A stretch of 64,000 bases of DNA from Avibacterium avium (GTDB lineage: Bacteria; Pseudomonadota; Gammaproteobacteria; Enterobacterales; Pasteurellaceae): the NCBI RefSeq assembly GCF_900454535.1, contig NZ_UGSP01000001.1:865501-929500 (forward strand), in the 5' to 3' direction. Of the stretch, positions 1 to 64,000 are shown piece by piece. A program made the translations under genes and the position numbers. Each line of letters opens with the position of its first letter. Within the stretch, counting starts at the first letter, position 1. The notes under the pieces were generated by a model, which saw only the letters and a list, made by a program, of their open reading frames with translations, searched no databases and had not been told where the DNA came from.

Positions 1-823
1 TTGCCAACTGTCGTGTTGCACAAATGCCACGAAAAACCATTTCATCGTGATCGTAATCGCCTTGCAAATATTCCCACATTTGACGATAGCCCACACAGCG
101 AATGGACGGCAAATCCGCGTGCAAATCGCCACGCTGATAGAGTTTTTCCACTTCTTGCTGAAAGCCTTGCTCAATCATTTTATGAAAACGCTGTTCAATG
201 CGTTGGTGCAAAATTTGGCGATCCTGCGGAGCAATGGCAAATTGCGTGATCTCATAAGGCAGTGCTTCGCCTTTTTGCTCGGTGAGTTCGGTGAGTGATT
301 TGCCTGTGAGATAAAACACTTCTAAGGCGCGGTTGATACGCTGGCTATCGTTCGGATTAATGCGTTGTGCCGAAACGGGATCGATTTTTGCCAGCTCTTG
401 ATGCAAGCCATTCCAACCGATTTGTGCAGCTTTTTGCTCAATTTCTTGACGCAAATTTTCATCTGCCGATGGCAACGGCGAAAGCCCTTCAAGCAAGGCT
501 TTGTAATAGAGCATAGTGCCGCCCACTAACAAAGGAATTTTGCCTTGCGCCGTGATGTCCGCCATTTCACGCAACGCATCTTGGCGAAAATTTGCCGCAG
601 AATAGCTTTCGCTGGGATCTTTAATATCAATCAAACGGTGCGGGGCGAGAGTTAGTTCTTCCGCATTGGGTTTTGCCGTACCAATATCCATTCCACGATA
701 AATTAAAGCAGAATCCACGCTGATCACTTCCACCGGGAAATGTTGGCGTAATTTGATTGCTAAGTCTGTTTTGCCCGAGGCCGTTGGCCCCATTAAGAAA
801 ATTGCGCGAGGTTTGGCTGACAT
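1..823 (-). CDS. miaA: tRNA dimethylallyltransferase (partial, 3' end outside window)
   Basis: Transfers a dimethylallyl group to A37 of tRNAs reading UNN codons. The translated N-terminus has the P-loop GPTASGKT followed by the family motifs [16 protein letters not shown] and [16 protein letters not shown], and near the window edge GICATRQLA. About 274 codons are present; the C-terminus continues beyond base 1. The ATG (821-823) overlaps the mutL stop by one base (TAATG), so the two are translationally coupled. It is the last visible gene of the conserved tsaE-amiB-mutL-miaA group. Identity is secure. Confidence 0.95.
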
Positions 824-2784
824 TATTGTTCCTGATCTAAATAGATTTGCCAATTAATGGTGATAAATAATTGGGATAAATGAAATTCTGCCTGTTGCTG
901 AGCCAGTTGTTCTGTTTCACTGAGTAAATTCACCGCATCGCTGAAAATCTCAATTTTCGCATAATCCAATTGCTGACAAAGTGCGGTTAAAAATTGCGTG
1001 AAATTATCCACGTTTTGATTGAGCAGATTGCCCACACATTGTTGTAAATTTTGCTGACGCAAACAGCTCGGCACTTTGGTTAAACTGATGCGATGTTGGG
1101 CAAGATTTTCATTAAAATCAAAACCGGCTTGCACAAAGAACGCTTTTTGTTGCTGCCAATGGGCTTGTTGTTCCGTGTCCAAGCGAAACATTATGGGGAT
1201 CAGCAACGCTTGCTGCGGCACATTATTTTGCTGCAGGCTTAATTGAATATGCGTTTGTTGTAATTTTTTAATTGGTAACAGATAAAATTGCTGATTTTGT
1301 TGTAACAACAAGGCCTTATTTTCCACTAAGGCTAAGGTGCGTAGCATATGGTTAGATTGTGCAAGGGGCATTTCAGGTGCAGATTGAATATTGTTTGGCG
1401 CAGCGGTTTGCGTGCTTTGTTGCAATTTCCCTGTTTGTAGCAATTCACCATAAGCTTGACGTTCCTTTTGGGATACCGCAGGCGTTTTGCTGTAATGCTC
1501 AAAGTGCGGGGTAAATTTTGCGGATTTTTCTACCGCACTTTCTTTTGACACTTTTGGCGTATTTTTTTCAGCGCTGCTTTTTCCCACCGTGTTCTGCTCA
1601 TTCCGTTTAGAATAATCAGGCATTGGTTGAAAAATATTTCTTCCTGCCGCCGCACGGTTTATCGAACCCTGATTGGGCTGCCATAAACCTTGTGGCTCTT
1701 GCACTTGGAAAGTATTTCCTTCTCGTTGTGTGGCAGTTTCAGGGGGCGATATTTGTTGTGTAGCAATCTCATTACGCCCTAATTCAAAGCTCGTTTGTAA
1801 AGCATTTTGTACCCCCTGATAAATAAAATCGTGTACCAAGCGAGCTTGCTGAAAACGCACTTCGTGCTTGGTGGGGTGAACGTTCACGTCCACTTCGTTA
1901 GGATTGAGATCAATAAAAAGAATATAAGCTGGGTATTCTTCCGCGCCTAAATAATCGGCATAGGCCTGACGAATAGCGTGGGTGATCACTTTATCGCGCA
2001 CCATTCGCCCATTCACATAGCAATAAGTGAGATCGTTTTGCGAACGCTTAAAATGCGGTTCAGCCACCCAACCTGAAAGGTGTAAATCATCGTGCTTCCA
2101 ATCAATATGCAGGGCGTGAGAAATAAACTCATCGCCACAAATGGCAGCAATGCGCTTTAATTTTTGCGAAAAATCCACCGCACTTTTGTATTGACGCACG
2201 ATTTTGCCATTATGCGTAAGCGTGAAAGCAATATGCGGTTTTGCAAGTGCGATGCGGCGGATCACTTCATCAATATGAGAAAATTCCGTTTTATCGGTAC
2301 GCAAAAATTTACGTCTGGCAGGCGTATTAAAAAATAAATTGGCAACTTCAACTGTGGTGCCAACGGGGTGAGAGGCTGGCTTGATGGTGGTTTCCATTTC
2401 TCGCCCTTGAGCGTAAACCTGCCAAGCTTCTTTTTGCTTTTCCGTGCGCGAGGTGAGCGTAAGGCGTGAAACCGAGCTAATACTTGCTAACGCCTCGCCG
2501 CGAAAGCCTAAACTTAGAATGGCTTCTAAATCTTCAATGCTCGCAATTTTGCTGGTGGCGTGGCGTGCAAGGGCGAGGGAAAGTTCATCTTTCGGAATAC
2601 CTGTGCCGTTGTCGCGAATACGGATAAGGCTTGCACCGCCGTTTTCAATATCCACTTGGATTTTATTCGCGCCTGCATCAAGGCTGTTTTCCACTAATTC
2701 TTTCACCACAGACGCAGGGCGTTCCACCACCTCGCCGGCAGCGATTTGGTTAGCAAGTTGCGGTGGCAGAATTTGAATTGGCAT
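823..2784 (-). CDS. mutL: DNA mismatch repair protein MutL
   Basis: ATP-dependent matchmaker between MutS and MutH in methyl-directed mismatch repair. The N-terminal GHKL ATPase shows ENSLDAGA (residues 32-39), DNGTGI (58-63) and GFRGEAL (93-99). A Gln/Ser-rich linker covers roughly residues 340-470, followed by the C-terminal dimerisation domain. I see no DQHA(X)2E(X)4E endonuclease motif, as expected for a gammaproteobacterial MutL working with MutH. 653 aa is normal for the family. It lies 22 bp downstream of amiB and overlaps miaA by one base. Confidence 0.97.
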
Positions 2785-2806
2785 TGGCGTTCCTATATAA
2801 ACAGCC

Positions 2807-4153
2807 CTAACGTAGCTGAATTTTTTGTCCTGTTTGTACTTTGCCGTTTTTCAATTTTGGATTGAGTTTTAACAGCGTTGGCACAGGAATGTTATATTGA
2901 CGCGAAATCGCATACAGGGTTTGATCTTTTTTCACTGTATGGTATTTCGGCGTTGTTTTGTCTTTTCCGTTATTTTCGGTTTTGGTATTTTTGTTTGCAG
3001 TTTTATCCGCTTTTTTATTATCGGTTTTTGATTTATCTGCCTTTTTATTATCTGCTTTCTTGTTTTCTGTTTTGCTTGTTGCTTTACTATTTTTCGGCTC
3101 AGCTTTACTTGTTGCAGCTTTGCTATTTTTGCCATTGTCAGGAATTTTGATGGTTTCACCAATCCATAATTCACGGCGTTTGAGTTTGTTTAAGGCGATA
3201 ATATCGCTCATTTTGACATCATATTTAGCCGCTAATCCACCAAGGCTTTCACCATTTTTTACTTTATGGCGAATACCGCTGTCTTTTGGTAGATCTTTGT
3301 TTGAATTGGATTTTTCTTGCGAATTTTGCCCCGCACTTTCACTTTTATTATTTACCGCGGGCGTTTTAGCAACGTTGATTTCACTTTTCACATTACGGCG
3401 GCGGAAATCCACAAGGCTTTCATAAATCACCTGAGCCAGTTTTTTACGATAAGCAGGGGAGTTGAGCTTCTTTTCTTCATCGGGATTGGACAAAAATCCT
3501 GTTTCCACCAAAATAGACGGAATATCGGGCGAACGCAACACGCCAAGGCTAGCGTGCTGTGGTGTGCTGCGGCTTAAGGTGGTGATTTTGGCAAAACGGC
3601 GTAACACAATCGAGCCTAATTCATAGCCCACTCGCTGGCTGTGCCCAAATTGCAAATCCAACACCGTTTGATCCAAATATTTTTCTCTGTGTGAGGCTAA
3701 TACCGATCCTGCACCGCCTAATAATTCCGAGCGTTTTTCGTGATCTTCCAACCATTGCCCCATTTCGCTGTTGGCACGGCGGTTGGATAGCACCCACACG
3801 GACGCACCGCGTAAATCAGGGGAAACGGAAGAATCGGCGTGAATGGAAACCAAATAATTCGCCTTATATTTGCGTGCAATCTCTGAGCGTTCAGGCACGG
3901 AAATATAATAATCGCCTTTGCGAGTCAGCACCGCACGGAAGTTGGGATCTTTATCCAATAAGGCTTTCAGCTCTTTGGCAATGGAAAGAGTAACGTTTTT
4001 TTCATAAATTTTTTGTGTACGGCTGATCGCACCGGGATCTTTTCCGCCGTGCCCAGGGTCAATGGCGATTGTCCAAACATTGGCGAAAGCACTTGAAACG
4101 GCGATAAATCCGCATAAGAAAAAAAGGTAAATAAATCGGTAAAGGTTTCTCAT
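2807..4153 (-). CDS. amiB: N-acetylmuramoyl-L-alanine amidase AmiB, with LysM domains
   Basis: Periplasmic zinc amidase that splits septal peptidoglycan during cell separation. An N-terminal signal peptide (about residues 1-25, ending AFA) is followed by an Amidase_3 domain (about 27-240) with [17 protein letters not shown] and VETGFLSN zinc/active-site motifs. Two LysM peptidoglycan-binding domains follow (about 295-340 and 403-447). They are separated by a low-complexity Lys/Asn/Thr linker of repeated KADNKKADK-type units, which is the one unusual part. The setting between tsaE and mutL is the conserved order known from E. coli. Confidence 0.95.
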
Positions 4154-4202
4154 TCTAAAACTTCACAAAAAATAGCTTAGGTTAAATAGCGTTATTAATT
4201 AG

Positions 4203-4679
4203 TTATGCGATGAGCTGTTGAATAATCTGCTCGCCTTGCTTGCTTTTGGCGTGCAAAGTGAGATTTCGTGCATCATCAACATAATCAATTTGAATGATCA
4301 AATCAGGCTCAGCAAGTAAACCACGCCCTTTTTCAGACCATTCAATCAGGCAAATACTTTGTGCATTAAAATAATCACGAATGCCCATAAATTCTAATTC
4401 TTCGGGATCACTTAAACGATATAAATCAAAATGATAAATGGATTTTCCCGCTAAATGATATTCTTCCACCAAGGTGTAAGTGGGGCTTTTTACCTTGCCT
4501 TCATAGCCTAACCCTTGGATCATTCCACGGCTTAGGGTGGTTTTCCCTGCGCCAAGATCACCGTTTAAATAAATCACAATGCCTTTTTCTGTCGCCATTT
4601 GGCTAACAATTTGCATTAATTTCGCTCCAAAGCGACACATTGTGATTTCATCAGGAATATATTGACTAAACTGTTCCAT
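4203..4679 (-). CDS. tsaE: tRNA threonylcarbamoyladenosine biosynthesis protein TsaE
   Basis: Small P-loop ATPase that works with TsaB and TsaD to make t6A37 in tRNAs reading ANN codons. Walker A GDLGAGKT is at residues 40-47. Further family motifs are VKSPTYTLVEEY, IYHFDLYRL and IEWSEKG. 158 aa is the usual length. It is the first gene of the leftward tsaE-amiB-mutL-miaA group, 49 bp before amiB. Confidence 0.95.
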   Translation of the reverse strand: MEQFSQYIPDEITMCRFGAKLMQIVSQMATEKGIVIYLNGDLGAGKTTLSRGMIQGLGYEGKVKSPTYTLVEEYHLAGKSIYHFDLYRLSDPEELEFMGIRDYFNAQSICLIEWSEKGRGLLAEPDLIIQIDYVDDARNLTLHAKSKQGEQIIQQLIA

Positions 4680-4714
4680 ATTTTCTCGGCGATTGGCTAA
4701 TTTCAGATAAAAAT

Positions 4715-4737
4715 AAGTGCGGAATTGTACCGCACTT
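4715..4737 (-). terminator. Intrinsic terminator of scrK-scrB built from paired uptake signals
   Basis: AAGTGCGG (4715-4722) and CCGCACTT (4730-4737) form a stem with a 7-nt loop. Read leftward the hairpin is followed by ATTTTTATC. It lies between scrB and tsaE and should end the sucrose operon transcript. Confidence 0.75.
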
Positions 4738-4796
4738 TTTTAGATTTTTGTAGGGGATAAAGAAAAAACCAGCGTATGTTATCAAGCGATAAGTCT

Positions 4797-6239
4797 TTAT
4801 TTATAAGTAATCGCTTTCGGATACCCCACCTGCAATGTAAGCGGTTTATCTGTACAAAGTTGATTTTCTCTTGCGCAGATGAAAAAGCGTGAAGTCATTG
4901 CTTTTTCGCCTTGGTTGAGAAAAATTTCAGCCACAGAACGATCGAAGAAAATTTCCACTTGGTGTAAATCTTCAATGCGGCAATAACGCTTGTCGCCAAA
5001 GGATTTCATTGAATCTGTTTGTTCCGTTTGACCGCGATCTAGGCAGAGCAACTCGCCGTCATAACTTAGGGTTAAATGCTGATTTTGTGCATTATTAAAG
5101 AATTTCAGGCTAAACGGTTGGGCGTTTGCATCAAATTTGAGATAAGCACGATCTAAATCTGCAATCACAGCCTCTTTTTCAACCGTAATAGATTGAAGTG
5201 CGGTGAGATTTTTATAAATATTTTCAATCGGTTGCTGATAGATTTTGCCGTTTTGTAAGCGTAATTGACGTGGCATTGAAAGCATTGAGTGCCATTTGTA
5301 GCAATCTGTTGGATAAGTTAAATCCGGCAACCCCACCCAGCCGAACAGCATTGTTTGCGTGCCTGAAAAAGTTTGTGGGGCGTAGAAATCAAAGCCTTGA
5401 TCCAGTTCGGCAATCTGTTCTGCGTGGAATTGGCGATCGGTAAGATTACCCAGTGCATAAACAGCGTGATAATTATTTTGATATTGCTCGCGCTCACGTG
5501 CTTTGCCCTGTGGTGACCAAATAAAGAGCGATTTATCGCCCATTTGCGATAAATCAGGGCATTCCCACATAAACACGCCTTGATTATCAAAGGCTGGTAA
5601 GGCAAGTTCGCCTAATAAACGAGGCGTGTCTGCCAAATCGTCCATTTCAAAAATTAACGCCGTGCCGCTGAGATTTTCCCGTTGCGCACCGCAGATAAAG
5701 CGAATTTTGCCGTCTTTGGTGAGAAACGGTTTGGGATCGCGAACGTGTTCGGTGTAGCCTTGTGGCGCTTGTTCGATAAGTGGACGCTTGCTTAATAATT
5801 TTCCGTCTTTGCTGAAAATCGCCAGATTTTGATAAGGCACGCGCTGATTATCGCTTGGAAGTCTGGTATTGCCTGTGTAGAACACTGCGATGTTGTCATC
5901 AATTAACACCGCACCGCCTGAATAGCAGCCGTGGCTTTCATATAATTCGCAAGGCACAAGCAAATCCGCTTGGCTAAATTGCTGGAAATCTTGCGTGATG
6001 AAATGCTGCCAATGTTTCATTCCGTGTAGGGCATCAAAGGGATACCATTGATAGAAAAGATGATATTTTTCGCCATCAAAAATCAAACCGTTCGGATCGT
6101 TGAGCAAGCCCGTTGGCGGTGCAAGATGATAAACAGGGCGAAAATCCTGATCTTGCGCCACGGTTTGAGCGATTTTTTCTAGCTCCCCTTGCTCTGCAGC
6201 GTAAAGGCTTTTGTATTTCCCTTCATTGAAAATGATCAT
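4797..6239 (-). CDS. scrB: Sucrose-6-phosphate hydrolase (GH32)
   Basis: Hydrolyses sucrose-6-phosphate, the product of PTS uptake, to glucose-6-phosphate and fructose. It is a five-bladed propeller GH32 enzyme. The nucleophile motif NDPNG is near residues 47-51, RDP is in HVRDPKPF and the acid/base motif is WECPD. About 480 aa fits the family. I chose the second ATG (6239), because AAGGAG lies 7 nt upstream of it; the first in-frame ATG (6245) almost abuts that site. It follows scrK closely. The matching transporter gene scrA is 22 kb away, which is unusual. Confidence 0.93.
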   Translation of the reverse strand: MIIFNEGKYKSLYAAEQGELEKIAQTVAQDQDFRPVYHLAPPTGLLNDPNGLIFDGEKYHLFYQWYPFDALHGMKHWQHFITQDFQQFSQADLLVPCELYESHGCYSGGAVLIDDNIAVFYTGNTRLPSDNQRVPYQNLAIFSKDGKLLSKRPLIEQAPQGYTEHVRDPKPFLTKDGKIRFICGAQRENLSGTALIFEMDDLADTPRLLGELALPAFDNQGVFMWECPDLSQMGDKSLFIWSPQGKAREREQYQNNYHAVYALGNLTDRQFHAEQIAELDQGFDFYAPQTFSGTQTMLFGWVGLPDLTYPTDCYKWHSMLSMPRQLRLQNGKIYQQPIENIYKNLTALQSITVEKEAVIADLDRAYLKFDANAQPFSLKFFNNAQNQHLTLSYDGELLCLDRGQTEQTDSMKSFGDKRYCRIEDLHQVEIFFDRSVAEIFLNQGEKAMTSRFFICARENQLCTDKPLTLQVGYPKAITYK

Positions 6240-6257
6240 TGGCATTCTCCTTATTCG

Positions 6258-7187
6258 CTATTCGCTTAAAAATGCGTGTAATTGTTCGTGGTTCGGTAGG
6301 GCCGACATCGCGCCTTTTGCCGTGGTGGCCAACGCACCGCAGGCATTGGCTTGGCGTAAGATTTTCACGAGCGTTTCGTGATTGCTGTGCCAATCAGGAT
6401 TTTGCGAAAGCCCCGCGAGCAAGCCACCCACAAAGGCATCACCTGCGCCCGTGGTATCTACAGGTTGTAACGCTTTGCCTGCCACAATTTCTTTTGTGCC
6501 GTTGAAATGGTAAAGCGCGCCTTCTTTGCCTAGGGTTACGATAATCAGTTTTTGCGGATAAAGTGCGGTGATTTTTTCAAAGGCTTTTTCAAGGCTGTCA
6601 GTTTGGGTTAGGAAAGTGAGTTCTTCTTCCGAAAATTTCAGCACATCGGCTAAAGCGACCGCTTGCATCACCACTTCACGCATTTCATCAAGGCTTTGCC
6701 ATAGGCTTTCACGCAAATTGGGATCGAAAGACACATAACCTTGCGCCTGACGAATATTTTTCATCGCGGTGAAGGTTGCCGTGCGGGAAGGATCGTTGAT
6801 TAATGCAATGGAACAGTAGTGCAACCATTGTCCTTGCGAAAAGGTAGGTAATTCAGAAACTTGCAAAAATTGATCCGCACTTGGATTAACCATAAAGGTA
6901 AAGCTGCGTTCGCCTTGATCTAACCCCACTACCACGGTAGAAGTCCGTTGTGCGGGATCTAAGGTCATAAACGTGGTATCCACTTTTTCTTGTTGCAACG
7001 TTTGTTGCATAAATTCGCCTAAGGGATCTTTGCCCACTTTGCCTATAAAACCGCTTTCACCGCCGAGCCGTGCCACGCCCACTGACACATTGGCTGGCGC
7101 GCCACCGGCACAGCGTAAATAATGTTGTTCGCCGTCAGGGATTAAATCCACCACCGCATCGCCTAATACCCAAATTTTTTCTGACAT
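6258..7187 (-). CDS. scrK: Fructokinase (PfkB/ribokinase family)
   Basis: Phosphorylates the fructose released by ScrB to fructose-6-phosphate. The PfkB family signature DTTGAGDAFVGG begins near residue 244, with catalytic Asp at about 250. The N-terminal substrate motif GGAPANVSVGVARLGG and the GKVGKDPLG segment are typical of fructokinases. 309 aa is normal. It is the first gene of the leftward scrK-scrB pair with AGGTGGA before the ATG. I could not define a ScrR operator in the upstream gap. Confidence 0.92.
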   Translation of the reverse strand: MSEKIWVLGDAVVDLIPDGEQHYLRCAGGAPANVSVGVARLGGESGFIGKVGKDPLGEFMQQTLQQEKVDTTFMTLDPAQRTSTVVVGLDQGERSFTFMVNPSADQFLQVSELPTFSQGQWLHYCSIALINDPSRTATFTAMKNIRQAQGYVSFDPNLRESLWQSLDEMREVVMQAVALADVLKFSEEELTFLTQTDSLEKAFEKITALYPQKLIIVTLGKEGALYHFNGTKEIVAGKALQPVDTTGAGDAFVGGLLAGLSQNPDWHSNHETLVKILRQANACGALATTAKGAMSALPNHEQLHAFLSE

Positions 7188-7329
7188 AATTCCACCTATT
7201 GATAATGTTAAAAATGGCTAATTTTTTACCGCACTTTTATTTTACGTTTTATTACGTTGCGTTTTTATATGGAAATGTTGCTGATCTTTCAATGACTTGC
7301 AAAATCCATTTAGCTTGCTGGTAAAAAGA

Positions 7330-7349
7330 AGGCGTATTTTCATACGCCT
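7330..7349 (-). terminator. Intrinsic terminator of tyrS
   Basis: AGGCGTA (7330-7336) and TACGCCT (7343-7349) form a 7-bp stem. Read leftward it is followed by TCTTTTTAC. It lies 12 bp after the tyrS stop. Confidence 0.75.
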
Positions 7350-7361
7350 AACATTCAACTT

Positions 7362-8549
7362 TTATTTCACGGTAACGCGTGCAAATTTGCGTTTGCCCAC
7401 TTGATACACCGCAGTGGACGCTGAAATCACGGCTTTCGCATCTTCAACTTTTTCACCGTCAATTTTCACACCGCCTTGGTTTACCATACGAATGGCTTCT
7501 GAAGTTGAGCTAACAAGCCCCGCTTCTTTTAACAAGTTGGCTAGCCCAATTTCGCCCTCAAAGGTAAATTCTGGCATTTCATCAGGGATCGCCCCTTTTT
7601 GGAAACGGTTAATAAAGGCTTGCTCTGCGGCGTCTGCCTCGGCTTCGGAGTGGAAGCGAGCAGTAATTTCTTTCGCTAATAACACCTTAATATCACGCGG
7701 GTTGCGTCCTTCTGCTACTTCTTGTTTGAACTGAGCAATTTCGCTGAGTGGACGGAAAGAAAGCAAATCATACCAATCCCACATTAAATCATCGGAAATC
7801 GACATCACTTTACCGAACATTTCATTTGGCGCTTCGTTCACCCCAATGTAGTTGCCGAGAGATTTCGACATTTTTTTCTCGCCGTCTAAGCCCACGAGCA
7901 ACGGAAGTGTGATTGCCACTTGCGGTTTTTGTCCGTCTGATTTTTGTAGCTCACGCCCAATCAGCAAGTTAAAGGTTTGGTCTGTGCCACCTAATTCCAC
8001 GTCCGCTTTCAAATGCACGGAATCGTAGCCTTGCAACAACGGATAAATAAATTCGTGAATGGCAATCGGCTGATTATTGGTGAAACGTTTTTTGAAATCA
8101 TCACGTTCTAACATTCGTGCGACAGTATAATTTGATGCCAAGCGGATCATTCCCACCGTGCCTAATTCCCCAAGCCAATCGGAGTTAAACACAATTTCCG
8201 TTTTCTCAGGATCTAAAATTTTATAAATTTGCTCTTTATAGGTTTCCGCATTGCGAAGTACATCTTCACGAGAAAGTGGCGGACGGGTTGCGTTTTTACC
8301 CGATGGATCGCCCACGGTGGCCGTGAAATCACCAATCAAAAACATCACGTGATGCCCGAAATTTTGGAACTGACGCAATTTATTTAACACTACCGTATGC
8401 CCTAAGTGAATGTCGGGTGCGGTTGGGTCAGCCCCTAATTTAATGCGTAACGGACGGTTTTCTTTAAGTTTTTCGATTAAATCTTGTTCTGAAAAAAGTT
8501 GATCTGTGCCGCGTTTTAACTCGGCAAGGACATTGTTAATCTCTGTCAT
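7362..8549 (-). CDS. tyrS: Tyrosyl-tRNA synthetase
   Basis: Class I aminoacyl-tRNA synthetase charging tRNA-Tyr. The HIGH-type signature appears as HLGH (in DIHLGHTVV) and the KMSKS loop as KKMSKSLGN. The C-terminal about 65 residues form an S4 RNA-binding domain ([17 protein letters not shown]). 395 aa is the shorter type 2 TyrRS found in Haemophilus rather than the 424-aa E. coli type. It is monocistronic with its own terminator. Confidence 0.96.
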
Positions 8550-8797
8550 TGGTTTTTCCTATGTGATTCTTGCTAATGTAAACTGGGTTATTATAGATAA
8601 TCTTGGGCAAATGAAAAGGCGGATTGGGGAAAAATGGCACAGGAAACAAAATTGACACGGAATTTTTTCGCCAAAATGTAAGGTTGGGCGTGGCATTATC
8701 ATTAAATATCCTTGTAAAAATGGTGAAAAATCTGACCGCACTTATATTTTGTGCTATTTTTTAGACAACATAGAGGCAATGTTATAGGAGGAAGACA

Positions 8798-9493
8798 ATG
8801 CGATTTAATCATCTCAATCAACCTATTGGTGAGCCTGTTGTGGATTTTAGCGCAGGGGAGTTGCCGAATATTCAAACGTTAGAAGGGCAATATTGTCGCT
8901 TAGAACGCCTTTGTGTATCTCGTCATTTTAGCGATATTTATGATTTTTTCGGGCCAAACAGCCCTGAAAGCCAATGGACTTATTTGTCTATTGATGCACA
9001 ACCTAATGAACAAGCCGCGCGGCAACTTTTGCAACAATGGGAAAGCCTGTCAGATCCTTATTATTTGGCGATTATTGATAAGGCGAGCGAAAAAGTGGTG
9101 GGGACATTTTCTTTAATGCGCATTGATCCGAAAAATCGCACCATTGAAATGGGCTGGGTGATTTATTCAGAACAGATGAAACATTCTCGTGTTGCTACGG
9201 AGGCACAATTTTTAGCGATGCGATATGTGTTCGACACCTTACATTATCGTCGTTATGAATGGAAATGCGATAACCTAAATCAGCCGTCTTTTAATGCGGC
9301 GAAGCGCCTTGGCTTTCAATTTGAGGGGATTTTTAGGCGTGCGCTGGTGTATAAAGGGCGTAACCGTGATACCGCGTGGTTTTCAATGTTGCAAGAAGAA
9401 TGGCAGGCAATGAAACCCAAATTCCAACGCTGGCTTTCAGCTGATAATTTTGATGCTGAGGGCAAGCAATTACGCGCATTAAATGACTGCTAA
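8798..9493 (+). CDS. GNAT-family N-acetyltransferase (RimJ/RimL-like)
   Basis: Putative acetyl-CoA-dependent acetyltransferase. It matches the Acetyltransf_3 pattern of RimJ/RimL-like enzymes: VGTFSLMRIDP (beta4), EMGWVIYSEQMKHSRVATEA (acetyl-CoA binding region) and the late NQPSFNAAKRLGFQFEGIFR segment. 231 aa is slightly long for the family. AGGAGG precedes the ATG at an ideal distance. The substrate is unknown. It stands alone between tyrS and a hydrolase gene. Confidence 0.85.
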   Translation: MRFNHLNQPIGEPVVDFSAGELPNIQTLEGQYCRLERLCVSRHFSDIYDFFGPNSPESQWTYLSIDAQPNEQAARQLLQQWESLSDPYYLAIIDKASEKVVGTFSLMRIDPKNRTIEMGWVIYSEQMKHSRVATEAQFLAMRYVFDTLHYRRYEWKCDNLNQPSFNAAKRLGFQFEGIFRRALVYKGRNRDTAWFSMLQEEWQAMKPKFQRWLSADNFDAEGKQLRALNDC

Positions 9494-9651
9494 AAATTTG
9501 CCAAATTTTGACCGCACTTTGTTATTTCTTATTGGTAAAACCTATTGAATTTAGAGAGATAACCCTGAGTTTACCTATTGTTTTTGCTTATGGCGAGCGT
9601 ATGATTGAACAAAATTTATCATAAACTTTATGACAAACTTAGGAGTAAAAA

Positions 9652-10338
9652 ATGGAAAAACCAGCGATTGTGTTAGTACACGGTTTTTGGGGCGGAGCCA
9701 GCCATTGGAACAAGGTAATTAACGCGTTGAAAGCACAGGGGTATTTTGATGTGTATGCGGTAGAAAATCCGCTCACTTCATTAGCTGATGATGCAGTGCG
9801 TACACGCAAAATGGTGGCACAAATTCAGAAGCCAGTGGTGCTGGTAGGGCATTCTTATGGGGGTAAAGTGATCACAGAAATGGGCGATTTACCTAATGTG
9901 AAAGCTTTAGTTTATATCGCCGCCTTTGCTCCTGAAGTGGGTGAAAGTGCGGGCGGAATTAGTCAACAAAATCCACCTGAAGCATTTTCTGCCATTGTTG
10001 GCGATAGTGATGGTTATTTATGGATTGACCGCAGTCGTTATCAGCAAAGTTTTTGCCAAGATGTGAGCGAGGACGAAGCGTACCCAATGGCGATTACACA
10101 AAAAGCCCCATTAGCTTCCACTTTTGCGGATACCGTCAGCCAAGCCGCTTGGAAGGTGAAACCAAGTTTTTATCAAATTTCTACGCAAGATAGAATGATC
10201 TCTCCGGCTAACCAAAAAATGATGGCGGAACGCATTTCCCCACGCAAAATCATCAGCCTTGATGCAAGCCACGCTTCGCTAATGTCGCAAGCCGAAGCAG
10301 TAACTCAACTGATTATAGATGCCGCAACAATGGCATAA
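9652..10338 (+). CDS. Alpha/beta-fold hydrolase
   Basis: Single-domain alpha/beta hydrolase of the Abhydrolase_6/EstC-like type. An oxyanion region LVHGFWGGASHW lies near the N-terminus, the nucleophile elbow VGHSYGG places Ser at about residue 68, and the late SLDASHASL carries the probable catalytic His. No signal peptide is seen, so it should be cytoplasmic. 228 aa. An AGGAG site precedes the ATG. The substrate cannot be inferred. A 158-bp gap upstream holds an uptake signal and presumably its promoter. Confidence 0.85.
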   Translation: MEKPAIVLVHGFWGGASHWNKVINALKAQGYFDVYAVENPLTSLADDAVRTRKMVAQIQKPVVLVGHSYGGKVITEMGDLPNVKALVYIAAFAPEVGESAGGISQQNPPEAFSAIVGDSDGYLWIDRSRYQQSFCQDVSEDEAYPMAITQKAPLASTFADTVSQAAWKVKPSFYQISTQDRMISPANQKMMAERISPRKIISLDASHASLMSQAEAVTQLIIDAATMA

Positions 10339-10383
10339 AATAAAGGAAAAAGCACCGCACTTCCTCATTTCACGCACAAAAAA

Positions 10384-10413
10384 AGTGCCTCTTTCTGTGG
10401 GGGGAGAGGCACT
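10384..10413 (-). terminator. Intrinsic terminator after sfsA
   Basis: AGTGCCTCT (10384-10392) pairs perfectly with AGAGGCACT (10405-10413). Read leftward a run of seven T follows, which fits termination of sfsA. The converging hydrolase transcript may also be slowed here. Confidence 0.7.
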
Positions 10414-10516
10414 AAAGTGTTGGAGTGATTATCTATTATTGTTTGAATGGTTAGATGATAATAGTTCTCAAATAGGAAGTCAATAGATAAATGCAAATAA
10501 TTCTCAACAAATTTTC

Positions 10517-11233
10517 TTATTCAATGTAAGGCACTGAATTTGTAAGAGAAAGTGCGGTAGGAATTTGATCCGAAAATTCAAATTCGCCTGCATAGGCATA
10601 CACCTCAACCCCTTCTTTGATCGCTTGGCTGAGCAATTTGGCGTACTCAGGATCGATGTATTCTGCCACTTTGAAATGATCAAAACCGTTGTGCAAGCCC
10701 GCGAAAAAAATCACCGCACGATGCCCGAGCTTTTTCATCGCCATTAATTCACGCAAATGTTTTTGTCCCCGCGTGGTTACGGCATCAGGGAACATTCCAA
10801 GATTGCCTTTTACCAGCGTTACTGATTTCACTTCCACATAACAATCGGGTAACCCTTCGCCTTTAAGCAAAAAATCAATACGGCTGTTTTCCTCACCATA
10901 TTTCATTTCAGGCAGGATTTCGCTGTACTCCGCCAATTCCTTAATTTGCTTATTTTGCAAGGCTTCAAGGGTGAGCTGATTGGAACGGTGGGTGTTAATG
11001 CACACCATTTGCCCATTTTTGAGCTGGGTGAGTTCCCACGAATGGGGGTATTTGCGGGTTTTGCTATCGGAGGTGGAATACCAAATGGTATCGCCTTTCT
11101 CGCCACAGCCTGTCATCGCCCCTGTGTTGGCACAGTGAATGGTAAGGATTTCACCATTCGCTAGTTCTACATCGGCTAAAAAACGTTTGTAACGGCGTAT
11201 CAGCGTGGCGGATTGAAGTGCGGGTAATTGCAT
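10517..11233 (-). CDS. sfsA: Sugar fermentation stimulation protein SfsA
   Basis: Member of the conserved SfsA family, a nucleic-acid-binding protein with a nuclease-like fold whose cellular role is not settled. Recognisable motifs are [28 protein letters not shown] and [10 protein letters not shown], the last being a restriction-endonuclease-like core. 238 aa matches the family. It is a monocistronic leftward gene diverging from pntA across a 286-bp gap. Confidence 0.93.
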
Positions 11234-11519
11234 TTTGTGTTCCTGTTTCGATTAAAAAGAGAAGTGTATCATTTTGTAAAATTGTGAAAAAGTAAAGTGC
11301 GGTGCTTTTTTATTCGTTTTTAATTATTGATTCTATGGCTTTTTTAGATGATTTTTAAAAATTTGATTTATCGGTAAATTTTTTCGATGCAATATGTAAA
11401 ATCTTTTTGTATGTTATCTAGAATAAATGGTACAGTTAGGGCAGTTTGACTTTTGTCATTTATGGGCTGGAAAGCAAGGTTTTCCAGATTTTATCATCAA
11501 CCAATTTGAAGGAAACATT

Positions 11520-13049
11520 ATGTTAATTGGTGTACCTAAAGAACTGCTTGATAATGAAACCCGTGTGGCGGCAACGCCAAAGACTGTTCAGCAAATTTTA
11601 AAGCTTGGCTTTGAAGTGCTGGTTGAACACGATGCAGGTTTTAAAGCAAGTTTTGAAGATCAGGCATTTATTAATGCAGGCGCGAAAATCGGCACAGCAC
11701 AAGAAGTTTGGAATGCTGATGTGATTATGAAAGTGAATCCGCCAACTGATGAGGAAATTGCGTTAATTAAAGAAGGGGCAACCCTGATCAGCTTTATTTG
11801 GCCAGCCCAAAATGAAGCCTTAATGCAAAAATTATCGGCTAAGAAAATCAATGTGTTAGCAATGGACGCGGTGCCGCGTATTTCCCGTGCGCAATCCTTA
11901 GATGCCCTTTCGTCAATGGCGAATATTTCAGGCTATCGTGCGGTGGTGGAAGCCGCCAATGCGTTTGGTAGTTTCTTCACTGGGCAAATCACAGCAGCAG
12001 GTAAAGTGCCACCTGCGAAAGTGTTGGTGATTGGTGCGGGTGTGGCAGGTTTAGCTGCGATTGGTACCGCAAATAGCCTTGGTGCGATTGTGCGTGCCTT
12101 TGACTCTCGTCCTGAAGTAAAGGAGCAAGTGAAATCAATGGGCGCAGACTTCTTAGAAATTGATTTTGAAGAAGAAGGTGGTTCAGGTGATGGTTATGCG
12201 AAAGTGATGTCGGAAGAATTTAATCGCCGTGCAATGGAGCTTTATGCAGCACAAGCGAAAGAAGTGGACATTATCATCACCACTGCTGCGATCCCAGGAA
12301 AACCTGCACCACGTTTGATCACCAAAGAAATGGTGGATTCAATGAAACCGGGTTCGGTGATTGTGGATTTAGCCGCCTTAACAGGGGGAAACTGCGAGTA
12401 CACTAAACCAGGTGAAGTGTTCGTTACCGATAATCAAGTAAAAGTGATCGGTTATACTGATTTCCCAGCGCGCTTGCCAACGCAATCTTCCCAACTTTAC
12501 GGCACTAACTTGGTGAACTTGCTCAAGTTATTATGTAAAGAGAAAGACGGCACAATTAATATTGATTTTGATGATGTGGTATTGCGTGGTGTAACGGTTA
12601 TCCGTGATGGTGAAATCACTTGGCCTGCGCCACCAATTCAAGTTTCAGCCCAGCCACAGCAAAAAGTGGAAGTGATGGTTGAGAAAAAAGAAGAAAAACC
12701 GCAAGACCCACGCGTGAAATACGGCATTATGGGCGCAATTGGCGTGTTGTTCCTATGGTTAGGTTCAGTGATGCCAGCGGCATTCTTATCACACTTTACC
12801 GTATTCGTACTTGCTTGTGTGGTGGGGTACTATGTGGTTTGGAATGTGAGCCACGCCTTACATACGCCATTGATGGCGGTAACCAATGCCATTTCAGGCA
12901 TCATCATTGTGGGCGCATTATTGCAAATTGCCCAAGGCAGTTTCTTTATTAGCCTACTCGCGTTTATTGCAATTTTAGTAGCAAGTATCAATATTTTTGG
13001 TGGCTTTAAAGTTACCCAACGTATGCTAGCAATGTTTAGAAAAGGTTAA
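11520..13049 (+). CDS. pntA: NAD(P) transhydrogenase subunit alpha
   Basis: Alpha subunit of the proton-translocating transhydrogenase in the inner membrane, coupling hydride transfer from NADH to NADP+ with proton flow. The NAD-binding domain shows [20 protein letters not shown]; about four transmembrane helices form the C-terminal 100 residues. The frame stays open upstream to 11427, but I chose the ATG at 11520. It follows GAAGGAAAC and gives [17 protein letters not shown], the conserved family N-terminus and the expected 509 aa. pntB starts 12 bp after its stop. Confidence 0.96.
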
Positions 13050-13061
13050 GGAGAAAAAGCA

Positions 13062-14513
13062 ATGTCAGAAGGTTTAGTACAGGCTGCATATATTGTAGCG
13101 GCATTACTTTTCATTATGAGCTTAGCAGGGCTTTCTAAACACGAAACTGCTAAAGCAGGTTGTTGGTATGGCATTGTGGGGATGACCATTGCTCTTATCG
13201 CAACCATTTTTGGCCCACAAACTTCAGGGCAAATTTGGATCTTAATTGCTATGGCGATTGGCGCGGTGATTGGTATCCAACGTGCATTAAAAGTAGAAAT
13301 GACTGAAATGCCAGAGCTTGTAGCAATTCTACATAGCTTTGTTGGTCTTGCAGCGGTGTTGGTAGGCTTTAACAGCTTTGGCTTACACGTTACCCCGGAA
13401 TTTGTTGCACCAGAAGGTACAGCATTTATCAGCGAAGCCGCATTAGAAAACGCGAAAGCCGCCTTTGATGCAGAACAAGCAACCCTTGCTACAATCCACA
13501 ATGTGGAAGTGTTCTTAGGGATCTTTATTGGTGCGGTAACCTTTACAGGATCTGTGGTCGCATTCGGTAAATTACGCGGCATTATTAACTCTAAAGCGCT
13601 AATGTTACCGCATCGCCATAAATTAAATTTAGCGGCGTTAGTGGTTTCTGCCTTATTAATGATTGCGTTTTTAAGCTCACCAGAAAATATTTTCCCAGTG
13701 CTATTAATGACTATCATTGCCCTTGCTTTTGGTTGGCATTTAGTGGCATCAATTGGTGGTGCAGATATGCCAGTGGTGGTGTCAATGCTCAACTCATATT
13801 CAGGTTGGGCAGCTGCGGCGGCAGGCTTTATGCTTAACAACGATCTCTTGATTGTAACTGGCGCATTAGTGGGTTCATCAGGTGCGATTTTATCTTACAT
13901 TATGTGTAAAGCGATGAACCGTTCATTTATCAGCGTTATCGCTGGCGGCTTTGGTAATGACGTGGTTGCAAGTGGTGATGAAGAACAAGGTGAACACCGC
14001 GAAACAACCGCAGAAGAAGTAGCGGAAATGCTGAAAAATGCAAGCTCTGTGATCATCACCCCAGGATATGGTATGGCTGTGGCGCAAGCGCAATATCCAG
14101 TGGCTGAAATCACACAAAAATTGCGTGATCGTGGCGTGAATGTGCGTTTTGGTATCCACCCAGTAGCAGGGCGTTTACCGGGCCATATGAACGTATTGCT
14201 CGCTGAAGCCAAAGTACCTTATGACGTGGTATTAGAAATGGACGAAATCAATGATGATTTCGCGGATACTGATGTGGTATTGGTTATCGGCGCGAATGAT
14301 ACTGTAAACCCTGCGGCAATGGACGATCCAAACAGCCCAATCGCAGGAATGCCAGTGCTAGAAGTGTGGAAAGCCGCTAACGTGGTGGTATTCAAACGCT
14401 CAATGGCAGTAGGCTACGCCGGCGTACAAAACCCACTGTTCTTCAAAGAAAACACTCAAATGCTCTTCGGCGATGCGAAAGAGCGTGTTGATGATATTTT
14501 GAAGGCGTTGTAG
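13062..14513 (+). CDS. pntB: NAD(P) transhydrogenase subunit beta
   Basis: Beta subunit of the transhydrogenase, providing most of the membrane channel and the NADP(H)-binding domain. The first about 260 residues hold eight or nine hydrophobic helices; the C-terminal domain III has the NADP motif [10 protein letters not shown] and [11 protein letters not shown]. 483 aa is close to the E. coli protein. AAGGAG precedes the ATG. It is co-transcribed with pntA and ends at an uptake-signal terminator. Confidence 0.96.
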
Positions 14514-14539
14514 GGTTTCTGAAAATGTACTAAAAATGG

Positions 14540-14569
14540 ACCGCACTTTTGGTAGAGTGCGGTTTTTTT
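14540..14569 (+). terminator. Intrinsic terminator of pntAB from paired uptake signals
   Basis: ACCGCACT (14540-14547) and AGTGCGGT (14556-14563) form the stem, followed by seven T. It also marks the left edge of the A/T-rich glycan island. Confidence 0.8.
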
Positions 14570-14595
14570 GTTAGTGATGATTAAATAAATAGATT

Positions 14596-16008
14596 TTATT
14601 CTAATTTTAATTTTTTATTTAGATAAAACTTAAAGTATACATAGCAAGGGATAATATATATAGGAATACCTAAAGCTATTTTTATAATGATAGTAATTAT
14701 ATTACTTTGTATAAATGGTATATGTATAATAGCCCCACACATAATTATACCAGTCAATATAAAAAATAGAGAATGAAGAATATACTTTTTAATATCAAGA
14801 GCATTTTTGACAGAAATAATCTGGATAATGCATATTAAAGCTTCCGTAATCAGAATTGCTATGGCTGCACCTATTGAACCATAGTTTGGAACTAATATAA
14901 TATTTATAATAACATTAATTATAGCTGCATAGAGTACCGATGATACATATATTTTATCTTTTCTATTTGGTAATAAGTATTGAGTTCTAATAACTTCCCC
15001 CCATGAACTAAACAAAGCTGAAGATACTAATATGGGTATTAAAATCTTACATTTATCAAAGTTATTGCCAAAAAATAAAGGGACGAACTCATTAGAAATA
15101 CCAATTATACCAAAAGAGATTGAGGAAGATAAAAATGCAGAAAGTAAAAATGATATATATATATATTTGAAAATCTTATCTTTCTGCCCAGATGAAATCA
15201 TAGATGAAATTCTTGGAAACATAACAGTCCCTAAAGACCAGATAGCCATAACAGGTATAGCAATGAGCCGGCTAGAGTTCTCAAAATATCCTACTTCATC
15301 TGTATTACTCAAGCTCCCCAAAATAACTTTTGAAAGTAAGGCATAAGTGCTTACAGCGATTACAGGAATAAATAAAGCCAACGTTGATTTTGCATGTGAG
15401 ATAATTTTGTCAAATTTTAGGGGAGTAATATGAACATATTCTCGGATAAAAAACCATAGCGAAAGTTGACTTAACAAAGAAGAAAGTGAAAGTATAAAGG
15501 CATATGTATACAGGTCATTTTTATTTTTTACTAGTAATATAATAAAAAAAACTGTAACTATTTTTATTATAATATTTCTTATGATAGAAAGTTTAAACTT
15601 TTCCAATCCATAGAAGAACCAATTTATATCTAATATAACAGAGAGTAAATAAATGGTTTGAATTAATGATATTTTTATATCTGTTGAGAATGATAAAGTA
15701 TACCAAATATATATAGCTAAAATACATAAACCTAAAAAAAATTGGGTAAAATAGATATTCCAAAAAGTCTCGCTAATTAATATTTTTGATTTTGATGTTA
15801 TTTCTGCTATAGCTCTATTTCCATAATTAGAGTTCCCTAATAGTATGAATATGCTAAACATTACTGATATAGTGAAGTGATACGAATAAACTCCAATGTT
15901 TTCGACACCCAAAACTCTAGAAATATATGGCAATGTTATAATAGGTATGAATAAGGTCAATATCTGATAAACTATATTATATATAAAGTTTCTTTTTATT
16001 GTAGGCAT
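14596..16008 (-). CDS. Oligosaccharide flippase (Wzx family)
   Basis: Polytopic inner-membrane protein expected to flip undecaprenyl-linked glycan units to the periplasm. The 470-aa chain is almost entirely hydrophobic, with about 12-14 helices. The opening FIYNIVYQILTLFIPIITLP and YISRVLGVENIGVYSY is the Polysacc_synt/RfbX family N-terminal signature. It is the last gene of the eight-gene leftward glycan operon and very A/T-rich compared with pntB next door, suggesting horizontal acquisition. In the Neisseria pgl system the equivalent protein is PglF; orthology here is not proven. Confidence 0.85.
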   Translation of the reverse strand: MPTIKRNFIYNIVYQILTLFIPIITLPYISRVLGVENIGVYSYHFTISVMFSIFILLGNSNYGNRAIAEITSKSKILISETFWNIYFTQFFLGLCILAIYIWYTLSFSTDIKISLIQTIYLLSVILDINWFFYGLEKFKLSIIRNIIIKIVTVFFIILLVKNKNDLYTYAFILSLSSLLSQLSLWFFIREYVHITPLKFDKIISHAKSTLALFIPVIAVSTYALLSKVILGSLSNTDEVGYFENSSRLIAIPVMAIWSLGTVMFPRISSMISSGQKDKIFKYIYISFLLSAFLSSSISFGIIGISNEFVPLFFGNNFDKCKILIPILVSSALFSSWGEVIRTQYLLPNRKDKIYVSSVLYAAIINVIINIILVPNYGSIGAAIAILITEALICIIQIISVKNALDIKKYILHSLFFILTGIIMCGAIIHIPFIQSNIITIIIKIALGIPIYIIPCYVYFKFYLNKKLKLE

Positions 16009-16047
16009 AAGTAAATCCTATCTATAAGTCTTTATAGATGTTATCGT

Positions 16048-17100
16048 CTAGTTTTTTAAACTAGAAATAAAAAAGTTATCATTAAATAAAACAATAGGTA
16101 ATAAATCTTTATTTAAAATATATGGTAATAATATGTAAAAAAACATATGAGAAAATATTATATATATGCTAAAAAAATAAGCTTGTGTTTTTAGTCTAGA
16201 CTTAGTGAAGTATAAATTATATGAAATGCTTATTCCCATAAAAATTATCCATATTTTATATAATCTCATAGTTATCAAAGAGAATTCATAGAAAGGTAAA
16301 AGTAATAGCATAATAAAGCTACCTTTTAAGATGAATTGATTGAATTTATTATTATTTTCTTGTCTATTAAAATAAACTATTATGGTGCCAATAATCTGCC
16401 ACAATGAGACAGTTAAGAAACTTATAATGGATATTGGAGTAGTATAAGCTTCGAGAGAGGGCATATATTGAGAAAAGTAATTGATTATAGTTTTAGAATA
16501 ACAAAAAATAAACAGGTCAATAAGAAAGATAAAAAATAATAGGTTATTACTTTTAATGTTTATAAGTAAAAAACTAAGAAAAAATACAGACATATAATGA
16601 AATTGAGATGCTATATATAATAACCCTACGTATATTAAACTATTTAAAAGACTGATTTTTTTATTGAATATGTTTATATAAAACCAATATAAAGCAAGAG
16701 TGATAACTCCCATCGCAATACAACTTTTTAATTGCCATCCGTTCTCAAAAAATGGAAATAGTAAAACAATTGATAGTGCATATGCTATGTAATCAGTTAG
16801 TTTATAAATTACAATAGATATTAAAACTATGGATAATAAGACTATGAAAAAATGTACTATATAAAAGGGAATATCATAATAACTAAATGCAATTAATAAA
16901 TAAGAAAATAACTTTTGAAAGATACTACTAGGTAAATAATTAGAATTGTACTGCTCTCTGTAAAAATTTAAATCAAGGTCACCATCATAGCCACCAAATA
17001 TAATTAGTGAGCTTATTATTTGAAGGTAAAATATAGTTTTAGATTTTGGAAACACAAACCCAAAAAAACATATAAGGTACATTGAAATCAATATGGTCAT
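16048..17100 (-). CDS. EpsG-family / Wzy-like glycan polymerase (putative)
   Basis: Integral membrane protein of 350 aa with about ten predicted helices. An N-terminal periplasmic segment GGYDGDLDLNFYREQYN resembles the aspartate-rich motif of EpsG-type polysaccharide polymerases. Its position among glycosyltransferases and directly before wzx fits the Wzy polymerase role, joining repeat units in the periplasm. Sequence conservation in this family is low, so the assignment rests on topology, motif and context. It starts 10 bp after the DUF6625 gene, with only a weak ribosome binding site. Confidence 0.65.
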   Translation of the reverse strand: MTILISMYLICFFGFVFPKSKTIFYLQIISSLIIFGGYDGDLDLNFYREQYNSNYLPSSIFQKLFSYLLIAFSYYDIPFYIVHFFIVLLSIVLISIVIYKLTDYIAYALSIVLLFPFFENGWQLKSCIAMGVITLALYWFYINIFNKKISLLNSLIYVGLLYIASQFHYMSVFFLSFLLINIKSNNLLFFIFLIDLFIFCYSKTIINYFSQYMPSLEAYTTPISIISFLTVSLWQIIGTIIVYFNRQENNNKFNQFILKGSFIMLLLLPFYEFSLITMRLYKIWIIFMGISISYNLYFTKSRLKTQAYFFSIYIIFSHMFFYILLPYILNKDLLPIVLFNDNFFISSLKN

Positions 17101-17110
17101 ATTTTATTCT

Positions 17111-18067
17111 TTATTTAGAACGCTTAAAAATTCTTTTTATTTTAACTAATAAATTGTTATATCTTACTTTAACATACTGTAAGTTAAAATGTTTTTTTTC
17201 TACTTTGTCAAAGCTTTCATATATATCATTCTCTTTTATTTCTAAATCATCAAAAGCATTAGGGATTAGTTTAAAAATTTTTATAGGATTATTCATGTTT
17301 ATATTTATATTCATCTTTCTTTTTTGTAAGTGAATATACATAAATTCTTCTTTGAATATATGATCTTTTTCTTTTATGTATCTACTTAATTTTCCATCAC
17401 TCCATACAAAAAAACTATTCTTTTTCATTTCGCATATACCATTGCCGTGGTCTAATACAAAATCAGAAGATTTGGTATATATATCTGCAGAGAAGTTTTT
17501 CTTATATACAGGGAAGCCATTTTTTTCAAAAATGTCATTAACATTAGGCTTATCTAGAAATGTCTCATCAAAATTATATGGGTCTTTATTAGAAAATACT
17601 TCTCTATAAAATTCATTTCTCATAAACATTTTATTAAACATATCTTCATTTTTTATTAATGAAAAATGTCCTAATAGAAATATTTTCTTAAATTTTAATA
17701 TTTCTTCTGAAATGAATTTTCTTATATCTCCATAGATAACATCAAGATCACAATATCCCCAGTAGTCAAAGTCTGTAATTAAATCTTTAAAAATATATCC
17801 ATATGCAGGCTTATAATCGCATAGTTTGTAGGGGGTCTCAAGATATATAGGGAATTCAAATAGTGATTGTACCTTATCTTTTAAATCGTGAAATGTCATA
17901 AATACAAAATTTACATTTTTAGGATATTTATAAGATGTTTTATTATCAGATATAATTGTCCAAGTTATTGAGGGGTTTCTCTCACAAGATCTCAAAAATA
18001 GTGGAAAATAATTAGGGAATTGGCCAAAATAAGGAATTATCATATTTATTTTTTTGTATGCTTTCAT
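17111..18067 (-). CDS. DUF6625-family putative glycosyltransferase
   Basis: A 318-aa soluble protein with the opening NMIIPYFGQFPNYFPLFLRS and, near residue 120, DYWGYCDLDVIYGDIRKF. These are the hallmarks of the DUF6625 group found in polysaccharide clusters. The DLD triplet following a hydrophobic strand looks like a GT-A DxD metal/nucleotide-sugar site, and late HGNG and KEEFMYIHLQKRK motifs fit a transferase fold. The donor and acceptor are unknown. It is tightly packed (4 bp) behind the GT2 gene, so it probably adds one sugar of the same glycan. Confidence 0.65.
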   Translation of the reverse strand: MKAYKKINMIIPYFGQFPNYFPLFLRSCERNPSITWTIISDNKTSYKYPKNVNFVFMTFHDLKDKVQSLFEFPIYLETPYKLCDYKPAYGYIFKDLITDFDYWGYCDLDVIYGDIRKFISEEILKFKKIFLLGHFSLIKNEDMFNKMFMRNEFYREVFSNKDPYNFDETFLDKPNVNDIFEKNGFPVYKKNFSADIYTKSSDFVLDHGNGICEMKKNSFFVWSDGKLSRYIKEKDHIFKEEFMYIHLQKRKMNININMNNPIKIFKLIPNAFDDLEIKENDIYESFDKVEKKHFNLQYVKVRYNNLLVKIKRIFKRSK

Positions 18068-18071
18068 TTTT

Positions 18072-19031
18072 TTACTTTATCAAATTTTTTAATTGTTTTA
18101 ATAATTTTTTTGTATTGTATATACCAAAGAGTTTTAAAGATAATAATATTATTTTTTCTCTTAGTCCTCCGCTATACAATATATGGAAGTTTTGGGTAAT
18201 AAATGAGGAATATATATTTTTTTTATCATTCTCTATCAAAGAATATGTAACTATAAATATAAAGAAATTTCTAGCTAGAAATTTTTTATATACGACTCTT
18301 TTGGATTTTGATAGAGAGCTTTCAAGGTTAAGGCATTTTTTAAAATTATTCATTACATCAGTTACATTCTTTTTAGATATAACTTTGGTAATACTACCAG
18401 GGCGTTGTCTATACATATATGGGCAATTTTTGAATATAAAGGCTTTATTCGCAAAAGAATATAATTTAGCACACCATTCCATATCTTCGCCAATTACTCC
18501 CTGATGAAAAATCATATCATTATTTATAATTAACTCTCTTTTTACTATTTTATCCCAAGCACAGATTTTAAAATCATCCTTTTTTAGAACAGATACAATA
18601 TCATAAGTTCTATCTTCATTCATTCTTGGAATATATTTTCTTGTTGTACCATCTTCATATAATTTTTCATAGCCAAATATTACTAAATCTGGGTTAAACT
18701 GTTCAATCTTAGCATTAACTTTTTCAAGAAAAAATTTGTCATTCCAAAAATCATCAGAATCTATAAAAAGGATGTATTCACCAATAGCTTTTTTTATGCC
18801 ATAATTTCTAGCTGTAGATAATCCACCGTTGTCTTTATGAAAAACTTTGACATTTTTATAGATTGAATATGTATCACAAATATGACCACTTTTATCTGTT
18901 GAACCATCATCTATTATAAGTAGTTCATAATTAGTAAAACTCTGTGAAATAATGCTATCTAGACATTCATTCAAATATCTTTCTACATTATATACGGGAA
19001 CAATGATAGAAAATATAGGGTAATTATTCAT
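18072..19031 (-). CDS. Glycosyltransferase family 2
   Basis: GT-A fold transferase. The N-terminus has FSIIVPVYNVERYLNECLDS, then LLIIDDGSTD, GGLSTARNYG and the DxD-type motif FIDSDDFW (about residues 90-97), all classical for GT2 enzymes. 319 aa. AAGGTGA stands before the ATG. The C-terminal third is basic and likely membrane-associated. It presumably extends the lipid-linked oligosaccharide started by the pglB-like gene; the sugar specificity cannot be read. Confidence 0.85.
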   Translation of the reverse strand: MNNYPIFSIIVPVYNVERYLNECLDSIISQSFTNYELLIIDDGSTDKSGHICDTYSIYKNVKVFHKDNGGLSTARNYGIKKAIGEYILFIDSDDFWNDKFFLEKVNAKIEQFNPDLVIFGYEKLYEDGTTRKYIPRMNEDRTYDIVSVLKKDDFKICAWDKIVKRELIINNDMIFHQGVIGEDMEWCAKLYSFANKAFIFKNCPYMYRQRPGSITKVISKKNVTDVMNNFKKCLNLESSLSKSKRVVYKKFLARNFFIFIVTYSLIENDKKNIYSSFITQNFHILYSGGLREKIILLSLKLFGIYNTKKLLKQLKNLIK

Positions 19032-19053
19032 ATGTCACCTTGTAAGACTATTT

Positions 19054-20199
19054 TTATAGATAGTTAATATTTTCGTATATTTTTTTCATTTCTTGGTTGA
19101 TCTTATGACAATCAAAATTTTGTAAGTTATTGTAATTATTGTCAATTGTAAAATTGAATATCCCTTCTATACTTTTATCAATTAATCTTGATAAATTCTC
19201 AATATTAGATGGTTCAAATAGGCAAGCCTTATCTACCAAATCAACATTTCCTCTGATATTTGAAGCCAAGACAATTCTTTTTGCTGCAATAGCTTCCATA
19301 ACTGATACTGGCAATCCTTCTCTATAGCTAGGGTGAATAAATAAATCTGCAATACTCAGTAAATCAATAATGTCATTTCTGTAGTTTAACAATAATAAAT
19401 TTACACCTAACGAGTTAGCTAATTCAGATAGTTCTTTATTTAACAGTCCATTACCTGCAATTAAATAACATATATTAGATTTATTTTTGCTCTTTGAAAT
19501 TGCTTGTATAACTGAAGTATGATTTTTGTTACGATTTAGTTCGCCAATAGAAAGTATAATATATTTATCCTCAGGTATATTTAATGAGTCTAATTTTCTT
19601 TTCTTATTATTAAGCCCTAAGCCATCCTTGAATTTTTCTATGTCAATGCCAATACCAGGTATATATTTTACTTTTGTATGTAAGAATTTCTCTTTGACTA
19701 ATTTAAAATCCTCTTTATTTATTGTTATTATAAGATCAGTAAATTTTGAGCAAAGTTTTTCTATTGGATAAAAAACAAGCCAGTTGATAATTGAAGAGCC
19801 TTTATAAAAATGAAAGCCATGAGCTGTATAGATAAGCTTCATTCCTTTTCTTCTTATTTTTCTTGCTGCTAAGCGGCAAATAACACCTCCTATAGGTGAT
19901 TGGGTATGAATTAAATCATAGTTAGCTTTTTCAATTAATGATTTTAGTTGAAAATATGTCTTCAGGATTTTCCAAATAGAGTAGATATTTCTTGGGCAAT
20001 TAGTTTCGTAAATATTTATACCTTTATTGCGTAGTATAGACTTAAACTTCTCTATTTCTTCTTTTTTTATGGGGTTTTCCTTGCCAAAGTTACATGCTAC
20101 GTCAACTTGATATCCTAAATTTTTTAATATATCTATATTATTCATATTAAATTTATATATCATTGAAGCAACAGATGCATTTATCAATACTTTTTTCAT
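19054..20199 (-). CDS. Glycosyltransferase family 4
   Basis: GT-B fold retaining transferase. An N-terminal Rossmann region (MKKVLINASVAS), THGFHFYKG, ILSIGELNRNKNH and the EX7E-containing HPSYREGLPVSVMEAIAA mark the GT4 family. 381 aa. It begins 5 bp after the pglB-like gene, so it is a good candidate for the second sugar, added onto undecaprenyl-diphospho-diacetamido sugar as PglA does in Neisseria. That parallel is inference. Confidence 0.87.
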   Translation of the reverse strand: MKKVLINASVASMIYKFNMNNIDILKNLGYQVDVACNFGKENPIKKEEIEKFKSILRNKGINIYETNCPRNIYSIWKILKTYFQLKSLIEKANYDLIHTQSPIGGVICRLAARKIRRKGMKLIYTAHGFHFYKGSSIINWLVFYPIEKLCSKFTDLIITINKEDFKLVKEKFLHTKVKYIPGIGIDIEKFKDGLGLNNKKRKLDSLNIPEDKYIILSIGELNRNKNHTSVIQAISKSKNKSNICYLIAGNGLLNKELSELANSLGVNLLLLNYRNDIIDLLSIADLFIHPSYREGLPVSVMEAIAAKRIVLASNIRGNVDLVDKACLFEPSNIENLSRLIDKSIEGIFNFTIDNNYNNLQNFDCHKINQEMKKIYENINYL

Positions 20200-20204
20200 T
20201 ATTC

Positions 20205-21479
20205 CTATTTCACCATTTGTATTGCAGGGACTCCTACATAAGTACCTGCTTTTTCAATATTTTTAATTACGACTGCACCCGCTCCAATAATACTACCATC
20301 ACAGATAGCTATGTTGTTGCTTACTATGCTACCAATTCCTAGCCAACAATTTTTCCCAATATCTACGGTGCCAGCTATGTGACATCCTACAGATACATGG
20401 GTATAGTTTCCAATATAGCAGTCATGATCTATAGAGCTGGAAGTATTAATGATTACTCCTTCACCAATAAAGCAGTTAGAATTAATAACAGCTCCAGCCA
20501 TGATGACAGTTCCTTTTTCTATTTTTGTATCCTTAGCAATAACTGCGCTTGGATGTATCAGCGTTACTAATTTTTTATTCTGTAAGTTTTTTATCAGTTC
20601 TCTCCTGATTTTATTATTTCCAATAGCAATGAAAATATCGTTATCTAGCGTTTCTAATAATTCAGTTTTACCAAGAACTGGATACCCATTACATTCTTTT
20701 ATGTTTTCATTATCATCTAAGAATGAAATTTCACTATACCCTGTCAATCTAGCAATATCAGCAGCCACTTTGCCATGTCCACTTGCGCCAATAATGACTA
20801 ATTTTTTATTTGACAGATTTGAGTCACTTTTGGTGTTACCAATAAATTCTTCCATAGTCGATGATTGTTCAGAATGTATTCCTTCTCTTTTTATAAATGC
20901 TTTAATAAAGGTTTGGTAAATGATTTTTAGATCGTTTAAGAAGGTAATATTATCTACATATTCAACGTCTAATTTAAATTTATCTTCCCAAGAAATCGCA
21001 TTGCGGCCATTTACTTGAGCATAACCTGATAATCCTGGCCTTACTTCATGCCTACGCCGTTGTTCTTGGCTGTATCTATCTAAATATTTTACTAAAAGTG
21101 GACGTGGACCAATAATGCTCATATCTCCTTTTAATATATTGAAAATCTCAGGTATTTCATCTAAAGAAGTTGCTCTAAGTATTTTTCCAAACTTAGTCAA
21201 CCTTATCTCATCAGGTAATAAATTGCCATTTTCATCTCGTTGATCCGTCATTGTTCTAAATTTATATAGTTTAAATATGGTCTCTTTACCTGTTTTAGGA
21301 TCAATACGCCCTGGTCTTTCTTGAGTAAATAAAATAGGGCTTCCTAATTTTATACGCACAAGTATTGCTATGATTATAAATAACCAGAAAAAGAATAGTA
21401 TTGCTAGAATACTGCAAAATAAATCAAACGGACGTTTAAAGTATTTTTGATATAGCCTTTTATTTTTACCTATATTCAC
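20205..21479 (-). CDS. pglB: PglB-like bifunctional phosphoglycosyltransferase / sugar N-acetyltransferase
   Basis: Two enzymes in one chain. Residues about 1-200 are a bacterial sugar transferase (one N-terminal membrane helix, FKLYKFRTM, LDEIPEIFNILKGDMSIIGPRP, RPGLSGYAQVNGR) that loads a sugar-1-phosphate onto undecaprenyl phosphate. Residues about 220-424 are a PglD-type acetyltransferase, with nucleotide-binding VIIGASGHGKVAADIA and left-handed beta-helix hexapeptide repeats. This is the Neisseria PglB arrangement; Campylobacter has separate PglC and PglD. Start is GTG, since GAGG lies 5 nt upstream and the nearby ATG is out of frame. It sits directly behind the aminotransferase and dehydratase of the same pathway. 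Confidence 0.85.
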   Translation of the reverse strand: MNIGKNKRLYQKYFKRPFDLFCSILAILFFFWLFIIIAILVRIKLGSPILFTQERPGRIDPKTGKETIFKLYKFRTMTDQRDENGNLLPDEIRLTKFGKILRATSLDEIPEIFNILKGDMSIIGPRPLLVKYLDRYSQEQRRRHEVRPGLSGYAQVNGRNAISWEDKFKLDVEYVDNITFLNDLKIIYQTFIKAFIKREGIHSEQSSTMEEFIGNTKSDSNLSNKKLVIIGASGHGKVAADIARLTGYSEISFLDDNENIKECNGYPVLGKTELLETLDNDIFIAIGNNKIRRELIKNLQNKKLVTLIHPSAVIAKDTKIEKGTVIMAGAVINSNCFIGEGVIINTSSSIDHDCYIGNYTHVSVGCHIAGTVDIGKNCWLGIGSIVSNNIAICDGSIIGAGAVVIKNIEKAGTYVGVPAIQMVK

Positions 21480-21488
21480 ATATGCCTC

Positions 21489-22751
21489 TTATGAAAAACA
21501 ACGTTTAATAATTTCAATAATTTTGTTTTGTTCCTTTTCTGTCATCTTATTATCTGATGGTAAGCATAAGCCTCTTGCAAAAATATCTGAAGCTACATCT
21601 TGTTGCGTACCATCATTCCCATTGGCTGTAATAAATTTATTCATTCTATATATAGGTTGCATGTGCATAGGTTTCCATATAGGTCTTCCTTCTACATTAA
21701 AAGATGATAAGGCATCTAGAATTTCGGAAGGACAAGATTTACCTTTTTCACTAATATATAAAGCGTTTTTTTCATCTCTTACCTGTTTACACATTGCAGT
21801 ATCATCAATTAATAAACAGGATAACCAATAATTAGGTGAAGCTATATTTTCATAAGGATTCATTATAATTGGTAGATCTTTTAATCCTTGCTGGTAGCGT
21901 TCATATATGTTTTTTTTCTGGGAAATATGTTCATCAATATGCAACATATTTCCTCTTGCGATACCTGCAATAATATTACTCATACGGTAATTATATCCTA
22001 ATTCTTGATGTTGGTACCAAGAAGCATTTTCTCGGCTTTGAGTTGACCATTTTCTGACCTTGTCTGCATCGTCCTTAGAATTTGTTAAAAGCATTCCACC
22101 GGAGCTACCCGTTATTATTTTATTTCCGTTAAAGCTTATTGCTATATAATCACCAAAGGCACCACAGTATCCATTAGTATTTGTGCCATTGTAGATTGCA
22201 CCTAAAGCTTCTGCTGCATCTTCAATTATAGTTGCATTATGTTTTCGGCAAATATTAACAATTTGTTCCATTTTTGCCGGAACACCATAGAGATGAACAA
22301 GAATGACTATTTTTACTTCTGGGTATAACTCAAACGCTTTTTCCAAGGCAATAGGATCCATATTCCAAGTGTCTCGTTCAGAGTCAATAAAAATAGGTTC
22401 TCCACCTTCATATAGAATAGGATTTGCTGAGGCACTAAATGTTAAGTCAGAACAAAAAACTTTGATCCCTTTTAATGCATTCCCCGCTTCAGCGTTAGGA
22501 TTAACTTTTTCTCCAGCCAGTTTAATAGCCATATGTAAAGCGGAAGTTCCACTTGCTAGAGCAACAGAATGTTTTAGTCCTACATATTTGGAGACAGTTT
22601 CTTCTAATGCATCAATATTTTTCCCAACAGTTGATACCCAATTTGTTCTTATTGCGTCTGTAACAAATTCAATCTCTTCCCCATGCATAGTTGGGGTAGA
22701 TAACCATATTTTTTTATCAAAGGGAGTTATATCAAGAAGAGCTGTTTTCAT
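21489..22751 (-). CDS. pglC: DegT/DnrJ/EryC1 aminotransferase (PglC/PglE-like)
   Basis: PLP-dependent sugar aminotransferase expected to aminate the UDP-4-keto-6-deoxy-GlcNAc made by the upstream dehydratase. Motifs are ALASGTSALHMAIKLAG (phosphate-binding), IIEDAAEALGA (Asp for the pyridine nitrogen) and ISFNGNKIITGSSGG with the Schiff-base lysine. I chose the ATG at 22751; an in-frame TTG at 22766 is possible. About 420 aa is normal. It sits 27 bp from the pglD-like gene and 10 bp from the pglB-like gene. Confidence 0.87.
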   Translation of the reverse strand: MKTALLDITPFDKKIWLSTPTMHGEEIEFVTDAIRTNWVSTVGKNIDALEETVSKYVGLKHSVALASGTSALHMAIKLAGEKVNPNAEAGNALKGIKVFCSDLTFSASANPILYEGGEPIFIDSERDTWNMDPIALEKAFELYPEVKIVILVHLYGVPAKMEQIVNICRKHNATIIEDAAEALGAIYNGTNTNGYCGAFGDYIAISFNGNKIITGSSGGMLLTNSKDDADKVRKWSTQSRENASWYQHQELGYNYRMSNIIAGIARGNMLHIDEHISQKKNIYERYQQGLKDLPIIMNPYENIASPNYWLSCLLIDDTAMCKQVRDEKNALYISEKGKSCPSEILDALSSFNVEGRPIWKPMHMQPIYRMNKFITANGNDGTQQDVASDIFARGLCLPSDNKMTEKEQNKIIEIIKRCFS

Positions 22752-22778
22752 TCTATTATTTTCCAATGCTAAGTTAAT

Positions 22779-24668
22779 CTAATAAGTGGCTACTTTTGTA
22801 TAAACAAGATCACTAATTTCAGTATTTGGTTGAAAACCTGTGGAACATTCAACTAACAAACTCCTAATCTCATCAATCTTGTACTCTGAACATAATATGT
22901 CTAATCGCTGTAAGATGTTATTCAAGTCATCCCAATCAAGCATTATTTCGTTAGCTGTCATAATTCTTGGATGTTGTGTTCCCTGTACGTTTTCACCGAT
23001 AAGCAATTCTTCATATAATTTCTCACCAGGTCTTAATCCTGTAATTGAGATCTCGATATCTCCGTTCGGATTTTTCTCATTTCTCAAGGTTAGACCGCTT
23101 AAATGAATCATTCTTACTGCTAAATCATAAATTTTTACTGGTTCACCCATATCTAAAACAAAAACATCTCCACCTTTTCCCATTGCTCCAGCTTGGATAA
23201 CGAGTGAGGCGGCCTCAGGGATTGTCATAAAAAAGCGCGTGATTTTTTGATGTGTTAATGTTATTGGACCACCTTCTTGAATCTGTTTATTAAATAATGG
23301 AACCACAGAACCTGAAGAACCCAAAACATTTCCAAAACGAACCATACAAAAACGCGTTGTATTTTGCGTTTTGGCTAACGCTTGTAGAATTAATTCAGCC
23401 ATACGCTTTGTTGTACCCATTATATTGGTTGGACGAACCGCTTTATCAGTAGAAATCAAGACAAAAGTAGAAACTCCTGCTTCAATTGCAGCTTGAGCAC
23501 AATATAAGGTTCCAAAAATGTTGTTACGAATTCCTTCAACAACATTATATTCAACTAAAGGAACATGTTTATATGCGGCAGCGTGATAAACCGTATCGAC
23601 TTTGAACGAACGCATAATAATATCTAGCCTATATCTTCTTTGTACAGAGCCCAATAGTGGAATCAATTCAACGTGTTGAAAATCAACATTCTTTAGTAAC
23701 TCTTGGTGTATTTGATATAGTGAAAATTCATTTAATTCAAATAAAATTAACTTTTTAGGTGATTGTTTAATAATCTGACGACATAATTCAGAACCGATAG
23801 AACCACCAGCACCCGTTACCATTACAACTTTATTTTCTATATCCTGTTCTAATAAATCTTCCACAGGATCTACTGTATCACGTCCTAAGAGATCAGATAT
23901 TGAAACCTGATGTAAACTAGTTAAATGTGCTTTTCCACTAACAATATCTTCCATTCCTGGTATTGTAAGAACTTCACATTTATATTTACTAATTCTATTA
24001 ATAATCGCTTTACGCTGACTTTGCGTTGCACTAGGCATTGCTAAGAGAATCTTTTTTATGTTTCTCTTTTCTATTAATTTACCTAATGATTTAGAGCTAT
24101 GAACAGTAACACCATGCAATATGGTTTTATGTAAGGCCTTGTTGTCATCAATAAAGCCAATGACTGAATAATGAGAGCCTTGATTTAAGGCTGTTAGTAG
24201 TTGTCGACCAGAGCTTCCTGCGCCATATATCAAAACTTTGGTTTTAGCTTCTCTATTATGATTATGCCCGAGTAGGGTTCTCCATACAAAACGTGTATAC
24301 GTAATAAATATAGATATAAAGATAAAGTACAGAAAAGGCACTGTTCTAGGTAAACTAAAGTGAAACAGAAAAGCAACGATGAATAGTATAGCTGTCGAAA
24401 TTAGAGAACCAATGATTGCAACTTGAGTGAATTTGATGGTTACAAAACGAATAACAGCCCGATATAATCCTAATCGGATAAAAAATAGAATAGAAATAAA
24501 TCCAACTAATAAGATAATATACCAATTTTCGGTCAGCTTGAGTTCTTCACCTAGCTCAAGACGGACTCCCAGTGCCAAAAAGTAAGAAAATATAATAAGC
24601 AAGATATCAATAGTGATTGATATAAATCTTTTTATACTACGTGGCCAGGATAAGATGTAATCAAGCAT
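22779..24668 (-). CDS. pglD: UDP-N-acetylglucosamine 4,6-dehydratase (PglD/WbpM-like)
   Basis: Membrane-anchored dehydratase that starts diacetamido-sugar synthesis. Four hydrophobic helices occupy about residues 10-120. A first Rossmann module follows (KVLIYGAGSSGRQLLTAL), then the catalytic SDR domain with VMVTGAGGSIGSELCRQI and STDKAVRPTNIMGTTKR, where the TDK/MxxxK residues replace the usual SYK triad, as in WbpM/FlaA1-type enzymes. The ATG at 24668 gives MLDYILSWPRSIKRFI, the family start; a TTG six codons upstream is less likely. It is first in the operon and less A/T-rich than the distal genes. Confidence 0.88.
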   Translation of the reverse strand: MLDYILSWPRSIKRFISITIDILLIIFSYFLALGVRLELGEELKLTENWYIILLVGFISILFFIRLGLYRAVIRFVTIKFTQVAIIGSLISTAILFIVAFLFHFSLPRTVPFLYFIFISIFITYTRFVWRTLLGHNHNREAKTKVLIYGAGSSGRQLLTALNQGSHYSVIGFIDDNKALHKTILHGVTVHSSKSLGKLIEKRNIKKILLAMPSATQSQRKAIINRISKYKCEVLTIPGMEDIVSGKAHLTSLHQVSISDLLGRDTVDPVEDLLEQDIENKVVMVTGAGGSIGSELCRQIIKQSPKKLILFELNEFSLYQIHQELLKNVDFQHVELIPLLGSVQRRYRLDIIMRSFKVDTVYHAAAYKHVPLVEYNVVEGIRNNIFGTLYCAQAAIEAGVSTFVLISTDKAVRPTNIMGTTKRMAELILQALAKTQNTTRFCMVRFGNVLGSSGSVVPLFNKQIQEGGPITLTHQKITRFFMTIPEAASLVIQAGAMGKGGDVFVLDMGEPVKIYDLAVRMIHLSGLTLRNEKNPNGDIEISITGLRPGEKLYEELLIGENVQGTQHPRIMTANEIMLDWDDLNNILQRLDILCSEYKIDEIRSLLVECSTGFQPNTEISDLVYTKVATY

Positions 24669-24895
24669 AAATTTATGAACTCGCAAGACAGGTTTTTGGC
24701 CTGTCTGTTATTAAAAAAAATTGGTCTCATACCAATTGCATTGTAGCTAATAAGCAGTAAGTTGTCAAAGTTAGAAGGATACATGAGGGACCGTTAGCAA
24801 GTAAGGTTCTATCTATGCAAAATAGTTCTTAACGGTAGAGGTTTTATAAAAAAAAGTGTATCATATGGCAGATATGTGCTTTAAAGGAAGTGTTT
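24669..24895 (+). promoter_or_regulatory. Divergent control region of the glycan island
   Basis: About 225 bp between the leftward pgl-like operon and the rightward ligase gene; promoters for both must lie here. The visible element is an inverted repeat AGACAGG / CCTGTCT near 24686-24708 directly upstream of the pglD-like start. I could not pick promoter hexamers with conviction. Confidence 0.4.
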
Positions 24896-26134
24896 ATGAA
24901 CAGAAAAAGTTTTTTCTTATATACTGTTAATGTATTGATTCTATGTTTCTTTTTGGTACTTTTATCAATAAAAAGATCTTATTATGTTGCACCTGCTATT
25001 CTGGCACTCTTTTCATTTGTCTATATTTTTTATACTTATAAAAATATTGAGTGTGAAGATGATGTTAAAAAGTATGTGAAAATTTCTTTGCTTTATTATG
25101 CTGTTGGATTCCTTGTTGCTATTCTTAATGGTGATACAATTCCAAGCTCCTTTAAGGCAGATCATTTTTTATTATTGTCAATTCCTATTCTTTTCCTTCT
25201 TATTAGATATAGACCAAACTTTAAGTTTTTGACAATTGTTTTTGGTGTTAGTTGCCTCTTCTACGGTATTCAGGCTTTATATAATAAGTTTTATCTTGGA
25301 ATCGATAGAGCATTTGATCCTGATATTATAAATCCTATACCTGCTGCTGCAATTATAATGACGGTTACATTATATTGTATAGCATTAGGATTCCATTATT
25401 TAGAAAAAAAAGAAGTTAAAATAGGAGTATTTTTACTTTTTTCTTCTTGTATAGGTCTTTTGGGAAATATTGCAACAGGAAGTAGAGGAAGCTGGATTGT
25501 CTTTCCCTTTGTACTTTTTTTTCTATTTTTTAAATATAAAAAGTCTCTCAAAAGATTGGTCTACTCATTTTTTATGTTACTAATCTCAATTATTATAGTT
25601 GTAAGTATTATACCTCAGTTTGGCGTTAGCAAAAGATATCAAGCTGCCCTGGATAACATTACTCAGTATGTAGATGATTCTAATGCTCATAGCTCTGTTG
25701 GTGTCAGATTTGATTTATATAAAGGAGCTTGGTACGCAATTCAAGAAAAACCTATCTTGGGATGGGGGCGAGAGGGAATGTTGAAAAAACGCCAAGAACA
25801 GGCTGAATTAGGCGTAATTCCGAACTACACTAAAGACTATACTCATTCTCATAACCAATTTATTGAACAGGCTTATCATAGGGGGATTGTTGGGTTATTT
25901 GTATTATTATTGCTAATATATACTTTCTTAAAATATTTCATTAATGTTTATAAAAATTCTAGTGTAGATAGAAAGACTATAGGATTATTAGGAATAACAA
26001 ATATTCTTGGATTAATATCTTTTAACCTAACTGATGCTTTATTAATAAATAAAGAATATGCCATGTTCTTTTATATGTGTAATGTTATTTTTTATGCTAT
26101 GACAATTGAAAATAATAAGAGAGTAACCAAATGA
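24896..26134 (+). CDS. O-antigen ligase / O-oligosaccharyltransferase-like membrane protein (Wzy_C)
   Basis: Polytopic protein of 412 aa with about 11-12 helices. It contains ATGSRGSW and, in the large periplasmic loop, GWGREG and YTHSHNQFIEQAYHRGIVGL, the Wzy_C signature shared by WaaL ligases and PglL oligosaccharyltransferases. It should move the lipid-linked glycan to lipid A-core or to a protein. The ATG at 24896 has AAAGGAAG at ideal distance; a GTG two codons upstream overlaps that site and was rejected. It overlaps the GT25 gene by 4 bp. Confidence 0.78.
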   Translation: MNRKSFFLYTVNVLILCFFLVLLSIKRSYYVAPAILALFSFVYIFYTYKNIECEDDVKKYVKISLLYYAVGFLVAILNGDTIPSSFKADHFLLLSIPILFLLIRYRPNFKFLTIVFGVSCLFYGIQALYNKFYLGIDRAFDPDIINPIPAAAIIMTVTLYCIALGFHYLEKKEVKIGVFLLFSSCIGLLGNIATGSRGSWIVFPFVLFFLFFKYKKSLKRLVYSFFMLLISIIIVVSIIPQFGVSKRYQAALDNITQYVDDSNAHSSVGVRFDLYKGAWYAIQEKPILGWGREGMLKKRQEQAELGVIPNYTKDYTHSHNQFIEQAYHRGIVGLFVLLLLIYTFLKYFINVYKNSSVDRKTIGLLGITNILGLISFNLTDALLINKEYAMFFYMCNVIFYAMTIENNKRVTK

Positions 26135-26871
26135 TACCTATTTATGTGATCCATATTGAATCAGCAAAAGATAGAGAAAAACTTATTAAAGAGCAATTTG
26201 AAAATTTAGGTATTGAGTTTCAATTTTTTACAGCGATTAATGCAAGAGAGAATCCTGAACATCCTTTATTTTATCATTATAATGCGAAGAAACATTTTCA
26301 AAGAAAAGGAAGAACTCTTTCCTTGGGCGAATTAGGATGCTTTGCTAGTCATTATTCTTTGTGGAAAGAATGTGCAAATAACAATACACCTATTATTGTA
26401 TTAGAGGATGATATAAGTATTCTTGATAACTTTAAATCTGTTTATAGTAATTTAGATGAGATTTTAGAAAGTTATCCTTTTTTATGGTTACATAAAAATT
26501 ATCGTAATGCTGAAAGAGTTGAAGTAGAAAAATTTGGTGATTTTTCAGTAATGAAGTTTTATAAAGATTATTTTTGTGCCCAAGGTTATGCCGTAACACC
26601 TGAAGTTGCTAGGAAATTGCTTGATTATTGTAAAGTTTGGATTTTTCCTGTGGATGATCAGATGGCGCGCTTTTATGAAAACAAAATTGAGAATTTTGCA
26701 ATTTATCCCCCTTGTATCGATCGAATTGAAGGAATTGATTCTCTTATAGGAGAGGATAAACGAGGCGAAAAGAATCTGTCTCTGTTTTCGAAAATCAGAC
26801 GTGAATACTTTAACTTAAAAGATCGCATTAATCGGTTTATACATAATTTTTTATTTAGGCTAAAACATTAA
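26131..26871 (+). CDS. Glycosyltransferase family 25 (LPS-type)
   Basis: Matches the GT25/LgtB-Lex2B family of LOS galactosyl/glucosyl transferases. It opens with IYVIHIESAKDREKLIKEQF and FFTAINARE, then LSLGELGCFASHYSLWKE and the acidic IIVLEDDISIL. 246 aa. The ATG overlaps the ligase stop (ATGA), so it is translationally coupled. Its presence with a WaaL-like gene points towards LPS/LOS assembly. It is A/T-rich, and the composition changes sharply at its 3' end. Confidence 0.85.
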   Translation: MIPIYVIHIESAKDREKLIKEQFENLGIEFQFFTAINARENPEHPLFYHYNAKKHFQRKGRTLSLGELGCFASHYSLWKECANNNTPIIVLEDDISILDNFKSVYSNLDEILESYPFLWLHKNYRNAERVEVEKFGDFSVMKFYKDYFCAQGYAVTPEVARKLLDYCKVWIFPVDDQMARFYENKIENFAIYPPCIDRIEGIDSLIGEDKRGEKNLSLFSKIRREYFNLKDRINRFIHNFLFRLKH

Positions 26872-26878
26872 TTTCACT

Positions 26879-28528
26879 ATGCAATACCTCCTACTCTCCC
26901 TTTTCACCCTCGCAGCGGTGATTTTTGTTATTAACTCGCATTATCGCTGGACGTATTTCTTTGCGATTGCGCAGTTTGTGTTGTTTTTTAGTTTGATGTT
27001 TAGCATTACAGGGCAGTGGCAGCGTGGGCTGAATTTTGCTGCGGTGCTGTTTGTGGTGTTGATGCTTTTCCATCGCCTGAAAATACATTTTTATAAACAA
27101 CCGCTCTTAGTGTCGGATTTCTTTTTAGTTCTGGATTGGCGAAATTGGGAAACCTTGCTGCATTATCGCTCGGCCATTTTCGCCATTGCAGGCTTGATCG
27201 GATTGGTAGTTTATGCCGTGATGGGCTGGTCGTCAGCAGAAGTAGCAAGCATTGAATGGCGAATTTTAGCAAGTGCGGTGCTTTTTCTCACGATTTTTGC
27301 CATTTGCCATTACAGCAAAAATAAATCGGCTATTAAGCAATGGCTTGATTCCTTGCCTGATGATGGGCGAGATGTGTTTTTAAACTTACCAATGTCTTGC
27401 CGTGGTGTGTTTTTTAAACCGCCTGTTTTTGATGGTGATGCGGATTATTTTCTTAAACAAAAACAACAGGTTGCTGATTATCCACTGACTTCGCAGGCAG
27501 AGAAACCAGATATTGTGGTATGGCTTCAGGAATCTACCTTAAACCCGCATAGTTTTGTATTTGAAAGCGCCGATATTCCGCCAATTACAATGTATGAAAA
27601 TCAGGCTGATACCAAGTTTAACAGCCATTTGCGTGTGCATACTTTAGGTGGTGCAACCTGGAAATCGGAATTTGCTTTCTTATCGGGGCTACCTTCAACG
27701 GATTTTGGCGCAATGGCGAATGCGGTGTTTTATTCCGTTGTGCCACATTTGCAGTATAGTTTTATCCAAAATTTAAAAGCACAGGGCTATTATTGCGTGG
27801 CTTTATCGCCGTTCACGAAAGGCAATTACAACGCTAAGCCAGCCTATGATCATCTTGGTTTTGATCTAATGTTACAGCCGCAAGAGTTGGGTTATCCCGC
27901 ACCGTTAAGCAAAAATTTATGGACGATTGGCAGTGATGAAATGAGCCAATATGTGCAGAAAATTTTGCAAAAAGAAGGTATTCCTGCGCTTGAAAAGGTA
28001 AATCAGCCTTTATTTGTTTATGTTCTTACAATGCGTGAACACGGGCCTTATCACGATGTTGGAAATGTATTTAATCTGCAAAATCAAGGGTTTACTGTTA
28101 AAGGAACGGGCGAATTGAACGATTATATCCAGCGAATTGTGAAGCTCAATGATGTTATGGAAGATTTCAATCGCTATATGCAAAATCGTCATAAGCCTTA
28201 TGTGCTGGCTTATTTTGGTGATCACCAAATTTCTATTAGTGGTGCGCAGCCTGCTTATCAATTTGATTATCCAAATCCAGATTACATTACGCAATTTGTG
28301 GTGCGTAGCAATATGCAAACTGACTTTGAGCAACAACAGGATTTCCTTGATTTAGCTCAGGCTGGCGGTTTGATTTTAGAAATTGCGGGATTGCCTGCCG
28401 ATGAATTTATGCAAGCCAATATTGCAATGCGCAAATTAAGCGGTGGAAAACTGCAAGATTGCCAAGATGAGCAATTATTGGCAGGCTATCGCCACTATTT
28501 GTATCAACAATTAAAGGTGGCGAAATAG
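26879..28528 (+). CDS. Sulfatase-fold envelope transferase (phosphoethanolamine/phosphoglycerol type)
   Basis: Inner-membrane protein of 549 aa. About five helices in residues 1-150 precede a periplasmic alkaline-phosphatase-like domain of the LtaS/EptA superfamily. Visible landmarks are VVWLQESTLNP, GGATWKSEFAFLSGLP with a probable Thr nucleophile, YVLTMREHGPYHD and the metal motif YFGDHQ. Such enzymes decorate LPS or glycans with phosphoethanolamine or phosphoglycerol; which group is unclear. Base composition returns to that of the core genome here. It is followed without a gap by the next gene. Confidence 0.75.
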   Translation: MQYLLLSLFTLAAVIFVINSHYRWTYFFAIAQFVLFFSLMFSITGQWQRGLNFAAVLFVVLMLFHRLKIHFYKQPLLVSDFFLVLDWRNWETLLHYRSAIFAIAGLIGLVVYAVMGWSSAEVASIEWRILASAVLFLTIFAICHYSKNKSAIKQWLDSLPDDGRDVFLNLPMSCRGVFFKPPVFDGDADYFLKQKQQVADYPLTSQAEKPDIVVWLQESTLNPHSFVFESADIPPITMYENQADTKFNSHLRVHTLGGATWKSEFAFLSGLPSTDFGAMANAVFYSVVPHLQYSFIQNLKAQGYYCVALSPFTKGNYNAKPAYDHLGFDLMLQPQELGYPAPLSKNLWTIGSDEMSQYVQKILQKEGIPALEKVNQPLFVYVLTMREHGPYHDVGNVFNLQNQGFTVKGTGELNDYIQRIVKLNDVMEDFNRYMQNRHKPYVLAYFGDHQISISGAQPAYQFDYPNPDYITQFVVRSNMQTDFEQQQDFLDLAQAGGLILEIAGLPADEFMQANIAMRKLSGGKLQDCQDEQLLAGYRHYLYQQLKVAK

Positions 28529-29116
28529 ATGAGCGAGCAAATCGAAACCCACCCATTTCCCGCGATATTGCCACCGCACGCCACAGTGATGATGATGGGA
28601 AGTTTTCCCCCTAAGGAGGAAAAACGCTGTATGGAATTTCATTATCCGAATTTTCAAAATGATATGTGGCGTGTGTATGGTGAAGTGTTTTTCGGGCGTG
28701 CGGATTATTTTCAAGTGCCAAATGAAAAACGCTTTGATTCCGCTCGAATTAAGGATTTCTTATGGCAAAAGGGCATTGCATTATGTCCAACGGTGCGCAA
28801 AGCCATTCGAGAGCAAGATAATGCCTCAGATAAATTTTTGAAAGTGGTGGAAAGCGTCAATCTTAGCGAAGTGTTGCCCCAAGTGCCACAATGCCACTGG
28901 ATTTTCACCACAGGGGGCAAAGCCACCGAGATTTTGCTTTCTCTATTGCCTGAAAAGGTTAAAGCACCGAAAACCAACAGCTTTATCCCTTACCCTTATC
29001 CCAATTTTTCGCTCAATTTATATCGCCTGCCGTCCACTTCAAGGGCTTATCCACTTGCCTTTGACAAAAAAGTGGCGGCTTATCGGGCATTTTTTGAAAT
29101 GGTGGGATTGGTTTAA
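28529..29116 (+). CDS. Uracil-DNA glycosylase-superfamily protein
   Basis: A 195-aa protein with a UDG-superfamily (Mug/UDG-like) layout: MMMGSFPPKEE in place of motif 1 (normally GxDPYP), and HWIFTTGGKATEILL and LPSTSRAYPLAFDKK in the region of the leucine-loop motif. It could be a mismatch-specific glycosylase or a non-enzymatic relative. The start codon is immediately after the stop of the upstream transferase, suggesting co-transcription. A strong terminator follows. Confidence 0.65.
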   Translation: MSEQIETHPFPAILPPHATVMMMGSFPPKEEKRCMEFHYPNFQNDMWRVYGEVFFGRADYFQVPNEKRFDSARIKDFLWQKGIALCPTVRKAIREQDNASDKFLKVVESVNLSEVLPQVPQCHWIFTTGGKATEILLSLLPEKVKAPKTNSFIPYPYPNFSLNLYRLPSTSRAYPLAFDKKVAAYRAFFEMVGLV

Positions 29117-29134
29117 AAATATGGCAAAAAATAC

Positions 29135-29175
29135 CCGCACTTTTGATGCTATAGCTTAAAAGTGCGGTTGTTTTT
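29135..29175 (+). terminator. Intrinsic terminator from paired uptake signals
   Basis: CCGCACTTTT (29135-29144) and AAAAGTGCGG (29158-29167) form a 10-bp stem followed by TTGTTTTTT. It ends the rightward transcription unit. Confidence 0.8.
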
Positions 29176-29195
29176 TGCGAATTTATTTAGTTCTT

Positions 29196-29597
29196 TTATT
29201 CCAGCGTCCCTTTCTGTTTTAAATATTCCAAAACTTTTTGTGTGGCGAGAGAACATTTTTCTTTGTCTTGATAACCAATCCAAGCTAATTCAGCAATTTC
29301 ACTTTCAGGGCGATAATCACCGATGAAATCCCCTTTGTAGCAGGTGAGCGTTACAACGCAATCCATATTTTTTCCGTCTGCTTGAGCGGAAAATGCACCG
29401 ATTCGTTGAAGGCTATTTTCAATTAAGTCGATGCCCAATTCTTCTTTAATTTCGCGCATTAGGGCTTGTTGATCACTTTCGCCTTGCTCTCTTTTTCCAC
29501 CAGGGAGATAAAATTTCTCTTTGCCTTTAGAGCGCGCCATTAATACTTGTTTATCTTTAATGTATAGCCAAGCTAGCTTATCGATTTGCGTCTTCAT
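29196..29597 (-). CDS. Nudix hydrolase
   Basis: MutT-type pyrophosphohydrolase of 133 aa. The Nudix box is complete: GGKREQGESDQQALMREIKEELG type GX5EX7REUXEEXGU. The substrate is unknown; the size suits nucleotide sanitation. The frame is open upstream to a GTG at 29627, but that lies inside the scrA terminator hairpin. The ATG at 29597 is preceded by GAGG at normal spacing and gives MKTQIDKLAWLYIKDKQVLM. Confidence 0.85.
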   Translation of the reverse strand: MKTQIDKLAWLYIKDKQVLMARSKGKEKFYLPGGKREQGESDQQALMREIKEELGIDLIENSLQRIGAFSAQADGKNMDCVVTLTCYKGDFIGDYRPESEIAELAWIGYQDKEKCSLATQKVLEYLKQKGTLE

Positions 29598-29619
29598 TTT
29601 TGCCTCGCTGAAAATAAAA

Positions 29620-29667
29620 ATCTGCACCTTAAACGCAGAATATTGTATTCCTGTTTAAGGTGCAGAT
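29620..29667 (-). terminator. Strong intrinsic terminator of scrA, resembling an IS left end
   Basis: Arms 29620-29634 and 29653-29667 pair perfectly over 15 bp (ATCTGCACCTTAAAC) with an 18-nt loop. Read leftward, ATTTTTATTTT follows. The same arrangement (TGATCTGCACC, about 28 nt, TTAAGGTGCAGATTTTTTA) forms the left end of the IS at 37344, so this may be an IS relic serving as a terminator. Confidence 0.8.
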
Positions 29668-29703
29668 CAAAGTGCGGTGCTTTTTTTGCGAATTTTATAA
29701 AAA

Positions 29704-31167
29704 TTACGCTTTAGCTTGTGCGCGTTTTACTAAAATAACAGAAAGAGTAAACGCAACGGCGAAAGAAATCACCATACCCACGCTGTACATTGCAAGGCTG
29801 TCTGGTTTAATAGACGGAATACCTAAGAACCCTGCTGCGCCAAGTGCTTGCGCTTTCACATTGAAGAACGCAATAAAGGCGCTAGATAAGCCTGAACCGA
29901 TCATTGCTGCTAAGAAAGCTTGGCGATAACGTAAGTTCACCCCGAACATTGCAGGCTCAGTAATCCCTAATAAAGCAGAAATACCTGAAGGAACGGCTAA
30001 GCCGCGTACTTTTGGATCTTTCAATGCAAATGCCACGCCTAAACAAGCCGCACCCTGTGCGATATTTGACATTGCCGCAATTGGGAAGATGAACGTACCG
30101 CCTGATAATGACATATTAGAAAGCAGCTGTGTTTCTACGGCGATAAAGGTTTGGTGCATACCAGTGATAACGATTGGTGCATAGAATGTCCCGAAAATAC
30201 CGCCACCGATAAAGCCGAGTTTGTCATATAACCAAGTTAAACCAATAGTAATTAAATCCCCTGCTTCACGTCCGATTGGCCCAATCACGGTGAAAGCGAG
30301 TAAACCCGCGATAAAGAGCGAGAACATTGGGGTGATCAAGTTGTCTAGGTAAGAGGGCACAAATTTACGGAACGTTTTTTCTAATGTAGCCAGAACCCAA
30401 GCAGAAATTAACGTTGGAATTACTGTGCCTTGGTAGCCCACTTTTTCGATTTCTAAACCGAACACATTCCAGTGCGTGATTTTGCCTTGCGCAGCGGTAA
30501 GGGCATAGTTCCAGCCATCAGCCAATGCAGGGTGAACCAATAACATTCCCAGAGCAGCCCCTAAGAACGGATTTCCGCCAAATTTACGGGTGGCAGAAAA
30601 ACCAAGCAACACAGGCAAGAACACGAATGGCGCGTTGGCAATAGTATTAATAAAATCAACAAGATCAGAAAGATTACTAAAGCGATCGACTACGGAATAA
30701 CCTGTAATTGGCTGGCCAGAATCGCGCAAGGCTTGTGGTACGTCCCAGAAGAAACCTTGTGCGGTAAGCATACTGTGGATACCCATTAATAAACCGCCCG
30801 CCACGATAGCCGGGATAATTGGCACGAAAATATCCGCCAAACCTTTCACCAAGCGCATAATTAGCCCTTGGTTATTTTCTGAAGCTTGTTTTGCCACTTC
30901 ATTTTTGGTCATATCGCCGATGTTAAGCTGTTTCGCCATTTCATCGTGTACTTTATTTACGGTACCTGAACCAAAAATAATTTGATACTGGCCAGAAACT
31001 GCAAATTGACCTTTTACGCCATCAATATTTTCGATAGCTTCTTTGTCAATTTTGCCTTCGTCTTTCACCACAATGCGTAAGCGAGTTGCGCAATGTGCAA
31101 GCGCGCTGATGTTGTCTTTGCCGCCCAGTTTATCAATCACCTGCTTGGCAACATTTGGAAAATTCAT
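29704..31167 (-). CDS. scrA: PTS sucrose-specific EIIBC component
   Basis: Imports and phosphorylates sucrose to sucrose-6-phosphate. The EIIB domain (about residues 1-85) contains the phosphocysteine motif LAHCATRLRIVVKD; the EIIC domain (about 110-480) has around ten helices with LADIFVPIIPAIVAGGLLMG and SGISALLGITEPAMFGVNL. The helix sequence GYSVVDRFSNLSDLVDFI resembles sucrose rather than trehalose permeases; the trehalose alternative is not fully excluded. 487 aa. GAGGAG precedes the ATG. It is separated by 22 kb from scrK-scrB, whose product ScrB needs it. No EIIA domain is fused, so Crr would serve. Confidence 0.85.
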   Translation of the reverse strand: MNFPNVAKQVIDKLGGKDNISALAHCATRLRIVVKDEGKIDKEAIENIDGVKGQFAVSGQYQIIFGSGTVNKVHDEMAKQLNIGDMTKNEVAKQASENNQGLIMRLVKGLADIFVPIIPAIVAGGLLMGIHSMLTAQGFFWDVPQALRDSGQPITGYSVVDRFSNLSDLVDFINTIANAPFVFLPVLLGFSATRKFGGNPFLGAALGMLLVHPALADGWNYALTAAQGKITHWNVFGLEIEKVGYQGTVIPTLISAWVLATLEKTFRKFVPSYLDNLITPMFSLFIAGLLAFTVIGPIGREAGDLITIGLTWLYDKLGFIGGGIFGTFYAPIVITGMHQTFIAVETQLLSNMSLSGGTFIFPIAAMSNIAQGAACLGVAFALKDPKVRGLAVPSGISALLGITEPAMFGVNLRYRQAFLAAMIGSGLSSAFIAFFNVKAQALGAAGFLGIPSIKPDSLAMYSVGMVISFAVAFTLSVILVKRAQAKA

Positions 31168-31258
31168 CGGTGTTCTCCTCTTGTTGATGTCGAATTAAAA
31201 TTGCACAGATTTTAGCTAAAACCTTCAAGCGTGGCTAGTGTAATGTGTAAAAACTTTG

Positions 31259-33133
31259 CTAATGATCAACAGAATTTAGCCAATTTATTAACTTATCTAA
31301 ATCTTTTTGCCAATTTTGCGATAGTTGTTCCAAATAATGGGGGATTTCACTTTCCCAATTTGGGTTTTCGCTATGCTGGGCTTGTTCGGCGATTTGTTGG
31401 ATTCGCTTTAAGCCTACTGAACCTGCCGCACCTTTGATTTTATGAGCAATGTTGCCGACTTCAGTTCTGTGCGTGGGGTGAGTTTGATAAATTTGGTAAG
31501 CCGCCATTAATTCCGCCATATAATCGGGCATTAGCTGTTGGAAAAGTGCGGTGTTATTTTTTACTGTTTTTACGCCTAATAAAGCGACAAATTCGTTGAG
31601 CGTGGCGAAATCTAGTGCTTCATCTTGTTCTATTGCATTTTGTTGTGGTATTGCTTTGGAAGAACTTTCAGCCAGTGGCAGCGCAATCTCATCAGCAAAA
31701 TACTGATAAAGACATTGCGTCAGCGCCTCTAAAGAAAGGGGCTTACGCAGAATATCGTCCATTCCTTGCTGTAAATACTCTTGCTTATCGTGCATTACAT
31801 TGGCAGTGAGCGCAATGAGTGGCGGCAGATAATCATATTCATCATTTTCGTATTTTTGGCGTAAATACTGGGCGATTTGAAAGCCCGACATATCAGGCAG
31901 CTGAATGTCAATGAGCAGCAAGTCATAGCTATTTTGTTCAAATTTTTCAATGGCTTGTTGCCCCGTCATTGCTACATCTACTTCATAACCTAATTTTTCC
32001 AGCACGGATTTCGCCACGATCACATTCACTTCAATATCTTCAATCAGCAAAATACGCAGTTGGCTTGGCAAATGTTGATGATAGGCTAACGGCTTGCTGA
32101 CCGGTTCGGCTTGAATGGTTAAGGTAAAAACGGAGCCTTTTCCCACCGCACTTTGCACGCTGAGATCGCCGCCCATTAAATTGGCAATGGTTTTGGAAAC
32201 CGCCAAGCCAATGCCGCTGCCTGCGTGCTGATATTGATTGGATTGCACGCGGTAATACATCGCAAAAATATTCGCCAGCTCGCTTTCAGCAATGCCAATA
32301 CCTGTATCGGAAATGGCGAAGGCAAATTGTTGCTTGCCAGTTCGGGTAACTTTCAGCTTGATCACGCCTTTTGGGGTGAATTTCACCGCATTATTAATTA
32401 AATTCCATAAAATTTGGCTTAATCTGGCGCTATCTAGCATCAGCCATTGCGGTAAATCAGGTTCGTATTCCAGTTCAAATTTGAGCTGATTTTGCTCCGC
32501 CATTAAGGTAGCAAAATTGGCAATATCATTAAGAAAGGCATAAAAATCCGTTTCTTTGCAGTTTAACTCAATTTTGTGCGCATCAATTTTTTCTAAATCA
32601 ATAATATCGCTAAAAATATGCCCTAAAGACACCGCACTCATATTAATGGTTTTCAGATAATTGCGTTGTTCTTGGTTTAATTTGCCATCAAGTAAAATAC
32701 GGCTTAAGCCAATAATGCCGTTCAGCGGTGTGCGTAATTCGTGGCTAATGGTGGTCATCAAGGCGGTTTTGTTACGGCTGTTTTGCTCTAAATCATTTAA
32801 TGCCACAGAAAGTTTTTTTTCTGCCACCATTCTTTCCGATACTTCACGGCGTAAATTTTCCACTAATTTGGCTAATTCAAGGCGAGATTTTTCCAGTTTT
32901 TCCACTAAAAGGGTGAAGAAATAGATTACAAAGGGGGCGGAAATCAAGCCAAACACCACGGAACGCACCACGTCCGTCCAATAAACCGTTCCCACCACAC
33001 AAAGGCTGAACAACACTTGTGTGCATAAAGCCAGCACCGCCAGTGCTAAGACGCCAAGTATAGAAAATCGCACGCGTCCAAGGCGGATTACCCAATCCAC
33101 ATAACGTTGTGCAAAGTGTTTGATATTTCTCAT
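31259..33133 (-). CDS. arcB: Aerobic respiration control hybrid sensor kinase ArcB (short form)
   Basis: Tripartite hybrid kinase that phosphorylates ArcA under reducing conditions. Two N-terminal helices (about 22-43 and 56-75) and a short coiled coil lead to the H-box ISHELRTPLNG with His131. Then come the N/G boxes, a receiver domain (LLIEDIEVN, LLLIDIQLPDMSG) and a C-terminal HPt (AHKIKGAAGSVG). The 624-aa chain lacks the PAS region present in E. coli ArcB (778 aa), as in Haemophilus. I placed the start at 33133 (MRNIKHFAQRYVDW), matching the family; ten upstream codons are open. Confidence 0.93.
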   Translation of the reverse strand: MRNIKHFAQRYVDWVIRLGRVRFSILGVLALAVLALCTQVLFSLCVVGTVYWTDVVRSVVFGLISAPFVIYFFTLLVEKLEKSRLELAKLVENLRREVSERMVAEKKLSVALNDLEQNSRNKTALMTTISHELRTPLNGIIGLSRILLDGKLNQEQRNYLKTINMSAVSLGHIFSDIIDLEKIDAHKIELNCKETDFYAFLNDIANFATLMAEQNQLKFELEYEPDLPQWLMLDSARLSQILWNLINNAVKFTPKGVIKLKVTRTGKQQFAFAISDTGIGIAESELANIFAMYYRVQSNQYQHAGSGIGLAVSKTIANLMGGDLSVQSAVGKGSVFTLTIQAEPVSKPLAYHQHLPSQLRILLIEDIEVNVIVAKSVLEKLGYEVDVAMTGQQAIEKFEQNSYDLLLIDIQLPDMSGFQIAQYLRQKYENDEYDYLPPLIALTANVMHDKQEYLQQGMDDILRKPLSLEALTQCLYQYFADEIALPLAESSSKAIPQQNAIEQDEALDFATLNEFVALLGVKTVKNNTALFQQLMPDYMAELMAAYQIYQTHPTHRTEVGNIAHKIKGAAGSVGLKRIQQIAEQAQHSENPNWESEIPHYLEQLSQNWQKDLDKLINWLNSVDH

Positions 33134-33205
33134 TTTACAACCTTGATTTAGCCAAATAGACAATGGCGTTATGATAACAACAACGCATAAAAAAAGAGAT
33201 AAAAA

Positions 33206-33231
33206 TTTGCCCTAGGCAAGGCTAGGGCAAA
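33206..33231 (-). terminator. Intrinsic terminator of infA
   Basis: TTTGCCCTAG (33206-33215) and CTAGGGCAAA (33222-33231) form a 10-bp stem with a 6-nt loop. Read leftward it runs into TTTTT. Confidence 0.8.
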
Positions 33232-33265
33232 ATTTGAATAGGTAAGAAGAAAAATGATGCGATAA

Positions 33266-33502
<237 letters not shown>

Positions 33503-33663
33503 TTAATAAATAAGTCAAAAAACGGGCGAATTATACTCTCATCAATCGCATTCACCAAGTTTTTTCTAGAAATTTAGTCTAATGGGCAAAATTTAATAAA
33601 TTGTGGTAAAATCCGCCGCCGTGAAATTCACTTCATTTTTTATCTTCAACTAAGGAAATGTTT

Positions 33664-34212
33664 ATGAGTATTGCCTCGCCACAAGCGGTGCTAGATTTTT
33701 GGTTTAGCGAAGAAAATCAGCCGTTCTGGTTTGTTAAAAGTGATGAATTTGATGACAAAATTCGCGAAAAATTTGACCGCACTTTACAAGCCGCTGCGCA
33801 AGGTGAATGCGCCAACTGGCGTGAAACTATTGAAGGACGCTTGGCGGAAATCATCGTGTTAGATCAATTCTCGCGTAATTTATATCGCAGCACCCCAGCA
33901 GCCTTTGCGCAGGATTCAATGGCATTAGTGTTGGCTCAAGAAGCCATTAAACAGCCTGATTTTGCGAACCTGCCGACCTTATGGCGTAAATTTATGATTA
34001 TGCCTTATATGCACAGTGAATCAGCGCTGATTCATCAGCAAGCGGTGGAATTATTTAGCGCACTCAATGATGATTACACCTTAGATTTTGAACTGCGCCA
34101 TAAAGCGATTATTGATAAATTCAATCGTTATCCGCATCGTAATGCAATTTTAAATCGCACCTCAACCGCGGAAGAAATCGAATTTTTAAACCAGCCTAAT
34201 TCTTCTTTTTAA
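33664..34212 (+). CDS. DUF924 family protein
   Basis: A 182-aa cytoplasmic protein of the DUF924 (TPR-like, YnfA-unrelated) family. Landmarks are VLDFWFSEENQPFWF, EIIVLDQFSRNLYR and FMIMPYMHSE. All-helical; the function is unknown. I prefer the ATG at 33664, with AAGGAA about 7 nt upstream, over the ATG at 33658 that touches that site. It is followed 13 bp later by ltrA, probably co-transcribed. Confidence 0.85.
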   Translation: MSIASPQAVLDFWFSEENQPFWFVKSDEFDDKIREKFDRTLQAAAQGECANWRETIEGRLAEIIVLDQFSRNLYRSTPAAFAQDSMALVLAQEAIKQPDFANLPTLWRKFMIMPYMHSESALIHQQAVELFSALNDDYTLDFELRHKAIIDKFNRYPHRNAILNRTSTAEEIEFLNQPNSSF

Positions 34213-34225
34213 TTCGGAGTATTGA

Positions 34226-35434
34226 ATGATTCATAAATTAATGAAAGCCCGTGATCACCACGAAGCCCATCGTGTTGCCACCACATTAGAGCTTTATTTT
34301 GATTTAGTTTTCGTGATTGCCATTGCGGCGACTGCAAGCGGCTTGCATCACGCCCTTGCGGCGCATCATTTCAGTGAAGGCTTAATCCATTTTGCCACCT
34401 CGTTTTTCTGCGTGTGGTGGGCGTGGATGAACTTTACTTGGTTTGCCTCTGCTTACGATAATGATGATTTTACCTACCGCATCGTTACTATGGTGCAAAT
34501 GTTCGGTGCGATTATTTTAGCCATCGGCATTAATAACGTGTTTGAACATAACGATTATGTGATGATTTTGATCGGCTACATCGTAATGCGTGTGGCAATG
34601 GCATATCAATGGTTTCGTGCTGCAAAAGGCGATCCAGAGCGTCGCACCACCTGCTTACGTTATGCTTTCGGGATTATTTTTGCACAAATTTGTTGGACTA
34701 TTGTGGCATTAAAATTCCCTTATTTATTCAACACCTTATTCCCATTCTTAGCCTTGCTTGAGCTTTCTGTGCCGGCCTGGGCGGAAAGCGCCAACAAAAC
34801 CCCTTGGCACCCACATCACATTTCAGAGCGTTACGGCTTATTAGTGATTATCGTTTTGGGCGAAGGCATTTTAGGCGCAACTAACGCCATCACACCATTA
34901 TTCCACAGTAATGAAGCAATGCTCACCGAAGCATTCCCATTAGGCTTAGGGATTTCAGCGTTAATGTTCTCTCTTTGGTGGCTTTATTTCAAAATGCCTT
35001 GGGGCGAATTTTTACACAGTGATCGCACGTTAAATAATGCCTTAGTCTATGGCTACGGACATTTATTGATTTTTATCGCGCTTACCGCTTTAGGTTCTGG
35101 ATTAGGATTGTTAGCCGATTCCGTGAAAGAATTTGGCACAATGGCGGAAGTGGTGGAACACGCAAGTTCAAATGCACATTCTGTTTCGCCTTTATTTGCA
35201 ATGACCGTGTTAAGCATTTGCTCGGCGGTTTATCTCATTGCCTTAGCATTCTTGCGTTGGTACTTAGACAAAGACACCAATTACAGCGTGATCGGTTTTG
35301 TGCTTGCTATCGCTGCGACTTTCCTTGGCGTGCTATGTGTGTATTTAGGAATGCCGTTGCAATGGTCAATTTGGTTCACCGTGATTGCACCAATTGCAAT
35401 GATATCATTCTATAAAACGAAACCGATTGGTTAA
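34226..35434 (+). CDS. ltrA: Low temperature requirement protein A (LtrA family)
   Basis: Polytopic inner-membrane protein of 402 aa with about 11-12 helices. The LtrA family signature ELYFDLVFVIAI is near residue 22, followed by FCVWWAWMNFTWFAS and ERYGLLVIIVLGEG. The family was named from a Listeria cold-growth locus; the molecular role is unknown. It follows the DUF924 gene and is followed by a hairpin. Confidence 0.88.
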   Translation: MIHKLMKARDHHEAHRVATTLELYFDLVFVIAIAATASGLHHALAAHHFSEGLIHFATSFFCVWWAWMNFTWFASAYDNDDFTYRIVTMVQMFGAIILAIGINNVFEHNDYVMILIGYIVMRVAMAYQWFRAAKGDPERRTTCLRYAFGIIFAQICWTIVALKFPYLFNTLFPFLALLELSVPAWAESANKTPWHPHHISERYGLLVIIVLGEGILGATNAITPLFHSNEAMLTEAFPLGLGISALMFSLWWLYFKMPWGEFLHSDRTLNNALVYGYGHLLIFIALTALGSGLGLLADSVKEFGTMAEVVEHASSNAHSVSPLFAMTVLSICSAVYLIALAFLRWYLDKDTNYSVIGFVLAIAATFLGVLCVYLGMPLQWSIWFTVIAPIAMISFYKTKPIG

Positions 35435-35449
35435 GTTTCATTGACCTTT

Positions 35450-35476
35450 CCCCTAGCCGAAAAAATGGGCTAGGGG
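35450..35476 (+). terminator. Stem-loop after ltrA (probable terminator)
   Basis: CCCCTAGCC (35450-35458) pairs perfectly with GGCTAGGGG (35468-35476). The downstream T-run is interrupted (AGATTTAACATTTT), so termination may be partial. Confidence 0.5.
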
Positions 35477-35548
35477 AGATTTAACATTTTGATTTTTCTC
35501 ACTCTTGTATTAGGATAACTAAACCTAATCTAAATAAGGAAGAGCATT

Positions 35549-36856
35549 ATGTTAATTCACCTTTCAACACAACCTGCCAGCCCAGTTTGGGGCGAAAATG
35601 CGTTATTGAGTTTTGCAAATGACGAAGGCACGGTTCACCTTAAACAAAATTCCACAAATTCCAACCGCACTTTAATTCAAGAAGCCGCGCGCAAATTGCG
35701 TAATCAAGGCATTAAAGAGGTGGAATTAGTGGGCGAAAATTGGGATTTAGAAAACTGTTGGGCGTTTTATCAAGGTTTTTATTCTGCAAAACAGGATTAT
35801 GCCATTGAGTTTCCTCATTTAGATGACGAGCCGCAAGCGGAGCTATTTGCCCGCATTCAGTGCGGTGATTTTGTTAGAGAAATCATTAATTTACCTTCCG
35901 ATGTTATCACACCACAAAAATTAGCTGAGCGTGCTGCGCAATTTATTGCCGAGCTTGCAGCAGAATACGCCAATGAAAGTGCGGTGAATTTTGAGATTAT
36001 TTCTGGCGAAGCCTTATTAGAGAAAAATTATCAAGGCATTTGGAATGTGGGCAAAGCCTCCAACCATAAGCCAGCAATGCTGCAATTAGACTTCAACCCA
36101 AGCCAAGATCCAAACGCCCCTGTTTTAGCTTGCCTAGTGGGCAAAGGGATCACTTTTGACAGTGGTGGTTATAGCTTAAAGCCAAGTGATTCAATGTCCA
36201 CAATGCGCACTGATATGGGGGGGGCAGCCTTAGTTACTGGCGCATTAGGTATGGCGATTGCAGGCGGCTTAAACCAGCGCGTGAAACTTTATCTCTGCTG
36301 CGCGGAAAATATGGTAAGCGCTGAAGCAATGAAATTGGGCGATATTATCACTTATCGCAATGGCGTAACCGCTGAAGTGTTGAATACCGATGCCGAAGGG
36401 CGTTTAGTGCTAGCTGATGGCTTAATTGAAGCGGATAAACAAAATCCACAATTTATTATTGATTGTGCCACCTTAACGGGCGCGGCAAAAATAGCGGTGG
36501 GCAATGATTATCACAGCGTGCTTTCAATGGATAACGAACTCGTTGCAAGCCTATTTAACGCTGCACAAACGGCTAATGAGCCTTTCTGGCGTTTGCCATT
36601 TGAAGAATTTCACCGCGCACAGATCAGCTCTCAATTTGCCCAAATTGCCAATATTGGCACAGTGCCAGTGGGCGCGGGCGCAAGTACTGCAACAGCATTT
36701 TTATCTTACTTCGTGAAAAATTACCAACACCATTGGCTGCATATTGATTGCTCGGCGACTTATCGTAAATCAGCCAGTGATTTATGGGCAACAGGCGCAA
36801 CAGGCATTGGCGTGCAGACCTTGGCGCATCTTTTACTCAACCAAGCAAATTCATAG
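35549..36856 (+). CDS. pepB: Peptidase B (leucyl aminopeptidase family M17)
   Basis: Cytosolic aminopeptidase with two metal ions. The C-terminal catalytic domain shows [19 protein letters not shown], the family signature [14 protein letters not shown] and [15 protein letters not shown]. 435 aa matches PepB rather than the longer PepA. The N-terminal about 170 residues form the less conserved domain. It lies 9 bp upstream of ndk, probably co-transcribed. Confidence 0.93.
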
Positions 36857-36865
36857 GAGGAAAGC

Positions 36866-37291
36866 GTGGAACGGACATTATCCATTATTAAACCTGATGC
36901 GGTAGAGCGTAATTTAATTGGCAAAATTCTCAACCGCTTAGAAAGTGAAGGGTTTCGCATCATCGCAATGAAAATGGTGCATTTAACACAAACACAAGCA
37001 GAAGGGTTTTATGCGGAACATCAAGGAAAGCCATTTTTTGATGATTTGGTGAAATATATGACTTCCGCACCAGTGGTGGTTTCTGTGCTAGAAAAAGAAA
37101 ATGCGATAAAAAACTACCGCACTTTAATGGGCAAAACCAACCCAGAAGAAGCCGATGAAGGCACATTGCGCAAAGAATTTGCTTTAAGCAAAACACAAAA
37201 CTGTGTTCACGGCTCTGATAGCCCTGAAAGCGCCGCCCGTGAAATTGCCTATTTCTTTGCAGATTCGGAAATTTGCCCACGAGCAGAATAA
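36866..37291 (+). CDS. ndk: Nucleoside diphosphate kinase
   Basis: Transfers the gamma phosphate between nucleoside triphosphates and diphosphates via a phosphohistidine. The N-terminus [15 protein letters not shown] and the active-site motif [12 protein letters not shown] (the His) are diagnostic. 141 aa is normal. AGGAGG stands before the ATG. Its original terminator about 40 bp downstream is split by an IS. Confidence 0.96.
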
Positions 37292-37400
37292 TATTGTGCT
37301 TTTATACAAGCACAAGAGCGATAAAAACAAAAGAGCCAATAAATGATCTGCACCCCAAAAGTTGGACTAAACAACCAATTGATTAAGGTGCAGATTTTTT

Positions 37401-37910
37401 ATGACTAAATATACTCAACGTTTCAAACAACAAGTGCTCGACTTTTATCATCAAAATGGAAAAAACCGTTCGCTTACTCGCCAGTATTTTCAGCTTCCCC
37501 AAAGCACGTTAGCACGTTGGATTGCGAAATTTAATCATAATGGAATCAATGGATTAGCTGTGTTAGGTAAAAAACGATATTATTCTGTTGAGTTTAAATT
37601 AAAGGTTATTCAAGCTATCAAAAAAGGCCAGTGCTCCGCTGAGGCCGCCTGTTTTCGCTTTGATATCCCCAGTTCAGGGATAATTAGTCAATGGTTGCAA
37701 CGCTTTGAAAAACAAGGTATAGATGGGTTATTACTCAAACCTAAAGGTCGTCCAAGTATGAAACTCAACTCACCTAAAATGCCACCAACGCCCAAAACAG
37801 AAGAAGAACGCTTGCGTTACCGAATTTTGGAATTAGAAGCGGAGAATGCAATGCTAAAAAAGTTGCAGGAACTCAACCAACAAAAAATGCAGAAAAAGCC
37901 GCCATCGTAA
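37401..37910 (+). CDS. IS3-family transposase OrfA
   Basis: Helix-turn-helix protein of 169 aa that recognises the IS ends. It has two HTH segments ([20 protein letters not shown] and [20 protein letters not shown]) and a C-terminal leucine-zipper-like helix ([20 protein letters not shown]) used for multimerisation. Near its end, A AAA AAG at 37856-37862 permits a -1 shift into orfB to make the OrfAB transposase. Confidence 0.9.
37856..37862 (+). promoter_or_regulatory. Programmed -1 frameshift heptamer
   Basis: A AAA AAG in the orfA frame (codons CTA AAA AAG). The -1 frame from here is open without stops into orfB, giving the OrfAB fusion typical of IS3-family elements. Confidence 0.8.
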
Positions 37911-37933
37911 ATGCCTTACGCTCGCGTTTCCCG

Positions 37934-38728
37934 TTGGAATTGTTACTCAGGCTAATCGGATTGGCACGCAGTTCGTTCTTTTATCATCTCAAGCCAAAGT
38001 CGGATAAAAATGTAGCGATTTCACAGAAAATAGAGGAAATTTATCGCAAAAATGACGAAAATTATGGTTATCGTCGAATTACCTTGGAATTAAGGAAATA
38101 CTTAATTATTAACCACAAAAGGGTGCAAGCGATAATGCAACGTTTGGGGTTAAAAGGAAAAAGTAAGCAGAAAAAATATCGTTCTTACCAAGGCAAAGTG
38201 GGACACATTGCCGATAATCTGTTGCAACGGGATTTTACGGCAACGATGCCGAATGAGAAGTGGGTAACGGATATCACCGAGTTCAAATGTGCGGAAGGCA
38301 AAGTGTATTTATCACCAATTAAAGACTTGTTTAATAACGAAATTATTGCTTATGATGTGGCGAGAAGTCCGAATTTTGAGCAGATAACCAGAATGTTGAC
38401 CCAGGCGGTGAACCGATTAGCGGGGGGAAAACCGATACTGCATTCCGACCAAGGGTGGCAGTATCAAATGATGGGTTATCGGGAGATATTGAAAAAACAC
38501 GGTATTACGCAAAGTATGTCGAGAAAAGGCAATTGCCTTGATAATGGTGCGATGGAAAGCTTTTTCGGGCGATTGAAGACGGAATGTTACTTTGGCAAGC
38601 GGTTTGAAACCTTTGAACAGCTTGAAAAAGTGATTCACGAGTACATTCATTACTACAATAATGAGCGTATTCAAGTGAAGCTCAAAGGACTAAGCCCTGT
38701 GGAATACAGAACTCAGTCCTTGAATTAA
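37934..38728 (+). CDS. IS3-family transposase OrfB (DDE integrase domain)
   Basis: Catalytic part of the transposase, 264 aa from the first possible start but probably made mainly as OrfAB. An HTH_21 segment ([20 protein letters not shown]) precedes the integrase core, with DDE residues in [15 protein letters not shown] and [11 protein letters not shown]. No internal stops, so it appears intact. Confidence 0.9.
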
Positions 38729-38801
38729 ATTAGAATATAGTCTAACTTTTTGGGGGCAGATCAAAAATTGGCTCTTTTTTATGCTTATGAAAAATAGCAA
38801 A

Positions 38802-39767
38802 TTAATCCAAACGCGCTGCCATTTTGAGCCAGTCGGCTTTAAATTCACGGCGCATATTGTTGATTGCGTCAATAATATCGTGGTGAACAAGGTGTTCGTT
38901 TTGGATTCCCACGCAGTAACCGCCTTTGCCTTGTAAAAGCAGATCTACCGCATAAACGCCCATACGAGAAGCTAAAATACGGTCAAAGGCGCAAGGTGTA
39001 CCACCACGTTGGATGTGACCTAAAATGGTTGCGCGAGTTTCGTGTTTTACACGGGCTTCAATTTCTTTGGCTAACTCATTCACATCACAAATATGCTCTG
39101 TCATTGCAATGATTGCGTGGCGTTTACCTCTCAAAATACTACGTTCGATTTGTTGAATTAATGCTTCGCGGTCAAATTCTACTTCAGACGCAACAATGTA
39201 TTCACAGCCGCCTGCAATCCCCGCAGAAATAGTTAAGTCACTACAATGTCTGCCCATTAATTCCACGATTGAAATACGTTGGTGCGAACTTGAGGTATCA
39301 CGCAAACGGTCAATAGCCGTTACCGCCGTTTCTAATGCGGTTTGATAGCCGATGGTGTAGTCTGTTCCTGCTACATCGTTATCAATCGTGCCGGGGATAC
39401 CCACACAAGGGAAGCCATGTTCTTCGGTAAGCAATTTTGCCCCCATATAAGAACCGTCTCCGCCGATAACAACGAGCGCATCAATACCGTGGGAACGTAA
39501 AATTTCCGCACATTTTGCCCGCACTTCTGGGTTTTTAAATTCTGGGAAACGTGCTGAACCAAGGAATGTTCCGCCGCGGTTAATAATATCTGATACGCTA
39601 TAACGTGTTAATTGTTTGATTTTATTGTGATAAAGTCCGTGATAACCATCATAGATACCATAAACTTCTAAGCCTTCGCCTAAGGCTGAACGAACCACGC
39701 CACGGATCGCAGCATTCATTCCAGGGGCGTCCCCACCACTTGTTAATACGGCAATTTTTTTAATCAT
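38802..39767 (-). CDS. pfkA: 6-phosphofructokinase
   Basis: ATP-dependent committing step of glycolysis. Motifs are [25 protein letters not shown], the catalytic [20 protein letters not shown] and the effector/substrate segment [14 protein letters not shown]. 321 aa is as in E. coli PfkA. It is monocistronic. Its terminator downstream is interrupted by the IS, which may extend its mRNA into the element. Confidence 0.97.
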
Positions 39768-39881
39768 AATCGTTAATACCTTTATTCAAAGTTAATAATA
39801 TAAAAACTGTGCGTAGCTTACACTATTCGCAAAACCTGCTCTAGAAAAATTTTGTGAATCCTATCACATTTTGATTTAAGT

Positions 39882-40784
39882 CTAATTATCTAATGCTTGA
39901 GCCTGTTCAATCTTGACTACACTCGTGGGTTCGTGATGAATCACGATATCCACACGGGGAAAACATTGGCGTAAACGCTGTTCTAGATGATCGGTGATTT
40001 GATGCGCCTCTACAAAAGAAAGGTGATCATCGAGTTCCAAATGAAATTGAATAAAACGAATTGCCCCTGAACGGCGAGTACGCAAATCGTGAAAACCTAA
40101 AATATTGGGTTGCGATTGAATCACCTGTTCAATTTGCGCAATTTCTTCAGGCGGTAAAGCTTGATCGAGCAGCAATTGAATCGCATCGTAAAACATCTGA
40201 CCCGCATTAAATAAAATATATAAGGCGATCACAATTGCAAAAATTGCATCAGCCCACAGCACACCCCATAAGCTCAACCCTAAGGAACATAAAATGGCAA
40301 TATTCATCAGCAAATCGGTTTGATAGTGCAAGCGATCCGCCTTAATCGCAGGGCTATCGGTTTGCTTTATAATATGGCTTTGATACAGCACCAGAAGCAA
40401 CGTTGCCACAATAGAAAACAGCGTAACCATAATGCCGAGATAGGTTTGATTTAACGGCTGCGGTGAAGTTAAACGGTAAATCCCTTGTAATAAAAGGAAG
40501 ATCGCACTACCAGAAATAAACGCACTTTGAATGAGCGAGGCAAGTGATTCCGCTTTGCCGTGTCCAAAAGAATGATTGTGATCCGCTGGCATTAGGGCAA
40601 AACGCAAGATCAGCATATTCATAAAAGAGGCTAATAAATCCAGCGTGGAATCGGTGATTGAGGCGAGCATACTCACAGAATCCGTTTTCCACCAGGCAAA
40701 ACCTTTGATTAAAATTAACAGTAACGCGGTAAAAATGGCGCAGTGAGCAGCACGTTTTACTTGTTTAGAATATAACTCTTGCAT
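39882..40784 (-). CDS. fieF: Ferrous-iron/zinc efflux pump FieF (CDF family)
   Basis: Cation diffusion facilitator exporting Fe2+/Zn2+ with proton exchange. Six helices (about residues 10-200) carry the metal sites DSTLD and HSFGHGKAES; a cytoplasmic C-terminal dimerisation domain ends with the histidine-rich DIVIHHEP. I use the ATG at 40784, which overlaps the lipoprotein stop (TAATG) and gives exactly 300 aa, the E. coli length. The frame is open upstream to a TTG at 40802. Confidence 0.92.
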   Translation of the reverse strand: MQELYSKQVKRAAHCAIFTALLLILIKGFAWWKTDSVSMLASITDSTLDLLASFMNMLILRFALMPADHNHSFGHGKAESLASLIQSAFISGSAIFLLLQGIYRLTSPQPLNQTYLGIMVTLFSIVATLLLVLYQSHIIKQTDSPAIKADRLHYQTDLLMNIAILCSLGLSLWGVLWADAIFAIVIALYILFNAGQMFYDAIQLLLDQALPPEEIAQIEQVIQSQPNILGFHDLRTRRSGAIRFIQFHLELDDHLSFVEAHQITDHLEQRLRQCFPRVDIVIHHEPTSVVKIEQAQALDN

Positions 40785-41386
40785 TAAAGATGACAGCTCC
40801 AACTAAAATGCGCATTATTTAATTTCTGCATTTCTTTATCCACCACATATTTCTTCAAATAACGAATTACGCGGTTGTGTTTCATATTCATTAATTTGCG
40901 ATCTTTAGCAATTTTCACAGAATATTGATATTGCACAAAACCGCAAAATGGAATCTCTTTACCCCGCGCCACGTTCACCTGCCAATCGGGATTTTGTTCA
41001 GTCGGATCGTAAATCACAAACGCAAACAGCTCATTTTTTTTACTATAAATATCAAAATGCTCTACGCCAGTATTACGATAAACCCGTTTGCGCAAGGCAA
41101 TGCGATCTTTTAAAGAGAGCTTATCCTTATTGCGATCTTGCAATAATTCGATGGCACTATGCCATTGCTCCGCGCTTTCACCTTTTGGCACATAAACGTA
41201 ACGCGCAATGGTTCCTAAATCTTGCTGCGAGGCGAGATAATAGGTTTTATCATTATGCTGGATCTGTTGCTCCACTGAAAGTTGTGGGGAAGTGGTGCAA
41301 GCAGTCAGCAAAAGAGCGGTTGAAAAAAAGACGATTTTTTGTACCGCACTTTTTTGTTTTACAATCCATTGAAGTAATTGTTTCAT
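40784..41386 (-). CDS. Putative lipoprotein of unknown function
   Basis: 200 aa with a lipoprotein signal: basic start, hydrophobic IVFFSTALLLTAC lipobox with acceptor cysteine near residue 30, then TTSPQ. The mature part is basic and contains YLASQQDLGTIARYVYVPKGES. I recognise no domain. The ATG at 41386 lies just after the yaaA stop and couples by TAATG to fieF. Genes of this kind are common in Pasteurellaceae, but the role is unknown. Confidence 0.7.
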   Translation of the reverse strand: MKQLLQWIVKQKSAVQKIVFFSTALLLTACTTSPQLSVEQQIQHNDKTYYLASQQDLGTIARYVYVPKGESAEQWHSAIELLQDRNKDKLSLKDRIALRKRVYRNTGVEHFDIYSKKNELFAFVIYDPTEQNPDWQVNVARGKEIPFCGFVQYQYSVKIAKDRKLMNMKHNRVIRYLKKYVVDKEMQKLNNAHFSWSCHL

Positions 41387-41387
41387 T

Positions 41388-42164
41388 TTATTCACTTAAA
41401 TCGCGTTTAAACACGAATTCCTTTTCCGTTGATGAAGTGGCGTCAAACGAGTAGCCACCGAGATCGAAATCTTTTAATTGTTCTAATTGAGTGAGGCGAT
41501 TTTGAATGATGTAGCGACACATTAAACCGCGCGCTTTTTTCGCATAAAAGCTGATCACTTTATATTTGCCATTTTTATTATCTAAAAAGACTGGCTTTAC
41601 AATATGCGCCTTCAACTCACTTTCCTTAACGGATTTATAGTATTCATCGGAGGCAAGATTGACTAACACATTATCCCCTTGCTGATCCAAAGCTTGTTGC
41701 AATGTCTTGGTAATAATGTTGCCCCAAAAATGATACAAATCTTTGCCTTTCGGGTTGGCTAATTTTGTTCCCATTTCTAAACGGTAAGGCTGCATTAAAT
41801 CTAACGGGCGTAACAATCCATATAAGCCCGACAATATTCTCAAGTGCTGTTGGGCGAATAAAATATCATCACGAGATAAATGCGCGGCATCTAACCCCGT
41901 ATAAACATCACCTTTGAACGCAAAAATCGCAGGGCGCGAGTTTTGTTCATTGTGATCCTTATTCCACTCAGCAAAACGTGCCACATTTAATGCGGCTAAT
42001 TTATCGCTAATGGACATTAAAGAAGCAACATCTTGCGGCGCAAGCTGACGACAAATCTCAATCAGCTGTTCGCTATATTCCGTTAAATCAGGCTGAGAAA
42101 CATCAAATTTTTCCACCGCACTTTCAAAATCCAAGGTTTTGGCGGGAGAGATAATTGCTAACAT
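41388..42164 (-). CDS. yaaA: Peroxide stress protein YaaA
   Basis: DUF328/YaaA family protein that limits intracellular iron and DNA damage during peroxide stress in E. coli. It opens with [15 protein letters not shown] and carries [32 protein letters not shown] and [14 protein letters not shown], all characteristic. 258 aa is normal. It precedes the lipoprotein and fieF genes, so one leftward unit links peroxide and metal handling. Confidence 0.95.
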
Positions 42165-42185
42165 AATGAAATCCTTATAAATTCT

Positions 42186-42854
42186 TTAAAGCGTTAAGGG
42201 CAGTTGCCATTCTATCGGTGCTAATTGCTGCTGTTGTAAATAGGCGTTTGTTTGCGAAAAATGCTTGCAGCCGAGAAATCCTCGATGTGCCGATAAGGGC
42301 GAAGGGTGTGGCGCAGTTAGCACGCAATGTTTTTGCCTGTCAATAAATTGCCCTTTTTTCTGCGCGTGGCTGCCCCATAAGAGAAAAACAAGATTTTCGC
42401 GTTGTTCATTTAAGGCGGAAATTACCCGATCGGTAAAGGTTTCCCAACCAAAGTTTGAATGGGAATGGGCTTTGCCTTGTTCCACGGTTAAAACCGTATT
42501 TAACAGCAGCACGCCTTGTTCTGCCCAGCTCACTAAATAACCGTGCTGAGGAATTTGAAAGCCCACATCATTGGCTAATTCTTTATAAATATTGACTAAC
42601 GAAGGTGGTGGCGCAATACCGGGTTTCACCGAAAAAGATAAACCGTGCGCTTGGTTTGGCCCGTGGTAAGGATCTTGCCCTAAAATCACCACTTTCACTT
42701 GTTCAAATTCGGTTAATTTAAAGGCATTGAAAATCTCATTGCTCGGTGGATAGACAATTTTGCCTGCCGCTTTTTCACGCTGGACTTGCTGTAAGATTTG
42801 CTGAAAATAGGGCTGGCTTTTCTCGCCACCAATCACATCTTTCCACGTTTTCAT
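42186..42854 (-). CDS. ung: Uracil-DNA glycosylase
   Basis: Family 1 UDG removing uracil from DNA. Motif 1 [18 protein letters not shown] contains the catalytic Asp, and the leucine-loop motif [14 protein letters not shown] contains the catalytic His. 222 aa is normal. It starts the leftward ung-yaaA-lipoprotein-fieF group; grcA diverges from it. Confidence 0.97.
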
Positions 42855-43000
42855 TTTGTTTTCCTCAGCGTTAAACCTAGGCTAAGATTATAAATAACCT
42901 CACCTCAAATTAACAGCCTCTATTCCAATTTAATGTTTAACTAATCTTTATAAAAATGTTAAACAATTGTTAAATTTATAATGATGAATTTATTTTATTT

Positions 43001-43014
43001 TTGATATGTATCAA
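43001..43014 (+). promoter_or_regulatory. FNR box (upstream) of grcA
   Basis: TTGATATGTATCAA is an exact match to the FNR consensus TTGAT-N4-ATCAA. It lies about 43 bp upstream of the second site. Confidence 0.8.
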
Positions 43015-43043
43015 TTTCGCTATTTTTGTTTGATAAATTCAAT

Positions 43044-43057
43044 CTGATCCATATCAA
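43044..43057 (+). promoter_or_regulatory. FNR box (proximal) of grcA
   Basis: CTGATCCATATCAA matches the FNR consensus with one mismatch. A -10-like TAAAAT lies at 43085-43090; a start site near 43092 would place this box at -41.5, the class II activation position. Confidence 0.75.
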
Positions 43058-43135
43058 AATAATTGAATTGGTCAAATTTTTTGATAAAATCCCTACCAAC
43101 TTATGATTAATTAACAAACAAATTTAGGAGTTCTT

Positions 43136-43519
43136 ATGATTAAAGGTATCCAAATCACTCAAGCTGCAAATGATAACTTATTAAATTCATTTTGGTTATT
43201 AGACAGCGAAAAAGGTGAAGCGCGTTGTTTATGTGCAAAAGGTGATTTCGCAGAAGATCAAATCGTAGCAGTAAGCGAATTAGGTCAAATCGAATATCGT
43301 GAATTACCAGTAAATGTTGCCCCAACAGTAAAAGTTGAAGGCGGTCAGCACTTAAACGTGAACGTTTTACGCCGTGAAACCTTAGAAGATGCGGTGAAAA
43401 ATCCTGAAAAATACCCACAATTAACAATCCGTGTTTCTGGTTATGCAGTACGTTTTAACTCATTAACTCCAGAACAACAACGTGATGTAATTACCCGCAC
43501 TTTCACAGAGAGTCTATAA
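43136..43519 (+). CDS. grcA: Autonomous glycyl radical cofactor GrcA
   Basis: Small spare glycyl-radical subunit that rescues oxygen-damaged pyruvate formate-lyase. The C-terminal [25 protein letters not shown] is the PFL radical domain, with Gly102 as the radical site. 127 aa is normal. Two FNR boxes upstream indicate anaerobic induction. It is monocistronic with a terminator 19 bp after its stop. Confidence 0.96.
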
Positions 43520-43537
43520 TTAATTATTGAATTTGAT

Positions 43538-43568
43538 AAATTGCCCTAAGTTTAAGTTAGGGCAATTT
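43538..43568 (+). terminator. Intrinsic terminator of grcA
   Basis: AAATTGCCCTAA (43538-43549) and TTAGGGCAATTT (43557-43568) form a 12-bp stem with a 7-nt loop, then T and AATAAAAA. Confidence 0.75.
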
Positions 43569-43751
43569 TAATAAAAAATACCGCACTTTTCTTTTCTTAC
43601 TCTTTCCATCATTCAAATGCGCTTGTTTAACGACAGCTAAAGTACCTCAAGCTGAAATACTTTCCCTTTCATATAGCATAGCAACGCATATTCAGGTACA
43701 ATCGCCCAGTTAAATTTTGTCAAATTTTAGAGTTTAGTTTATTTATAAAAT

Positions 43752-45545
43752 ATGAAGAACATTCGTAACTTTTCAATCATTGCGCATATTGACCACGGGA
43801 AATCAACCCTTTCCGATCGTTTAATTCAAACCTGTGGTGGGCTATCCGACCGTGAAATGGCGGAACAAGTATTAGATTCAATGGATTTAGAGCGTGAGCG
43901 TGGAATCACCATTAAAGCGCAAAGCGTAACGCTCAATTATAAAGCGAAAGACGGCGAAACCTATCAGCTGAATTTTATCGATACCCCCGGACACGTGGAT
44001 TTTTCTTATGAAGTTTCACGTTCCCTTGCTGCTTGTGAGGGAGCGTTACTTGTGGTAGATGCAGGGCAGGGCGTTGAAGCACAAACCTTGGCAAACTGCT
44101 ATACCGCCATTGAAATGGATTTAGAAGTGGTACCTGTGTTAAACAAAATCGACTTGCCTGCCGCTGAGCCAGAACGTGTGGCGGAAGAGATTGAAGATAT
44201 TGTGGGTATTGATGCGATGGACGCTGTGCGTTGTTCGGCCAAAACAGGGCAGGGCATTGAAGATGTGCTAGAAGACATTGTGAAAAAAATTCCCGCACCT
44301 GAGGGCGATCCTGATGCCCCATTGCAAGCCTTGATTATTGACTCTTGGTTCGATAACTATCTTGGCGTGGTTTCTCTCGTGCGTATTAAAAACGGTACGT
44401 TACGCAAAGGCGATAAAATCAAAGTGATGTCCACTGGGCAATCTTACAACGTGGATCGCTTAGGGATTTTCACCCCGAAACAAGTGGATACCCAAGTGTT
44501 AAACTGCGGTGAAGTGGGCTGGGTTGTGTGTGCCATTAAAGATATTTTAGGCGCGCCAGTAGGGGATACCTTAACCCTACACAATAATCCTGCAAGCACC
44601 GCGTTACCGGGCTTTAAGAAAGTAAAACCACAGGTTTATGCGGGTTTATTCCCAATTAGTTCGGACGATTATGAAGCTTTCCGCGATGCGCTAGGTAAAT
44701 TAAGCCTAAACGATGCCTCTTTATTCTATGAGCCAGAAAATTCCACCGCACTTGGTTTTGGTTTCCGTTGCGGTTTCTTAGGCTTATTGCATATGGAGAT
44801 TATTCAAGAGCGTTTAGAACGTGAATATAATCTTGATTTGATCACCACCGCACCAACCGTAGTTTATGAAGTGTTGCAAACGAACGGTGAAGTGATCTAT
44901 GTGGATAGCCCATCAAAATTGCCACCGCTAAATAATATTAGTGAAATTCGTGAGCCGATTGCAGAATGTAATATGCTGTTGCCGCAAACTTATTTGGGTA
45001 ACGTGATCACCCTGTGCGTTGAAAAACGTGGTGTGCAGACCAATATGGTATATCACGGCAACCAAGTCGCGCTGACTTATGAAATTCCAATGGGTGAAGT
45101 GGTGCTGGATTTCTTCGATCGTTTGAAATCCACTTCGCGCGGTTATGCTTCATTGGATTATGGTTTCAAACGTTTCCAAGCTTCCGATATGGTACGTGTG
45201 GATATTATGATCAACGGTGAACGTGTTGATGCGCTGGCGTTGATTGTCCACAAAGATAACGCGCCTTATCGCGGCCGTGAATTGGTGGAAAAAATGCGTG
45301 AGCTGATTCCGCGTCAGCAATTTGATATTGCGATTCAAGCGGCCATTGGTAACCACATTATCGCACGTTCAACGGTGAAACAGTTGCGTAAAAACGTACT
45401 CGCCAAATGTTATGGTGGGGACGTAAGCCGTAAGAAAAAACTGTTACAAAAACAAAAAGAAGGTAAAAAACGAATGAAGTCTTTGGGTAACGTTGAAGTG
45501 CCACAAGAAGCGTTTTTAGCCATTTTACACGTTGGCAAAGATTAA
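43752..45545 (+). CDS. lepA: Elongation factor 4 (LepA)
   Basis: Ribosome-associated translational GTPase. G motifs are [26 protein letters not shown] and NKIDLPAA; the LepA-specific C-terminus ends [18 protein letters not shown]. 597 aa matches the family. It heads the lepA-lepB-rnc-era cluster with short spacings; the upstream gap holds the presumed promoter. Confidence 0.97.
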
Positions 45546-45557
45546 CAAGGAAAGAGA

Positions 45558-46589
45558 ATGTCAAAATCAAACATATTTTTTATTCTATTAATTGCTGCAG
45601 GCTATGGAATATGGAAATGGTTGGAGCATTTAGGCTTGCCAAATACCTTCACCATTTTATTGATTTTATTAACCGCACTTTGTGGCGCGCTTTGGGCTTA
45701 TTATCGTTTTGCAGTGCAGCCTAGACGTGAGCGCCAAATTCAGCGCGTTGAACAGCGTAGCGGAAAATCGTTAAGCGAAGAAGAAAAAGCGAAAATTGAA
45801 CCCATTTCAGAGAGCGGTGAGTTTTTAGCTTCACTTTTTCCTGTGCTTGCTTTTGTTTTGATTTTGCGTTCTTTCTTATTTGAGCCATTCCAGATTCCGT
45901 CTGGCTCAATGGAACCGACCTTGCGTGTGGGCGATTTCTTACTGGTGGAAAAATATGCCTACGGCATTAAAGATCCTGTTTTTCAAAATACCTTGATCGA
46001 AACAGGCAAGCCGCAGCGTGGAGATATTATCGTATTTAAAGCGCCACCAGAGCCAAATGTGGATTACATTAAACGCATTATCGGTATTCCAGGGGATCGC
46101 ATTGAATATAACGAAGCGGATCGCCATATTACGATTACTTATGGCAAAGACGGCAAAGAATGTACAGAAAATTGCGTAACCAAGGCATTTACTTATAGCG
46201 AACCACAACCTGATGCAGATTTCAACATTATCATCGGGCAAGATCGCCAAGGTAAACCTGTATATAGCAATGTTCACCCGTTAAAAGTAACCGAAACAGG
46301 CGATGTAACCCACCAAATTCATTGGGATCCACAGCCGCCGAACGCCACTTACTTGTACCAAGGTTACCGCAACCAGCAAAATTACATCACCGAATGGGTT
46401 GTGCCAGAAGGGGAATATTTTGTGATGGGGGATAACCGTAATCACAGTGCAGACAGCCGTTTTTGGGGCTTTGTGCCAGAGAAAAATATTGTCGGCAAAG
46501 CGAAATATATTTGGTTAAGCCTTGATAAAAAACAAGGCGAATGGCCAACCGGTCTGCGCTTTGAAAGAATGTTTAGCAAAATTGAATAA
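45558..46589 (+). CDS. lepB: Signal peptidase I
   Basis: Inner-membrane serine/lysine protease that removes signal peptides. Two or three N-terminal helices precede the catalytic Ser in IPSGSMEPTLRVGDF and the Lys in VDYIKRIIGIPGDRI. Box E GDNRNHSADSRFWG is present. 343 aa, slightly longer than E. coli LepB, as in Haemophilus. It lies 12 bp after lepA. Confidence 0.96.
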   Translation: MSKSNIFFILLIAAGYGIWKWLEHLGLPNTFTILLILLTALCGALWAYYRFAVQPRRERQIQRVEQRSGKSLSEEEKAKIEPISESGEFLASLFPVLAFVLILRSFLFEPFQIPSGSMEPTLRVGDFLLVEKYAYGIKDPVFQNTLIETGKPQRGDIIVFKAPPEPNVDYIKRIIGIPGDRIEYNEADRHITITYGKDGKECTENCVTKAFTYSEPQPDADFNIIIGQDRQGKPVYSNVHPLKVTETGDVTHQIHWDPQPPNATYLYQGYRNQQNYITEWVVPEGEYFVMGDNRNHSADSRFWGFVPEKNIVGKAKYIWLSLDKKQGEWPTGLRFERMFSKIE

Positions 46590-46607
46590 AATCGAATAAT
46601 CAGAATA

Positions 46608-47294
46608 ATGACAAAAAACTTAGAACGCTTACAGCGTAAAATTGGCTATCAATTCCAAGATATTAATTGGCTTAAGCAAGCACTGACACACCGAAGTGCG
46701 GCGAAAAATCACAATGAACGCTTGGAATTTTTAGGCGATGCCATTTTAAACTACACCATTGCTGATGCGTTGTATCAGCAATTTCCTAAATGTAACGAGG
46801 GCGAGCTAAGCCGAATGCGTGCCACTCTTGTGCGTGAACCCACCCTTGCTCAGCTTGCCAGAGCTTTCGAGCTTGGCGACTATATGCAGCTTGGTCCCGG
46901 GGAACTCAAAAGTGGCGGTTTTCGCCGTGAGTCTATTCTTGCCGACTGTGTGGAAGCCATCATTGGAGCGATCTCATTAGATCGCGATCTGCCTACCAGT
47001 ACCGCCGTTGTCCGTAACTGGTATCAAGCCCTGCTCAGCCAAATTAAACCGGGTGAAAATCAAAAAGATCCGAAAACCCGTTTACAAGAATATTTGCAAG
47101 GTGCTCGCCTCCCTCTCCCAAGCTATGAAGTGATAAACATCAAGGGGGAAGCCCATAATCAAACCTTCACCGTAGAATGTCGTGTGGAAAACATCAAAAA
47201 AATTGACCGCACTTTTATCGGCGTAGGCTCAAGCCGCCGCAAAGCGGAACAAGCCGCCGCAGAACAAATTTTAAAACTATTGGATATAAAATGA
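46608..47294 (+). CDS. rnc: Ribonuclease III
   Basis: Double-strand-specific RNase that processes rRNA and mRNAs. The nuclease signature [14 protein letters not shown] and the second metal-binding segment [10 protein letters not shown] precede a C-terminal dsRBD ([36 protein letters not shown]). 228 aa. Its stop overlaps the era ATG by 4 bp. Confidence 0.97.
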
Positions 47295-48214
47295 CACAAA
47301 CAACAGAACATCACCACGAACAGCCAACCTACTGTGGATTTATTGCCATTGTAGGTCGTCCAAATGTAGGTAAATCGACCTTATTAAACAAAATTTTAGG
47401 GCAAAAAATTTCCATTACATCAAGAAAAGCACAAACGACTCGCCACCGCATTTTAGGGATTCAAACAGACGGCCCTTATCAAGCCATTTATGTGGACACC
47501 CCGGGGCTGCATATTGAAGAAAAACGTGCCATTAATCGCTTAATGAACCGCGCAGCAAGCAGTGCCATTGGTGATGTGGATTTAATTATTTTCGTAGTGG
47601 ACGGCACGCATTGGAATGCCGATGATGAAATGGTGCTAAATAAACTGCGCCGTGCTAAAGCGCCTGTGGTGTTGGCGATAAACAAAATCGACAATATCAA
47701 AGATAAAGAGGATTTGCTGCCATTTATCACCGAAATCAGCCAAAAATTTGATTTTAAAGCCATTATTCCTATTTCTGCACAACGTGGCAACAACGTGCAA
47801 GAACTGGAAAAAATCGTGCGTGAATCCTTGCGCGAGGGCGTGCATCATTTCCCTGAAGATTACGTTACCGACCGTTCACAACGCTTTATGGCATCTGAAA
47901 TCATTCGTGAAAAATTAATGCGTTTTATGGGCGAAGAGCTGCCTTATTCCGTAACCGTTGAAATCGAACAGTTCAAAACGAACGAACGCGGCACTTATGA
48001 AATCAACGCCTTGATTCTGGTTGAACGCGATGGCCAGAAAAAAATGGTTATCGGCAACAAAGGACAAAAAATCAAAGTGATCGGCACAGAAGCGCGCGCT
48101 GATATGGAACGCTTATTTGACAACAAAGTCCATTTAGAACTTTGGGTGAAAGTGAAATCAGGCTGGGCAGATGACGAACGCGCCCTGCGCAGCTTAGGGT
48201 ATATGGAAGAATAA
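47291..48214 (+). CDS. era: GTPase Era
   Basis: Ras-like GTPase that binds 16S rRNA during 30S maturation. G1 is [13 protein letters not shown]3 DTPGLH and G4 NKIDNIKD; the C-terminal KH domain contains [13 protein letters not shown]. 307 aa. Overlap with rnc suggests coupling. It is the last host gene before the prophage. Confidence 0.97.
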
Positions 48215-48241
48215 TCCAAGCCTTGCATAGCCAAAAAGAAT

Positions 48242-48284
48242 AAGAGCGGTGGAAAATATTGAAATTTTTCACCGCTCTTTTTTT
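48242..48284 (+). terminator. Intrinsic terminator of the lepA-era operon
   Basis: AAGAGCGGTG (48242-48251) and CACCGCTCTT (48270-48279) form the stem, followed by seven T. It marks the last clearly host sequence left of the prophage. Confidence 0.8.
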
Positions 48285-48396
48285 ATTATTTACTAATGCG
48301 CTTTTTTGCAACTCGCCAAAATATCCAAATCCTTTTGATATACGTCCGTTTTTAAATTAAACCCACCCAACATAACCATCACACATAAACCAACAT

Positions 48397-48430
48397 AAAT
48401 GGGAAGAAATAATACTAAGTGGGAAGAAAT
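48397..48430 (+). repeat. Two 14-bp direct repeats near the phage left end
   Basis: AAATGGGAAGAAAT (48397-48410) and AAGTGGGAAGAAAT (48417-48430) differ at one base and are spaced exactly 20 bp. They are candidate transposase-binding sites, by position. Confidence 0.5.
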
Positions 48431-48472
48431 GAGAAAGGCAGAATGAAAAAGCGTTACACATAGAGAAAAAGA

Positions 48473-48504
48473 AAACCCAGCGACTTTTTACGGTCACTGG
48501 GTTT
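48473..48504 (-). terminator. Intrinsic terminator after mor
   Basis: AAACCCAG (48473-48480) pairs with CTGGGTTT (48497-48504), with GAC/GTC extending the stem. Read leftward, TCTTTTTC follows. It ends the phage early/middle transcript near the host junction. Confidence 0.7.
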
Positions 48505-48508
48505 GTTT

Positions 48509-48886
48509 TTAGGGTTGAGCGAACATATCAAACTGCCTTTTCGCAATTTCTTCTTTCTGCACACGTTTAACGATTTTGTAGATCCATTGCAAAGATAAAC
48601 CATACTTCTTGGCAAGATAGGCGTGATTATTGCCCGTGAACTCGTTGAAAATCTGCTTCTCACGCTCACAGGCGAAAAGCGACATTGATTTCGGCACATA
48701 CACATTCAAACCACCCCAGTTGTAGCCCGTTTTCAACGCCACAATCATTCCGATGTTTTCTGCCGTTTCCTCGTCCATTTCGGGATAACATTCACGCACC
48801 GCCATCACCGTATATTTCGCCAAATCCGCCAATAAATCGGGGGCTTTGGTTTGAAAGTCATCATTGTCAAATTTAGCGATATTCAT
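48509..48886 (-). CDS. mor: Mor-family middle transcription activator
   Basis: 125-aa Mor/C-family protein. In Mu, Mor activates the middle promoter leading to C and late expression. The N-terminal dimerisation region (GMIVALKTGYNWGGLNVYVPK) and a C-terminal HTH (NHAYLAKKYGLSLQWIYKIVKR) are visible. It starts one base after the gemA stop. It is the last gene of the leftward early block, far from the late genes on the other strand, so it must act in trans. A further C-like activator is not seen in this window. Confidence 0.85.
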   Translation of the reverse strand: MNIAKFDNDDFQTKAPDLLADLAKYTVMAVRECYPEMDEETAENIGMIVALKTGYNWGGLNVYVPKSMSLFACEREKQIFNEFTGNNHAYLAKKYGLSLQWIYKIVKRVQKEEIAKRQFDMFAQP

Positions 48887-48887
48887 A

Positions 48888-49274
48888 CTATTTACCTACT
48901 CGTTTTTTCCACTGTTTTAACTGCTCAATAATAGCCGCTGTTTGCTCGCTGTCTAATTCACGCCAGTCCGCAACGTCTGCATAATATCGAACAACAAATG
49001 CATTCAACGCAGCAGACGTACTTTCATCGGCGGTTACTTTCCACACTGCCCACAATTTCCGCTGAATGGCAGAAAGTTGTGCGGCATCACTCCGCAAGCG
49101 AATCTTCGCGCCTTTTTGTTGCAGTATTTTGACCAGTTTTACCAAGTCTGAATAGCTTATATTTTTTGCAGAATTTTGGTAGAATTGTTGAGATAATAGA
49201 CTTCGGTAAGTTTCATCGTCCATCTTCAACTGATTTTTGCCAATATGCACCAACTGTAATAATCTTTTTCTCAT
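48888..49274 (-). CDS. gemA: Phage regulatory protein GemA (DUF1018, Mu gp16-like)
   Basis: 128 aa, with the DUF1018 pattern RLLQLVHIGKNQLKMDDETYRSLL and an SYSDLVKLVKILQQKG segment. In Mu the GemA-Mor pair modulates host gene expression and supercoiling-sensitive operons. GGGGGAA precedes the ATG at 49274; an ATG four codons earlier overlaps this site and was rejected. A terminator stands just upstream of the gene. Confidence 0.82.
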   Translation of the reverse strand: MRKRLLQLVHIGKNQLKMDDETYRSLLSQQFYQNSAKNISYSDLVKLVKILQQKGAKIRLRSDAAQLSAIQRKLWAVWKVTADESTSAALNAFVVRYYADVADWRELDSEQTAAIIEQLKQWKKRVGK

Positions 49275-49319
49275 TGTTTCCCCCATAATGATTCATTTTT
49301 CGGTTCTCCTAATACAAAA

Positions 49320-49339
49320 AAACCGCCCTAAGGCGGTTT
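49320..49339 (-). terminator. Intrinsic terminator inside the early operon, before gemA
   Basis: AAACCGCC (49320-49327) and GGCGGTTT (49332-49339) form a perfect 8-bp stem with a 4-nt loop. Read leftward, TTTTTTTGTATT follows. It separates the A-B-gam block from gemA-mor. Confidence 0.8.
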
Positions 49340-49342
49340 GGT

Positions 49343-49756
49343 TTAACAAGTTGGATCAAAATGTTGAACGTACTCAGGTTCTTCTTCATCATTCTTTTCC
49401 AAGATTTGTTGAATAACAGGATCATCAGTAAAAATCATTTTTGACAATCCCATCAACAACGGCCCAATCCCTTCTTTTTGGTCGGTATGTCCATTGGTTG
49501 CCCAATCGCCGTCTTCGCCACGAAAGAAATCAAAGTGAAGATTAGCCTCGAAGCCGTTTTCAATTTCAGGGACTAATTTCAGCATCTCATTCCATATTTT
49601 TGTTAGCACGACAGGCATTGTTGCCATTAAACCAGCCACGATATTGCTTACCTTAGTTGGTGGTTTAGGCTTGTAGTTGATCCCAATTTTAAATGTTAAA
49701 TCATCTGCCGTTGGTTCAACGCCGATGTTAATAACTGCCAAATAATGTTGTGTCAT
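49343..49756 (-). CDS. Phage hypothetical protein
   Basis: 137 aa, acidic, soluble, no signal peptide. It contains GEDGDWATNGHTDQKEGIGPLL and an acidic tail (EKNDEEEPEYVQHFD). I recognise no domain. It overlaps the upstream 52-aa gene by ATGA and is the last gene before the internal terminator. Confidence 0.6.
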   Translation of the reverse strand: MTQHYLAVINIGVEPTADDLTFKIGINYKPKPPTKVSNIVAGLMATMPVVLTKIWNEMLKLVPEIENGFEANLHFDFFRGEDGDWATNGHTDQKEGIGPLLMGLSKMIFTDDPVIQQILEKNDEEEPEYVQHFDPTC

Positions 49757-49911
49757 ACTCTTACCCCCATTTTCATCAAAATCCCTTTCGCATTCTGCAC
49801 ATAAATACTGGCGTGCGTCATTTCTTCTTTATTTAACGATTTTTCCGCTTGTTCCAGCTGAATAATCGCTTGGCGAAGTTGCATTTTTAAGGTTTCAAGT
49901 GTAGAAATCAT
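49753..49911 (-). CDS. Small phage coiled-coil protein
   Basis: 52 aa, starting MISTLETLKMQLRQAIIQLE, a single amphipathic helix. The ATG at 49911 overlaps the upstream stop (ATGA) and has GGGAG about 8 nt before it. Both ends are ATGA-coupled to neighbours, which supports a real gene. Function unknown. Confidence 0.6.
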   Translation of the reverse strand: MISTLETLKMQLRQAIIQLEQAEKSLNKEEMTHASIYVQNAKGILMKMGVRV

Positions 49912-50129
49912 TGTGTTTTCTCCCGTCTTCCTTGCCATTTTTTACAGTAGCTTTTCCGCGTATAACACCACTCACGCTGTTTAAATGTCAGTGCTAACTT
50001 TTCTGCATTCGCCCATAATTCAGTTGCTCTGGCATAATTGCCCGAACGTTCCACCTCAGCAGCGGTTTCTGCTGCTTCGTGATAGGCTTCTTCTAGCACA
50101 CTACGCTCGACTCTCGGTCTTCGGCTCAT
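49908..50129 (-). CDS. Small phage protein
   Basis: 73 aa, basic, with an ANTAR-like Ala/Glu-rich helix (EEAYHEAAETAAEVERSGNY) and a cluster of aromatic and Lys residues near the end (REWCYTRKSYCKKWQ). The family resembles ANR-type phage proteins of early Mu-like operons; I am not certain. It is coupled by ATGA to gam upstream and to the 52-aa gene downstream. Confidence 0.6.
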   Translation of the reverse strand: MSRRPRVERSVLEEAYHEAAETAAEVERSGNYARATELWANAEKLALTFKQREWCYTRKSYCKKWQGRREKTQ

Positions 50130-50650
50130 TTTCGCACCTCTTCATCATTGGGCTTGATTACAAACTCTTCCACGCCCTCGCGAATGGTTACACCTGAAAT
50201 TGAGCGTGCAATATCCGGCTCAGCAAGCATTGCTTCTTTATTGAGTTCTTCTTTGGTGCGAATAAAGCGGAACAGCCCCAAATTGCGTAGGCTTTCCAAA
50301 ATGCCGTCAATCCCTTTGGCAACCACTGCAGGCGGTTTAGCACGCCATTGCACCTCGCCGGTGGTAAAGTACGCCGTTTTTTGCTTGCCACCGTTGGTGA
50401 GTTCCAAACGGCGACTTTCACAATACGCCTGCACTGCCTTTTGCAAGGGCTTCACTTGCTCTTTAAGAGCGGTTAGTTGAGCCGTATATTTCTCATCAAT
50501 CGCCGCTTTCTCATCTGCTTGCAGGGTGGAAAGTCGCACCTGCTCGCGTTCCAAATCACCAATTTGCTTAATCGCCAACGCCACTTCATCTTGGGTTTGC
50601 AGGGCGATTGACTGCACTTCGCTTTTTACTCGGGTTGCTCGTTTAGCCAT
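50126..50650 (-). CDS. gam: Host-nuclease inhibitor Gam (Mu Gam family)
   Basis: 174 aa. Mu Gam binds double-stranded DNA ends as a Ku-like dimer, protecting phage DNA from RecBCD and Exo V. The long N-terminal helix (LALIKQIGDLEREQVRLST-type), KQKTAYFTTGEVQWRAKPPAV and FRFIRTKEELNKEAMLAEP are family landmarks. It overlaps the upstream lipoprotein gene by 8 bp and the downstream gene by 4 bp. Confidence 0.85.
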   Translation of the reverse strand: MAKRATRVKSEVQSIALQTQDEVALAIKQIGDLEREQVRLSTLQADEKAAIDEKYTAQLTALKEQVKPLQKAVQAYCESRRLELTNGGKQKTAYFTTGEVQWRAKPPAVVAKGIDGILESLRNLGLFRFIRTKEELNKEAMLAEPDIARSISGVTIREGVEEFVIKPNDEEVRK

Positions 50651-50846
50651 TATTTGTTACTCCTTTTTTGCAAGTGTAAGGATAAAAATCCGCGTTAATT
50701 TTTGGGGTAAGGTTGCCGTTAGGTGAGCGGAGATACACAACGCCATCAATACAAAGCTCGGCGTAACTCCAAGTGTGCTTTTGCACCATTCCATCATCAC
50801 AGCCCGCCAACAAAAGTGCGGTAAAAATTAAGGTCGTTTTTCTCAT
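50643..50846 (-). CDS. Small phage lipoprotein
   Basis: 67 aa with a clear lipobox, LIFTALLLAGC, acceptor cysteine at about residue 16. The mature part has two further cysteines in a short domain (CIDGVVYLRSPNGNL, YTCKKG). A lipoprotein in an early operon could act in superinfection exclusion; that is inference from its localisation. It lies between B and gam. Confidence 0.65.
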   Translation of the reverse strand: MRKTTLIFTALLLAGCDDGMVQKHTWSYAELCIDGVVYLRSPNGNLTPKINADFYPYTCKKGVTNNG

Positions 50847-50854
50847 ACAGCCCC

Positions 50855-52027
50855 CTAAACCTGCATCACCACATCGCCATTCACTTTCGGCACACCTAAA
50901 CTTTCTGCTAAGTTCATCGCCGCCGTCAGCAAATTATTTACCGCAAGCGGATAAAGCAGGCTCTGCGTGGTTTTGTTTCGCCCCACCGCTGTTAAGCGTT
51001 GTCGCACCGCCAAAAACGCGTCTTCTTCAAAAATATCGCTGAGTTTTTTGCCCACTTTAGCCAAGCGGAACGCTACATAGTTTTCCAATTCTGCATCGAG
51101 CGGCGCAAGTTCCACCACTTCGCAACGTTGCACCACTTCACGCACTTCCGTGTTGCGTTCAGACAGCTTCAGCTTCAATTCCGGCTGACCGATTAACACA
51201 ATGGAAATCAGCTTTTTGAACCCATCTTCCAACTCAAAAAAGCGTTTCAAGTGTTTCAAAGTCGGAATCGGCAACGAGTGGGCTTCTTCAATAATCAGCA
51301 CGTTGGAGTAGCCTGATTTACAGCTTTCTTTCAACACATTGTGCAACTGGCGAAAGCGAGCTTCAGGCGAACGCTTTACACTTTGCAATGGCGCAAGGGT
51401 GGAAATAATCGCTTCGGCAATGTGGGCAGCTTTTAGCGTTTTGCCCTTAATGTCGTTGTCTTCCATTGCGATGATGTAAGGCTCAATCACTGCAATCGGC
51501 GCGTTTTCGGCACGAATGCGATCAATCAAATCACGGCGTAGGGTCGATTTGCCCGCACCGCTTTCGCCCACCACCGCCATAAAGCCGCCGTGCTTGGCGG
51601 TTTGATAGAGCGACTCACGCACATAACGAATATCAGACGTGGCGAAAACTTCATCAGCCGAGCGAATATCGGCGGAAAAAGGGTCAATCGGTAATAAAAA
51701 ATGTTTCTTAGTGGCTGGAAATAAAGCCTGTTTTGCGAGTAACATAATCTCGTCCTTAATTTCTTGTTTGGTTTTAAGGGCGGAAGCGGCAGGCTCGGTC
51801 GCCAAACTTTCCCCTGCTGCTTCCTTTCTTAATAGCGTTGCAAGCGGTTGAGTTACCCCAATTTTTTGCAAAGCCGCTATTAAACTCTTCTCAAATGCCG
51901 CCCAATCTCTCACTCGTTGATCGTGATTGACCAACTGGGAAATGGTCGCAGGCGACACATTCATCATCTGTGCCAACTGTCGCAGGCTCACGCCCTTATC
52001 AATCAGCACCTGTTTTAGTTTCAGCAT
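50855..52027 (-). CDS. Transposition ATPase B (MuB-like AAA+)
   Basis: 390 aa. An N-terminal Cro/CI-type HTH (VSLRQLAQMMNVSPATISQLV, about 13-34) precedes an AAA+ domain with Walker A GESGAGKST (144-152) and Walker B NVLIIEEAHSLP. MuB-type proteins select target DNA, confer target immunity and stimulate the transposase. It follows gene A across a 60-bp gap that carries a hairpin. Confidence 0.88.
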   Translation of the reverse strand: MLKLKQVLIDKGVSLRQLAQMMNVSPATISQLVNHDQRVRDWAAFEKSLIAALQKIGVTQPLATLLRKEAAGESLATEPAASALKTKQEIKDEIMLLAKQALFPATKKHFLLPIDPFSADIRSADEVFATSDIRYVRESLYQTAKHGGFMAVVGESGAGKSTLRRDLIDRIRAENAPIAVIEPYIIAMEDNDIKGKTLKAAHIAEAIISTLAPLQSVKRSPEARFRQLHNVLKESCKSGYSNVLIIEEAHSLPIPTLKHLKRFFELEDGFKKLISIVLIGQPELKLKLSERNTEVREVVQRCEVVELAPLDAELENYVAFRLAKVGKKLSDIFEEDAFLAVRQRLTAVGRNKTTQSLLYPLAVNNLLTAAMNLAESLGVPKVNGDVVMQV

Positions 52028-52068
52028 AAAATGCTCCGTTCATCATAATCCTTACCTTTACGCGTAGA

Positions 52069-52084
52069 GTGGGCTTTAGCCCAC
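52069..52084. repeat. Small palindrome between A and B genes
   Basis: GTGGGCTTTAGCCCAC is an inverted repeat with a 2-nt centre, immediately after the transposase gene. It resembles short dispersed palindromes common in bacterial intergenic DNA and may tune B relative to A. Confidence 0.5.
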
Positions 52085-52087
52085 CAT

Positions 52088-53908
52088 TTAGGCCGCCAAC
52101 AACCGCAAATTTGAGCGTGTTGGCGAAGGTTGAACAAACTCCGCCTTGAACTCATCAAAGCCCAAGCCCAACAATCGTTCGGCTTCCACCTGCGGCACAC
52201 CTTGCGGATATTTGCCGTTCACCCATTGATAGCATTCACCATTCCACAACTCGCCCCAGCGAGCTTTGCCGTTTTTGGCAAATTCCACCACCGACATCGG
52301 CTTTTGCTCCACCCGTCGGGCGTTGGTAGTGAGTTCGTGTTCTTGTCCGTTTTTCGGTAAGAACCACATAAGCTGATTCTCATCAAGATGTTTGTAAGGG
52401 TCGATTTCGCCATTAAATAACGGCACATTGGCTTTCTTCGCACGTTTCAACTCATGTTCGGTGGCCACACCATAAGCCAGTTGCTCCGCCTGCTCCTTAT
52501 TGGTTTCAAAGGCGGTTTTACTGTGCGCTTTGTATTCTTCGCCAATTATCGCCGCATCCACACGGAAACCGTATTCATTCACTTCAATCGGCTCAAGTAC
52601 CACCCAGTAAGGCTTCAGCATCGCCTTACCCGTTTCATCAAGCAAATGTTCAAAACATTGCACTTGCACACATTCAGGGCGGTAAGGGTTTTTGCCCACC
52701 GTGATTTTCTCACCCACTCGAACATCAGGCACATCACGCACATCATAACGGCGGTTCTCAAAGCTGATTTCCAACTTATCGGTAACCAATCGCTCGCTTA
52801 ATGCGGTGATCATCAATTCCTGACAAATCTCACGGCTAGGGGGCAAGATTAAATCTTTCGTGTGAATTTTCTGCCACGCCCCATAGCGTGTCATACCGTG
52901 TCGGCTGTGAATGGCTTTACCGTTGAAATAGCGCATCCATTGGTGGGCAAGCTGGTTCAGTTCCGCCAAACCACTCACATTCATAAACCGCAGCCCGCTT
53001 TCAAATTGCCGTTCCACAATATCGTTGCCTTTCTCCACTTGCCCTTTGGCTCGGGCGTTGTGGGCTTTCGGCACTTCAATTTTTACATCCAACTGGTTCA
53101 GTAAGTGCGTGAACATTTGCGAGGTATTGGCAGAACCGCGGTCGAACATCAAAATTTTCGGCACACCGAAAAACGGCTCGGCAGGGCTTTCTTTCTTCTG
53201 AATGGCGTTGATAAAGGTTTCCGAAATGTTCTCTGCCGTTTCGCCGCCATACACATATTCCACATAAATCACCCCGCTGGCGTGGTCGGTGATCACATAT
53301 CGCCACACCCGTTGCGGTTCCACCTTCGCCACATTCGCAGGCTTGTTTTTGTAGAACTGTTCCGCTTCCATTACGCATAGCCCATTGCCTTTGCCTGTTT
53401 CTTTCAAGTAATACAGCACACACAAAGACGGGTCGATTTGCCACACGTGGTTCGGGTGTCGGCTTTGCAACTGCACCACAGGAGCGGGGCGTAACAGTTG
53501 GTCGGGGTGCAAATTGGCGTTGCGTAACGCCCGCTCCACCGAACTTGCCGAATAAGGGCGAACTTCGCCTGTTTTCTCGTCCACAAACTCCGCTTTCACT
53601 TTGTTGTTGGCGCGTAATATGTCCAAAATCCGCTCCAGCGTTGCCATGGTTTTGCCGTTTTTGCGCCGTAGGTGTAACCACGCCGCACTAATCAATTTCA
53701 GCTCGTTTGCTTCCATTTGATGTTTCCCCTTATCGCACCGCACTTTGCGACCACTTGCCGGTCGAAACGGTTTAAGCTGCCGAAGAAAAGTCGCACGGCT
53801 TAAGCCTGTTTTTGTGCAACCTTCTTCAATAATTTTTTCCTTCTCGCCAAAGCCTGCCTTCTCCACACGCTCGGCATATTGGGCGAGAACGCTCGGTAGT
53901 ATTGCCAT
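52088..53908 (-). CDS. Phage DDE transposase A (MuA/BcepMu TnpA-like)
   Basis: 606 aa. N-terminal HTH DNA-binding segments (about 1-130) are followed by an integrase core with Asp159 (WQIDPS), Asp256 (MFDRGSAN) and Glu292 (GQVEKGND), a DD35E spacing. A C-terminal beta-barrel and B-interaction region follow. It performs replicative transposition of the phage and integration. It starts 9 bp after the coiled-coil gene. The chain is intact. Confidence 0.92.
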   Translation of the reverse strand: MAILPSVLAQYAERVEKAGFGEKEKIIEEGCTKTGLSRATFLRQLKPFRPASGRKVRCDKGKHQMEANELKLISAAWLHLRRKNGKTMATLERILDILRANNKVKAEFVDEKTGEVRPYSASSVERALRNANLHPDQLLRPAPVVQLQSRHPNHVWQIDPSLCVLYYLKETGKGNGLCVMEAEQFYKNKPANVAKVEPQRVWRYVITDHASGVIYVEYVYGGETAENISETFINAIQKKESPAEPFFGVPKILMFDRGSANTSQMFTHLLNQLDVKIEVPKAHNARAKGQVEKGNDIVERQFESGLRFMNVSGLAELNQLAHQWMRYFNGKAIHSRHGMTRYGAWQKIHTKDLILPPSREICQELMITALSERLVTDKLEISFENRRYDVRDVPDVRVGEKITVGKNPYRPECVQVQCFEHLLDETGKAMLKPYWVVLEPIEVNEYGFRVDAAIIGEEYKAHSKTAFETNKEQAEQLAYGVATEHELKRAKKANVPLFNGEIDPYKHLDENQLMWFLPKNGQEHELTTNARRVEQKPMSVVEFAKNGKARWGELWNGECYQWVNGKYPQGVPQVEAERLLGLGFDEFKAEFVQPSPTRSNLRLLAA

Positions 53909-53917
53909 TGCATTTCC

Positions 53918-54898
53918 TTAACCCACCACTTCAGCATCTTGAATGTGGGCATCTTGCTCAATCTCGTCCAAAATGCTCGTTACACTTTCATCTAGCTTGC
54001 CGTCAGGCTGATAATCTTCTCGCGCCCACTCAGGCAAGGCTTCACCGCTTGGCGTATCGTCTAAGCCAAAGCGTTCTTTCAGCTCCGACAAAATCAACTG
54101 ATACTCCGCCAACACCCCACTCATAAACTGCTTATGATCAATACCTGTTTCAGCTTGATGAGCCCCTAATGCCTCAAACGCCTGAAACACCTGCCCACGC
54201 AAAATAGCTTCCGCCTTGTAAGAAATCGCGGTTACTTCTTCTCGCAATGCACTGCCACGTTGGTCGGGCGTTTGGGTTTCAATCAACAAACTTTTCTTCG
54301 CCAACTCCTTATCCAGTTTGTTTAAACGTTCGTCCTTATTAGCAATCACTTTCGCCTGCGCGTCATAGTTCGCTTTCACGCTTTCCAACTGTTTGGTAAG
54401 GCTTTCTTTCTCCTTAGCGTGCTTCACGCTCAATTCTTCGATTTTCTCAATCAAATCTTCCTTGTCGGTGGTTTCCGAATAATCCGCATCCACAATCTCC
54501 GCTCGGGCTTCTTCAGGCAGCTGGCGAAGTTTTCGCATTTCGCGGTAGCCTAAGCCTAGGCGTTGGCTGGTTTCTAGGAAGTCTTCGCCGAGAACAGCTA
54601 AGTTTTGCAAATCAAGATCAATCTTTTGACGGCTAAATCCGCAAGCTGTGCAGTAATCTTCCCAACTGCTAACCGTTAGCACTTTTCCTTCACTATCAAC
54701 ATAGCTCAAACCCTTGTATTTCTTAGAGTTCTTGATTTCATTCAACACTTTCAAACTGCTAACCGTTAGCAGTTTTTCCACAAAATTAAAGGCTTTTAAC
54801 ATACCCATCGCTTCATGAGCTTCTGCCATATCTTGTGTCATTGCCTGTGCAGCCATTATCACCGCATCTTGTTGTTCACTTAATCTTAAATCTGTCAT
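53918..54898 (-). CDS. Phage early coiled-coil protein with HTH-like N-terminus
   Basis: 326 aa. Residues about 85-130 (GFSRQKIDLDLQNLAVLGED, GYREMRKLRQLP) look like a DNA-binding helical domain. Residues about 150-215 are a charged coiled coil, and the tail is acidic. I do not recognise a named family, though proteins like this precede the transposase in related phages. Its coding DNA carries two copies of an operator-like palindrome 90 bp apart (both encode LTVSS). AGGAG precedes the ATG. Confidence 0.7.
   Translation of the reverse strand: MTDLRLSEQQDAVIMAAQAMTQDMAEAHEAMGMLKAFNFVEKLLTVSSLKVLNEIKNSKKYKGLSYVDSEGKVLTVSSWEDYCTACGFSRQKIDLDLQNLAVLGEDFLETSQRLGLGYREMRKLRQLPEEARAEIVDADYSETTDKEDLIEKIEELSVKHAKEKESLTKQLESVKANYDAQAKVIANKDERLNKLDKELAKKSLLIETQTPDQRGSALREEVTAISYKAEAILRGQVFQAFEALGAHQAETGIDHKQFMSGVLAEYQLILSELKERFGLDDTPSGEALPEWAREDYQPDGKLDESVTSILDEIEQDAHIQDAEVVG
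54664..54771. repeat. Duplicated palindrome inside a phage early gene
   Basis: AACTGCTAACCGTTAGCA occurs at 54664-54681 and 54754-54771, exactly 90 bp apart. Each is centred on GCTAAC-C-GTTAGC; in the second copy the dyad extends to 10-bp arms. Candidate binding site pair. Confidence 0.7.
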
Positions 54899-54907
54899 CT
54901 GTTACTC

Positions 54908-55207
54908 CTAAAAACCGCCTGTTGCCACACGGTGTCGCATTTCATTAAATCGTTCGTTTACCGCCTGCATATCCTGCTCATAACACACCGCAAGGTTGAG
55001 CAGGGCAAAGCTGAGCGTCCAGTTACCTGTGGGAAGTTTGCGCAAAAAGCCTTCACTTTCTAAAATCGCGGTGGCGCGTGTGATGTTCACAGGCGTTTCA
55101 TCAATGGCTTCGCACAAATCTTTATTGCTTAAGCCGTCCATCGTTCGCCCCTTCAGGGCTTTTAAAATCCGCAAGGCACGTTGTGTGCTGTTGGTTTTTT
55201 CGCTCAT
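54908..55207 (-). CDS. IclR-type winged-helix regulator (phage)
   Basis: 99 aa. The N-terminal wHTH matches the IclR pattern (TQRALRILKALKGRTMDGLSNKDLCEAIDE, TPVNITRATAILESEGFLRK), read in short segments; there is no effector domain. It may act as the Ner-like negative regulator of early transcription; that is inferred from its position. The ATG at 55207 follows CAGGAGAAACC; the frame is open further upstream but without a ribosome binding site. Confidence 0.75.
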   Translation of the reverse strand: MSEKTNSTQRALRILKALKGRTMDGLSNKDLCEAIDETPVNITRATAILESEGFLRKLPTGNWTLSFALLNLAVCYEQDMQAVNERFNEMRHRVATGGF

Positions 55208-55353
55208 TTGGTTTCTCCTGCTGTGTTTGTTCGCATAAAGTGCGGTATGTTTTCCGCCTGTTTTTGTTGCTCGCACGCAACGAGCTGTTTGTAACCTTTG
55301 CTGTTCCAGTATTTTTTCAAATACCATAAGCAGAATTTTTCTAACATTTTCAT
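55204..55353 (-). CDS. Small phage early protein
   Basis: 49 aa beginning MKMLEKFCLWYLKKYWNSKG, basic and aromatic-rich. The ATG at 55353 follows AGGGAGAAAAAACC, and the stop overlaps the IclR-type gene by ATGA. The N-terminal stretch may be a membrane-binding amphipathic helix. Function unknown. Confidence 0.55.
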   Translation of the reverse strand: MKMLEKFCLWYLKKYWNSKGYKQLVACEQQKQAENIPHFMRTNTAGETK

Positions 55354-55410
55354 TGGTTTTTTCTCCCTGTGGTATCCTATTGGCTCTCTCAACTGCCAAA
55401 AGGAAACCCT

Positions 55411-55698
55411 ATGACGGTAATTAAATTGCCGATAAAAAGGCTCACCGAACTCGAACAACGAGTGAATGAACTAGAAATTCACGTTCAAAATCTCGATACA
55501 GAAAATCGGCTTTATCAATCTATTCTGGCTTCGCTGATTTCCATCTTGCCCAATAATGAACGCCAAGCGTGGATTAAAGATTTTGAGACGCTTTACGAAC
55601 TCGGCTTGGACGATGTGGAAAACGCATTGCCAACTCCCCAAAAACGGAATAACAGATCCGTTTATCTTGACCAACTACTATCTCTTTTGGATAAGTAG
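55411..55698 (+). CDS. Small coiled-coil protein on the opposite strand
   Basis: 95 aa beginning MTVIKLPIKRLTELEQRVNE. A heptad-like coiled coil covers about residues 10-40 (LEIHVQNLDTENRLYQ), followed by a helical region. AAGGAAA lies 5-6 nt before the ATG. It runs against the leftward early genes, so its expression would be antisense to them. It may be a lysogeny-associated gene or a regulator. No family recognised. Confidence 0.6.
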   Translation: MTVIKLPIKRLTELEQRVNELEIHVQNLDTENRLYQSILASLISILPNNERQAWIKDFETLYELGLDDVENALPTPQKRNNRSVYLDQLLSLLDK

Positions 55699-55756
55699 CT
55701 TTCTTTTCTTCAACAGACAGGCTGTTAGGCTTGTCTGATTTCTTTTCTTTCTGCAT
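55574..55756 (-). CDS. Possible small early gene overlapping the opposite-strand gene
   Basis: 60 aa, Lys-rich N-terminus (MQKEKKSDKPNSLSVEEKKA). A strong AGGAG lies 6 nt before the ATG, directly after the hairpin cluster, which is unlikely for a random frame. However, 125 bp overlap the 95-aa gene on the other strand, and only one of the two may be translated at a time. No domain recognised. Confidence 0.4.
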   Translation of the reverse strand: MQKEKKSDKPNSLSVEEKKATYPKEIVVGQDKRICYSVFGELAMRFPHRPSRVRKASQNL

Positions 55757-55794
55757 AAAATCTCCTATTGTTTATTTAATAAAGAGCGGTCGAC

Positions 55795-55868
55795 AAAAAG
55801 TATACTTTTTGAATGTCGGCTTTGCCGACAGCCCCAACGGGGCGAACAATCGAACTTGCTTCGATTGT
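55795..55868. repeat. Four consecutive perfect stem-loops
   Basis: In order from 55868 leftward: ACAATCGAA / TTCGATTGT (55846-55868, 5-nt loop), GCCCC / GGGGC (55831-55843), TGTCGGC / GCCGACA (55814-55830), and the perfect 16-bp palindrome AAAAAGTATACTTTTT (55795-55810). They lie in the untranslated leader between two leftward early genes, just downstream of a boxA. Confidence 0.85.
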
Positions 55869-55896
55869 GAGTATCTTTTCGCTGTTTTTTCTAAAT

Positions 55897-55908
55897 TGTT
55901 AAAGAGCA
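55897..55908 (-). promoter_or_regulatory. rRNA-type boxA antitermination signal in the early operon
   Basis: Read leftward the sequence is TGCTCTTTAACA, identical to the boxA of enterobacterial rRNA leaders, followed by ATTTAG. It lies 12 bp after the stop of the 107-aa early gene, and the first stem-loop begins about 28 nt further on. BoxA RNA binds NusB/NusE. A second boxA-like GCTCTTTA occurs at 55780-55787, after the hairpins. Confidence 0.7.
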
Positions 55909-55920
55909 GGTTGCGTGTAT

Positions 55921-56244
55921 TTAAGCCGCCGCTTGGTGGTCGGGGTCAGGCTTTAAGCCCAACAACACCGCCGTTTTATGAGCTTCGCCCCAAGTGCCTT
56001 TCAGCTGTCCGCGAAGTAAGTCGGAAATCGCTTGCTGATCCACACCAAAGTGCCTTGCCCATTCGCTACGATTAATCCCATGTCGTAAAAAATAGGCTCT
56101 TGCACTTTCTCGTGTTTGCGGATAGGGTAAGGGGTGAAATACCTTTCGTGAACCATTACGAGGAGGGATGTCTTTTTTAGGAATAAAAACAGTTAAACCA
56201 CCAAAATTGTGTTCTTTAGTGCATCTATAATTGATAAAAATCAT
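55921..56244 (-). CDS. Phage DNA-binding protein, second gp16-like copy
   Basis: 107 aa. The C-terminal 60 residues (ARAYFLRHGINRSEWARHFG, VDQQAISDLLRGQLKG, AHKTAVLLGLK) parallel the upstream 63-aa gp16-family protein: an HTH followed by a G-x-AHKxAV-x-LGLK tail. The N-terminal 45 residues are extra. AAGGAGG precedes the start. It is likely a transcription or transposition accessory factor. The boxA lies just after its stop. Confidence 0.7.
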   Translation of the reverse strand: MIFINYRCTKEHNFGGLTVFIPKKDIPPRNGSRKVFHPLPYPQTRESARAYFLRHGINRSEWARHFGVDQQAISDLLRGQLKGTWGEAHKTAVLLGLKPDPDHQAAA

Positions 56245-56259
56245 ACTATCCTCCTTAAG

Positions 56260-56451
56260 TTAAGCCGCCGCTTTTAAGCCGAGCTTCACGGCAATTTCGT
56301 GTCCGATACCACGTTTGGCTTTAATCGTGCCATTCAATACGCGGTAAACATACAATCGGTCATAACCATGTTCTCTTGCCCAATCAGCGAAAGATTCGCC
56401 ACGGGCTTCAAACTCGCTTTTCACCTGTTCAGGCGTTTTAACATTCAGCAT
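56260..56451 (-). CDS. BcepMu gp16-family phage DNA-binding protein
   Basis: 63 aa, beginning MLNVKTPEQVKSEFEARGES with ADWAREHGYDRLYVYRVLNG (HTH) and ending IAVKLGLKAAA. This is the compact one-domain family found at the head of BcepMu-like early operons; the name is from memory of that family. AGGAG precedes the ATG. It is the first gene leftward of the control region. Confidence 0.75.
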   Translation of the reverse strand: MLNVKTPEQVKSEFEARGESFADWAREHGYDRLYVYRVLNGTIKAKRGIGHEIAVKLGLKAAA

Positions 56452-56500
56452 TTTTTTCTCCTGTTGTGGTATAATTGATAAACAATCAATAAATCATTTC

Positions 56501-56531
56501 TTACATTTGTAAGATTATATTACATTTGTAA
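56501..56531. promoter_or_regulatory. Tandem phage repressor operators
   Basis: TTACATTTGTAA, a perfect palindrome, occurs at 56501-56512 and 56520-56531, centres 19 bp apart. They lie between the repressor gene and the leftward early genes, and cover the spacer and start region of the early promoter. Confidence 0.75.
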
Positions 56532-56540
56532 TGTTTTCAA
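56514..56540 (-). promoter_or_regulatory. Leftward early promoter (putative)
   Basis: On the minus strand TTGAAA (56540-56535) and TATAAT (56519-56514) are separated by 15 nt, shorter than ideal. One operator fills the spacer and the other covers the expected start near 56507. A rightward TATAAT at 56470-56475 could serve the repressor. Confidence 0.5.
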
Positions 56541-56550
56541 GGGGAAATTT

Positions 56551-57027
56551 ATGGATTCTTTCAAAGGAAAACTTATTCGCTTAAAAAATGAACTAAATGT
56601 GGAAACAGATAAGGAAGTTGCAGAGTATTTGGAAATGACCAATAACGCATTCACAGTGAGAAAAAGTCGAAATAGCTTCCCTGAAAAAGAGCTTTTTGCC
56701 CTAAAAGCCAAACGCCCAGAATTAAACCTTGATATGGATTACATATTGCTCGGTCATCGCCGTGAAACTTATGAAGCAATGGAAAAAGAAGCGTTAAAAG
56801 ATATGCCAAAGCCGGATTTTTCAGACAAAACAGGCTTATTAGTGCAGTTATTTATGCAATGTGATGATCAAGGGCGTGCAGCGATTTTAAGTGTGGCACA
56901 AACAATGGCGGCAATAGCAAAAACGACGCAAAGCAATCACGCTACCAAAATGCACATCGACAACGTAGAACAACAAAACAACATCGAACACCTTGAAGGT
57001 GGTATTCATTTTAAGAAAGGGAAATAA
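56551..57027 (+). CDS. Phage CI-type repressor
   Basis: 158 aa. Residues about 3-65 match the CI-repressor HTH family (KLIRLKNELNVETDKEVAEY, LEMTNNAFTVRKSRNSFPEK, LDMDYILLGHR). The middle part is helical, and the tail ends with HIDNVEQQNNIEHLEGG. No LexA-type protease domain is seen, so induction would not be by self-cleavage. AAGGGG precedes the ATG. It should bind the tandem operators upstream and keep the early promoter silent. The next gene starts directly after its stop. Confidence 0.82.
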   Translation: MDSFKGKLIRLKNELNVETDKEVAEYLEMTNNAFTVRKSRNSFPEKELFALKAKRPELNLDMDYILLGHRRETYEAMEKEALKDMPKPDFSDKTGLLVQLFMQCDDQGRAAILSVAQTMAAIAKTTQSNHATKMHIDNVEQQNNIEHLEGGIHFKKGK

Positions 57028-57420
57028 ATGGATTTTCACATTCACAACGTTGAGCAGCTTAATAACATCAACCAAGCCCACTTTCACCAAGCCGAAAAAG
57101 CAATAGATAAAAACAGCCCGCACATTGTCATTTGTCCACAATGTGGCGGAGCAAGTTATCGCTTCAATGAATACTGCAATAATGGTAAATGTACTTTTGG
57201 TATTCGAGCCTATTTTGATGAACTAGAACAGATTGCCCAAGAACAAGAACGTGAAAAACGAAAAGGGCGTTGCTCTCTCATCGGTTTGAGTGGCTTTGCA
57301 TTTAGCATAGCCATCAGCTATATCGGCTCACAGTGGTTTGATAGCCCTAAAATGGCGCTATGGTTTTTAGGCGGAATAGTATGGCTTTTTATTTGGCTAA
57401 AATCGGCAGAACAACAGTAA
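57028..57420 (+). CDS. Zinc-ribbon membrane protein (phage cargo)
   Basis: 130 aa. Residues about 37-58 contain CPQCGG followed by YCNNGKC, a four-cysteine zinc ribbon; two helices near the C-terminus (about 80-100 and 108-125) anchor it in the membrane. Its N-terminus HIHNVEQLNNI echoes the repressor C-terminus HIDNVEQQNNI. The ATG abuts the repressor stop, so the two are co-expressed in the lysogen. No known family; a lysogenic-conversion or immunity role is conceivable. Confidence 0.65.
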   Translation: MDFHIHNVEQLNNINQAHFHQAEKAIDKNSPHIVICPQCGGASYRFNEYCNNGKCTFGIRAYFDELEQIAQEQEREKRKGRCSLIGLSGFAFSIAISYIGSQWFDSPKMALWFLGGIVWLFIWLKSAEQQ

Positions 57421-57441
57421 TTTATTATTAAGGAAACCAAA

Positions 57442-57663
57442 ATGAAAAAATCCCTCAAATATGCCGCTTTCGCCTTATTAGGCGTGGCGGCTGCCGTATT
57501 TGCCAAAGAGAAATTTGAGTGTGCAGGCAAACGCACCTGCAAAGAAATGAACAGTTGCGAAGAAGCCCGTTTCTATCTCACCCAATGCGGTCGCGACAGC
57601 CTAGACCGCGACAACGACGGCGTGCCTTGTGAAAGTATTTGTGGTGGGAAGAAAAAGAAATAA
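57442..57663 (+). CDS. Excalibur-domain small secreted or anchored protein
   Basis: 73 aa. A hydrophobic N-terminal signal/anchor (residues about 5-20) is followed by an excalibur calcium-binding motif: CAGKRTCKEMNSCEEARFYL and DRDNDGVPCESICG, with six cysteines. Such domains often accompany extracellular nucleases; here it is alone. AAGGAAA precedes the ATG. It is part of the repressor-linked cargo set. Confidence 0.8.
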   Translation: MKKSLKYAAFALLGVAAAVFAKEKFECAGKRTCKEMNSCEEARFYLTQCGRDSLDRDNDGVPCESICGGKKKK

Positions 57664-57676
57664 TTGAGGAACAATA

Positions 57677-58735
57677 ATGACAACCGAACAACAAAACGAT
57701 AAATTAGACATCGTTATCCGTAACGAGCAAGATGCTTATGATTTTCTTCGTCAGATCTATGAAACGGAATTAGGTAATGACGTTTCTAAGCTCCATATTC
57801 AATTTGAAGGTTGGCCCAAGGTTCAGGTTAGCTTAACAGGCGAAAAATATCAGTCTACAATAACACCTTCAATTATGAAGGCTTTCTTAAAATTGCAAGA
57901 TGGCTTATATAGAGCTTATGCCTTGGCGGTGTATGCGGACACTCATCATCGTTTAAGTGATGATGAAAAGAAAGACTTAGAACTCATTATTAAAGTTAGT
58001 CAAGGTTCATCCAAGTTTGATGGAGAAAACATTGACTGGGGAAATGTTTTAACAGGGCTGATTTCAAAAATGACAAGCAAACATTTGATGATCACATTGC
58101 TGTTTGGGCTACTGTGCTATTTTGGCACAGACGCTTACAAAATGTTTCTTGATGATAAACAAGCCGAGCGAGAAACTCAAACTCAATCAGATACAACAGC
58201 TAAACTCGTGGAACTTAATGAGAAAACATTAGACGTTTTAGCTGAAAATCAAAAAGAGAACAGAGAGCTATTTCATAAGCTGATTGAGCAAAAACCAGAG
58301 TTAGAAGAAATTGCGATTGAAGCAAAAGAAACCAAACGAGAATTTCTCAAGCAAGCTAGTGATGCCGAAAAAATAAATATCCAAGGAATTGAAGTTACAG
58401 GTGAACAAGCAAAAGAATTAGCGAAAAAGAAACGAATGCCACCTGCACGTGAATTTGAAGAAATTCGCCTTGATGGAATGTACCGTATTTTAAATGTGAA
58501 CACGGAATTGGATACAGGCTTCAAAGTGAGCATTCGTAATGAAGCAAGCGGGCAAGAATTGATTGCAGAAGTGCAAGACAACACCTTCCAAAGCCAATAC
58601 AAGAAAGCAATTGAAACTGCGACATTTGAAAAGCGCCCTGTTGAATTAAATATCAATGCAAAACAGAAAGTGGCTAATGGTTTAATTTATGATGTCGTTG
58701 TTATTAAGGCTGTTTTACACAAACAAGCTAAATAA
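57677..58735 (+). CDS. Single-span membrane protein of unknown function (phage cargo)
   Basis: 352 aa. A soluble N-terminal domain (about 1-130), one hydrophobic helix MITLLFGLLCYFGTDAYKMF (about 138-157), then a charged coiled coil (about 165-250, NEKTLDVLAENQKENRELFH) and a C-terminal beta-rich domain (about 255-352). No family recognised. GAGG precedes the ATG. It ends the repressor transcription unit, just upstream of the terminator-like hairpin. Its size and placement fit an accessory gene rather than a structural one. Confidence 0.65.
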   Translation: MTTEQQNDKLDIVIRNEQDAYDFLRQIYETELGNDVSKLHIQFEGWPKVQVSLTGEKYQSTITPSIMKAFLKLQDGLYRAYALAVYADTHHRLSDDEKKDLELIIKVSQGSSKFDGENIDWGNVLTGLISKMTSKHLMITLLFGLLCYFGTDAYKMFLDDKQAERETQTQSDTTAKLVELNEKTLDVLAENQKENRELFHKLIEQKPELEEIAIEAKETKREFLKQASDAEKINIQGIEVTGEQAKELAKKKRMPPAREFEEIRLDGMYRILNVNTELDTGFKVSIRNEASGQELIAEVQDNTFQSQYKKAIETATFEKRPVELNINAKQKVANGLIYDVVVIKAVLHKQAK

Positions 58736-58777
58736 TTCTTTAAACCAGTTTAAATCCAATTTATACCACCTTTAATT

Positions 58778-58820
58778 AAACTCCATTTATCAACCAATCC
58801 TTGATAACTGGAGTTTTTTT
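58778..58820 (+). terminator. Terminator-like hairpin that buries the endolysin ribosome binding site
   Basis: AAACTCCA (58778-58785) pairs with TGGAGTTT (58809-58816), and TATCAA (58788-58793) with TTGATA (58801-58806). A run of seven T follows, ending at the next ATG (58821). GGAG in the 3' arm is the only Shine-Dalgarno for the endolysin gene, so the hairpin could both end the repressor transcript and block translation. Confidence 0.7.
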
Positions 58821-59366
58821 ATGTCTTTCCCCATCACCAAAATCATCATCCATTGCTCTGCTACTCAAAACGGCAAGCAACTCCGCACCAATACCCAAAC
58901 CGCCGCTCAACGCATTGACGAATGGCACAAGCAGCGTGGCTTTCAGCGTTTGGCTGGTTATTACAAAGCCTTTAATCCGCATTTAAAACACATCGGCTAC
59001 CACTTCATTATTGACACTGACGGCACGGTCGAAACCGGTCGCAAAGAAGGCGAAACGGGCGCGCACGTCAAAGGGCATAACCTACACAGTATCGGCATTT
59101 GCTTGGTCGGCGGCATTACCAAAGACAAACGCAACCACGGCGAATACACCGAAAAACAATGGCAGGCACTGCACCGCTTATTGCGTCAGCTTGAAGCCAA
59201 ATATCCCAACGCGCGTATTTGTGGACATCGTGATTTAAGCCCCGACTTAAACGGCGACGGCACAATCAACCCGAATGAATGGACAAAATCCTGTCCATGC
59301 TTTGATGTGTGGAGCTGGCTGGATTCTGAGCAAGTGATCAACCACGAGCATTTATTTAAGGCATAG
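58821..59366 (+). CDS. Phage endolysin, N-acetylmuramoyl-L-alanine amidase (Amidase_2)
   Basis: 181 aa T7-lysozyme/PGRP-type amidase. The N-terminal IIIHCSATQNGK has the first zinc His; GYHFIIDTDGTVETGR, HSIGICLVGG and the late ICGHRDLSPDLNG complete the site. No signal peptide, so it depends on a holin or on the next gene. It heads the rightward lysis block and probably needs a late activator. Confidence 0.9.
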   Translation: MSFPITKIIIHCSATQNGKQLRTNTQTAAQRIDEWHKQRGFQRLAGYYKAFNPHLKHIGYHFIIDTDGTVETGRKEGETGAHVKGHNLHSIGICLVGGITKDKRNHGEYTEKQWQALHRLLRQLEAKYPNARICGHRDLSPDLNGDGTINPNEWTKSCPCFDVWSWLDSEQVINHEHLFKA

Positions 59367-59370
59367 AACC

Positions 59371-59396
59371 GTAGAGGGTGTGCAACACGCCCCTAC
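59371..59396. repeat. Dispersed palindromic repeat, copy 1
   Basis: GTAG and GGGTGTG pair with CACGCCC and CTAC around a CAA loop. 19 nt (GTGTGCAACACGCCCCTAC) recur inverted at 63908-63930. It lies between the endolysin and the putative holin. Confidence 0.65.
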
Positions 59397-59416
59397 AGCA
59401 CTAACAAGGAAAACCA

Positions 59417-59641
59417 ATGAAACTCAAAGAACTCATTACTAACGACAACGGTCGCCTTTCCACTACCGCCTTTATCCAATTTTTCGGGGCGTTGTTGATG
59501 GCTGGCATTTTGATTTATGCCGTATGGCTTGACCGTGCCTATGTAGGCGAATTGTTCACCACCTTCGCCATTTTCTGTGCAGGCGGAGCTGCCACTAAAG
59601 GTTTTGCCAACGCGTTAAATAATTGGGGGCGTGAAGAATGA
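59417..59641 (+). CDS. DUF2644-family membrane protein, putative holin
   Basis: 74 aa with two hydrophobic helices (AFIQFFGALLMAGILIYAVW and LFTTFAIFCAGGAATKGF). It belongs, I believe, to the DUF2644 proteins of Pasteurellaceae phages. Position between endolysin and spanins suggests a holin. It overlaps the next gene by 4 bp. Confidence 0.7.
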   Translation: MKLKELITNDNGRLSTTAFIQFFGALLMAGILIYAVWLDRAYVGELFTTFAIFCAGGAATKGFANALNNWGREE

Positions 59642-59895
59642 TGGCTTACTTAATTTTAGGCGGCGTTGCGGTACTTTGGGTAGGCACTGCGATTGTCTGT
59701 TACAAAATTCGCAAAGCACGTCAAGAAATCGACCGCTTATTTAAGCAAAACGAGAAACTGCAAAACGAAAAAGCCGTTGCCGAAACCCAAGTCAAACATT
59801 TTGAAGTGAGAAAGAAAAATGAAGAAAACACTCGTGGCTCTCGCCGTGATGATGTCATTAACCGCTTGCAACAGTCGGGTGATCTCCGTGATTAA
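59638..59895 (+). CDS. DUF2681-type protein, putative inner-membrane spanin (Rz)
   Basis: 85 aa: one N-terminal membrane helix (YLILGGVAVLWVGTAIVCY) then a long coiled coil (KIRKARQEIDRLFKQNEKLQ). This i-spanin layout and the nested lipoprotein gene in another frame indicate an Rz/Rz1 pair. Coupled by ATGA to the putative holin. Confidence 0.75.
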   Translation: MMAYLILGGVAVLWVGTAIVCYKIRKARQEIDRLFKQNEKLQNEKAVAETQVKHFEVRKKNEENTRGSRRDDVINRLQQSGDLRD

Positions 59896-60022
59896 CTCTA
59901 GCTGTTCAGGCTTTGGTGTGATTAAGGCAAGCCGACAAGATACCACCGAAACACTCCGTCAAATTGCGGTGCATAACGCGACTTACCGCGAGATTTGCAA
60001 GGAGATTAAAGATGACCATTAA
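59819..60022 (+). CDS. Outer-membrane spanin lipoprotein (Rz1-like), nested
   Basis: 67 aa starting MKKTLVALAVMMSLTAC, a lipobox with acceptor cysteine 17. Its first 77 bp lie inside the Rz-like gene in another frame. With Rz it should span the periplasm and disrupt the outer membrane in lysis. Its stop overlaps the next ATG region. Confidence 0.75.
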   Translation: MKKTLVALAVMMSLTACNSRVISVINSSCSGFGVIKASRQDTTETLRQIAVHNATYREICKEIKDDH

Positions 60023-60323
60023 CGTAGAATTTTGGCATTTGGTGGGGCTGTTGTTGTCCTTTCTCGGCTGCTGCTTTGGCTTTGCTAAAATCTTAGTAGC
60101 ACAGTTTCAAAATTCATTAACAGAACGACATCAAAATCAGCAGCGTGTGAATGAAAAAGTGGAAGATTTAGAACGTCAGATCAACAAAATGAACAGTTCA
60201 ATGCCGTTGGTTTATGTTTTGCGTGAAGATTATATTCGTGGGCAAGGCGTGTTAGAAGCCAAAATGGATGCCTTACATAAAACCCTAAGTGAATTGTTCA
60301 AAATGGAGAAAACAAAGCAATGA
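60012..60323 (+). CDS. DUF2730 protein (Mu gp25-like)
   Basis: 103 aa: one N-terminal membrane helix (FWHLVGLLLSFLGCCFGFAK) followed by a coiled coil (NEKVEDLERQINKMNSS) and a short helical tail. This is the DUF2730 family at the Mu gp25 position. AAGGAG stands 7 nt before the ATG at 60012, which overlaps the spanin stop. Confidence 0.75.
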   Translation: MTINVEFWHLVGLLLSFLGCCFGFAKILVAQFQNSLTERHQNQQRVNEKVEDLERQINKMNSSMPLVYVLREDYIRGQGVLEAKMDALHKTLSELFKMEKTKQ

Positions 60324-60622
60324 TGGAAAAAGCTCGTCGAGAAGGAATGCGTTGGAATTTGCTGAACGTGTTACATAAAGCGCGCCCTTATGATACCAAC
60401 GAGAAATTTTTGCTTGATGTAATGCGCGGGATTTACCCTGATGCTACTGCACTTGAAGTCCGTCAGCATTTGGATTACTTGGCAAAAAGTGAACTGGTTA
60501 TCCTAGATAAACAGCCGCACGGCATTTGGTATAGCCGAATCAATGCTAAAGGCGTAGATGTTGTGGAATACACCAGTGAATGCCAAGCAGGCATTGCGCG
60601 CCCTGACAAATATTGGGAGTAA
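60320..60622 (+). CDS. Mu gp26-like winged-helix protein
   Basis: 100 aa. A winged-helix pattern (MRWNLLNVLHKARPYDTNEK, LEVRQHLDYLAKSELVIL) followed by a beta hairpin (GIWYSRINAKGVDVVEY). It occupies the Mu gp26 position between gp25-like and the small terminase. Overlaps the upstream gene by 4 bp. Confidence 0.7.
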   Translation: MMEKARREGMRWNLLNVLHKARPYDTNEKFLLDVMRGIYPDATALEVRQHLDYLAKSELVILDKQPHGIWYSRINAKGVDVVEYTSECQAGIARPDKYWE

Positions 60623-60628
60623 CAGCCT

Positions 60629-61177
60629 ATGGCACCAAGATCCAGTATTGAGAAACTGCCCGAAGATGTTCGCCGTTGGCTGGAGCGCGCCTTAACCGAG
60701 AACGGTTTTTCAGGCTATGTGGAACTGGAAAACCTACTGCGTGAGAAAGGCTATCAAATCAGCAAGTCGGCAATTCATCGCTATGGCAAGCAAATTGAAA
60801 GTCGCCTGAAAGCAATTAAAGACGCGGCAGAAGTGGCAAAATTGATTACCGAGCAAGTGGATGATGAAGGCGACAGCCAATCGGACGCCCTAATGCGACT
60901 GGTGCAGACGGATTTAATGAATTTGCTGATTGAAGCCCGCAATGTGGAAAGTCTAAGCGTGAAAGACCGCTTAAAAGCACTGGGTATGATTGGCAAAAAT
61001 ATTGCGTCAATGACCACGGCAAGTGTGAAGCTCAAAGAATATCAAGCGGAACACAAAGCCAAAGTGCAGGCAAAATTAGATGAACTCGCACGCACCGCAG
61101 ACAGGGACGGCACAGACCTGCCAACCCTTGAGCGTGTGCGACAAAGTATTTTGGAAGTCTATGGCATCAACCAATAA
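60629..61177 (+). CDS. DUF3486 protein, putative small terminase (Mu gp27-like)
   Basis: 182 aa. The N-terminal RSSIEKLPEDVRRWLERALTE and SKSAIHRYGKQIESRL are the DUF3486 signature; the helical C-terminus would oligomerise. In Mu this gene precedes the large terminase and is thought to recognise the packaging site. GGGAG precedes the ATG. It overlaps terL by 17 bp. Confidence 0.82.
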   Translation: MAPRSSIEKLPEDVRRWLERALTENGFSGYVELENLLREKGYQISKSAIHRYGKQIESRLKAIKDAAEVAKLITEQVDDEGDSQSDALMRLVQTDLMNLLIEARNVESLSVKDRLKALGMIGKNIASMTTASVKLKEYQAEHKAKVQAKLDELARTADRDGTDLPTLERVRQSILEVYGINQ

Positions 61178-62468
61178 CACCGTTCTCTATGATTACCAAA
61201 AACGCTGGCTACAAGATACCAGCCGTTTCAAGGTGGCAATGTTTGCCCGTCAAACAGGCAAAACTTTCACGACCACGTTGGAAATTGTGCTGGATTGCTT
61301 GGCAGCCGAAGCCAAAGGCGAGAAAACTCGCTGGGTTATTCTCTCGCGTGGCGAACGCCAAGCGAAAGAAGCGATCAATGAAGGCGTGAAAGTTCACTTA
61401 AATGCAATGGGCATAGTATGTGAAATTATGGAAGTGCCATTCAGCCCGACGCTTAATGCGTTGGAAGTAATTTTCCCAAATGGCTCAAAAATTACCGCGT
61501 TGCCAGCTAACCCCGACACTGCGCGTGGTTTCTCGGCGAATGTGTTTCTGGACGAGTTCGCTTTCCACGCCGACAGCCGTGAGATTTGGAAAGCCTTGTT
61601 CCCTGTCATTTCCGCAGGTTGGAAACTCCGCGTGGTTTCCACACCTAACGGCAAGGGCAACAAGTTCTACGAATTGATGACCGACTTGGAAAACACCGAA
61701 TGGTCTCGTCATCAAACCGATATTTATCAAGCAGTCGCTGACGGTCTTCCACGCAACATTGAACAGCTCCGCAAAGGCTTAAATGATGAAGATGCGTGGG
61801 CGCAGGAATTTGAACTCAAGTGGCTTGATGAAGCCAGTTCGTGGCTTTCATTCGATTTGATTGACAGCGTGGAACATATTGATGCAGGCAAGCCTGAACT
61901 TTATCAAGGTGGCTCGTGCTTTGTGGGAATGGATATTGCCGCCCGTAACGACTTAACCGTGATTTGGGTGCTGGAATTGGTCGGTGATGTGTATTGGACG
62001 CGTGAGCTGATTACGCTCAAACGTGTGCCGCTGCGTGAGCAACTCGAAGAACTCAATCGCGTAATGAAGCAATATCACGTGGTCGTTGGCAATCTCGACC
62101 AAACAGGAATGGGTGAAAAAATGGTGGAAGATGCCCAAGCCGAACACGGCAAACGTATTCAAGGCACGCTGTTCAACGTGTCCAGCAAACTCAAAATGGC
62201 AACCATCGGCAAAACCGCTTTTGAAGATCGCAAAATCCGCATTCCGCAAGGCAATAGCGATTTGCGGGAAGATTTGCACAAACTCAAAAAAATCACAGGC
62301 TCAAACGGCATTCCACGCTTTACTGCTGAAAGCGACAGCAATGGACACGCCGACCGCACTTGGGCGTGCTTTCTCGCTTTAACCGCCGCCACGGAAGCGG
62401 TAATGCAACCTGTAAAAGCCCATAGCCGCCGACCAAGAAGTAGCAAAAGATTAACTGCAGGATATTAA
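61161..62468 (+). CDS. terL: Terminase large subunit (Mu gp28-like)
   Basis: 435 aa packaging motor. ATPase: Walker A FARQTGKT (28-35) and Walker B VFLDEFAF (128-135), with the coupling motif VVSTPNG. Nuclease: GMDIAARNDLT and the later GNLDQTGMGE. I chose the ATG at 61161 (MASTNNTVLYDYQKRW), matching the Mu-type N-terminus; the frame is open to 61080 within gp27. Confidence 0.9.
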   Translation: MASTNNTVLYDYQKRWLQDTSRFKVAMFARQTGKTFTTTLEIVLDCLAAEAKGEKTRWVILSRGERQAKEAINEGVKVHLNAMGIVCEIMEVPFSPTLNALEVIFPNGSKITALPANPDTARGFSANVFLDEFAFHADSREIWKALFPVISAGWKLRVVSTPNGKGNKFYELMTDLENTEWSRHQTDIYQAVADGLPRNIEQLRKGLNDEDAWAQEFELKWLDEASSWLSFDLIDSVEHIDAGKPELYQGGSCFVGMDIAARNDLTVIWVLELVGDVYWTRELITLKRVPLREQLEELNRVMKQYHVVVGNLDQTGMGEKMVEDAQAEHGKRIQGTLFNVSSKLKMATIGKTAFEDRKIRIPQGNSDLREDLHKLKKITGSNGIPRFTAESDSNGHADRTWACFLALTAATEAVMQPVKAHSRRPRSSKRLTAGY

Positions 62469-62470
62469 CA

Positions 62471-63901
62471 ATGACACCAAAAAAACAAGACTTAATCCGC
62501 GTCATCGCCAGCCGTGCCAATGCCATTGATTATTGGGCGTTTATGCACTACCTGCCGAACCCCGATCCTGTACTGAAGAAAATGGGCAAAGATATTTCCG
62601 CCTATCGTGAGATTTTATCCGACAGTCACGTTGGGGGCTGTGTTCGCAGACGTAAAGCGGCAATTAAAGGCTTAGAGTGGCGAATTACGCCTACAAGCAA
62701 TGAAAAAACGGACGAGATTTTGACCGCACTTTTCGACCGCTTGCCGATGTCGCAAATTATCGGCGAAATGCTCGATGCCACGTTGTTTGGCTATCAAGCG
62801 TTGGAAGTGATGTGGGAAAGCAAAGACGGCTTACTGTTGCCAACAGCAATCGTAGGCAAACCGCAAGAATGGTTTGTGTTCGATGACGAAAATCAGCTCA
62901 AACTTCGCACCAAGGAACATCGCGATGGCGAATTTATTCCACCTTACCGAATGTTGCTCGCCACCCAAAATGCGACCTATATCAACCCTTACGGCTTGGG
63001 CGATTTGTCCCTTTGCTTTTGGGCGGCAACTTTCAAAAAAGCGGGTTTTAAGTATTGGCTAGAATTCACCGAAAAATATGGTAGCCCGTGGCTGGTCGGT
63101 AAACACCCACGCCAAGCCCAAATTCACGAAGTGGAAGACTTGCTCGACAGTATGGAGAAAATGCTGGGGACTGCGGTAGCGGCAATTCCTAATGATAGCT
63201 CTATCGGCTTAGTGGAAGGCTCTGATAAAAGTGGCTCGTCTGAAGCCTTTGATAATTTCATTAAATACTGCAAATCAGAAATCGCCATTGCATTGTTAGG
63301 GCAAAACCAAACCACCGAAGCGGAAGCCAACCGAGCAAGTGCCACCGCAGGCTTAGAAGTCACTAAAGATATTCGCAATGATGACGCCAGCCTTGTTGAA
63401 CGCACTTTCAACCAGCTTTTATCGTGGATTTGCGAGCTAAATTTTAACGTGGACACCTTGCCAACGTTCGAGCTATTTGAACAAGAAAGCATTGATAAAC
63501 TACAAGCCGAACGCGACAAGCTCTTAACCGAAATCGGCGTGGGCTTTACCGAGCAGTATATTCACCGCACTTATGGCTTTGAAGACGGCGATATTATTAT
63601 GCAAGCGGTCGAAAAAGCAGAAAAATCTGCAAAGACGGCAGACTTTGCAGAACCAATCTCGAAAAGCGTGATTGACACGATTGGCGAACAGTTGGAAATG
63701 GAAGGCGAGGCTGTTGTAGAAACGTGGTTGCACGACATTCGCGACCGCTTAGGGCAAGCCGAAAGTTTGGAAGATTTCCGCAATCAACTGGACAGCCTAA
63801 TCCCAGAATTGAGCTTTGCTGAATATGGCAAACTGCTAGCGTGGGGTTCAACCGCCGCTCAATTTGCAGGGCGACAATCGGTGGTCGATGAAACCAAATA
63901 G
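62471..63901 (+). CDS. Portal protein (DUF935, Mu gp29-like)
   Basis: 476 aa. Family landmarks are SDSHVGGCVRRRKAAIKGLE, MLDATLFGYQALEVMWE, EKYGSPWLVGKHPR and ALLGQNQTTEAEANRASATA. It forms the dodecameric head vertex through which DNA is packaged. It begins 2 bp after terL. Late residues are rich in Glu/Ala and may be a linker to head proteins. Confidence 0.92.
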   Translation: MTPKKQDLIRVIASRANAIDYWAFMHYLPNPDPVLKKMGKDISAYREILSDSHVGGCVRRRKAAIKGLEWRITPTSNEKTDEILTALFDRLPMSQIIGEMLDATLFGYQALEVMWESKDGLLLPTAIVGKPQEWFVFDDENQLKLRTKEHRDGEFIPPYRMLLATQNATYINPYGLGDLSLCFWAATFKKAGFKYWLEFTEKYGSPWLVGKHPRQAQIHEVEDLLDSMEKMLGTAVAAIPNDSSIGLVEGSDKSGSSEAFDNFIKYCKSEIAIALLGQNQTTEAEANRASATAGLEVTKDIRNDDASLVERTFNQLLSWICELNFNVDTLPTFELFEQESIDKLQAERDKLLTEIGVGFTEQYIHRTYGFEDGDIIMQAVEKAEKSAKTADFAEPISKSVIDTIGEQLEMEGEAVVETWLHDIRDRLGQAESLEDFRNQLDSLIPELSFAEYGKLLAWGSTAAQFAGRQSVVDETK

Positions 63902-63907
63902 CTAAGT

Positions 63908-63930
63908 GTAGGGGCGTGTTGCACACGCCC
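63908..63930. repeat. Dispersed palindromic repeat, copy 2 (inverted)
   Basis: GGGCGTG and CACGCCC arms with GTAG at the left; the reverse complement shares 19 nt with 59371-59396. It lies between portal and head morphogenesis genes. Confidence 0.65.
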
Positions 63931-63943
63931 GAAAGGAACGAAA

Positions 63944-64000
63944 ATGCAAAAATTCACCTTTGAAAACCAAGTTAAATACTTTGAGAAAAAACTCAACCTA
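63944..64000 (+). CDS. Start of a head morphogenesis protein (Mu gp30/F-like), partial
   Basis: 19 codons (MQKFTFENQVKYFEKKLNL) run off the window. GAAAGGAA precedes the ATG. By Mu gene order the next gene after the portal is the gp30/F-type minor head protein; the visible residues alone do not prove it. Confidence 0.5.
   Translation, partial: MQKFTFENQVKYFEKKLNL

Follow-up and report, generated by a model that had tools for sequence, protein, structure and literature searches.

The window, by which we mean the whole 64-kb stretch of DNA analysed, contains the early operon of a phage that is transcribed leftward, on the minus strand. This operon is opened by a Ner-type gene of 63 aa (56260..56451), whose relatives are annotated as Ner-like in B3-like phages, and this is followed by a Ner-like HTH gene of 107 aa (55921..56244). 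Immediately downstream of the latter, 12 nt past its stop codon, lies a boxA, TGCTCTTTAACA (55897..55908), and the first gene past boxA is a 60-aa ORF (55574..55756), which is nearly identical in the related locus L171. The gap between boxA and this ORF holds four hairpins, which form an inserted 82-bp copy of a dispersed repeat, RF02902 (AaHKsRNA22), at 55794..55875 in plus-strand orientation. Farther along the operon, all on the minus strand, we find a gene for a MuA-type transposase of 606 aa with an rve domain (52088..53908), an intrinsic terminator (49320..49339) that immediately precedes the ribosome-binding site in the gemA region, and gemA itself (PF06252; 48888..49286) downstream of this terminator.

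The earlier note had placed an exact boxA on the leftward early transcript, and we have confirmed it on the minus strand at 55908-55897. The exact 12-mer occurs only once in the window, and three sites with up to one mismatch are found there against 0.62 expected. The phage sequence is the same as the host's own rrn boxA: the exact 14-mer TGCTCTTTAACAAT has eight copies genome-wide, of which seven are rRNA-type sites located beside tRNA genes or within 16S/23S leaders, and the eighth is the phage boxA. The phage boxA also fits the consensus GYTCTTTAANA (PMC5725501), and a nusB gene is present in the host genome.

We have surveyed 15 viral loci picked by transposase similarity, among which L170 is the window's own phage. 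At the matching position boxA is exact in 11 loci, has one mismatch in three and is absent from one, and in these B3-like transposable phages of Pasteurellaceae it lies about 9-60 nt past a ner-type gene. In the same 15 loci, searched on both strands (348,624 nt), the 14 matches at the post-ner site are accompanied elsewhere by seven one-mismatch matches and no exact match. In other prophages, too, a boxA is located behind distantly related Ner-type genes, with a Ner identity of only about 33%. Among the phages examined, boxA is absent from Mu, from Mannheimia phage 3927AP2 and from the B3-like phages of Pseudomonas, Burkholderia and E. coli, and it is absent also from one Pasteurellaceae clade (L176, L382 and L384/L385). 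The flanks of boxA diverge among relatives while boxA stays; the flank alignment was anchored on boxA itself, and the independent evidence is the recurrence of boxA at one position. For example, L170 and L173 agree at 91% upstream of boxA and are unrelated downstream, and L170 and L171 have the reverse pattern, with 95% agreement downstream. Judging from these comparisons, boxA marks a mosaic boundary, and the genes on each side of it are exchanged independently. Such a boundary might suggest that boxA has been retained chiefly to serve as a short joint in recombination, at which ner and the downstream modules are exchanged, and that it plays no part in transcription; we consider this very unlikely in view of the match to the host rrn boxA, the position equivalent to that of lambda nutR and the co-occurrence of an internal terminator.

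The distance from boxA to the predicted next start codon is 68-94 nt in most relatives and about 150 nt in L177, L180 and the window. In predicted folds of L173 (4479-4560) and L178 (1813-1905), the CUCUU of boxA pairs with the downstream Shine-Dalgarno region, which is a possible switch. L177 and L180 have another hairpin-rich block between boxA and the next gene (4018-4230 and 4041-4250, respectively; approximate coordinates), and no Rfam family matched this block at the gathering threshold. The spacing of 68-94 nt in most relatives would suit a boxA of the suhB type, at which NusB/NusE, bound close to where the next gene begins, represses its translation and favours termination by Rho, i.e., a negative control of the early operon. 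Precedents are suhB itself and the boxA-regulated ParE toxin gene in Citrobacter (PMC5725501), and the Shine-Dalgarno pairing modelled in L173 and L178 is consistent with it. We nevertheless regard such a negative control as unlikely: the distance from boxA to the start codon exceeds the limit of <50 nt that was set in the search of PMC5725501, the spacing varies as aforementioned, and the next gene differs between phages, so that a specific target is improbable.

The internal terminator lies about 6 kb downstream of boxA and is conserved in relatives, with the motif ACC[G/A]CCTTCGGG[C/T]GGTTTT and a compensatory stem change between phages. A ribosome-binding site and a start codon follow within about 25 nt, and because the start codon is so near there is no room for a promoter between the terminator and the next gene; a promoter inside the gene that precedes the terminator is possible. 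The layout of a terminator followed by a start codon was found in 14 of the 16 loci with an exact boxA, a count that includes L184, and in none of the six loci without an exact boxA. This association is strong by count; however, it is only suggestive, because boxA and the terminator show few independent changes on the MuB tree and because L379/L380 are discordant, having kept boxA while the terminator is missing. Since boxA is conserved in place and the terminator with its start codon lies downstream, Nus-type antitermination of the early operon is plausible.

Turning to the hairpins, we have found all four to be perfect on the minus strand and the first to be a 23-nt hairpin with a 5-nt loop, just as had been described. 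In the minus-strand reading, the order on the leftward transcript is H4, ACAATCGAA-GCAAG-TTCGATTGT (55846..55868; 23 nt with a 9-bp stem); H3, GCCCC-GTT-GGGGC (55831..55843; 5 bp and a 3-nt loop); H2, TGTCGGC-AAA-GCCGACA (55814..55830; 7 bp and a 3-nt loop), which is the best conserved part of the repeat; and H1, CAAAAAGTATACTTTTTG (55794..55811), a fully self-complementary 9+9 palindrome. The full Rfam match to RF02902 extends over 55784-55885, where the covariance model gives 77.3 bits against a gathering threshold of 39.8. The predicted fold of the leader RNA has an energy of -44 kcal/mol; shuffled sequences average -27.6 (z -4.65), and none of 200 shuffles was as stable. The repeat starts about 20 nt past boxA, which is left intact.

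The earlier note had joined boxA and the hairpins into one nut- or put-like module, in which the first hairpin would be an analogue of boxB or the hairpins an autonomous antiterminator. Their adjacency, the 5-nt loop and the very stable fold speak for such a module, but its unity is contradicted by relatives that keep boxA and have no hairpins. When the leader is aligned across relatives, boxA is conserved in position, and none of the relatives examined has the hairpins. L171, which is 92% identical, shares boxA and the next gene with the window and is missing the hairpins, and L172-L175 are also empty. The empty site of L171 reads cagcgaaaa followed directly by atcgaccgctcttta, and the filled site of the window reads cagcgaaaa, the insert and then tcgaccgctcttta. 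The leader of the empty site shows no significant structure (z 0.33). The same hairpins, moreover, are found in places that have no boxA, both in genomes across the Pasteurellaceae and in the phage HP2. On account of the empty sites we reject the boxB or put reading, and we judge a single module to be highly improbable. The second GCTCTTTA (55787-55780), which had been taken for another boxA, must also be read differently, as it is the complement of the uptake-signal-like AAGAGCGGTC (55782..55791, plus strand) that adjoins the insertion, and it is present in the hairpin-less relatives. AAGAGCGGTC is one base off the host uptake signal AAGTGCGGT, the short tag by which these bacteria recognise DNA to be taken up, which has 34 copies in the window; because AAGAGCGGTC is present in the empty site, i.e., before the insertion, it is owned by the phage.

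The RF02902-type repeat was found in 99 of 140 Pasteurellaceae genomes (in 71 above the curated cut-off), with up to at least 26 matches per genome, and in none of 14 controls. The best 30 copies adjoin ordinary chromosomal genes in both orientations, and the hairpins therefore belong to a dispersed repeat rather than to a phage module. No copy was found in the plasmid collection, and a distant blastn search of the window leader against the phage collection gave no match. In the host genome, the sole other copy above the threshold (L224, 1501-1596) is degenerate, and no uptake signal immediately precedes its H1.

We have analysed the anatomy of the repeat in 109 unique copies. Their stems are 97.4% Watson-Crick despite wide sequence variation, there being 52 stem variants for H1, 52 for H3 and 71 for H4. 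Stem mismatches of the GT type (25) and the AC type (16) are similar in number except at one basal H3 pair, which is G.T in 50 copies in the orientation of the model; the comparison of GT with AC over the 109 copies gave no clear bias of the kind that selection on an RNA strand would leave. The orientation to co-directional genes is even (27 same, 29 opposite), and 13 of the 109 copies lie inside ORFs. An uptake-signal-like motif stands to the left of H1 in 89 of the 109 copies, most often 2 nt from H1, against 7% of random windows, and an inverted one stands to the right of H4 in 23 copies. It may be supposed, as the Rfam name suggests, that the repeat functions as a small RNA or as an mRNA element, selected for its RNA structure; the compensatory stem variation, the Rfam class of sRNA and the basal G.T pair of H3 are in accord with this. 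The even orientation to genes, the nearness of GT to AC overall, the copies inside ORFs, the dozens of dispersed copies and the empty sites make it distinctly unlikely. Because the stems vary and yet remain paired, and because of the lack of orientation bias, the copies inside ORFs and the association with uptake signals, it is more probable that the repeat is a DNA-level palindrome that inserts by uptake signals.

Filled and empty pairs point to the site of insertion. In Haemophilus phage HP2, a copy of 92 bits lies just after cox (L386 905-999, corresponding to about 3589-3683 of NC_003315). The empty site of HP1 reads AAAAGTGCGGT followed by TAGTTTCC, and the filled site of HP2 reads AAAAGTGCGGT followed by an element running from CACAAAAAAC to GTGAG and then by TAATTTCC, so that the insertion stands directly after the uptake-signal core AAGTGCGGT. 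HP1 and HP2 are thus a natural empty and filled pair in well-known phages. Likewise, among the repeat units of rnfC, those that have the element differ from those that lack it by an insertion after AAGTGCGGT. In both the HP2/HP1 pair and the rnfC units, the insertion is directly 3' of the uptake-signal core, and in the pair of the window and L171 it adjoins the uptake-signal-like AAGAGCGGTC. The rnfC gene holds several in-frame copies, mostly 225 bp apart (L039 1830-2754 and L040 1826-2831), and in HypF (ORF 480-2852 of L038) a copy of the repeat encodes 27 in-frame residues that are extra in comparison with PDB 3tsq. We also note that a host terminator in the window (48242-48279) is built from two inverted copies of AAGAGCGGT, which differs from the uptake signal by one base.

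As to how the repeat has spread, no linked transposase was found. Y1 proteins occur in 108 of the 140 genomes; their presence does not track the copy number of the repeat, and one genome (G020) has 16 matches and no Y1 protein, a comparison that says little for or against Y1 transposase as the mobiliser of the repeat. The tight association with uptake signals and the failure to find a linked transposase would be understood if the repeat were not mobile and had been spread only by transformation and recombination between DNAs bearing uptake signals. We find this somewhat unlikely, however, since the copies are found at genomic locations unrelated to one another, and since in the filled and empty pairs the only difference is the element, beside an uptake signal; this leaves little homology for recombination. 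We infer instead that the repeat is probably actively mobile and would be moved by an enzyme.

Taking these results together, we consider it probable that two separate features lie side by side: boxA is a conserved phage element serving antitermination, and the hairpins are an inserted dispersed DNA repeat. The proposal of a nut- or rrn-like module has therefore survived in part, as boxA is that of the host rrn operons, is conserved in position and has a conserved terminator downstream, while the hairpins do not belong to it. In the mechanism that we consider most likely, the host NusB-NusE(S10) complex would bind boxA in the nascent early RNA and, with other Nus factors, would render RNA polymerase less prone to terminate along the 7-kb early operon; a candidate target in range is the conserved internal terminator, after which the next gene begins too soon to leave space for a promoter. 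On this reading, the repeat was inserted beside the uptake-signal-like sequence that lies between ner and the following gene, and it acts at the DNA level, as a mobile or otherwise copied palindrome, apart from the boxA machinery. A bolder proposal, which we put forward tentatively and hold at a little below even confidence, is that the Pasteurellaceae harbour miniature four-hairpin mobile elements, which insert specifically directly 3' of uptake signals, including those in phages and, in frame, in proteins, and thereby hitch-hike on natural transformation, and that, separately, the B3-like phages of these hosts use an rrn-type boxA for early antitermination. If boxA works in this way, transposable phages make use of the ribosomal machinery of antitermination at the point where lambda has nutR. 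The repeat, on its part, suggests that what Rfam lists as an sRNA family is a DNA element, dispersed and inserted at uptake signals, which would connect mobile palindromes with natural competence. In the literature searched, which was mainly open-access, we found no report of boxA in Mu or B3-like phages, and an earlier description is possible.

Among known systems, the closest to the phage boxA is the rrn boxA with NusB-NusE (together with SuhB, NusA and NusG), as the 12-nt boxA is identical to that in the host rrn operons; unlike in the rrn system, it lies in an mRNA between two coding genes and not in an rRNA leader. Antitermination by boxA alone, as in rrn operons, is best known against Rho and not against intrinsic terminators. 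In lambda, nutR follows cro. In lambda-type nut sites and in mEpimmI phages (PMC11893012), boxA likewise stands directly after the first early gene, of cro/ner type, and before internal terminators; the phage here differs in having no conserved boxB hairpin 3' of boxA, and no N-type antiterminator was noticed. The put RNA of HK022 is, like the window hairpins, a structured RNA in an early phage leader, but the window hairpins are not conserved among related phages. The dispersed palindromes of the REP/REPIN type and the Rickettsia palindromic elements are comparable, and in-frame copies in proteins are shared with the Rickettsia type; the repeat here is distinct from REP/REPIN in consisting of four tandem hairpins tied to uptake signals, and a linked RAYT/Y1 transposase was not found. 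The only earlier description of the repeat that we have found is a short account of Pam-1 of P. multocida, which may be the same repeat: a structured stem-loop family of 155 bp and 12 copies, with uptake-sequence repeats, explained by spaced uptake sequences with a possible terminator function and not by insertion (PMC2267715). Compared by description only, the two agree in uptake-sequence content and stem-loop structure. Finally, RF02902 (AaHKsRNA22) shares its four-hairpin layout with the window copy, which scores above gathering; what is an Aggregatibacter sRNA in Rfam is here a dispersed, non-oriented and uptake-signal-associated repeat across Pasteurellaceae.
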